Notes under the pieces: model-generated | Database searches by the model: none | The model's input: only the letters and a program-made list of their open reading frames with translations | What the model was told of the DNA's origin: nothing | Shown: piece after piece, positions 1-26,975 of the stretch | How positions within the stretch are numbered: the first letter of the stretch is position 1 | Layout: every line of letters starts with the position of its first letter | Program-made: the position numbers and the translations under genes | DNA from: a virus | Length of the DNA stretch: 26,975 nt | Virus record (IMG/VR): IMGVR_UViG_3300028364_000125 | Span: 1 to 26,975 of that record | Direction: 5' to 3' (one strand)

Positions 1-55
1 GTGCTTCGGGAATAGTGGATCTCAGATGGGCGTCTGCATAAAACATGAATTTCAT
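1..55 (-). CDS. SbcD/Mre11-like nuclease subunit (N-terminal fragment, cut by window edge)
   Basis: Only the first 18 codons are visible, reading MKFMFYADAHLRSTIPEA. The DAH at residues 8-10 matches the first metal-binding motif (DxH) of SbcD/Mre11 calcineurin-like nucleases, and its position near the N-terminus is right for that family. The start ATG (55-53) shares ATGA with the stop of the Rad50-like gene upstream, and an AAGGAGG ribosome site lies inside that gene's last codons, so the two are translationally coupled. SbcC/SbcD (Rad50/Mre11, T4 gp46/gp47) pairs process DNA ends during recombination-dependent replication. The assignment rests on one motif plus gene order, so it is good but not certain. 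The rest of the gene lies outside the window. Confidence 0.75.
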   Translation of the reverse strand, partial: MKFMFYADAHLRSTIPEA

Positions 56-1146
56 AATCCTGCCTCCTTTACCGGCGCTCCACAAAGAGGACAAGTATCC
101 CCCAAAGCATTATGATAGTCGTCGTGAAGTTTTGTAATTACATTTGCCGTACTTTCCATTTCACGTTGTCGTGATTTCCATGTCTCAATAATCCGACCAA
201 GGGAACGTGTCCGTTTGCGAGCTTCATCTAACTCCTGTATGTTCTTCAGCACAGGGGTAAAGTCTACATCCGGGATGGCTTTGACCATCTCATCTTTCAC
301 ACTCTTGTACTTCCGTACAACTCGGGACAGGTTTGCTGAAACAGTTCTCCCCTTTTCTACTTCCTGCATCTTCGCATGTATATTCTCTTCTGCCTTCTTG
401 AGTTTGCGAGACGCCCTCTCCAAATTTGCAAACTGAGAATACCCATCAAAGACCCGACGATACTGAGACACCAAGGACTCTATTTTCTTTTGCCGTGTAG
501 TGAGTTCTGCCAGCTCATCTTTGAAAGCCACCCCCCGCTGATATTCTGCCTCAAGAGAGGGGAGGATTTGGAAAGGCTTCAGACGGTCTACCAACTCTTC
601 TATCTGGGCTTTCGCCACTCTCAAAGCACTCCGGCTCTCTCGCATATCTTTATCTGCCTGAGACAATGAAGTATCGATCAAATCAAGTCTGGTATAGCTG
701 TTGATTCGTCGCAGTACTTCCCCTGCGGTTTCTGCAAACAAAAAGAAGTTCTCTTCTTGCCGCTGAATGTTAGTGTCAGACAGATTCAGAAGTGCAGATA
801 TTTCCTCGGGGACGCTCTTGCCCATCGCTCGAAAATCCTGCACTTCTCCCTGTTCGTCGGTAATCTGATAGTAATTATCCGTGCCTTTTATTCTGGTGAC
901 CTCTTGTCCGTCATCCAAAGTCAAGCTGACAATAGTATCAGATTCCACTTTTCCTTTCTTATTGAAGGCCCAATGAGAGATGAATTCATTCCCTTCTGGC
1001 TTGTTGTCAACCACCAAGGCAAGGCCCCTCATAATGGAACTTTTCCCGTGATCACTTGTGCCAATAAACGTATTTACTCCACCACATAGAGTGATATCGC
1101 TCTTGGCATGTGACTGGAAGTTCTCCATACGAATACGATCAATCAT
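52..1146 (-). CDS. One-sided Rad50/SbcC-like ATPase ending at its zinc hook
   Basis: The 364-aa protein opens like the N-terminal half of Rad50/SbcC: a first strand (MIDRIRMENFQSH), a Walker A GTSDHGKSS near residues 29-37, then the N-terminal ATPase lobe to about residue 160, a long charged coiled coil to about 340, and a CPLCG zinc hook five to ten residues from the end. Full-length Rad50 proteins return along a second coiled coil to a C-terminal lobe with the ABC signature and Walker B. Neither is visible here, and the gene stops cleanly at TGA, which overlaps the SbcD-like start. The start ATG has GAGGAGG six bases upstream and overlaps the nuclease gene by 8 bases. Role in DNA end processing with SbcD is inferred from family and neighbours. 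Whether the missing lobe is encoded elsewhere cannot be seen. Confidence 0.85.
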   Translation of the reverse strand: MIDRIRMENFQSHAKSDITLCGGVNTFIGTSDHGKSSIMRGLALVVDNKPEGNEFISHWAFNKKGKVESDTIVSLTLDDGQEVTRIKGTDNYYQITDEQGEVQDFRAMGKSVPEEISALLNLSDTNIQRQEENFFLFAETAGEVLRRINSYTRLDLIDTSLSQADKDMRESRSALRVAKAQIEELVDRLKPFQILPSLEAEYQRGVAFKDELAELTTRQKKIESLVSQYRRVFDGYSQFANLERASRKLKKAEENIHAKMQEVEKGRTVSANLSRVVRKYKSVKDEMVKAIPDVDFTPVLKNIQELDEARKRTRSLGRIIETWKSRQREMESTANVITKLHDDYHNALGDTCPLCGAPVKEAGL

Positions 1147-1555
1147 TCGACTCCTCCTCTACAATCTTCTCAAGTGTTTCTGGATAATCCCCCACAACAG
1201 GTTGAGATAGTAGCCACTCGAAGGTTGTCCAGTCCATCATCACTAATGGGTTCTTGAACTTCTTTCGTCGGTGAATAATAATCCAAGGCCGTTTCTTCAC
1301 CTGATTATTTCTGGCTTGAAACACCGTCTGTACTAACTGAAAAGACTCTCCGGATTTACACTCGAAAGAGAAGGGAAAGCGTTTTGCAGCTTCCCCCCGA
1401 AGAATAATATCTACACCCTGTTGTCCCATAGGGCGGCTCTGGATCTCTTTCTCATCTTCCCTCCCCCACGGGATACCGGAAATGAAGGAGAGACGTTCAC
1501 ATACCCACTTCTGTAAATTTCTCCCCTTGGCTTTGTTGGATTGTACTGTCGCCAT
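1139..1555 (-). CDS. PD-(D/E)xK-fold nuclease, Holliday junction resolvase-like
   Basis: 138 aa. The motif core is visible: GVDIIL (the acidic D) followed about 16 residues later by FECKSGES (the E-x-K pair), the pattern of PD-(D/E)xK nucleases such as archaeal-type Hjc resolvases and phage RecB-like nucleases. The N-terminal KGRNLQKWVCERL resembles the KG...E helix of Hjc-type enzymes. Placement between RecA/SSB and the Rad50-Mre11 pair suits a junction- or end-cleaving nuclease. GGGGGAG precedes the ATG by 3 bases. The 3' end overlaps the Rad50-like start by 8 bases. The nuclease fold is fairly secure, while resolvase specificity is an inference. Confidence 0.7.
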   Translation of the reverse strand: MATVQSNKAKGRNLQKWVCERLSFISGIPWGREDEKEIQSRPMGQQGVDIILRGEAAKRFPFSFECKSGESFQLVQTVFQARNNQVKKRPWIIIHRRKKFKNPLVMMDWTTFEWLLSQPVVGDYPETLEKIVEEESND

Positions 1556-1564
1556 AAGCTCCCC

Positions 1565-1882
1565 CTATCCAATATCTTTGAAGCTATAGCCATCGTACAT
1601 GTCTTCGACTTCTTCATCATCACTAAAATAGTTTGATCCCTTCTCTAAAAGATTCCACTCATTTTTCTCTAAATGACTCCGTACAATGGTTCCTAATTTC
1701 TTTAGGAAAACAGGAACAGTAGGACCACCATCCATTACCCCATACATCTGCATCTCGATTTCATAGATGATCTCTTCTGAGATATCCTCATCCTGAAGAA
1801 AATATAGCACTTCTTCTGCTATCGTGTCAACGTCTTCTTGCCGTTGTAGAGAATTCAAGAACTCTTTAATTCGTTCCCACAT
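1565..1882 (-). CDS. Hypothetical acidic protein (105 aa)
   Basis: Not recognised. The protein is acidic and mostly helical in appearance (MWERIKEFLNSLQRQEDVDTI...), with no catalytic motif or membrane segment. The start is taken at ATG 1882, one base after the RecA stop, because AAAGGA lies six bases upstream in the last RecA codons. A longer reading from 1927 would overlap recA by 44 bases and has no better ribosome site. The gene sits between recA and the PD-(D/E)xK nuclease, so an accessory role in recombination is possible but unproven. A consensus-like promoter (TTGACA, 18 bp, TATATT) is embedded in it at 1801-1830. Confidence 0.65.
   Translation of the reverse strand: MWERIKEFLNSLQRQEDVDTIAEEVLYFLQDEDISEEIIYEIEMQMYGVMDGGPTVPVFLKKLGTIVRSHLEKNEWNLLEKGSNYFSDDEEVEDMYDGYSFKDIG
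1801..1830 (-). promoter_or_regulatory. Candidate sigma70-type promoter inside the 105-aa gene
   Basis: On the minus strand TTGACA (1830-1825) is followed after 18 bp by TATATT (1806-1801). It would drive the nuclease, Rad50-like and SbcD-like genes. It lies in coding sequence, so chance cannot be excluded. Confidence 0.4.
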
Positions 1883-1883
1883 A

Positions 1884-3107
1884 TTAAATCCTTTTCTCCG
1901 GGCGTTGAGGTTTGATGGCTTCTTCAATGGCCAGCCACTTTGCCACTGTCCGATCAGAGATTTCCTGTTCTAAGCCTTTATGTATGATATGCTGAATCAA
2001 AGACTCCCTATCCAATACTCCAAACTCCTCTACAAACTTGGCTTGTACTTCAGGACGTTCTCGTATCCATGCCACAATGTTATTCTGCGTCATCCGCAGT
2101 CCATTCGTTTTGATGTCTTCCGTGGCCTCTTCTAGATGGCCCTGCTCTTCTAAAAAGGCTTTCAGAGAAGCACTTGACACTTCCTTGGTGCTGTCCTTCC
2201 ACGGAATGTTATTCACAGCAGACGCTTCCTTCAACTTTCCTCGCTCATCTCTTAGATCGTAGAGGTAGTCTACATTCGTTCCTACACTATCTACTCCGGA
2301 AGAAGTCAGGAAGGTTAGATACATGCTCCTGCGGGGGTAAGGACACCGACTCTTCAGGGCCTTGAACTCAACCGTCTGGCCGATCATACGGCCTTCTTCT
2401 TCAATGATCTCTCGAACACGGAGTGATAGACGTTGATCCGCATAGAATTCAAGAGACCTACCACCACTAATACTATCCTTGGGTCCAAACATTCCTGCAT
2501 TGATGTTGTCCCGCAACTGAGAGATAGCAATCAGGAGAATGTTATTCTCGCGCAATGTCTTGATGAGAGTCCGGAAGAGCTGGGAGGCAAACTTCGCTCG
2601 TTCCGCCCCATACCGTTTTTTGGTATACTCTTTTCCTTTCTCATGGTACTTAGCGCGTTCTTCCATCTCGCTCATCTCGTCTTGAGAGGAGAGACTGTCC
2701 CATGAATCTACTACATAGATTCCAATATTCTTAGAAGGCTTTTGTTTTGCAAAGTTGTAGAGGTCAGCAGAAAGCTCTTCTACTGTATCTACATCATGTA
2801 CGAAATCTTCCTCAAGGGAAAATCCATACATCCTCTCGGTATCAAAAGTATTGCCGCCTTCTTTATCAAGGTACCGGACTGACACCTTCTCTCCAAATTT
2901 CACTTTAGCTTGGTAAATCACTTCCGTACAAATAATACTCTTGCCCGCCCCGCTGGGAGCAGAGATTTGGAGGAACTTTCCTACGGGTCCAGCGCCTCCA
3001 CCAACGATCACATCTGCTAAGGCATTACCAAAGCTGATATATTGTTTTTCTTCTTCCACGTCTTGTTCCTTTGTTATGTATGCTTCGATCTGTTCAGAGA
3101 GAGTCAT
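1884..3107 (-). CDS. recA-like: RecA/UvsX-type recombinase
   Basis: 407 aa. Walker A APSGAGKS sits at residues 50-57, Walker B-like IYVVDSWDSL near 130-139, and the AISQLRDNINAGMFGPKD stretch matches the RecA/UvsX region that follows the ATPase core and includes loop L2. The protein would form filaments on ssDNA and catalyse strand exchange for recombination-dependent replication and repair. About 110 C-terminal residues lie beyond the core and look like a small helical DNA-binding or regulatory tail. SSB and a UvsY-like gene lie just upstream, which supports a T4-like recombination module. The ATG at 3107 has no standard ribosome site: the only G-rich stretch is the arm of a hairpin. A GTG at 3059 (residue 17) has AAAGGA seven bases upstream and is a credible alternative start. 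Confidence 0.9.
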   Translation of the reverse strand: MTLSEQIEAYITKEQDVEEEKQYISFGNALADVIVGGGAGPVGKFLQISAPSGAGKSIICTEVIYQAKVKFGEKVSVRYLDKEGGNTFDTERMYGFSLEEDFVHDVDTVEELSADLYNFAKQKPSKNIGIYVVDSWDSLSSQDEMSEMEERAKYHEKGKEYTKKRYGAERAKFASQLFRTLIKTLRENNILLIAISQLRDNINAGMFGPKDSISGGRSLEFYADQRLSLRVREIIEEEGRMIGQTVEFKALKSRCPYPRRSMYLTFLTSSGVDSVGTNVDYLYDLRDERGKLKEASAVNNIPWKDSTKEVSSASLKAFLEEQGHLEEATEDIKTNGLRMTQNNIVAWIRERPEVQAKFVEEFGVLDRESLIQHIIHKGLEQEISDRTVAKWLAIEEAIKPQRPEKRI

Positions 3108-3134
3108 AAAAGGCCCCCCGTTCGGAGGGCCTTT
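3108..3134 (-). terminator. GC-rich hairpin with short T run between SSB and recA
   Basis: The sequence forms an 11-bp stem with one mismatch and a 4-base loop (arms AAAGGCCCTCC and GGGGGGCCTTT on the minus strand), followed by TTTT that runs into the recA ATG. It resembles a rho-independent terminator or attenuator. Because it abuts the start codon and includes the only SD-like G run, it may also control recA translation. Confidence 0.6.
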
Positions 3135-3143
3135 GTTACTGGT

Positions 3144-4310
3144 TTACAGTATAGAGAGTTCATCGTCTACGGTCTTTGTCCGTTCGTACTCTTTCTCACA
3201 CTCATCGTAGATGGGACAATCATCGCACTCATTGAATCCATCGATGTCCTTCCCGAAGGTTCCTCCTGCGGGACAAGCTACCTCTTCCTTTTCCATACTC
3301 TTCTCTTCCCGTCGTCGCCGTCGGGCTTCCCGGCTATCCTCTTCTTCCAGAGGTTTACCTAAGACAATCCGACTGGAAGGCTCTTCCTCGGGCACTTTCT
3401 CCTCAGGAACAGGCCGTTGTGGACGACGAGGCTCCCGTTGAGTAGCGACTTCGGGTTCTGGTGCGCTCTCTGTGTCTTCTTCCTCGTCTCCACCATTCGT
3501 AATGAAATACGTCCCATCCAGCATGGATTCCAATTCTTCATAAGTATACTTCTTAATATACTTGTCCAGTGCAGGAACAGATTCCAGAATCTCTGGGTCG
3601 ATTGCTTCCTTACGAGAAACAAACTCCATCTCCTGAATAGGGCCAATAAGGAAATTCCCTCGATTGTCTTTCAAGGAAGAAGGTTCAATATAGAACTCTA
3701 AGTCATGTCCCCCCGGACCTGGATGAGCAAGAATAATGGAACTCTCTCCCCTATGGGATCGAGACATTTTCTTATTCAGGGTTTCTCCGAAGTAGTAGGA
3801 AGCGTATTCCATTACATATATCTTCCCATCTGCATGGTTCAAGATGAAGAAGAAATCTCGCTCAGTATCATTGAGACTCTTGACCTCGTTCTGAGTCTCA
3901 GTGCTCATGGCATTGTAGTTCCCGTCGTGCCGATTGAACAAGTCTTGCTTCTTCTCACAGAAAGGACACGCCTCACCATAGTTCTTCTGATTACACAGAA
4001 CTTTGTAGTTTCCTGTAGGCGTAGATACTTTGTGAAAAGTCAGATTCAACTTCCAATCTACAGGAGGAGAATCCTTGAATACTCCCTTCAAGTGTCTGTA
4101 CTTCGGGTGGCTACTTGTGACAGGGAAAGGGAGGAAGCTGAACATATAAGGATGATCATCCCCCAGACTCGGTGCCAACTTGATCTTCTCAATTCCTGTT
4201 TCTGCCTTCAGTCGGGGATAGTCGAGTGTCAACAACCATCGCTTATTTACTGCCGGAGCGGCTTTCGCTCCCTGAAATTCTTCACTTCCTAGTGCATCGT
4301 AATTTACCAT
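3144..4310 (-). CDS. Single-stranded DNA-binding protein, T4 gp32-like
   Basis: 388 aa. The N-terminal half carries an OB-fold-sized domain with a cysteine cluster LCNQKNYGEACPFCEKK (C106, C115, C118), like the zinc-binding insert of phage gp32-type SSBs. An acidic and arginine-rich linker (about 275-335) follows. The C-terminus has a second cluster, CPAGGTFGKD...CDDCPIYDEC, a pattern I associate with large phage gp32-like proteins, and an acidic tail suited to recruiting recombination and replication partners. It would coat ssDNA and cooperate with the recombinase and the UvsY-like protein that flank it. AAGGAG lies six bases before the ATG. Function is assigned from motif layout and gene order. 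Confidence 0.8.
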   Translation of the reverse strand: MVNYDALGSEEFQGAKAAPAVNKRWLLTLDYPRLKAETGIEKIKLAPSLGDDHPYMFSFLPFPVTSSHPKYRHLKGVFKDSPPVDWKLNLTFHKVSTPTGNYKVLCNQKNYGEACPFCEKKQDLFNRHDGNYNAMSTETQNEVKSLNDTERDFFFILNHADGKIYVMEYASYYFGETLNKKMSRSHRGESSIILAHPGPGGHDLEFYIEPSSLKDNRGNFLIGPIQEMEFVSRKEAIDPEILESVPALDKYIKKYTYEELESMLDGTYFITNGGDEEEDTESAPEPEVATQREPRRPQRPVPEEKVPEEEPSSRIVLGKPLEEEDSREARRRRREEKSMEKEEVACPAGGTFGKDIDGFNECDDCPIYDECEKEYERTKTVDDELSIL

Positions 4311-4361
4311 CGTTTACTCCTTAGTATTGATTCGTTTTTGATTCGTACATCTTTCGTTTCC

Positions 4362-4380
4362 ATTATGCGTCTTGCATAAT
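4362..4380 (-). repeat. Perfect 7-bp hairpin over the stop of the UvsY-like gene
   Basis: Arms ATTATGC and GCATAAT flank a 5-base loop. There is no T run, so it is more likely an mRNA stability or processing element than a terminator. Confidence 0.4.
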
Positions 4381-4854
4381 GCCATTCCGAGAAAGCCCCT
4401 GTAACTGTTCATCCTCTACATTATTCCCTCCTGCCATATTTGGCCGTGACCCATTCGGAGCCACCCTGTTATAGTATTCATAAATGTACAGATCCACTTC
4501 CTTCTGTAGCATATACCTTCGCTGGCGAATAGCTTCCGCAGCGGAAGACACACGGGAGAGAATGCGCTGTTGATCAATAATAGCCTCTCGCTTTTTGTTG
4601 AGGTCCGTGTCCGCATCAACTATCTCTTTCACAACATTCTCTGTCACTTTCCCATCATACCCCTTATAGGTACCGGACCTTACTGATAAGGCCACAGTTG
4701 CCTCAGCGATAGACAACTCAAGCTGTTGTCGAGATAGAATGTCCTTCTCAGTATTCATCTCCTCATCATAATCATAGAGTAACCGCGACTGCTCTGCTAC
4801 TTCCTCTTCGAGACTGTACTTATCAATCCGTATATCCTGTTCAAAATTCAACAT
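4363..4854 (-). CDS. UvsY-like coiled-coil protein (putative recombination mediator)
   Basis: 163 aa. The protein is highly charged and heptad-like through about residue 120 (KYSLEEEVAEQSRLLYDYDEE near the start, LQKEVDLYIYEYYNR at about 115-130), ending in a polar N- and G-rich tail. Phage proteins with this shape, about 150-200 aa and encoded just upstream of a gp32-like SSB and a RecA/UvsX protein, are often annotated as UvsY-like mediators or unknown; UvsY helps load the recombinase onto SSB-covered DNA. No catalytic motif is seen. GAGGAGG precedes the ATG by about 7 bases. The mediator role is inference from context and general appearance. Confidence 0.5.
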   Translation of the reverse strand: MLNFEQDIRIDKYSLEEEVAEQSRLLYDYDEEMNTEKDILSRQQLELSIAEATVALSVRSGTYKGYDGKVTENVVKEIVDADTDLNKKREAIIDQQRILSRVSSAAEAIRQRRYMLQKEVDLYIYEYYNRVAPNGSRPNMAGGNNVEDEQLQGLSRNGIMQDA

Positions 4855-4870
4855 TCTCTTCCTCCTCTTT

Positions 4871-4894
4871 AGAATGGACTATACAGCCCATTCT
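4871..4894 (-). repeat. Hairpin in the gap between the 81-aa and UvsY-like genes' reading frames
   Basis: A perfect 7-bp stem (AGAATGG/CCATTCT) with a 10-base loop lies directly after the stop of the 81-aa gene and before the ribosome site of the UvsY-like gene. There is no T run. Confidence 0.35.
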
Positions 4895-5140
4895 CTATTC
4901 CATTCGTGTGACAGTGAGTTCAAATAGACCTCTGTCCTCAAGTATACGAACTACCTCATCGCTGAAGCGTTCCCAAAAAGCATATTCCTCCTCGTCTTCT
5001 ACATGTTTATGGTAGCTCCTCTGCATCGAAAAATCATAGAGCACAAGAGCCATATCCAAAGCCCTGAGAGCCAATTCCGCCTCCCACTTATTCTCGGGCA
5101 ACGGGAAACGAACAGTACATTCCGGTAGATTATCCATCAT
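4895..5140 (-). CDS. Small conserved-looking phage protein (81 aa)
   Basis: Function unknown. The layout (an extended N-terminus RFPLPENKWEAELALRALDMALVLYDF, then a charged helix with a conserved-looking FSDEVVRILEDRGL end) resembles small proteins common in phage replication regions, but I cannot name a family with certainty. The start ATG at 5140 shares ATGA with the stop of the 57-aa gene upstream, and GGGGAGG lies just before it, so it is coupled to its neighbour. It belongs to a run of small genes between tRNA-Pro and the SSB/RecA module. Confidence 0.65.
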   Translation of the reverse strand: MMDNLPECTVRFPLPENKWEAELALRALDMALVLYDFSMQRSYHKHVEDEEEYAFWERFSDEVVRILEDRGLFELTVTRME

Positions 5141-5310
5141 ATCCTCCCCACAACTTCTCTCTCAAACTCTTCTCGTCTTTTTGCTTCTTTTTCAACGCTA
5201 TTCTCCAAGTTAGATAGCATTCTCTGAGCTTGATCAACAGAGTGTCCACTTCTTCTGTCGAGTACCTTTATGATAGCTATTAGTTCTTTTTTCAACTCAA
5301 ACAATGTCAT
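5137..5310 (-). CDS. Small coiled-coil protein (57 aa)
   Basis: A 57-aa frame starting MTLFELKKELIAIIKVLDRR and rich in K, E and R, ending EEFEREVVGRI. It looks like a short amphipathic helical or coiled-coil protein and is not recognised. Support comes from a clear AGGAG six bases before the ATG and an exact ATGA overlap with the 81-aa gene downstream. The 44-aa gene upstream ends 10 bases before it. Function cannot be assigned. Confidence 0.6.
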   Translation of the reverse strand: MTLFELKKELIAIIKVLDRRSGHSVDQAQRMLSNLENSVEKEAKRREEFEREVVGRI

Positions 5311-5320
5311 GAAAATTCTC

Positions 5321-5455
5321 CTAAGCAGATAGAGTAACCATCTCTATCCTTCCAACAGTTTGAAGGTTGAACGTCATTTCTTGAAAAGATATTTCACCAT
5401 CTTCATACTTCTGTTCAGAAAAATTAAAATCAATTTTCTGCATCCACTTCGACAT
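5321..5455 (-). CDS. Small hypothetical protein (44 aa)
   Basis: A 44-aa frame (MSKWMQKIDFNFSEQKYEDG...) with alternating polar and hydrophobic residues and no known motif. It is supported by a strong GAGGAGG five to six bases before the ATG and by its fit between the tRNA and the next small gene, whose ribosome site overlaps its stop. It is the first protein gene after tRNA-Pro. Not recognised. Confidence 0.55.
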   Translation of the reverse strand: MSKWMQKIDFNFSEQKYEDGEISFQEMTFNLQTVGRIEMVTLSA

Positions 5456-5494
5456 ACACTACCTCCTCTTCTTTTAATTTACACTTTTTCTTTT

Positions 5495-5567
5495 TAGCGT
5501 GAACTGGATTTGAACCAGTAACCTGATGCTCCCAAAGCACCCGCGCTACCATTTGCGCCATCACGCT
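5495..5567 (-). tRNA. tRNA-Pro (anticodon UGG)
   Basis: All arms fold on the minus strand: acceptor AGCGTGA/TCACGCT (7 bp), D stem GCGC/GCGC, anticodon stem GGTGC/GCATC (one G-U pair) with loop TTTGGGA giving anticodon TGG, variable loop AGGTT, and T arm ACTGG/CCAGT around TTCAAAT. The discriminator is A and no CCA is encoded. It would read CCA and, by wobble, other proline codons. It lies between the purine permease and small genes, downstream of a consensus promoter inside the permease gene. Confidence 0.93.
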
Positions 5568-5571
5568 ATTA

Positions 5572-5639
5572 GCTGTACAAGCGTATTACTCGTACAGCAG
5601 GGAGAGGCGGTACCGTGGCATCACCACGGCTTTATCCGC
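5572..5639 (-). ncRNA. Two stable hairpins between permease and tRNA-Pro
   Basis: Two perfect stems occur: GCTGTAC/GTACAGC (5572-5578 with 5592-5598, 13-base loop), and CCGTGG/CCACGG (5613-5618 with 5624-5629, 5-base loop), the latter enclosed by GCGG/CCGC (5607-5610 with 5636-5639). The segment has no open frame and does not fold as a tRNA. It could mark transcript processing upstream of the tRNA or be a leader-like RNA. The RNA-gene label is tentative. Confidence 0.35.
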
Positions 5640-5645
5640 GTCACC

Positions 5646-6935
5646 TTAAATTACAAGCCAAACTGCGAAGACAACCGCCAAGATAATCACCGTCTTGGAC
5701 AGCTCCTTCCTACGATTCGTCATAGCCTTCAGCACTACATACGAAACTACTCCGAAGAGTATACCATTGCTAATCGAATATGTCAAGGGCATCATGATAA
5801 TTGTCAGGAAAGCTGGGATTGCCTCGGTGTAATCCGTAAGATCAATCTCCGTAATTCCCGTCACCATAAAGAGACCAACCACAACAAGAGCCGAAGCAGT
5901 CGCCGCCGCAGGAACCATCAAAAATAGAGGTGACAGGAAAATCGACACCAAGAATAACACACCAACGGTCAGGGATGTCAGCCCAGTTTTTCCTCCCTCA
6001 GCAATCCCTGAAGAACTTTCCACATAACTCGTTACCGTGCTCGTACCGAGAACAGCACCTACGGTCGTCCCAATGCTGTCTGCAAGAAGAGCTTGTTTCG
6101 CTTTTGGAATTGAGCCATCCTCATTTATCAGCCCCCCTTTGGTAGTAACTCCAATCAGGGTCCCCGCCGTATCAAAAATATCCACAAACAAGAATGTGGC
6201 AACGACCACAATCATATCTGCACTTAAGATGCGAGAGAAATCAAACCGGGCGAAGGTTGGCATAATCGACGGAGGCATCCAAGAAACATTCGTAGGAAAC
6301 ACTGTGTTCCCCGTGAACAGTCCGAGGATAGCTGTAATCATAATGCCCAAAAGAAGGGCACCCTTCATCTTCATAGCGAGGAGAGTCCCTGTGATGAAGA
6401 TACCAGCGAAAGCCAACAGAACACCGGAGCTTGTCATATCCCCCATTGAAATGATAGTGGCAGGATTTGATACAACAATCCCTGCGTTCTGCAAACCAAT
6501 GAAGGCAATAAACAGCCCAATCCCCACAGAAATCGCTCGCTTAATGTTGAGAGGAATAGCATTGATGATCCTTTCCCGTACATCGAAAATAGACAATACA
6601 AGAAAGATGACTCCTTCAATGAATACAGCAGCCAGCGCCATCTCCCATGAAAAACCCATACCAATTACCACGGTGTAGGCGAAGAAAGCGTTGAGTCCCA
6701 TTCCGGGAGCCAAAGCAATCGGAAGATTGGCTACCAAAGCCATTACAAATGTGGCTATAGCAGAAGAGATAGCAGTAGCCATAAAAACAGCTCCCATATC
6801 CATTCCTGCATCTCCCAAAATGAGAGGGTTTACGATCAAAATGTAGGCCATTGTCAAGAAGGTTGTGGCTCCTGCCAACAACTCTGTCTTGATACTTGAC
6901 CCATGCTCTTTCAGTTGAAATACTTTTTCTATCAT
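5646..6935 (-). CDS. AzgA/PbuG-type purine (adenine/guanine/hypoxanthine) permease, NCS2 superfamily
   Basis: About 429 aa, the usual length of AzgA/PbuG/PbuO transporters (roughly 430-450). It starts MIEKVFQLKEHGSSIKTELLAG, followed by TTFLTMAYILIVNPLIL, the characteristic first-helix region, then GMGLNAFFAYTVV, FVDIFDTAGTLIGV and SIGTTVGAVLGTSTVTSYVESSSGIAEGGKTGLTS, all hallmark segments. About twelve to fourteen hydrophobic helices run throughout, with no break. It would import purine bases by proton symport across the host inner membrane. The second of two tandem ATGs (6935) is chosen because AAAGGAG lies five bases before it; 6938 is the alternative. Such transporters are ordinary bacterial genes and rarely seen in phage. 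Its place amid replication genes suggests a captured metabolic gene. Specificity for a particular purine is not known. Confidence 0.93.
   Translation of the reverse strand: MIEKVFQLKEHGSSIKTELLAGATTFLTMAYILIVNPLILGDAGMDMGAVFMATAISSAIATFVMALVANLPIALAPGMGLNAFFAYTVVIGMGFSWEMALAAVFIEGVIFLVLSIFDVRERIINAIPLNIKRAISVGIGLFIAFIGLQNAGIVVSNPATIISMGDMTSSGVLLAFAGIFITGTLLAMKMKGALLLGIMITAILGLFTGNTVFPTNVSWMPPSIMPTFARFDFSRILSADMIVVVATFLFVDIFDTAGTLIGVTTKGGLINEDGSIPKAKQALLADSIGTTVGAVLGTSTVTSYVESSSGIAEGGKTGLTSLTVGVLFLVSIFLSPLFLMVPAAATASALVVVGLFMVTGITEIDLTDYTEAIPAFLTIIMMPLTYSISNGILFGVVSYVVLKAMTNRRKELSKTVIILAVVFAVWLVI
5758..5786 (-). promoter_or_regulatory. Consensus sigma70-type promoter inside permease 3' end, upstream of tRNA-Pro
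   Basis: TTGACA (5786-5781), 17-bp spacer, TATACT (5763-5758). Transcription would begin near 5750 and run through the tRNA and the small-gene/SSB/RecA module. Confidence 0.55.
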
Positions 6936-6937
6936 CA

Positions 6938-7174
6938 TTACTCCTTTGTACTCTCTGCTACGGCGGTGAATTCTTCTCCATTCTTTCCCGCTTCCCAAGC
7001 CCGTTTCATCAATGGTACGATGCTGAAGGCGAAACCAAGATCTCGGCTTAGCGTACAGTCTTCTGGTTCAGGCATGCCTACTGCTATCTCCACTTCACCG
7101 TCCACTTCAATTTCATAGCCATCTCGATCTTCCCCATAATACTCTCCCTCGTTATACCGCGTTACTACTTTCAT
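6938..7174 (-). CDS. Hypothetical acidic protein (78 aa)
   Basis: Not recognised. The first half is a run of alternating charged and aromatic residues (MKVVTRYNEGEYYGEDRDGYEIEV...), perhaps beta strands; the second half is helical. GGAGG lies four bases before the ATG. The start overlaps the 72-aa gene (ATGA) and the stop shares a base with the first ATG of the permease. It therefore sits in the same transcript as the transporter, but no functional link can be seen. Confidence 0.6.
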   Translation of the reverse strand: MKVVTRYNEGEYYGEDRDGYEIEVDGEVEIAVGMPEPEDCTLSRDLGFAFSIVPLMKRAWEAGKNGEEFTAVAESTKE

Positions 7175-7389
7175 CCATCCTCCTCCAAAAGGCTCTTCAA
7201 TTCTTGTCGGACACTATCCCACGGTCCAACCCCGCCCCAATACTTCTTAATCCTCCCCAGGCTATCAATAGCCTCATCAGCAGTTGCTTCTTCAATAAAT
7301 ATCATATCCAGGTGGTTTTTTGCATATGCAATAATCTCATCGTCATCAAAAGAATCCAACTCTACATCAAACTCTATTGTATTTCCCAC
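7171..7389 (-). CDS. Hypothetical acidic protein (72 aa), GTG start
   Basis: Acidic small protein (FDVELDSFDDDEIIAYAKNH, then a helix ending VRQELKSLLEEDG). No known motif. The start is GTG, with AGGAG about ten bases and AGGA about four bases upstream, overlapping the end of the preceding 57-aa membrane gene. The stop overlaps the next start as ATGA. Function unknown. Confidence 0.6.
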   Translation of the reverse strand: MGNTIEFDVELDSFDDDEIIAYAKNHLDMIFIEEATADEAIDSLGRIKKYWGGVGPWDSVRQELKSLLEEDG

Positions 7390-7393
7390 TATC

Positions 7394-7567
7394 CTATCTC
7401 CTCAATAAAAATTCTAAATATATTGGATATACCATACAAAAGATAAACGGAGAGTAGATTAGCAAGGGTCTGAAAAGACCAAGCCTACTCCCTACCTTAA
7501 TTTGTATATCTATGAAAAGCATTCCCAATACTCCCACTGTGAACATAACATCAGTCATCCGATCCAT
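7394..7567 (-). CDS. Small membrane protein (57 aa), paralogue of the gene at 26090-26263
   Basis: A 57-aa frame beginning MDRMTDVMFTVGVLGMLFID, with two hydrophobic segments (about 6-20 and 35-50) separated by a short polar loop and ending LEFLLRR. It aligns without gaps with the equally long protein at 26090-26263 on the other strand: 31 of 57 positions are identical by my count, including SPFIFCM versus LPFIFCM and YLEFLLRR versus YLEYLLRR. That conservation, plus a GAGGAGG site about five bases before the ATG, shows it is a real gene. It would lie in the inner membrane with two helices. No family is recognised, and a holin-like role is conceivable but unsupported. Confidence 0.75.
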   Translation of the reverse strand: MDRMTDVMFTVGVLGMLFIDIQIKVGSRLGLFRPLLIYSPFIFCMVYPIYLEFLLRR

Positions 7568-7576
7568 CTTCCCTCC

Positions 7577-8113
7577 TCAATCCCACAAACCAAAATAGTA
7601 TTCTGCGAACAAATCAATCCCCTCTTGGACTTTCGCAAAATAATGTGCGTACCTTTCTTGATCGAAGGTATGTGTATGATTAGGCCCTTTCTGAAGATAC
7701 CCCTTTTCGTCCACATAAAAGTCAATCTCTCCTGAATGAAAACCCTCATCCATATCCTCTAAAGATGCTTGTTCAAACGACCATATCATGTCTGTCATGA
7801 TATCATTCCACGCTTTCTCTCCCCCTCCCCTATGTTTCCCTGACATAAGAGCTTTGTCGTATTCTTCTCTACTCTCCCATTCATTAGGAGTGTATTCGGA
7901 AAACACAGAAGGGTAACCATGCCCTGTCTCTTTCAGTTGGACCAATAAGTCCCGAATTAGAGGACTGAGTGTGTATGCAATATCCCATGTGTCCCATCTG
8001 TCCAGATGTATTTGGGGGCTTTTTGTATACCACGGATCACGGAACAGGAGCTTATTGATCCAGCATCGTGGATCTCCTCTGCCAGTAATCGGACGATACG
8101 TCTTTATTCTCAT
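7577..8113 (-). CDS. Conserved-looking phage protein of unknown function (178 aa)
   Basis: 178 aa and rich in W, Y and H. Features such as RWDTWDIAYTLSPLIRDLLVQLKE near residue 40 and KAWNDIMTDMIWSFEQAS near 100 resemble a widespread tailed-phage family of unknown function in which a W..D...A..I...L block precedes a W..IL..M..AF block. No catalytic motif can be named. The start overlaps the phosphoesterase stop as ATGA with AAGGAG upstream. The stop lies inside the ribosome site of the 57-aa membrane gene. Confidence 0.7.
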   Translation of the reverse strand: MRIKTYRPITGRGDPRCWINKLLFRDPWYTKSPQIHLDRWDTWDIAYTLSPLIRDLLVQLKETGHGYPSVFSEYTPNEWESREEYDKALMSGKHRGGGEKAWNDIMTDMIWSFEQASLEDMDEGFHSGEIDFYVDEKGYLQKGPNHTHTFDQERYAHYFAKVQEGIDLFAEYYFGLWD

Positions 8114-8664
8114 AGTCTCTCCTTCATCCTACCAATGTGTTCCAACAATACTCCCCACTCAACGGGGGTATAGTCCCAGTGCTCCACACAGATATTGACA
8201 TACCGTGGATCTTGTAGCACATTCTGGTGGATATGCCCATGCACATTGAAGACACTCTTTTTCCTGAAGTGGTGTTCTCCCAGAAAGATAGGTCTGTGCG
8301 TCATCAGGATCATATCCTTATCTTTGGTCTTTAGATGATGCTCTCCTCGCACATCCTTGAAGTAATCTGCATACACAGACAATTTCGCATTGTCGTGGTT
8401 CCCTTTGATCAAAATCTTGACTCCGTTCAACCTTGGCATGATTTGGTCAAATGATCTTCGAGCTGTGCTCATAATAATGTCTCCCAAGTGATACACTTTA
8501 TCATTGGGACCTACAACGCTGTTCCATTTCTCAATCATGCATTCGTGCATAGCCTCCAAGTCGTCTTCTGGTAAAGTCGGACGGATACGCTCACCATCAT
8601 CACCAGTAAACTTCAAGATGTTCCAGTGGAAGAAATGGTGGTCGGATGTTAGAAACATTTTCAT
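8110..8664 (-). CDS. Calcineurin-like metallophosphoesterase
   Basis: 184 aa from ATG 8664. The full metallophosphoesterase signature is present in order: TSDHHF (DxH), YHLGDI (GD), IKGNHDN (GNHD), LMTHRP and VHGHIH (GHxH). Enzymes of this small single-domain type hydrolyse phosphodiesters or phosphomonoesters with two metal ions, and phage versions are common near nucleotide-metabolism genes. The substrate is unknown. The ATG at 8664 is preferred because it forms an ATGA overlap with the 45-aa gene upstream; a GTG at 8688 would extend the protein by eight residues into that gene. Neighbours are MazG-like and clamp-loader genes. Confidence 0.88.
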   Translation of the reverse strand: MKMFLTSDHHFFHWNILKFTGDDGERIRPTLPEDDLEAMHECMIEKWNSVVGPNDKVYHLGDIIMSTARRSFDQIMPRLNGVKILIKGNHDNAKLSVYADYFKDVRGEHHLKTKDKDMILMTHRPIFLGEHHFRKKSVFNVHGHIHQNVLQDPRYVNICVEHWDYTPVEWGVLLEHIGRMKERL

Positions 8665-8798
8665 AGGAGACTCACGGACTTCTGCCACACACGGATATGC
8701 TCAACTAATTCCTTCTTCGACAAAACACCTAAGTGGTATTCAGTAAATACCACTTTGAGTTGTTCGTAGGTTAGCTTATCGGTCGTTTCCACTGCCAT
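8661..8798 (-). CDS. Small hypothetical protein (45 aa)
   Basis: A 45-aa frame (MAVETTDKLTYEQLKVVFTE...) with two apparent amphipathic helices. AGAGGGG lies about eight bases before the ATG. It overlaps the MazG-like gene by 23 bases at its 5' end and shares ATGA with the phosphoesterase at its 3' end, which explains the start of that gene. Not recognised, and shortness keeps confidence moderate. Confidence 0.5.
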   Translation of the reverse strand: MAVETTDKLTYEQLKVVFTEYHLGVLSKKELVEHIRVWQKSVSLL

Positions 8799-9300
8799 GA
8801 ACTACACCCCTCTCTAAACGTGATGTCAACTTGTCTTGGTTCATATTCAAGATAGTTGAAAAATCTTGTTCAAAATGCTCTACTTCTCGCAGAAGACTAG
8901 ATAGAATAGTATTAAACAGTTCTACAAACTCATGCTCTTTCGCATATCCTGATAGCTTTCCTTCATTATCTCGGATCATCTTTTTATAGTGTTCCTGAAT
9001 GCGAAGAATCCTTTGCATGATGGAGTAAGGAGATCCCTTTTCTCTGTCTACACGTGTTCGATCCAAAAACCCCATCTTGACTGCAATAAGGCCCATGTAG
9101 TAGAATACATCTCCTAACTCCTTGTGCATGTCTGGGTCATTTTCAGAGAATAAGGTTTTCTCCATGATATCCATACATTCTCCCCACTCGCCTCCGATAC
9201 CAAGAATACTACATGTAATAGCGTCTTGATCTGTCTTATGGATTGAAGTGGTTGGAGTCCACTGGGCATACGCCCGGAAAATTCGTGTGTTAGCGTCCAT
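8776..9300 (-). CDS. MazG-like nucleotide pyrophosphohydrolase
   Basis: 174 aa from ATG 9300, with AAAGGAG five bases upstream. The core GGEWGECMDIMEK followed by HKELGDVFYYMGLIA fits the all-alpha NTP pyrophosphatase pattern (ExxE, a spacer, then ExxD) of MazG and related phage enzymes, which hydrolyse (d)NTPs to monophosphates and pyrophosphate. The C-terminal 80 residues form an additional helical region. Position after the clamp loader suggests control of the nucleotide pool or of host alarmone signalling during infection, as proposed for other phage MazG proteins. A longer frame to 9345 has no ribosome site and would run into the clamp-loader gene. Confidence 0.8.
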   Translation of the reverse strand: MDANTRIFRAYAQWTPTTSIHKTDQDAITCSILGIGGEWGECMDIMEKTLFSENDPDMHKELGDVFYYMGLIAVKMGFLDRTRVDREKGSPYSIMQRILRIQEHYKKMIRDNEGKLSGYAKEHEFVELFNTILSSLLREVEHFEQDFSTILNMNQDKLTSRLERGVVHGSGNDR

Positions 9301-9310
9301 TCTTTCTCCT

Positions 9311-10225
9311 TTAATTCCTATTCTCGTTTCTGAGGCAAGCCTCATAGCAAACCTTGACTAAACCTGGCATTCCTGAACCATACTGATAACCAGATGCGGC
9401 TACCAACAGATTGAACGCAGTGTTCTTCTTCCCACTATTCAACAATACCTTGCTCATGTACGCCCGAAGAAAAACAATAGCAGAATCCGGAGTTGCCTTC
9501 ATCTTACTAAGGATTGACGCAACTACAGTCCATTCAGCGTTCTTGGACAGAGCCCGTCCTAACTCAATCAGCTCGACCTCATCTTCAGAATCGTACCCTT
9601 CTATAATACTACAGGCTTCCTCTTCTGTCAAGCTCCTAATCTGGTGAAGCATGATTAAACTGTCTCGGAGAACCCGGCCACTTGTCCGAGCAATCTTACT
9701 CAGAGACTTCCGAGAAACCGTCATCTTCTCCTCACCCGCAATCAGAGAAAGATAGTCTACTAATTCCTGAAAGGTGGGTTTTTGAAGAGAGTACACTGCC
9801 GCCCGAGAAGCTACAGTCTTCTTGATCTTCTGTGGATCTGTTGTGCAAAAAACGACGTAAGCATGTGGAGGAGTATCTTCCAATACATCCTTTAACAGGA
9901 TGTCTTGTGCTTCAGAAGTTAAGCGTTGACACTCATCGATGATGTAGAGTTTGGGTTTCCCAAACGACTTCATGTGAATACGGGAAGACAGATCTCTCGC
10001 AAACTCCACCCCATTCGAGTTCGCGGCGTTAATCTCCTCTACTATCTCAATATCAAGCATTTTCCCGATGATACGAGCAATAGTGGTTTTTCCTGTACCG
10101 CCCTCTCCAACAAGCATGAAGAAATGCGTTTCTCCTTTCTCCAACAGAGAACTCAACGATTTTACATTTGCGGCATTTCCAATCACTTGACTAAGTTTCG
10201 ATGGTCTGTATTTTAGATGAAGCAT
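9311..10225 (-). CDS. Clamp loader ATPase subunit (DnaX/RFC/gp44-like)
   Basis: 304 aa from ATG 10225 (AAGGAG six bases upstream). It begins MLHLKYRPSKLSQVIGN, the classic clamp-loader opening (KYRP...G), followed by Walker A GEGGTGKTT near residues 41-49, Walker B IIDECQRL with the DECH-like DECQ near 100, and a sensor 1 region VVFCTTDPQKI; the usual SRC arginine-finger motif appears as SRAAVYSLQ. The C-terminal 120 residues form the helical collar. It would load the sliding clamp encoded at 14955-15983. No second loader subunit is recognisable in the window, so the complex may be homomeric or use an unrecognised partner. Confidence 0.92.
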   Translation of the reverse strand: MLHLKYRPSKLSQVIGNAANVKSLSSLLEKGETHFFMLVGEGGTGKTTIARIIGKMLDIEIVEEINAANSNGVEFARDLSSRIHMKSFGKPKLYIIDECQRLTSEAQDILLKDVLEDTPPHAYVVFCTTDPQKIKKTVASRAAVYSLQKPTFQELVDYLSLIAGEEKMTVSRKSLSKIARTSGRVLRDSLIMLHQIRSLTEEEACSIIEGYDSEDEVELIELGRALSKNAEWTVVASILSKMKATPDSAIVFLRAYMSKVLLNSGKKNTAFNLLVAASGYQYGSGMPGLVKVCYEACLRNENRN

Positions 10226-10238
10226 TCTGTCTCCTTTT

Positions 10239-11126
10239 TCAAATAACTCCAAGATCTGCTTTCAAATGAAGAGCGTCATCCTCGGATAAATCCCCAGCAT
10301 CTCCGGTGTCTAACACGATATTCTCTACATGGAGACCCATTGATGATAGTGTCCGGGCTTTCTTCACAGCTATAGATTGCGCTGTCTTTTCTCCATCATA
10401 CAGAAAAAACACTCTCCTATACATATTGGAGAGTATGTTCAGTTGGCTATTACTGAGAAATGTACCGAATGAGGCCACGGTATTGTCCCCCATCTTCATT
10501 GCGTCAAAAACACCTTCAACGAGGATGACGCTTTCTCCCTGTGCGTTATCTATATTATACAATGTATCCTTGTGAAATACAACCTCTTTCTCAGGATAAC
10601 AAGTCAAATACTTTGGCATTGCATCGACATAAGATCTCCCTTGATACGATACAGGTTTTCCTTTCAAGAAAACGGGAATAATGATCCGATATCCAAACTC
10701 TTTCGCCATTCCAGTCACCCGTAAATCATATTTCCGAATGGTATACCCAGGGTCAAACCCTCGCTTTTCCAAATACTCCAAATGGGAAGACTTGAAATCT
10801 TTACTTCCCGGAACAATACAAGTTTTGGCTTGCTGGCGGGGAATGGAAATTTCTGTATTTGCGGAATGCGAATACACCACACTGTACTTTTCTCGAATCA
10901 CTTTCTGTGATTCCCCCGTCATTGCTTTTATGTAATCATACCAAGTATGAGATCCACACTTCCAGCAATAGGGCCGTTTCCTCCCCCGAACATCTAACCC
11001 AAGGTGGTTGAAAGAATCGTCACAGAATGGGCAAGTAACTCCTACCCTCCCTTGCGATACATTCTCAGATCCCGGAGGCCACCAAGGGATATTGTAATCA
11101 TCCAGAAACCGAATGACATCGAACAA
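10239..11126 (-). CDS. DNA primase, DnaG-type (zinc finger plus TOPRIM)
   Basis: About 295 aa. An N-terminal zinc ribbon is visible (TCPFCDD ... YCWKCGS), then a TOPRIM core: VILVEGVFDAM (the glutamate motif), RVFFLYDGEKTA and DTGDAGDLSED (acidic motifs). It would synthesise RNA primers for the DnaB-type helicase and polymerase encoded nearby. There is no helicase domain, as expected with a separate DnaB. I prefer the TTG at 11126, which has GAGGAAG about six bases upstream and begins just after the Zn-finger gene's stop. A TTG at 11189 would overlap that gene by 62 bases with no clear ribosome site. Confidence 0.9.
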   Translation of the reverse strand: MFDVIRFLDDYNIPWWPPGSENVSQGRVGVTCPFCDDSFNHLGLDVRGRKRPYCWKCGSHTWYDYIKAMTGESQKVIREKYSVVYSHSANTEISIPRQQAKTCIVPGSKDFKSSHLEYLEKRGFDPGYTIRKYDLRVTGMAKEFGYRIIIPVFLKGKPVSYQGRSYVDAMPKYLTCYPEKEVVFHKDTLYNIDNAQGESVILVEGVFDAMKMGDNTVASFGTFLSNSQLNILSNMYRRVFFLYDGEKTAQSIAVKKARTLSSMGLHVENIVLDTGDAGDLSEDDALHLKADLGVI

Positions 11127-11127
11127 T

Positions 11128-11337
11128 TCAATCTTCCTCGCTTGAAAGGAGACCGAAGATTTTGTCGTAACAGTCTTCACAAATATCAACGGTCTTGTGC
11201 AATGCTGACGGGATTGAACTTGTTTCTAAATCCGCCGAATTGTGTTCAATGGTCTCCAAGGAGACCTCAATCCGGGCTACATCCGCAGCGAATTCTGACT
11301 CCACTTTCTTACAAACATCACAAATCAACATTTTCAT
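11128..11337 (-). CDS. Small zinc-finger-like protein (69 aa)
   Basis: Two CxxC pairs frame the protein: ICDVCKK at residues 5-11 and ICEDCYDK near 52-59, the pattern of a small treble-clef or zinc-ribbon knuckle. Between them is an acidic, probably beta-rich stretch. It may bind DNA, RNA or a protein partner in the replisome, but nothing more specific is seen. AAAGGAG lies five bases before the ATG, and the gene sits directly upstream of the primase. Confidence 0.7.
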   Translation of the reverse strand: MKMLICDVCKKVESEFAADVARIEVSLETIEHNSADLETSSIPSALHKTVDICEDCYDKIFGLLSSEED

Positions 11338-11349
11338 AATAGCTCCTTT

Positions 11350-11562
11350 TCAAAATCCCGCAATAGCAAACTCATCACTTTGTTTCTTCTCTGCTACTTC
11401 AAGGGACGGCAGCAAACCAGAAGCCAAAACTACAAGTTTCTCAATCTCTTCTACTTCAAATCCTACAGTTTGGAAGGATTCTTTCGTGACAAGAAACATC
11501 TTATCTCCTGGTCCTTCCTTTTTTATTAGCAACCCATCAACCCCAGTTTCATCTGGATTCAT
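11350..11562 (-). CDS. Hypothetical protein (70 aa)
   Basis: Not recognised. MNPDETGVDGLLIKKEGPGD opens the protein, followed by a likely helix (EVEEIEKLVVLASGLLPSLEVAEKK). GGAGG lies five bases before the ATG. It is the first gene after the promoter at 11580-11608 and begins the primase/clamp-loader transcript. Function unknown. Confidence 0.6.
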   Translation of the reverse strand: MNPDETGVDGLLIKKEGPGDKMFLVTKESFQTVGFEVEEIEKLVVLASGLLPSLEVAEKKQSDEFAIAGF

Positions 11563-11579
11563 ACGCGCCTCCTACATAT

Positions 11580-11608
11580 AGCATACAAGATCTCAACTAC
11601 AGTGTCAA
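11580..11608 (-). promoter_or_regulatory. Sigma70-type promoter for the primase/clamp-loader transcript
   Basis: TTGACA (11608-11603), 17-bp spacer, TATGCT (11585-11580), then GGAGG and the 70-aa gene start. It begins in the last codons of the polymerase gene and extends into the gap. Confidence 0.65.
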
Positions 11609-14600
11609 GCCACTATTTCAAACTCTTCTGATGCCTCAGAAACAGCCCAGTTGTCTCGGTAAATTTCTCCGCTCATTCTCAGGGGCATGGTAATCCATTG
11701 ATGCCGCTCCTTCACTTCAACAATAAAACATTCGCGTACCAAGGCTTTGATAATTTCAATCTCTTCCTCTGGTACTTCCAATACCACGCTGTCATGTATT
11801 TCAGCGATGAACTTACTCTTCAGTCCTTGCTTCTCCATCTTCTCTGTCATAGAAATAATTCCCTCCAAAAGCACATGAAACCCACTCCCCTGAATAGGGA
11901 AGTTTCCTACTTGGTTGGCGGTCATTAACGAGGTGTACATGAATCCAGTGTACGAGATAACCCGTCCTGTGTTCACATACGTTTCCCATGTATCCTCCCG
12001 CCACCGACTCAGTTCCTTGAATCGCTCATTCCAGTAGATACCATAGATCTCCCGAATATGTTTGTCCCATGCTTCGTAGTCCTTCACCCCCACTCTTACC
12101 ATCTCATCTTTGAGACGGTTTGTCATGTGTCCGTGCCACAGATTGTATGACAGCATCCTCGCACTTGAACCATATTGGAGCGCAAAGTTTGCAGTCTTTC
12201 CAACTGAGCGCATGTTTTTGAATAAGGTCGGATCTACGTCTTCTGCCCTTACCCGGAAGATATCCTGAGCCATGTCCGCGTGCATATCGGTATTCTCATC
12301 CAGAAGATACTTCATCATGGTGGGGTCTTTGTGGTAGTTACACCCCATGAACCCCTCAAGTGAAATATAGTCAATGTCCATATAGACACAACCTTTTCTT
12401 GGTTTGAAAACGGATCGAATACGGGACATCATCTCTTCATCTCGCATAGGTGTGTTCTGGAGGTTGGGGTTTTGGCCGCTTGAGCGGTAACTTGTAACCA
12501 AATTCAGAGAGTAACCTGGGTGGATAACATTATCGACTGTCTCTCTCCGTATCCCCTCTAAGAAAGTATCTCGGGTCTTGACCGCCGCTTTGTAATCAGC
12601 AACATTCCGAGCGATCTCGGTCTCATACACTTCGTAGAACCCCCGCAATACTTCCGAGGTAGTACTGGGTTGTCCGTTTTTCGTCCTTTCAATGACAGGA
12701 TACTCAAGCCGATCATAAAAGAGTTCTATCAAATCCTTTGAGCTATTTGGATTGAACGTATCCCACTTCTTAATCAATGGGTCTTGCATGATTTTCTCTT
12801 CCAAGCCCATGATTTGTTTTTCCAACTCAAGAGAATTCTTTTGGAGACGGAACGCATCTACCTCAAAGCCATTGATAGACATCTTCGCTAAAGCAATCTG
12901 ACCTTGGTGGAATTTATCATATCCCTGCTTGAGGATATCGCTGCTCTCAATCTCCTTGATCTGTTTCTCAGCTATGTGAAATGTATGCCATGCATCTTCA
13001 CCGTTGTATTTTAACAAACGAGGCAAGCTCGCGTTACGGATATTGTTTATTGCATTTGCATTTTTCTTGTCAGAAGCAGTTAGGAATCGGTCGATCTCAG
13101 TGTCATACCCCGCTACTCCATTTTGAGCGAACGCCTGAAACTTCAAACTTGTAATCCCCGCACGATTGTCGAGAATGTGCGCTGCGATCATCCCATCCCA
13201 TTTCCAGTTATCCACCCACACTCCGAGGAAATGTTTGATCCACGTGATCTCGTACTGAATGTTCCACCCGTATTTGTCTGCATCGTTCAAGAGAAGTCTC
13301 TTGAGTACCCGTAAGCTACGTTCCTCTCTTGGATGACGAAATGCCCATATCTGTTCCCCATCAGAAAAGCCCCATGTGTATATCTCGTGTCCCTCTGCAT
13401 AGGGTTTCAGTCCGGTCGTCTCAATATCGAACGCATACTTTGGCTTATCATTCAGATACTTCAATGCGTCTCGGATCTCTTCTTCTGAATCCAACAATTG
13501 AACAGAAGGTACTTTCATTTCTGTGTATTTGAATTTCAGCCCAGCCACGATCTGCTTTAGAATGAAAAAATCCAAGACACGGAAACTATCCGTCTGTCGT
13601 AAATAATCATCTTTCCACAGTTCTCGTTTGAAACGGGCATGACTCTTGTATTTAAGGATATTCTTCTTGCGGCGCTCCAATTCTTTCAGAGCATCCATAG
13701 GACTGAAAACAGGAATAACAGCGGCTCGAAGATTCTGGTCCGGAATCAGTGATCCAGGAAATTTGGTATACTGAGCAAAACTAAAACGTCCACTATTAAC
13801 CCCGTGGTAGAGAGTCTTCATAGCCACCGAGCCCATTACAAATATCTTCTCGGGTTTCAAACGAGTGATATTCGCCATAAGCCGGGAGTGACACCCAGCA
13901 ATAGATTGAGGCGATACAGGTGTATCTTTCCCCTCAAATTGTGGCTGAAAACATTGCACCGCGTGAGTCACCCATACATCTTCCTCCGAAAGCCCTACAC
14001 GATCCAAAATGGAGAAGAAGTAGTTATACATTGAGCCATGAAAAGCATCACCTGTATGATCCTCCGCACGAGTAACAGAGTCAAAGATAATGAGGATCTT
14101 TCTCCTGCCCTTGCCCCTCACAGTGAACTTTGGAGACTTGCATAGTTCGTATGCTTTACAAGTCTCACACCCACTAAGTCTGTTTGGACGGGATAATGTA
14201 GGTAAAGGTGCTTTTTCTATTTCCATGAATCCGGGCATTCTATTCTCCTCTTTGGTCTTTTTTTTTACAACATCATCATCCCGTAAGGAATTGATAATCA
14301 TAAGGCTGATAGAGCCCACAAACAGGAACCATACAATTACCTGTACTCTTCGTTTGCTTGTCCACGCTTCCGTAATAGCTATAAAAACTGTATCGGCACT
14401 TCTTCCGCTTTGTGCCTGACGCATCTCCTGAGTAACTTCCCCTCTGTTTATCTGTTGCAGTCTGTTTGCAAGGTTCTCATTAAGAACACGAAGATCCTCT
14501 TCGATGAGAGCTTGTTCTCGCTGTATGGCTTGCACCGTCTCAGGACGTACGGATATCTCAAACTCTGCTCGCTTCGCAATAAGACTATCCTGTAAGGCTT

Positions 14601-14958
14601 CCCGCTGAATGTACAGCTCTTGTAGAACTACATCATTGTCTACAGTAACTACTATATCATAGTTTTCAACTTGTGCCAAGGTACTGGATAGAAGAAAGGA
14701 CCAACCAAAGAACAATGTGACTGCTTCAAGCATGACATAATTTATCAGGTATCGAGGCTTCTTCGTACCCACAAATTTAGAGAAAGCTCTGGGAGCAAAC
14801 ATGACGATAGCTATCCCCGACATCACAAATCCAACCGCTTCTAACGGACCGGGACTCAATCTCAGCATAGACACAACCATAACCCCCGTCTGTACAACGA
14901 GGGCCATTCCCAAACCGAAGGAGTCTAAGAATTGATTGAATCTATCACGAAAACTCAT
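11605..14958 (-). CDS. Membrane domain + UDG-like domain + family A DNA polymerase, one open frame
   Basis: 1117 aa. Residues 15-33, 40-57, 73-92 and 206-224 are hydrophobic helices, with a coiled coil at about 105-170. Residues 260-420 resemble family 4-type uracil-DNA glycosylase with putative Fe-S cysteines C264, C267, C336 and C356. Residues 505-665 are the 3'-5' exonuclease (DIETTGL at 511; Exo II has E, NIQYE; YNGED at 651). Residues 680-1117 are the polymerase: motif A DIDYISLEG near 861, motif B RSVGKTANFALQYG at 917-930, motif C HDS at 1055. UDG-PolA fusions are known in phages; a membrane anchor is not usual. An internal ATG at 14238 (M241) with AGAGGAG upstream would give an 877-aa soluble enzyme, and it is the better ribosome site. 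The first ATG overlaps the clamp stop (ATGA). Three products are possible. Confidence 0.9.
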   Translation of the reverse strand: MSFRDRFNQFLDSFGLGMALVVQTGVMVVSMLRLSPGPLEAVGFVMSGIAIVMFAPRAFSKFVGTKKPRYLINYVMLEAVTLFFGWSFLLSSTLAQVENYDIVVTVDNDVVLQELYIQREALQDSLIAKRAEFEISVRPETVQAIQREQALIEEDLRVLNENLANRLQQINRGEVTQEMRQAQSGRSADTVFIAITEAWTSKRRVQVIVWFLFVGSISLMIINSLRDDDVVKKKTKEENRMPGFMEIEKAPLPTLSRPNRLSGCETCKAYELCKSPKFTVRGKGRRKILIIFDSVTRAEDHTGDAFHGSMYNYFFSILDRVGLSEEDVWVTHAVQCFQPQFEGKDTPVSPQSIAGCHSRLMANITRLKPEKIFVMGSVAMKTLYHGVNSGRFSFAQYTKFPGSLIPDQNLRAAVIPVFSPMDALKELERRKKNILKYKSHARFKRELWKDDYLRQTDSFRVLDFFILKQIVAGLKFKYTEMKVPSVQLLDSEEEIRDALKYLNDKPKYAFDIETTGLKPYAEGHEIYTWGFSDGEQIWAFRHPREERSLRVLKRLLLNDADKYGWNIQYEITWIKHFLGVWVDNWKWDGMIAAHILDNRAGITSLKFQAFAQNGVAGYDTEIDRFLTASDKKNANAINNIRNASLPRLLKYNGEDAWHTFHIAEKQIKEIESSDILKQGYDKFHQGQIALAKMSINGFEVDAFRLQKNSLELEKQIMGLEEKIMQDPLIKKWDTFNPNSSKDLIELFYDRLEYPVIERTKNGQPSTTSEVLRGFYEVYETEIARNVADYKAAVKTRDTFLEGIRRETVDNVIHPGYSLNLVTSYRSSGQNPNLQNTPMRDEEMMSRIRSVFKPRKGCVYMDIDYISLEGFMGCNYHKDPTMMKYLLDENTDMHADMAQDIFRVRAEDVDPTLFKNMRSVGKTANFALQYGSSARMLSYNLWHGHMTNRLKDEMVRVGVKDYEAWDKHIREIYGIYWNERFKELSRWREDTWETYVNTGRVISYTGFMYTSLMTANQVGNFPIQGSGFHVLLEGIISMTEKMEKQGLKSKFIAEIHDSVVLEVPEEEIEIIKALVRECFIVEVKERHQWITMPLRMSGEIYRDNWAVSEASEEFEIVA
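14236..14268 (-). promoter_or_regulatory. A_AAA_AAG slippery site, -1 frame TAG, and strong internal start of UDG-polymerase
   Basis: On the minus strand GTA is followed by A9 then G; in frame this contains A_AAA_AAG (14263-14257), the same heptamer used in E. coli dnaX frameshifting. After a -1 shift the frame reads GAC CAA AGA GGA GAA TAG, stopping at 14242-14240. One base later is ATG (14238-14236), with AGAGGAG six bases before it. A shift would give a 239-aa membrane protein. Confidence 0.6.
14240..14958 (-). other. Possible separate membrane protein (239 aa by -1 frameshift)
   Basis: This is the alternative product of the region. The first 234 codons of the polymerase frame, followed by five codons in the -1 frame (DQRGE), would end at TAG 14242-14240. 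The protein would have three N-terminal membrane helices, a coiled coil of about 65 residues and a fourth helix near 206-224. If the A9 run is a sequencing error for A10, this is simply a separate gene. No family is recognised. Confidence 0.45.
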
Positions 14959-15983
14959 ACTTCAACCCATAGATACAAACATTCGTTTTCACTTTCACTT
15001 TCACAGACGAGAAAGTCATTGGTCCCGAAACGTACTTCTCCTTCCATCTCTACGAGACTGATAAGGTGATCTGGATGTATTCGGAACGCGAGGTTCGAGC
15101 TTGAATAAACTCCCTTGAGTTTATGTGTATACTTGGACTTGACCCCTTCCGTGCTTATCACCGCTTCTCCGTCTTCGATACTCACATGTACGGTAACGTC
15201 CTTTTTCTTAAACTCAATGTCGAATGCTTTGGAAGCCAATAGTGCCTGTTTCCACTCAGAAGGATTTTCGATTCTAAAAGATTCTGTAGCGGTAGATGTA
15301 TTTGGAATGTAACGGCTAACTGCTGACACATTCCCAATGTTCCGGACCATGCTCAGAACTGAATCTCCAATACGGAAAGACACAGTGGAGTCCTTAATCA
15401 ATATCAAATCTGGTTCCCCGACACTCCCGAGTACCTTCTCGATCCCAAGACTAAATGAAGCATCCGGACAATCAACAAAGCGGGTAGCGATTTTGTACCC
15501 GTCGGAAGACATCGCCATATTATCTTGTACATAGATGTTGCTGTACTCGATGTTCATGGGAAATGTGGATTTAGAGCAGAAGTCTATAGCATCCCGGAAA
15601 TATGAAGGAAGAGAAGTGTAGTTTTCTATAGGTGCCGTCTCTACATAGAAGGACTGCATATAGTCAGAAATAGACTTGAAAGGGTAATTGAAATCTGCTT
15701 GGTTCCCTTGACATTCTATGGTCACACTGTCTATACCGATCAGTATAGAGACGGTATCTTCGTGCAACCGAGATAGCATTGCCTTTACAGGGACTACTGG
15801 CAGGGCCATCTCCTTCGGGGCATCGAAGGGCTGTAGGAAGAAGAACAGTCCGTTAAAAGCATACACATAATTCCCGTCGAAGAAGATCCAATCTTCGTAT
15901 GGGACATTCACTTTCTTTGAGACTATTGGTTTCACTCTCTCGATGAAGCTCAGAAGTTCTTTTCTATCTATCACATTTTCCAT
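14955..15983 (-). CDS. DNA polymerase sliding clamp, DnaN-like
   Basis: 342 aa, near the usual 360-380 aa of bacterial beta clamps. The sequence has the three-repeat beta-rich character of DnaN: a first domain with VYAFNGLFFFLQPFDAP and LPVVPVKAMLSRLHEDTVSILIG, a central domain with IYVQDNMAMSSDGYKIATRFV (the SSDGYKIA motif being a good DnaN marker) and a third domain ending in FLVCESESENECLYLWVEV. It would encircle DNA as a dimer and tether the polymerase encoded next, whose start it overlaps by ATGA. GAGGAG lies seven bases before the ATG. The clamp loader is encoded further along the same strand. Confidence 0.85.
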   Translation of the reverse strand: MENVIDRKELLSFIERVKPIVSKKVNVPYEDWIFFDGNYVYAFNGLFFFLQPFDAPKEMALPVVPVKAMLSRLHEDTVSILIGIDSVTIECQGNQADFNYPFKSISDYMQSFYVETAPIENYTSLPSYFRDAIDFCSKSTFPMNIEYSNIYVQDNMAMSSDGYKIATRFVDCPDASFSLGIEKVLGSVGEPDLILIKDSTVSFRIGDSVLSMVRNIGNVSAVSRYIPNTSTATESFRIENPSEWKQALLASKAFDIEFKKKDVTVHVSIEDGEAVISTEGVKSKYTHKLKGVYSSSNLAFRIHPDHLISLVEMEGEVRFGTNDFLVCESESENECLYLWVEV

Positions 15984-15995
15984 ACTATTGCTCCT

Positions 15996-17489
15996 CTAAC
16001 CGTTGAATCCCCATTCTTTGGATGGTTTCTCTTGTTCTTCAGTCTTCATCCCTTCAGACACAATTTGTTGCTGTGCTGCAATGACCTCTTCATAATTCGG
16101 GATATCTTTGACCCACCGAGCATCTAAGATGGGTCGCGCTAAAGCCAAGGATTGAAGACAAGCCACTTTGTTTGATTGGTAAAACTCATCATGTCTCCCG
16201 AGAACAAAAAGCCGCATGATACCGGCTCGCTTTTCTGCTTCAGTCTGCAATATACTAACCCAGTGAGAAGCGAAGTCAAATTTCCGACTGCTCCCACTGG
16301 CCTCTTGAGGACCAACCTCGTACTTGGCTCCCGTCTTGTTATATTGTGATCCGAGGATCACCAGAGAGTGCCTTTGTTGGGCAATCTTCGCTTTCACGTC
16401 CTTCCAAATCTGATCTAAGGAATCGTGTGTAGCTCCATGAAAACTGCCCTCGTTCTCTAACAGTTTATCGTAATCAATCACAACTACATCAATCTTTACT
16501 TCTTCGTATTTTTCCAAACGATCTAAAGCATCCGCAATGTCCGATACCTTTCTTCCGACATCATCGTGGTCAAAGAAGAACAAACGTCCAACGCCGCCAT
16601 ACTTCTTGAATGAGTCTTGAAAGGAGGCAGTTTCGTGCAGATCCAATCCGGAACGGGTTGTGTGCTCATACTGAATCAAACCACTATCGTCGAAGAAGGG
16701 GACAATAACATCCTCGCTCTCTCGTCGCGTCTGCCCCATAAAGTTTTGAAAGAGCCGCATACCCATAACGCTGTGATCCATTTCATATGAGAAGATTGCA
16801 ACATTTAGGTTGTTGTACAGAGCATAGTATCCAAACTGATACATGAGAAAGCTCTTCCCTCGCTTTGCTGGTCCCGCTACAGCCAAGATATCTCCACGAT
16901 ACACATCTTGGAATAGCTGTTCCAGGGCGGGGTAGGGGAACTCAATAATACCCTTCTTCATTCCTGCAAACATCTGTTGAATGAACGCTGGATCATTGAA
17001 AGGCTCTATGCCTGTAGAGACTACCGTATCGACTTTATTGTAGTCTACCAGTAATCGCTTTGCTTGCTCGACATTACCAGTGGAAATACTCCCCTTAATC
17101 TCTTCTGCCAATTGAAGAAGAGACTGTTCTTCAATATACTTCTTTGCTTTCGCAATGTAGTACTGATCAGAGAATGTTTCTGGATTCTCCATGTATCTCT
17201 CGTTGATGTGGTGCAACAGATTGTAGACCGTAGTAGCGGTCTCTTCATCCATCTCCCTTTTCCGAGATACATAAATGTCGTTTATCAACTTCCCCGGTGC
17301 TTTCTGGAATTCCTTGTAATGATTCAAACACCACGTAACCAACCTTCTGATCGAAGGTTCTCGGATGAGATGGGTATTACGGAGTACCTTATAGGTTTGC
17401 TCAATAAACGTAGTACTGACTATTGCCCCAGTGAGAATATCTTTCTCTGGTTCATTCTCCACTTGAGACCGGCTATACTTTGCTGCCAT
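15996..17489 (-). CDS. Replicative DNA helicase, DnaB-like
   Basis: 497 aa. An N-terminal helical domain (about 1-150) is followed by a RecA-fold ATPase: PYPALEQLFQDVYRGDILAVAGPAKRGKS with Walker A GPAKRGKS near 203-210, IFSYEMDHSVMGMRLF (the DnaB H1a region), Walker B VVVIDYDKLL, and LVILGSQYNKT (H3, polar Q). It would unwind the fork as a hexamer on the lagging strand and interact with the primase. AAGGAT precedes the ATG, which begins one base after the SNF2 stop. No DnaC-like loader is recognised, so the initiator or another small protein may load it. Confidence 0.9.
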   Translation of the reverse strand: MAAKYSRSQVENEPEKDILTGAIVSTTFIEQTYKVLRNTHLIREPSIRRLVTWCLNHYKEFQKAPGKLINDIYVSRKREMDEETATTVYNLLHHINERYMENPETFSDQYYIAKAKKYIEEQSLLQLAEEIKGSISTGNVEQAKRLLVDYNKVDTVVSTGIEPFNDPAFIQQMFAGMKKGIIEFPYPALEQLFQDVYRGDILAVAGPAKRGKSFLMYQFGYYALYNNLNVAIFSYEMDHSVMGMRLFQNFMGQTRRESEDVIVPFFDDSGLIQYEHTTRSGLDLHETASFQDSFKKYGGVGRLFFFDHDDVGRKVSDIADALDRLEKYEEVKIDVVVIDYDKLLENEGSFHGATHDSLDQIWKDVKAKIAQQRHSLVILGSQYNKTGAKYEVGPQEASGSSRKFDFASHWVSILQTEAEKRAGIMRLFVLGRHDEFYQSNKVACLQSLALARPILDARWVKDIPNYEEVIAAQQQIVSEGMKTEEQEKPSKEWGFNG

Positions 17490-17490
17490 A

Positions 17491-19203
17491 TCAATCCTTT
17501 TTCAATTTCTTTGCTATAGCATAATACTTATCCCGCAACACTGTCAAGAGGGTTTCAGAATTTACTGCTTCTCCACGGATGACTCCATCAACAACTGTCT
17601 GCTTTTGATCAAGACGTTCGATTATCTCTTCCTCAATCGTGCCTGCTCCAACAAGGTAATGGACCGAAATACCTTTCTCGCTTGAGAAACCGTCTCTCCA
17701 CAGCCTACCTTCCGCTTGCTCTAAATCAGAAGGATTCCACGGGAACTCTACAAATGCGATTGCCGTGGCTCCGCTCTTCTGTAAACCATCGACCCCAGTC
17801 CCCATAGACTGTGTGTTTCCAATGATGACTCTACACTTTGGGTCATCCATAAAACGCTGTTTCTGTACTTCTTTTTGTTTGGCTGTTAAGGTACCATTGA
17901 ACATGGCACTGTCCTTATAGTGCTTATGGAGTTTTTCTACAATCTTCTGGTGATCAGCAAAGACCACAAGTTTCTCATGCACTTCCAACATACCGTCAAT
18001 GTACTCTATCATGTGTTTGAATTTATACTTGACAGCGGCTTGCTTGAGCTTTTCAAATTTGGTCAGGATAAGGCTCGGGTTCTCGTAGATCTGTTCAATG
18101 ATCAGATCACGGAGTTCGAGATATTCGTCATAGTCGTCCATCTCAATAGGAACAACGGTCCGGATAGGACGAGGAGGGAGATCCGGAAGGATTGTCTCTT
18201 TATCCATCACAATCATACCATTGTTGCGGAGCTTTCGATTGAGTTCGTACATATTTGTTGCCCCGTTGTACGTCGTGATCTTCCGGCCCCTCCCAATAAA
18301 GATCTGCTTCGGTTCACAATAACGATTCAAAAACAACTGCTTCGTTGGCCATACTTTTGGTTTGATTTGATTCCAGTATGACCATATCTCGCTTGGGCGA
18401 GAAAGAATAGGAGTACCACTCATACCAATTACGTTCTCTGTGTTTTCAATAATATGTTTGAATGCAAAGAACGCATTGCTCTCCTCATTCTTGATACGGT
18501 GGACCTCATCAACAATAACGGTATTGAAACCCGTAGCAATGAAGCGCTCAATATTCTTGTTCAATACTTTATGCTTGCGCCTTTGAACACGACCACTGCG
18601 GTCTTTATACGTGACTGTCTTGGTGTCCACCGCACGAGAAAGGAGTTCATAGTTTATGACATAAATCTGCTTTTTCTTGTATTTGGCTAAACTATCTGAT
18701 CCTTCCAAAATCTCAATGTTTGTCTTCCCAAAGAACTTCTTGTAATCATTCTTGAAGTTGACCTTAACAGGAGAAGGGCAGATAATCAGAGCCGGGAGAC
18801 TGTTCGGAGTCATCTCAATAAATGCTTCGCTCACCAACGTCTTTCCTGCTCCCGGAGGGAGACCTATAACAGCTCGATTGTTGTGGGCTGAGAGGTATCG
18901 TAGAGTATCTTTCTGGAAAGGGTACAGATCGTATCTATCTTCCAGTTGGGGAAAGTCTACTTCTATTGACTTCCATGTTTCGTCGATCTCTTCAACAAAA
19001 TCAATCGCAATATCCGCGTCAATATCAAACTTGGCTAAAAATAGTGTTTCTCTATTATCTTTCGTATCTGGAACAGTCCATTCTTTTTTCTTGACATCGA
19101 AGAAACGTCCAGCGATACTTTTCACCAATTCCAAATCAGCCTGAAATGTAGATCCACCGAACTTCAGCCTAATCTTGTCGTTGTCAATCCATGCTCGTCT
19201 CAT
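17491..19203 (-). CDS. SNF2-family (SMARCAL1-like) DNA helicase/translocase
   Basis: 570 aa. After a 75-residue N-terminal part resembling a HARP-like domain (LKFGGSTFQADLELVKSIAG...KEWTVP), the SF2 motifs appear: DLYPFQKDTLRYL (Q motif-like), GLPPGAGKT (motif I), IVDEVHRIKN (DEVH, motif II), MSGTPI (III), then the C-terminal lobe with VVFADHQKIVEKL, GNTQSMGTGVDGL (V) and QAEGRLWRDG (VI). Proteins of this kind anneal or remodel forked DNA. Position beside DnaB suggests work at replication forks. TAGGAG lies seven bases before the ATG. The gene's 3' end holds a candidate promoter. Confidence 0.9.
   Translation of the reverse strand: MRRAWIDNDKIRLKFGGSTFQADLELVKSIAGRFFDVKKKEWTVPDTKDNRETLFLAKFDIDADIAIDFVEEIDETWKSIEVDFPQLEDRYDLYPFQKDTLRYLSAHNNRAVIGLPPGAGKTLVSEAFIEMTPNSLPALIICPSPVKVNFKNDYKKFFGKTNIEILEGSDSLAKYKKKQIYVINYELLSRAVDTKTVTYKDRSGRVQRRKHKVLNKNIERFIATGFNTVIVDEVHRIKNEESNAFFAFKHIIENTENVIGMSGTPILSRPSEIWSYWNQIKPKVWPTKQLFLNRYCEPKQIFIGRGRKITTYNGATNMYELNRKLRNNGMIVMDKETILPDLPPRPIRTVVPIEMDDYDEYLELRDLIIEQIYENPSLILTKFEKLKQAAVKYKFKHMIEYIDGMLEVHEKLVVFADHQKIVEKLHKHYKDSAMFNGTLTAKQKEVQKQRFMDDPKCRVIIGNTQSMGTGVDGLQKSGATAIAFVEFPWNPSDLEQAEGRLWRDGFSSEKGISVHYLVGAGTIEEEIIERLDQKQTVVDGVIRGEAVNSETLLTVLRDKYYAIAKKLKKD
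17518..17547 (-). promoter_or_regulatory. Candidate promoter inside SNF2 gene 3' end, upstream of DnaB
   Basis: TTGACA (17547-17542), 18-bp spacer, TATGCT (17523-17518), followed by ATA as in the promoter at 11580-11608. It would start transcription just before the DnaB-like gene. Confidence 0.5.
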
Positions 19204-19211
19204 CTACACTC

Positions 19212-19802
19212 CTAATACGCCCCAAGTTTTGCGTAGCGCTGAACGTCTACTACATGTAAAGTAGGAGCCGTTCGCTTTCTTCGCTCAAAAACAAACCATC
19301 CAGTTACCAAGGCTCCTACATGGAAGCTCCCATCTTCTCGATAAGGTGTCCTATAGTCAACCATTCTATCAAAGATATAGACTCGTGTCAAGTGATCCCA
19401 CAGCCCTTCTACGTTCCGCTTATGTGTACCGAAATAATTGACACGCCCGATTGTAATCACTTTCGGAGCAATCTCTAGGCTCTTCCAGACCATTTGATCC
19501 CATTCACTAAAGGGAAAGTTCGTCACCACCACATCGTAGCTGTCTTGTTCATAGCTATAGATATCACGATTGTCTTTTCCCACAAAAAGATCACTCCCAT
19601 GAACTTGAGAAAACCCTTCTTCTATCAGGGTGTCCACAATAGCCCGTTCTCCTTGACAGGGATCAACAATTGAATCTGTTTTCGCTATTTCTCCTTGCTT
19701 GATAAGTTCCCATGTAAGTGATTTTGGAGTCTCGTAGAAATCTCCTTGTGGTCTTAATTCCAGAGGCTTCTTGGAAGCGTATGCCTTACCTTTATTATTC
19801 AT
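19212..19802 (-). CDS. DNA adenine methyltransferase-like protein
   Basis: 196 aa. A Rossmann-type methyltransferase layout is visible: FYETPKSLTWELI at the start (as in phage N6-adenine methyltransferases), motif I-like SIVDPCQGERAIVDTLIEEGF near 45-65, and motif IV-like YDVVVTNFPFSEWDQM near 89-104. The usual catalytic tetrapeptide is (D/N)PP(Y/F), whereas here it reads NFPF, with the first proline replaced. It may still be active, or it may be a relic or a protein using the fold for another purpose. GGAAGG lies four bases before the ATG, which overlaps the transglycosylase stop (ATGA). Methylating phage DNA against host restriction is the usual role. Confidence 0.65.
   Translation of the reverse strand: MNNKGKAYASKKPLELRPQGDFYETPKSLTWELIKQGEIAKTDSIVDPCQGERAIVDTLIEEGFSQVHGSDLFVGKDNRDIYSYEQDSYDVVVTNFPFSEWDQMVWKSLEIAPKVITIGRVNYFGTHKRNVEGLWDHLTRVYIFDRMVDYRTPYREDGSFHVGALVTGWFVFERRKRTAPTLHVVDVQRYAKLGAY
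19363..19391 (-). promoter_or_regulatory. Consensus promoter inside methyltransferase gene, upstream of SNF2
   Basis: TTGACA (19391-19386), 17-bp spacer, TAGAAT (19368-19363). One mismatch to consensus in the whole element. It would feed the SNF2 and DnaB genes. Confidence 0.5.
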
Positions 19803-20359
19803 ACATCCTTCCCTATAGACCGCTGAACTTTCCCGAGATAGATACTCCCTTGGCGATTTTTTCTATTATGGCGTATCGCAGAAAGCCCAACATTATAGGC
19901 CATTACTGCCTGTTCAATGTTATCGGTCTGTAAATAGAGAAAATTCAGGTGTGCCGCCGCGATCTGAATAGAGGCTTCTGGGTCAAACGGGTCTACCTTT
20001 CGCCCAAGATACTTCATAGAAAAGTATTCAATATAGGCACTATTCAGTTGGGCAATCCCCATATCCTGAGTGCCGTTACTGTTTTCAGGACTGATTGCGC
20101 GTGGATTCCAATTACTTTCAACAGAAATAACCCCAATAAGGTATGAAAAGTCATAATCATAAGGAAAGGACACGAACAGATGTCTGAACTCACGAGGAAT
20201 CCTCAACAGTTCGCGGCGTTCTGCATTTACGATCCCTCGCAGTTCCGTATACTCCTCTATGTGTGAAGCGTGTACGGGTGATGGCTCTGGCAGAACCTCT
20301 TCCCACCTCGCGCTTCCACAAAGACCCACAATGACTCCTAAAATCAATAATGCTTTCAT
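19799..20359 (-). CDS. Secreted lytic transglycosylase (SLT fold)
   Basis: About 186 aa. It opens with a signal peptide (MKALLILGVIVGLCGSA); the cysteine after VGL makes a loose lipobox possible. The domain from about residue 75 has the SLT pattern: LIGVISVESNWNPRAIS with the catalytic E, GTQDMGIAQLN, AAAHLNFLYL and VMAYNVGLSAI. It would cleave peptidoglycan in the periplasm. It lies between the recombinase and the methyltransferase rather than in a lysis cassette, so a role in lysis, cell entry or envelope passage is open. The ATG at 20359 is preferred: GGAGG is six bases upstream, while the ATG at 20365 touches the ribosome site. Confidence 0.88.
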   Translation of the reverse strand: MKALLILGVIVGLCGSARWEEVLPEPSPVHASHIEEYTELRGIVNAERRELLRIPREFRHLFVSFPYDYDFSYLIGVISVESNWNPRAISPENSNGTQDMGIAQLNSAYIEYFSMKYLGRKVDPFDPEASIQIAAAHLNFLYLQTDNIEQAVMAYNVGLSAIRHNRKNRQGSIYLGKVQRSIGKDV

Positions 20360-20361
20360 TT

Positions 20362-21303
20362 TCATCCTCCAATCATGCCGATAGAATCCAGATAGCGTTG
20401 AGTAATAGCTACATTTGTGTGGTTTAGTCGTTTTGATACTACATAAATGTCGGAAGTCTGGCTATAGACCTTGACTGCAAAATAGTGGCGAAAACTGTGA
20501 GCATGATACTTTTGCTCAATGACTCCCTCTGTAAACAGTTCTTCGCACACTTTGGTAACGTGATGCTGAATCGTCCTCTCGTTCATATCCTTAAAGGGAA
20601 GAGCAACACTCGCGTCAAAACCCATATCAGACATCACCTCTTTATACCCTTCAGGCATAATCCCCTGGATGGTTCTGCCTTTCGAGTAGGTGGTATAGAT
20701 GTCATCTTTTATAGACAACCCCTTCAGAGCACCAACACGAAACCCTCCGTAGGCCATGAGCCACACAGCCATGTATACTTTTTTATACGCAGTGGAATGA
20801 GGAGAGGATATTTTATCGCTTAAACGAGACAGGACCCTATAAAGATCCTGTTCATTCGGGACAGCTAATGACTTGACTCGTTTAGATTTAACGGTTTTCA
20901 CTCCTCGAAAAGGATTGGTAGGGATGACTTCCCAACGCACCATTGTGGTAAAAAAAGAGGAAATAGCAGTCAAGTGTGTACGTACACTGTTGGGAGCGTA
21001 CACCTTGGAAAGCTCACTGACGTAAGTATCCGCATCGAACGGAGTCACATCGATTGGATGAATATGCTTCTGAAAGAACAACTTTATTGCCGCCTCATAA
21101 CTCTCTCGGGTCTTGGCGCAGAACGAATCAAGAAATTGAGACAGATAGGAATCAATATCAACCGACTCTTTCTTCTGAATCTTTGTCACCAGAGATTTGA
21201 TTCTATCATACTCAATATGGGCCTTAATGTGGTCCATCTGGGCTTCTGTAAGCTGAGTCCCGTCAGGTAATGTATGTACGTTGTACGTAAGGTCATTCAT
21301 CAT
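20362..21303 (-). CDS. Tyrosine recombinase (integrase/XerC-D-like)
   Basis: 313 aa. The N-terminal SAM-like core-binding domain (about 50-145: YLSQFLDSFCAKTRESYEAAIK... HLTAISSFFTTMVRWEVIPTNPF) precedes the catalytic domain with the full R-HxxR-H-Y set: YGGFRVGALKGL, YHAHSFRHYFAVKV, LNHTNVAITQRYLDS. It would recombine DNA through a covalent 3'-phosphotyrosine. No excisionase or repressor is recognised beside it and no attachment site can be picked out, so it might serve integration, multimer resolution or genome-end processing. It is the first gene after a strong promoter with a palindromic spacer. AAGGGG lies before tandem ATGs (21303, 21300). Confidence 0.92.
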   Translation of the reverse strand: MMNDLTYNVHTLPDGTQLTEAQMDHIKAHIEYDRIKSLVTKIQKKESVDIDSYLSQFLDSFCAKTRESYEAAIKLFFQKHIHPIDVTPFDADTYVSELSKVYAPNSVRTHLTAISSFFTTMVRWEVIPTNPFRGVKTVKSKRVKSLAVPNEQDLYRVLSRLSDKISSPHSTAYKKVYMAVWLMAYGGFRVGALKGLSIKDDIYTTYSKGRTIQGIMPEGYKEVMSDMGFDASVALPFKDMNERTIQHHVTKVCEELFTEGVIEQKYHAHSFRHYFAVKVYSQTSDIYVVSKRLNHTNVAITQRYLDSIGMIGG

Positions 21304-21319
21304 AGGCCCCTTCTACTCC

Positions 21320-21348
21320 AATATACACGGAATTACCCGTGTTGTCAA
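21320..21348 (-). promoter_or_regulatory. Strong promoter with palindromic operator in the spacer, upstream of the recombinase
   Basis: TTGACA (21348-21343), 17-bp spacer, TATATT (21325-21320). The spacer is almost wholly an inverted repeat: ACACGG (21325-21330) and CCGTGT (21337-21342) around six bases. Such a site between -35 and -10 is the typical place for a repressor, or a MerR-type activator. The -35 overlaps the stop codon of the initiator gene. Confidence 0.7.
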
Positions 21349-23645
21349 GAGAAGAGAGATTCCATATCCCACCAAGGATTTACCTTCTTTGTCGTTACCA
21401 GATTCATCTCCTCGAATGAGTACCATAATGGTTTCCCCCCATTATCGCGGGCAACATCTTCAGCTGAATATCTTACCGAACATCTCTGTTGAAGAAGGGT
21501 TCTCGCTGTTTCTTTATCCGGATTCAAGATCACGCCTTCACGCTCCTTACCATACGCTAAAAAGTTCTGAAACATCTTCTTGCTCGGGTCAAAATGCCCC
21601 GGCTGAAGATCCTTAAACCCAAACGTGTGAATGTACTCGGTAAAAATACGCACGAAATTCTCAAAAGACCCCATCAATTCAATCCATGCCGGTTCCTTGT
21701 CTGTATGTTTATACAACATATATGTATTTTTATACACGGCTTCGTAGGTATAAAGGAGTCTCGCAGTGATCTTTTTAATACGAACATCCCAATTTGAACG
21801 AGGGGCTGTACTGTCAGATAACACAGATTTTAGCTGATTTTCTATAGAACTATAAGTATTTTTCACACGTTCTTCATAGACCTCGTAGTTAATTACCGAA
21901 GGCACTTCGTTGCCTCTGTGGAGTACTTCCCAGAACCACGAGCGAGGCTCAAACACCCTGTCTTGGTTGTATCTTGTGTGGATAGTATAACATCCCAAGA
22001 ACTCTAACAAGGACAACTTGAGTTGCGATTTATCGGACACGCCTTTCCCCGGCTCAAAATATTCCCGATAGACTTTGAATATCTCAGCAAACCCATGAAT
22101 GGGAATGGACGCATTCAACCAATCATCATTCAGTGAAACCTTATTCCAAGTTGCAATGGACGGATTGGTTTTGTAAAACTCCCCGTTTCCGATCAACACC
22201 AGTCTCTCCAAAATCTGCTTGACCGTCTTGGATACTACTCCCGAATTATCGAACGTATGGTGAGTTAAGCCCTTGTTCTCCAAAACTGGAATTTTGGGTA
22301 TAGGGGGCATAGCGTTCCACATTTCCACAACAGAGAGGTATTTTGCCTCTTCCGGACTGACATGGACGCCCTTCAGAGGCTTCCTAAGCGCCTTTCGAGG
22401 CTTAGGTGATAGATGGGTACCAAATGAGGGGTAAACGCCCTGTGGCGGCTCTGTGGGCGGCTCACGCGGAATAATCTCTTCATCCTCATCCTGTGAAATT
22501 GATCTTTCTGAGTTTTCAAGAATATTGTATTCCGAATTCACCCCAATTTCTTCTTGGGATGCAGTCGGAAACTGGTTTCCTTTTTCAGGGTGATAACTAT
22601 CTTTCATAGGCAGGGATGGATTTAATCTTCCTGCCTCACTCACACTGAAAAGGGCATCAAGTTCAGGTGGAGGCCCCACAGGGGCATCTTCCTGAACGGC
22701 TTGCCCAGATTGGGTGGATGCTTCTTCCTCGTCAGAGGAAGGAGTATTCACTCCCAATCTTCTGTGGGTAGAATCTTTCAAATCATCCCCCGTCAGTGGG
22801 AGGTCGTGAAAATTCGTCCTTATCAACTTTAGTTGATAATCTTCTTCTTCAGATTTATTGTTCTTGTCTATTATTCTATTGTATTCTTCTATGTCTGCGT
22901 TACAACGCAGATGGGTCTGCGTTACAACGCAGATGGGTCTGCTCTGTAGTGCAGATGGGTCTGCGTTACAACGCAGATGGGGGGGTACCATATTCCCTTC
23001 ATTTTGTTGGTTTTCCGGGGAGTCCAAGAAGTTTATATTGATAAGACCTTGCATGAAGAATGTGGATTCTTCGGCGAGAGAAAGCACTTCGGGACGTATC
23101 ATTTGAAAGAAATGGAACCACCGAATTTCACTATCATTAGGTGGTTCCTGTGCATTCTGTACTATTAGTGTACTTGAGAGAAATAGCTGAACTGCTCGAT
23201 CTAAACGCTTCCTATCCAAGATCCAATACTTGACTCGCATATTGGAGAGACTTCTAATCTCTGTTCTGAGAGCACCGATTTCTTTCAGGAACTCCTCAGC
23301 AGAGTCTATGTCAGAACGCGATACTTCTAATTCATCCTGCCAAGCATTGAGTGACTTATAGAATTCTCCAGCATACTTGGCGTGTTTTGCGTTCTCTATA
23401 GACCAGTTATACCAGTACACAATCTTACTGATTACTGCTGCAATAGGATAGGGCTGCCTGTTTCTTTGTTTTTCTGGCCCCATTGTGTAACAATACTTCA
23501 CCATCTTTACGAGTGCCGTGGTGTTGTACAGCCCTATATAAACAAGTTTTCCTTCTTTGTTCAGGGCTACAAAGCGCTTCTGTTTAAGTTGTTGCAAGTA
23601 GAACTTGTTCAATTTATAGTCTTCATACTCAGTCAATTTCAACAT
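21345..23645 (-). CDS. Replication initiator (lambda O-like organisation) with iterons inside the gene
   Basis: 766 aa from ATG 23645. Residues 1-180 resemble the winged-helix domain of phage replisome organisers: a WQDELEVSRSDIDSAEEFLKEIGAL stretch (recognition helix and wing) followed by VKYWILDRKRL. Residues about 220-450 form a polar, acidic, proline- and serine-rich linker, and the DNA for its first part carries four 22-bp iterons. Residues 450-766 form a second globular domain of unknown family. In lambda, O protein binds iterons within its own gene and recruits the helicase; the same layout here supports that role, but the protein is much longer than O. GGAGGAG lies six bases before the ATG, and the start overlaps the upstream gene by 17 bases. 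Confidence 0.75.
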   Translation of the reverse strand: MLKLTEYEDYKLNKFYLQQLKQKRFVALNKEGKLVYIGLYNTTALVKMVKYCYTMGPEKQRNRQPYPIAAVISKIVYWYNWSIENAKHAKYAGEFYKSLNAWQDELEVSRSDIDSAEEFLKEIGALRTEIRSLSNMRVKYWILDRKRLDRAVQLFLSSTLIVQNAQEPPNDSEIRWFHFFQMIRPEVLSLAEESTFFMQGLININFLDSPENQQNEGNMVPPHLRCNADPSALQSRPICVVTQTHLRCNADIEEYNRIIDKNNKSEEEDYQLKLIRTNFHDLPLTGDDLKDSTHRRLGVNTPSSDEEEASTQSGQAVQEDAPVGPPPELDALFSVSEAGRLNPSLPMKDSYHPEKGNQFPTASQEEIGVNSEYNILENSERSISQDEDEEIIPREPPTEPPQGVYPSFGTHLSPKPRKALRKPLKGVHVSPEEAKYLSVVEMWNAMPPIPKIPVLENKGLTHHTFDNSGVVSKTVKQILERLVLIGNGEFYKTNPSIATWNKVSLNDDWLNASIPIHGFAEIFKVYREYFEPGKGVSDKSQLKLSLLEFLGCYTIHTRYNQDRVFEPRSWFWEVLHRGNEVPSVINYEVYEERVKNTYSSIENQLKSVLSDSTAPRSNWDVRIKKITARLLYTYEAVYKNTYMLYKHTDKEPAWIELMGSFENFVRIFTEYIHTFGFKDLQPGHFDPSKKMFQNFLAYGKEREGVILNPDKETARTLLQQRCSVRYSAEDVARDNGGKPLWYSFEEMNLVTTKKVNPWWDMESLFS
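22820..22839. repeat. 20-bp palindrome in AT-rich part of putative origin
   Basis: TTATCAACT and AGTTGATAA form a perfect 9-bp inverted repeat around TT. Each arm matches the E. coli DnaA box TTATCCACA at 7 of 9 positions. It lies in the AT-rich stretch (about 22810-22893) beside the iterons. Confidence 0.55.
22894..22985. repeat. Four palindromic iterons, 22-bp period: putative origin of replication
   Basis: Units at 22894-22911, 22916-22933, 22938-22955 and 22960-22977 are each 18 bp, separated by TGGG. Units 1, 2 and 4 are identical, TCTGCGTTACAACGCAGA, with 8-bp perfect arms around AC; unit 3 is TCTGCTCTGTAGTGCAGA. A G tract follows. The 22-bp period is not a multiple of three, so the protein reading changes from unit to unit, which shows that the DNA, not the peptide, is conserved. 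This is the layout of an iteron origin. Confidence 0.8.
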
Positions 23646-23982
23646 ACAAATCTCCTCCATCAATATCTGATAACTGTTCCTGAATGGACAGTAATCCTTC
23701 CGCAACCGCTCGCTTTACTATTGCCTTTATCTCGTCTTTCGTGTAGTAATTCTTTAGCACACTATAGATTAAATTCACCGAGACATAAGCATATTTCACC
23801 TTGTCTTCGTTGTAAAAGAACTCTTCGTCGTTCGGACTGCTGTCTACTGCGTATGCAGTCAGGGCTGCATAAAGATAGGCAATGTCCTTACCGCGTTCTC
23901 GAATAGTTTTCCCTGAAATCGATATAGGCATTCCGTTTGCGAAAATCTCCGTATCGTCTGGATCATCTGGTACAAAATACAT
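23629..23982 (-). CDS. Hypothetical protein (117 aa), first gene of leftward operon
   Basis: Not recognised. 117 aa: an acidic N-terminus (YFVPDDPDDTEIF), a helical middle (GKDIAYLYAALTAYAVDSS) and a second helical block (YYTKDEIKAIVKRAVAEGLLSIQEQL). AAAGGAG lies five to six bases before the ATG. As the promoter-proximal gene directly upstream of the initiator, and overlapping it by 17 bases, it may be a regulator or partner of the initiator, but there is no motif to support that. Confidence 0.65.
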   Translation of the reverse strand: MYFVPDDPDDTEIFANGMPISISGKTIRERGKDIAYLYAALTAYAVDSSPNDEEFFYNEDKVKYAYVSVNLIYSVLKNYYTKDEIKAIVKRAVAEGLLSIQEQLSDIDGGDLYVEID

Positions 23983-24000
23983 AGTATCTCCTTTGTACGC

Positions 24001-24029
24001 AGTCTACCGCATTTATTTTGATCTGTCAA
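24001..24029 (-). promoter_or_regulatory. Leftward promoter of the divergent pair (initiator operon)
   Basis: TTGACA (24029-24024), 17-bp spacer, TAGACT (24006-24001). The 117-aa gene starts 19 bases further on. Its -35 lies 10 bp from the -35 of the rightward promoter, so one regulator could control both. Confidence 0.7.
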
Positions 24030-24039
24030 GTGATATGGG

Positions 24040-24068
24040 TTGACAGTTTCTCCAATATATACTATAAT
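24040..24068 (+). promoter_or_regulatory. Perfect-consensus rightward promoter of the divergent pair
   Basis: TTGACA (24040-24045), 17-bp spacer, TATAAT (24063-24068): an exact match to the sigma70 consensus. A CCAATATA direct repeat (about 24052-24059 and 24071-24078) flanks the -10 and may be a regulator site. Confidence 0.9.
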
Positions 24069-24089
24069 TCCAATATAGAAGGGAGTACT

Positions 24090-24482
24090 ATGACATTTAC
24101 TACAATACAGAAGAAACTCAATCGTCCAGCACAAGACCTCTGCCGTTTAATCCGAGGCACAAATATAGGCGGTCGTAAATCTTTCAGTTACGCCGAGATC
24201 AGGAAGAGCTTGTTTACTTTGGAAGAGTTTAATATCCTCTGCCATTACGTTGAGTGGAAGAAAGAAGATTACATTCAGTCTATCCGGGAGTTCCTTATAG
24301 CCCATCCATTCCGTTCATACCAAGATATCACAGATCATATTGCTCGTCCAGCGTCATATACATGGTGGATCTTGACGGAGATGAGTTTCTTGGAAAGTGA
24401 CTTTGCGGAGACGGATAAGGACGAACTGTTTATTGTAAACGAGGAAACGGAAAGATTATTACGTGATCGGGGAGACATTTGA
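24090..24482 (+). CDS. Hypothetical protein (130 aa), first gene of rightward operon
   Basis: 130 aa from ATG 24090, with AGGGAG four bases upstream; a longer reading from 24018 would lie over the promoter. The sequence has helix-rich parts (IRKSLFTLEEFNILCHYVEWKKEDYIQSIREFL) and a stretch like a winged helix (YQDITDHIARPASYTWWILTEMSFLESDF), so DNA binding is possible. Being the first product of a consensus promoter it could be an early regulator. No family is recognised. Confidence 0.7.
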   Translation: MTFTTIQKKLNRPAQDLCRLIRGTNIGGRKSFSYAEIRKSLFTLEEFNILCHYVEWKKEDYIQSIREFLIAHPFRSYQDITDHIARPASYTWWILTEMSFLESDFAETDKDELFIVNEETERLLRDRGDI

Positions 24483-24543
24483 GCTACAGGGGTAGACACA
24501 GATTGGTTTATGTGGTATATTTATGAATAGAGAGGAGAGTGTT

Positions 24544-24723
24544 TTGAAGATTACAAAATATGAATGGTACAACTACATCGCTGCTTTAGTGATTTGGACT
24601 GTAACGGCGTGGCTTACAAAGCAGGTATGGGGAACAGATTTTTGGGAGTACCTTGTGATTGCTTTTGGAATCCTTCTCGGGGACGGGTTTTATCAAATGG
24701 CGAGAGAAAAAGGAGACCAATGA
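24544..24723 (+). CDS. Small membrane protein (59 aa), TTG start
   Basis: Two hydrophobic helices are visible (YIAALVIWTVTAWLTKQV and EYLVIAFGILLGDGFY), followed by a basic tail. The TTG at 24544 is chosen because AGAGGAGAG lies about four bases upstream; an in-frame ATG at 24523 has no ribosome site. The stop overlaps the dNMP kinase start, and that gene's AAGGAG is in the last codons. It would sit in the inner membrane. No family is recognised. Confidence 0.6.
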   Translation: MKITKYEWYNYIAALVIWTVTAWLTKQVWGTDFWEYLVIAFGILLGDGFYQMAREKGDQ

Positions 24724-25298
24724 TGCTTATTGCTATTTGTGGAAAGAAACGTACAGGAAAAGATACTGTAGCAGATTACATTCAAGAATTCTGGGGATTT
24801 CAGAAACGCTCTTTTGCCAAACCTATCAAAAAGGCTTTAGAGATCATTTTTGATTGGCCCGAAGAAATATGGCACTCAGATGAACTAAAGGAAGAAGTAG
24901 ATCCTCGGTGGGGGATTTCTCCTCGACAAGCGGCCCAACACATGGGGACAGAATGGGGACAGTATCATTTGGGGCAATCGTTTCCTCTCTTCCATGATAC
25001 TATGGGAAGAAAGCTGTGGGTAGCTCGTGCATTATTTGACATCGACAACGAAGATGTTGTTGTAAGTGACCTCCGCTTCCTTCATGAAGCCGAAGCAATT
25101 CGGGATCGAGGAGGCTTCATTATCAAAATTCACCGAAATCTGAAATACGAGGATGGGCACCTCTCTGAGATTGGTGTCAATATTATTGACGCTGATTTTG
25201 AAATTGATAATGACAAGACCGAGCTACATTTACTGGGTATCGTGGATTCCGTTATGGAAGATATTTTTGGGACGAAAGAGGGAGAAGGATATGACTAA
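24720..25298 (+). CDS. Deoxynucleoside monophosphate kinase (T4 gp1-like)
   Basis: 192 aa from tandem ATGs at 24720/24723, AAGGAG four to seven bases upstream. P-loop CGKKRTGKDTVADYI is near residues 7-21, then FAKPIKKAL, ISPRQAAQHMGTEWGQ (a conserved-looking block in phage dNMP kinases), LWVARAL and VVSDLRFLHEAEAI. Members phosphorylate dNMPs to dNDPs with ATP, raising dNTP supply for phage replication. With MazG and the purine permease it makes a small nucleotide-metabolism set. It overlaps the next gene by 8 bases. Confidence 0.9.
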   Translation: MMLIAICGKKRTGKDTVADYIQEFWGFQKRSFAKPIKKALEIIFDWPEEIWHSDELKEEVDPRWGISPRQAAQHMGTEWGQYHLGQSFPLFHDTMGRKLWVARALFDIDNEDVVVSDLRFLHEAEAIRDRGGFIIKIHRNLKYEDGHLSEIGVNIIDADFEIDNDKTELHLLGIVDSVMEDIFGTKEGEGYD

Positions 25299-25515
25299 TA
25301 CTGACATTACAAAGTGTAATGGAGAAGGGTGTCCAGTGAAAGAAAGCTGTTATCGGTATACCAGCACCCCAGACGAACACCGTCAATCGTATTTTGTAGA
25401 GACACCCGGATATTATTCTCATGGCAAGTGGAACTGTGGTTTTATATGGGAAGCTGAACAGGAACGCATCTTGACTACTCTGGTTCAAGAAAACCAAGAG
25501 AATGGGTTTTATTAA
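25291..25515 (+). CDS. Small cysteine-rich phage protein (74 aa)
   Basis: 74 aa with CNGEGCPVKESCYRY near residues 9-23 and a later cysteine in KWNCGF. The CxGxxCPxxxxCxRY pattern is a recurring small-protein family in tailed phages, with a probable metal site and no known function. GGAGAAGGA lies just before the ATG, which overlaps the kinase stop by 8 bases. Confidence 0.7.
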   Translation: MTNTDITKCNGEGCPVKESCYRYTSTPDEHRQSYFVETPGYYSHGKWNCGFIWEAEQERILTTLVQENQENGFY

Positions 25516-25556
25516 GGAAAATAGAGGAGTGAAATTAGAATATGAAGGAGAAGATC

Positions 25557-25985
25557 ATGGATGAAGATGTAAAAAGCTTATTGAAAAACCTAGATGAGCT
25601 TCAAAAAGAAATTGAGTACGTCAGAGTTTGTGTTGAAAACATGGCTGAAGTAGATGAAAAACAAACAATAGATCCACCTTATGGGGTTCCACTTCAGCTT
25701 CGTAACGTTATGGGTACAGTTACCCAAGACTGGTGGGACGCTCTATCAATTGGAAACGGACAATATACAAAGAACAATCATGTTCATTACTTGGAAGATA
25801 TCGGTGATTGGAAGTACCAAGAAGTAGATTGGAGCCATGTTTCAAAAGAAATCAATCGTCGTGTTATTTATGGAAATGGAAGTGTTATATACTCCAATAG
25901 TTATTTTCGGGATTCTTTTGATTCTAATACTGTTGTCTTAGATGTTCAAACTCGAACAGAAGAAGGAGAAAATGAAATTGACTGA
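25557..25985 (+). CDS. Hypothetical protein (142 aa)
   Basis: Starts MDEDVKSLLKNLDELQKEIEYV with a short coiled coil, then a mixed region rich in W, Y, D and N (DWWDALSIGNGQYTKNNHVHYLEDIGDW). Not recognised. ATG 25557 is preferred since AAGGAG lies six bases upstream; ATG 25542 has a ribosome site too far away. It overlaps the following 38-aa gene by 14 bases. Confidence 0.6.
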   Translation: MDEDVKSLLKNLDELQKEIEYVRVCVENMAEVDEKQTIDPPYGVPLQLRNVMGTVTQDWWDALSIGNGQYTKNNHVHYLEDIGDWKYQEVDWSHVSKEINRRVIYGNGSVIYSNSYFRDSFDSNTVVLDVQTRTEEGENEID

Positions 25986-26088
25986 TATTACATTCTTTGT
26001 GAATCGATATGATCGGGACGGTGATGTTTGTGAATATGGAATCTTTCTGTACTTTGAAAATGATGTTTCTATCAAAGTAGGAGATTGA
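25972..26088 (+). CDS. Small hypothetical protein (38 aa)
   Basis: A 38-aa frame (MKLTDITFFVNRYDRDGDVC...) with AAGGAG three to four bases before the ATG. It overlaps the 142-aa gene's end and stops one base before the start of the next gene. Probably a short beta-rich peptide and not recognised. Confidence 0.5.
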   Translation: MKLTDITFFVNRYDRDGDVCEYGIFLYFENDVSIKVGD

Positions 26089-26089
26089 A

Positions 26090-26263
26090 ATGAATTGGAT
26101 GTCTGTAGTGATGTTTTTAGTTGGAGCACTTGGGGTTCTCACCACTGATCTGAAAGTAAACGTTCGGGGTGTATTAGATATAATTAGCCCGATTCTAATT
26201 TACTTGCCTTTCATTTTTTGCATGGCATTTCCTGTCTATCTGGAATATCTACTGAGGAGGTAG
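26090..26263 (+). CDS. Small membrane protein (57 aa), paralogue of the gene at 7394-7567
   Basis: MNWMSVVMFLVGALGVLTTD begins a 57-aa protein with hydrophobic segments at about 5-19 and 33-50 and the end LEYLLRR. It aligns end to end and without gaps with the protein of the same length at 7394-7567 (31 of 57 identical). GTAGGAG lies in the last codons of the preceding gene, with the ATG one base after that gene's stop. Its final codons contain the GAGGAGG of the following gene. Inner-membrane location is inferred. Confidence 0.75.
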   Translation: MNWMSVVMFLVGALGVLTTDLKVNVRGVLDIISPILIYLPFIFCMAFPVYLEYLLRR

Positions 26264-26267
26264 TGTT

Positions 26268-26528
26268 ATGGTTCAACAATTGAAGGAGAAAAAAAGTATG
26301 AATATAAAAAGTTCCTATGACCGTTTTGACTTAGAACAAGTAATTATGGAACTTGCACAAGTAGAAACTGATGTTGCCCTGTTGAATACGTTTTTATTGG
26401 AAAGCAATCAGATGGATATTGATAGCGTCTCGAATGCTCTTTTGGGGATTGAAGTCTTCACTAAAATCCGATTAGAGAAAGCAATGACAATTCTTGAGGC
26501 TGGTCTTCGTGATGGTTGGATTAGGTAG
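26268..26528 (+). CDS. Hypothetical helical protein (86 aa)
   Basis: 86 aa, mostly helical and acidic (DLEQVIMELAQVETDVALLN..., IRLEKAMTILEAGLRDGWIR). No motif. GAGGAGG lies seven bases before ATG 26268. A second ATG at 26298 has AAGGAG nine bases upstream and is a possible alternative start (76 aa). Confidence 0.6.
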   Translation: MVQQLKEKKSMNIKSSYDRFDLEQVIMELAQVETDVALLNTFLLESNQMDIDSVSNALLGIEVFTKIRLEKAMTILEAGLRDGWIR

Positions 26529-26537
26529 GAGGAAACC

Positions 26538-26960
26538 ATGGGAATGAATTACTATGCAATTACGAAATACGGAGACACATATCATATTGGAAAATCAAGT
26601 TCGGGGTGGGAGTTTCATTTTGAAGCACATCCAGGATTAGACGTATACTCGTCGACGCAATGGTTGAGTCGTCTAAAGTCAAAGGGCTGGAGAATTGAAA
26701 ATGAAGATGGTGAAACAGTAACTTTTGAATTTTTTGAGAACCTGATCGATCCTGTAGAGCGGGCTAAAAGACATGTTACTCATGTTACTGGGAAGTTGAT
26801 GAATCACTTTGACTATGTTCAGCAAGATGAATATGAAAACTTGATTCAGCTTCATATCGATTATAATCAATCTTTCAGTCTTGTTCTTGATGATGTTCAA
26901 CCAAGAAACTGTTGGAAAGATTCAGCAGGATTTGCAGTCAGTCTCGGGGAGTTTTCGTGA
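26538..26960 (+). CDS. Hypothetical protein (140 aa)
   Basis: 140 aa starting MGMNYYAITKYGDTYHIGKSSSGWEFHF, then a region with SRLKSKGWRIENEDGETVTFEFF. The N-terminal pattern (MNYY...C/G...HIGKSS.GW.F) is familiar from small phage proteins of unknown function. The protein ends with an acidic beta-rich segment. TAGGAGG lies five to six bases before the ATG. Confidence 0.65.
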   Translation: MGMNYYAITKYGDTYHIGKSSSGWEFHFEAHPGLDVYSSTQWLSRLKSKGWRIENEDGETVTFEFFENLIDPVERAKRHVTHVTGKLMNHFDYVQQDEYENLIQLHIDYNQSFSLVLDDVQPRNCWKDSAGFAVSLGEFS

Positions 26961-26975
26961 GAAATGAAAAGGTTC
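26957..26975 (+). CDS. Possible next gene, 5' end only
   Basis: A GTG at 26957 with GGGGAG five bases upstream overlaps the preceding TGA and opens a frame (MRNEKV...) that runs off the window. Too short to assess. Confidence 0.3.

Follow-up and report, generated by a model that had tools for sequence, protein, structure and literature searches.

An in-frame fusion of a membrane protein with a phage UDG-exonuclease-PolA polymerase, carrying a conserved A9 run and an internal polymerase start, is a candidate for RNA-polymerase slippage

Organization of the replication locus

The window (the whole stretch of viral DNA analysed, 26,975 nucleotides) carries on its minus strand a replication operon in which a putative membrane protein and a DNA polymerase occupy a single open reading frame. 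The relatives used for comparison at this locus are a population variant (L110, IMGVR_UViG_3300012031_001089), a diverged relative on a 36.7-kb record (L011) and a relative on a 98.6-kb record (L026) whose polymerase stands alone. The features of the locus are given in the order in which they would be transcribed.

15996..17489, minus strand: DnaB-like replicative helicase, same operon
14955..15983, minus strand: divergent sliding clamp (processivity factor; phrog_947, 5.6e-6), whose homologue directly precedes the polymerase in L026
11605..14958, minus strand: fused ORF of 1117 aa, membrane protein plus UDG-exonuclease-PolA polymerase in one frame without a stop
14239..14958, minus strand: membrane portion, aa 1-240; its start ATG overlaps the clamp stop (ATGA); 62% identical in L011
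14863..14919, minus strand: hydrophobic segment 1, aa 14-32 (hydropathy)
14782..14838, minus strand: hydrophobic segment 2, aa 41-59 (hydropathy), followed by a K/R-rich loop (60-70)
14692..14748, minus strand: hydrophobic segment 3, aa 71-89 (hydropathy)
14443..14658, minus strand: predicted coiled coil or helical hairpin, about aa 101-172 (sequence and model), putatively extracytoplasmic
14284..14340, minus strand: hydrophobic segment 4, aa 207-225 (hydropathy), C-terminal side putatively cytoplasmic
14258..14266, minus strand: A9 run (T9 on the plus strand), codons GT-A AAA AAA AA-G, the same in L002/L110 and L011
14257..14263, minus strand: A_AAA_AAG heptamer, in frame
14245..14251, minus strand: AGAGGAG Shine-Dalgarno (SD) sequence of the internal start, 5 nt past the heptamer and 6 nt ahead of the ATG
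14240..14242, minus strand: TAG in the -1 frame, giving a 239-aa product; absent from L011
14236..14238, minus strand: internal ATG, the ancestral polymerase start (M-x-GF), which aligns with the MTGFLDIPK start of L026 and MSGFF of L038
11605..14238, minus strand: UDG-exo-PolA polymerase, 877 aa (Pfam domain matches)

On the minus strand the junction between the two halves reads GAT GTT GTA AAA AAA AAG ACC AAA GAG GAG AAT AGA ATG CCC. A preliminary description of this DNA had proposed that the polymerase frame stays open upstream into four membrane helices and a coiled coil, and that an A9-G run at the junction holds a dnaX-type heptamer in the correct frame. Both observations were borne out: the 1117-aa ORF runs from 14958 to 11605 without a stop and includes four hydrophobic segments, and the heptamer (14263-14257) overlaps the A9 run (14266-14258) in frame. 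Among the A/T runs of the window this one is the longest, and no other reaches 8; the AGAGGAG element resembles the SD sites of other window genes. With a tenth A or a -1 shift the upstream product would end after 239 aa at the TAG one base before the ATG, and with one A fewer it would end after 246 aa.

The clamp gene diverges faster than the helicase gene beside it: the clamp, which adjoins the insertion, is 49% and 31% identical to its homologues in G001 and L026, respectively, compared with 73% and 58% for the helicase. Elsewhere in the window, positions 5494-8688 hold a tRNA-Pro(TGG), a transporter of the Xan_ur_permease family (5646-6998, Pfam 1e-48) and, at 8110-8688, a weak match to a metallophosphatase. 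None of the tested proteins of this segment has a homologue in G001 or L026, whereas the flanking replication genes do, and the segment is either a recent cargo insertion or an assembly join. Positions 19799-21303 encode a lytic transglycosylase (SLT) and a tyrosine integrase on the strand and in the series of the replication genes, with homologues in G001.

The polymerase and its UDG-like domain

Pfam matches to UDG (7e-11), 3'-5' exonuclease (1e-8) and DNA_pol_A (1e-51) place the domains of the 877-aa polymerase in the order typical of phage UDG-PolA enzymes. The residues D271, E273, D348, D415, D623, E628, R677, K681, Y689, H815 and D816, which are catalytic residues of PolA (motifs A, B and C) and of the exonuclease, are invariant in the polymerase alignment.

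The UDG-like domain (13669-14169) is family-4-like, with scores below the NCBIfam cut-offs. Five cysteines (C24, C27, C33, C96 and C116), candidates for binding an Fe-S cluster, are invariant across three close relatives, while the UDG GE(G/A)PG motif and the terminal HP motif are missing, with FDSVTRAED and FSP standing in their places. Judged by these motifs, the domain is probably non-catalytic; with its five cysteines kept, it may serve structurally or bind uracil.

Phage UDG-PolA polymerases (phrog_17; those of Lysinibacillus phage LysYB1 and of SPO1-like Bacillus phages) share the N-terminal UDG-like domain, the 3'-5' exonuclease and PolA, are 20-28% identical to the window enzyme, and none has an N-terminal extension with multiple transmembrane (TM) segments. 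Likewise, neither a multi-TM extension nor a multi-TM gene just upstream was found at any of 71 other phage polymerase loci with complete N-termini.

The membrane portion

The AlphaFold model of the membrane part is all-helical and of low confidence overall (pLDDT 57); a hairpin of helices spanning about 110-165 scores better, with pLDDT 74-86 for residues from about 111 to 160. Because of the distribution of charges, namely the K/R-rich loop at 60-70 and the linker after TM4, we infer that both termini of the membrane part are cytoplasmic and that the coiled coil lies outside; the fused polymerase would thus be on the cytoplasmic side. No homologue of the membrane part was found in Pfam, PHROGs, NCBIfam, PDB, phage records or plasmid records, and a scan of IMG/VR returned just L011 and a near-identical contig.

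Comparison with L011 indicates that the membrane half evolves as coding sequence in the same frame, since identities at codon positions 1, 2 and 3 over TM1-3 were 0.69, 0.82 and 0.40, respectively. TM4 is 86% identical in amino acid sequence between the two, and in L011 the start of the membrane gene overlaps the clamp stop by the same 4 bases (GTGA).

Conservation and history of the fused frame

The population variant L110 differs from the window by 10 SNPs and no indels over 10.7 kb and also carries A9. Seven of the 10 SNPs (window 12568-14578) fall in the fused polymerase gene, and five of these seven change an amino acid. In L011 the whole 1117 aa align as one ORF, with 65% identity over 1121 columns. 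The L011 junction reads GTA AAA AAA AAG AAC GGA GAG GAG ATA GGA ATG, so that the spacing from heptamer to SD (5 nt) and from SD to ATG (6 nt) is identical to that of the window. Synonymous sites between window and L011 are saturated (41% identical at conserved residues; 23/43 for Lys codons), and a few codons before the A run the two differ by an indel of 4 whole codons, across which the fused frame stays open.

The preliminary description had offered a missing A in the homopolymer, making two ordinary genes look fused, as a trivial explanation, and had held that relatives in which the two genes are separate and the A run is missing would point the same way. With a tenth A, the upstream frame of the window would indeed close at a TAG one base ahead of the ATG, as is common in operons. 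We nevertheless consider a sequencing or assembly artefact the least credible of the explanations weighed here, scarcely worth entertaining: A9 is present in three records, the population variant among them, and L011 with ten As would run to 268 aa with no TAG before the ATG, so that only an error in the other direction (A8) would make it end there. Furthermore, L011, alone among the diverged relatives in having the membrane gene, shows not two genes but the fused frame with an identical A9G, SD and ATG arrangement.

The remaining relatives bear on the history of the locus. Among IMG/VR matches to polymerase queries, L026 was the sole intermediate relative, the others being many and distant, and the genome contigs scanned contained a distant polymerase only. 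The L026 polymerase is 55-57% identical, in the gene order helicase, clamp, polymerase; its junction is clamp-TAG-TA-ATG-polymerase with no membrane gene between, and a profile search of the entire L026 record found no membrane gene. Because the stand-alone L026 polymerase starts at the homologous ATG, the internal ATG of the window is well supported, on alignment, as the old polymerase start. Probably, then, the membrane gene was added ahead of a stand-alone polymerase whose own start and SD were kept; loss of the membrane gene in L026 would explain the distribution less simply.

It could also be argued that the fused reading is incidental, with the internal start supplying nearly all polymerase and rare, functionless read-through giving the long product. 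The internal SD is strong, the start is ancestral, and the membrane start may be merely coupled to the clamp by the ATGA overlap. The membrane gene could, however, easily have gained a terminal stop in the 0 frame, which neither lineage has, and the fused frame spans the 4-codon indel; we regard this account as very improbable. Taken together, the comparisons give strong sequence support for the fusion and the internal start.

Selection on the A9 run

In both the window (27 kb) and L011 (36.7 kb), A9 is the only A/T run of at least 8. In the coding sequences of the window, G001 and L026, A/T runs of at least 7 occur 3-4 times less often than after synonymous shuffling; apart from A9, runs of at least 7 in the two records numbered 2 against 10.5 expected and 1 against 7.5 expected (Poisson p 0.002 and 0.005, respectively). 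This depletion of A/T homopolymers of at least 7 suggests that slippage carries a cost in the hosts of these phages.

A second explanation accepts the fusion and internal start as real and gives A9 no recoding role: the run would encode a cytoplasmic Lys cluster beside TM4, with codons alike by chance and descent. Three lysines after the last TM segment suit the positive-inside rule, and with KKK conserved and synonymous sites saturated, the chance that AAA-AAA-AAG stays unchanged is about 11%. The distances to off-frame stops are ordinary as well. On the other side stand the uniqueness of A9 in both records against the depletion of such runs, and the linker, whose third positions are unusually conserved between window and L011 (9/13 identical versus 0.40 elsewhere, p about 0.03). 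We consider this explanation a serious one, possible though not the one we favour.

Both other frames stop in both genomes, giving products of 239/246 aa in the window and 268/242 aa in L011. The preliminary description had drawn attention to the -1 TAG one base before an ATG served by AGAGGAG. This geometry is present in the window; as a designed feature we rejected it, since it is not conserved in L011, where the -1 stop lies 30 codons on (farther than at 93% of positions), and since a -1 stop at least as near as that of the window is found at 32% of codon positions in the gene. Overall, the sequence evidence for selection on the A9 run is moderate, and functional slippage, as judged from two independent lineages, is plausible.

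Proposed expression of the fused gene

Our preferred reading, to which we assign a probability of about 0.5, is that a membrane gene has become fused in frame to the polymerase, that both tethered and soluble polymerase are made, and that RNA-polymerase slippage on A9 frees the membrane protein. A gene for a four-TM coiled-coil protein would have been inserted between clamp and polymerase of the replication operon and then become continuous with the latter in frame. Ribosomes entering at the membrane ORF would produce the 1117-aa membrane-tethered polymerase, with the enzyme on the cytoplasmic side, and those that use the polymerase's own ATG, retained together with AGAGGAG, would produce the 877-aa soluble enzyme. 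The conserved A9 would cause slippage of RNA polymerase and, to a lesser degree, of the ribosome. Where a transcript carries neither 9 nor 9+3n As, ribosomes from upstream would enter frames that stop within about 30 codons; the membrane protein, about 240-268 aa long, would then be released on its own, and the internal polymerase start would be untouched.

Slippage of the kind known from Thermus dnaX, combined with internal initiation, is the best mechanistic fit. In T. thermophilus dnaX, about 50% short product arises at A9 by RNA-polymerase slippage, and both non-zero frames contain stops (PMC1088944, PMC5009743); a 9A run whose length is kept across homologues has been considered very likely to reflect purposeful slippage (PMC1088944). 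The window likewise has nine As in the coding sense strand, a run length conserved in two independent lineages, and full length in frame 0 with stops near in both other frames, at distances no shorter than chance. In Yersinia tssM3 the full-length protein is the default and 15-25% poly-A slippage yields a truncated form (PMC4256274). For E. coli RNA polymerase in one reporter study, slippage on poly(A) was weaker than on poly(T), needed at least 8 As, and gave only about 5% rescue at the lengths tested (PMC6260861), which counts against high efficiency.

The preliminary description had instead favoured a -1 ribosomal frameshift of the E. coli dnaX type at A_AAA_AAG as the main event; in a variant of this idea, a 30S subunit at the internal SD acts as a roadblock. 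The heptamer is in the right frame in both lineages, the gap to the conserved SD is exactly 5 nt, and ribosomes do slide on A runs, with robust truncation at A11 and a truncated product already at three AAA codons (PMC4363877). The expected stimulators are missing, however: the window has no stem-loop 5-10 nt downstream (the 63-nt downstream fold has z = +1.0), and neither the window nor L011 has an SD-like element about 10 nt upstream. The L011 downstream fold (z = -2.3) starts about 16 nt past the heptamer, and its hairpin, which does not correspond to the window fold, overlaps the start-codon region. With the non-conserved -1 stop added, a ribosomal shift as the main event appears improbable, and A9 points rather to slippage by RNA polymerase.

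A more specific form of the preferred reading, which we put forward tentatively and as somewhat doubtful, is a three-product gene in which A9 slippage fixes the ratio of free membrane protein to tethered polymerase and the internal start adds soluble polymerase, so that a controlled fraction of the replisomes would be membrane-anchored. By acting as a roadblock, initiation at this start, 5 nt farther on, could possibly aid slippage. If true, a polymerase fused to a multi-TM protein with an internal start and a slippery run would offer a direct genetic handle (one A run, three products) and would add a phage polymerase to the genes with dnaX-like slippage. In both of the diverged groups of uncultured phages, a single gene could yield the polymerase in free and in membrane-tethered form as well as the membrane protein on its own.

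Comparison with known systems

To our knowledge, few phages are known to replicate in association with the membrane, and in these the association depends on separate proteins. The elements found at this locus are known, and no description of their arrangement, or of a membrane-fused phage PolA, was found in open-access papers. Compared by description, p16.7 of phi29 is similarly a viral membrane protein that organises membrane-associated DNA replication (PMC11476376); it is a separate protein, however, and phi29 has a family B polymerase and no fusion. The PolA polyprotein of Aquificae virus 3173 likewise has an extra replication domain fused to PolA that is a separate ORF in some relatives (PMC7689252), but its partner is a DUF927 helicase-like domain and not a membrane protein.

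With respect to the run itself, E. coli dnaX has the same A_AAA_AAG heptamer in the same frame, whereas the window lacks the stimulatory SD and stem-loop and its -1 stop is not conserved. In Yersinia tssM3 and Citrobacter tssM1, poly-A slippage also produces two lengths of an inner-membrane protein (PMC4256274); these systems differ in having neither an enzyme fusion nor an internal start, and the run in C. rodentium tssM1 has 11 As. T. thermophilus dnaX shares with the window a sense-strand A9 in a replication gene, full length in frame 0, and off-frame stops that give a shorter N-terminal product (PMC1088944, PMC5009743). Its short product is a clamp-loader subunit, whereas that of the window would be a membrane protein, and the window run sits between membrane protein and polymerase, beside an internal start that would rescue the downstream product.

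Follow-up and report, generated by a model that had tools for sequence, protein, structure and literature searches.

It is highly probable that the viral DNA analysed here, a stretch of 26,975 bp referred to below as the window, carries a theta-type replication origin made up of an iteron array, an A-rich tract, and a dyad, located inside the gene of the initiator that would bind it. Judged on the sequence, an in-gene origin of the lambda type is very likely. That the initiator gene contains an iteron origin like that of lambda had already been proposed in the initial annotation, and all of the tests fit this proposal, with the A-rich tract and the dyad ordered as in lambda. The components of the putative origin are the following:

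22820-22839, unstranded: 20-bp palindrome, candidate boundary dyad, TTATCAACTTTAGTTGATAA, with 9-bp arms
22840-22893, minus strand: A-rich tract, candidate DNA unwinding element, 54 bp, with 32 A on the coding strand and 74% A+T
22894-22911, minus strand: iteron 4 in gene order, beside the A-rich tract, coding strand TCTGCGTTGTAACGCAGA
22916-22933, minus strand: iteron 3 in gene order, identical in sequence to iteron 4
22938-22955, minus strand: iteron 2 in gene order, with a degenerate core, coding strand TCTGCACTACAGAGCAGA
22960-22977, minus strand: iteron 1 in gene order, identical in sequence to iterons 3 and 4

The iteron array and its adjoining elements

The iterons recur with a period of exactly 22 bp, and every spacer between them reads TGGG. 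Three of the copies are identical 18-bp palindromes, with 8-bp arms and a 2-nt centre, which read TCTGCGTTACAACGCAGA on the plus strand at 22894, 22916, and 22960, while the variant at 22938-22955, the third copy on that strand (TCTGCTCTGTAGTGCAGA at 22938), retains 7 of the 9 pairs and has an altered core. The early description of four 18-bp palindromes repeated every 22 bp, with TGGG spacers, in the linker-coding part of a winged-helix initiator was thus borne out. A dedicated scan recovered this array as the only four-copy palindromic tandem array in the window, in which no further copy of the full motif was found at up to three mismatches (0 in shuffles). When synonymous codons were permuted with the protein held fixed, the observed array score was reached in 0 of 1000 permutations. 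The array is covered by a single assembly; the identical contig IMGVR 3300012031_001089 ends before it. A nucleotide search of the phage collection returned no match. The exact 18-mer does occur elsewhere in IMG/VR (L005), as a single site without an array, which was judged to be due to chance.

The A-rich tract adjoins the iterons on the gene-downstream side and is followed directly by the 20-bp palindrome, so that the order along the gene is iterons, A-rich tract, and dyad; neither of the latter two elements had been noticed in the initial annotation. The tract contains the most A-rich 50-bp windows of the coding strand across the whole window, and its instability, expressed as nearest-neighbour energy, is matched by only 24 of 26,922 positions. 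Against synonymous-codon shuffles, both its A-richness (76 and 21 per 1000) and the dyad (13 and 19 per 1000) are only modestly unusual.

The candidate initiator gene and its product

The elements described above lie within an open reading frame listed as 21345-23705 on the minus strand, its upper end being a TTG codon at 23705. Translation probably begins at the ATG at 23645, which has GGAGGA upstream and is aligned with a likely start in a diverged relative, L008. The gene and its domains are as follows:

21345-23645, minus strand: candidate initiator gene, 766 aa from the ATG at 23645, with O-like and DnaD-like PHROG matches
23211-23453, minus strand: predicted winged-helix DNA-binding domain (AlphaFold2), residues 65-145 from the ATG
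21348-22370, minus strand: conserved C-terminal domain, candidate helicase or primase contact, 50% identical in L008

The N-terminal part matches PHROG families annotated as DnaD-like helicase loader (3e-6) and replication initiation protein (7e-4), with a partial and weak match to phrog_9773, replication initiation O-like (E 9.4e-6), whereas in Pfam the N-terminal domain has no match up to E = 1, and hence none to RepA_N (PF06970). The AlphaFold2 model of the N-terminal part, built from a two-row alignment, predicts a winged helix with helices at residues 65-84, 99-106, and 110-122 and a wing at 126-143, the pLDDT of this block being about 68-91. Its best structural matches in VIA-align, led by 4pql (Z 8.5), included 4pt7 (Z 8.1) and 5kbj (Z 7.6), all three being N-terminal domains of RepA_N plasmid initiators. 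This fits the account given in PMC5703833. As such Z values are near background for common folds, these matches are read as support and not as proof. Of the whole protein, only the DNA-binding domain supports assigning it to the lambda O family.

The C-terminal domain gave no credible family match, its AlphaFold model (mean pLDDT 46) is too poor for fold comparison, and PDB sequence searches produced chance matches only. Between the winged-helix domain and this conserved domain, the iterons encode a gap-rich linker. The stretch of protein specified by the origin would be a linker that tolerates change.

A diverged relative with the same layout

A search with the DnaB-like helicase led to L008 (IMGVR 3300001336_000030), which is 74% identical to the window in the helicase, 65% in the polymerase, and 44% in the initiator. 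Its homologous linker also contains four palindromes, which differ in sequence from those of the window (core TGTCTGTACAGACA) and have a period of 21, and the second iteron in gene order is a degenerate copy in L008, as it is in the window. The A-rich tract that follows these iterons is the least stable 54 bp of the 21.5 kb of L008, and beyond it lies a dyad, TTTTTCAATTAAAATTGAAAAA, the centres of iteron 4 and of the dyad being 73 bp apart in the window and 74 bp apart in L008. The two 20-bp dyads differ at two base pairs, both of them compensated (A-T to T-A and C-G to T-A), and they stand in different codon phases, while the iterons give rise to unrelated peptides in the two phages. Given that L008 keeps the layout under these conditions, selection appears to act on the DNA. 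The initial annotation had drawn the same conclusion from the 22-bp period, which breaks the reading frame; this period is indeed out of frame in the window (codon phases 3,1,2,3), but the period of L008 is in frame, so that the argument does not generalize, has been dropped as the main proof, and is weaker than the comparison with L008 itself.

At 4567-4652 of L008, the spacers between the iterons consist of G4 or C4 runs, with opposite orientations on the two sides of the array, which makes the array itself a long inverted repeat with 30-nt arms that are 100% complementary.

Among the relatives, only L008 carries the initiator-origin module. Relatives of the initiator were sought with the complete protein, with its N-terminal and C-terminal domains separately, and with the two-member alignment, and the only matches were the same virus and L008; scans of the genome contigs for relatives found nothing further. 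No array was found in the distant replisome relatives (L009-L015). One of these, L010, has the same replisome (DnaB 49%) and a recombinase directly before the SF2 helicase, and its fragment of 17.4 kb contains neither an initiator gene of such size nor an array; as this fragment is incomplete, it is only tentatively that the initiator and the origin can be said to look like an exchangeable module.

Gene neighbourhood and replisome

The initiator gene belongs to a leftward operon that is preceded by a divergent pair of promoter-like sites and whose direction is shared by the replisome genes:

24040-24068, plus strand: divergent perfect consensus promoter, TTGACA-17-TATAAT
24001-24029, minus strand: promoter-like TTGACA-17-TAGACT directed toward the initiator gene and the origin, by consensus only
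23629-23982, minus strand: first gene of the leftward operon, 117 aa
15996-17489, minus strand: DnaB-like replicative helicase whose loading at the origin is presumed (phrog_19 1.6e-31)
14955-15983, minus strand: probable sliding clamp (processivity factor; phrog_947 5.6e-6)
11605-14958, minus strand: family A DNA polymerase with a UDG-like domain (Pfam DNA_pol_A 2e-51, UDG 9.5e-11)
10239-11189, minus strand: DNA primase (phrog_47 4.6e-46)
9311-10252, minus strand: clamp loader (phrog_5846 3.3e-56)

The other leftward genes encode a tyrosine recombinase, an SF2 helicase, MazG, UvsY, a gp32-like protein, UvsX, RusA, and an exonuclease, and no P- or DnaC-type loader was recognised among the proteins scanned against Pfam and PHROG. 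Transcription from the leftward promoter-like site would cross the origin, as lambda requires. A GC-skew signal at 22.9 kb, which had been put forward as a check on the origin, did not materialise: the minimum falls at 24361, 1.4 kb away and near the divergent promoters, and, being confounded with gene direction, GC skew was rejected as independent evidence.

Some further features of this region were also observed. The -35 boxes of the divergent promoters form a single dyad (CTGTCAA...TTGACAG), kept in L008 at about 3517-3550, which is a candidate operator for both operons. In the polymerase, the UDG-like domain lies in an N-terminal extension, and there are hydrophobic stretches at the start of the protein. 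The tyrosine recombinase is found inside the replication cluster in the window (20362-21303), L008 (6170-7123), and L010 (3290-4213), at 37-44% identity, and its retention there in three diverged phages suggests a role in replication or resolution, beyond integration alone. Finally, a tRNA-Pro(TGG) gene (5494-5568) stands beside a 450-aa xanthine/uracil permease (5646-6998; Pfam Xan_ur_permease 1e-48), which is labelled 'tail' by PHROGs. No homolog of this region was found in L008 or L010, even though the flanking genes are present there, and it is probably host-derived metabolic cargo.

Alternative explanations

The palindromes might instead be operators of the replication operon, bound by the initiator or by another regulator for autorepression or as a roadblock, with the origin located elsewhere. 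Repressors are well suited by palindromic dimer sites, and autoregulation is frequent among initiators. The promoter-like region (24001-24068), however, is about 1 kb upstream of the array and itself has no copy of the iteron, and operators would account neither for the A-rich tract, which is conserved, nor for the dyad with its fixed distance. This account is very unlikely. The same two elements go unaccounted for if the array serves in partition or incompatibility, or provides arm sites for the tyrosine recombinase, an explanation that is slightly more improbable still. Tandem palindromes are known at centromere-like and recombination sites, and the recombinase gene comes after that of the initiator in both the window and L008, but no ParA- or ParB-like gene was recognised among the proteins scanned, and L010 shows no array in its 17.4 kb despite having the recombinase.

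The least probable of the alternatives is that the repeats work as hairpins in the mRNA or merely encode a peptide repeat. Although they are transcribed and translated, the loops of 2 nt in the window, and of none in L008, are a better fit to duplex DNA, and a repeated peptide is broken by the frame changes in the window and has no related counterpart in L008.

Proposed mechanism

If the array, the tract, and the dyad do form a theta-type origin, dimers of the winged-helix domain would bind the iterons, whose spacing of about two helical turns would place the bound dimers on one face of the DNA. The resulting complex may wrap and bend the DNA and so open the adjacent A-rich tract, with assistance from negative supercoiling and from transcription that starts at the promoter-like site at 24029-24001, while the dyad probably either marks the limit of melting or is the target of another protein. 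The C-terminal domain would recruit the DnaB-like helicase of the phage, either directly or via an unrecognised loader, after which the primase, clamp, and family A polymerase encoded by the phage would take over. A tentative possibility is that this lineage has combined a lambda-type initiator and origin with a largely self-sufficient phage replisome (clamp, clamp loader, primase, UvsX/UvsY, family A polymerase, and DnaB-like helicase), in which the C-terminal domain would be a fused helicase or primase loader that replaces a P- or DnaC-type protein.

In many phages that encode a replisome the origin is unknown, and here a precise candidate of 158 bp (22820-22977) is available for testing together with its putative cognate protein. 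With a common layout and different iterons, the diverged pair separates the fixed parts of a lambda-type origin from those that co-evolve with the protein, and suggests that initiator and origin may move as one module between replisomes based on host enzymes and those based on phage enzymes.

Comparison with known systems

The origin of lambda lies within gene O and comprises four 18-bp iterons and a 38-bp AT-rich tract (PMC3349717), which is opened by O dimers bound to the inverted repeats, with a contribution from supercoiled DNA and transcription (PMC5043065). In the lambda genome (NC_001416), the four annotated iterons of gene O are followed by the A-rich tract and then by the dyad, an order and orientation identical to those of the window, where palindromic iterons within the gene adjoin an asymmetric A-rich tract (54 bp, compared with about 40 bp as typical of a lambda-type origin) with a dyad beyond it. 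In both genomes, the part of the initiator gene that encodes the linker carries four palindromic iterons of 18 bp. Besides lambda, other lambdoid phages count among the nearest known counterparts. The iteron sequences differ, on the other hand, and the spacing ranges over 20-24 in lambda and is a constant 22 bp in the window. The better dyad symmetry and much larger initiator claimed at the outset were both upheld, given that the dyads of the window are more perfect and that its initiator has 766 aa, compared with the 299 aa of O. Lambda also relies on P and on host DnaB and polymerase, whereas the window encodes its own helicase and polymerase, with no P homolog recognised. The further suggestion that the origin is an independent variant did not hold up as well: the N-terminal domain matches the same O-like and DnaD-like phage families, so that shared ancestry appears at least as likely.

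The principle of an origin within the initiator gene is not new, as it is known in lambda, SPP1, and pSK41, and as in-gene arrays occur in staphylococcal and Vibrio phages. For the lambda layout combined with an initiator this large and a mostly phage-encoded replisome, no description was found in the open-access literature, which does not prove that none exists.

The RepA_N initiator of pSK41 has a winged-helix N-terminus, four Rep boxes in the centre of rep, a dispensable linker encoded by the origin, and a C-terminal domain that contacts primase (PMC5703833). The window protein is similar in its predicted N-terminal fold (4pql, 4pt7, and 5kbj being among the top matches), and its gene likewise contains four repeats, but the pSK41 protein has 319 aa and serves a plasmid that uses the host replisome, and the window protein has no RepA_N match in Pfam. 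In SPP1, oriL lies in gene 38, with direct repeats and an AT-rich unwinding element in the gene of the origin-binding protein (PMC6316719). Both SPP1 and the window therefore have a phage-encoded DnaB-type helicase and an origin, in the window a candidate one, inside the gene of the origin-binding protein, the differences being that SPP1 has a separate loader, gp39, uses the polymerase, clamp, and primase of the host, and possesses a second origin, oriR. The O-like and DnaD-like initiators of staphylococcal and Vibrio temperate phages match the winged-helix domain of the window weakly in sequence and carry 23-bp out-of-frame arrays within the gene, but have only about 260-306 aa and are followed by DnaC-like or P-like loaders. 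What is unusual in the window is the large initiator, with its conserved C-terminal domain that has no credible family match, within an otherwise phage-encoded replisome.
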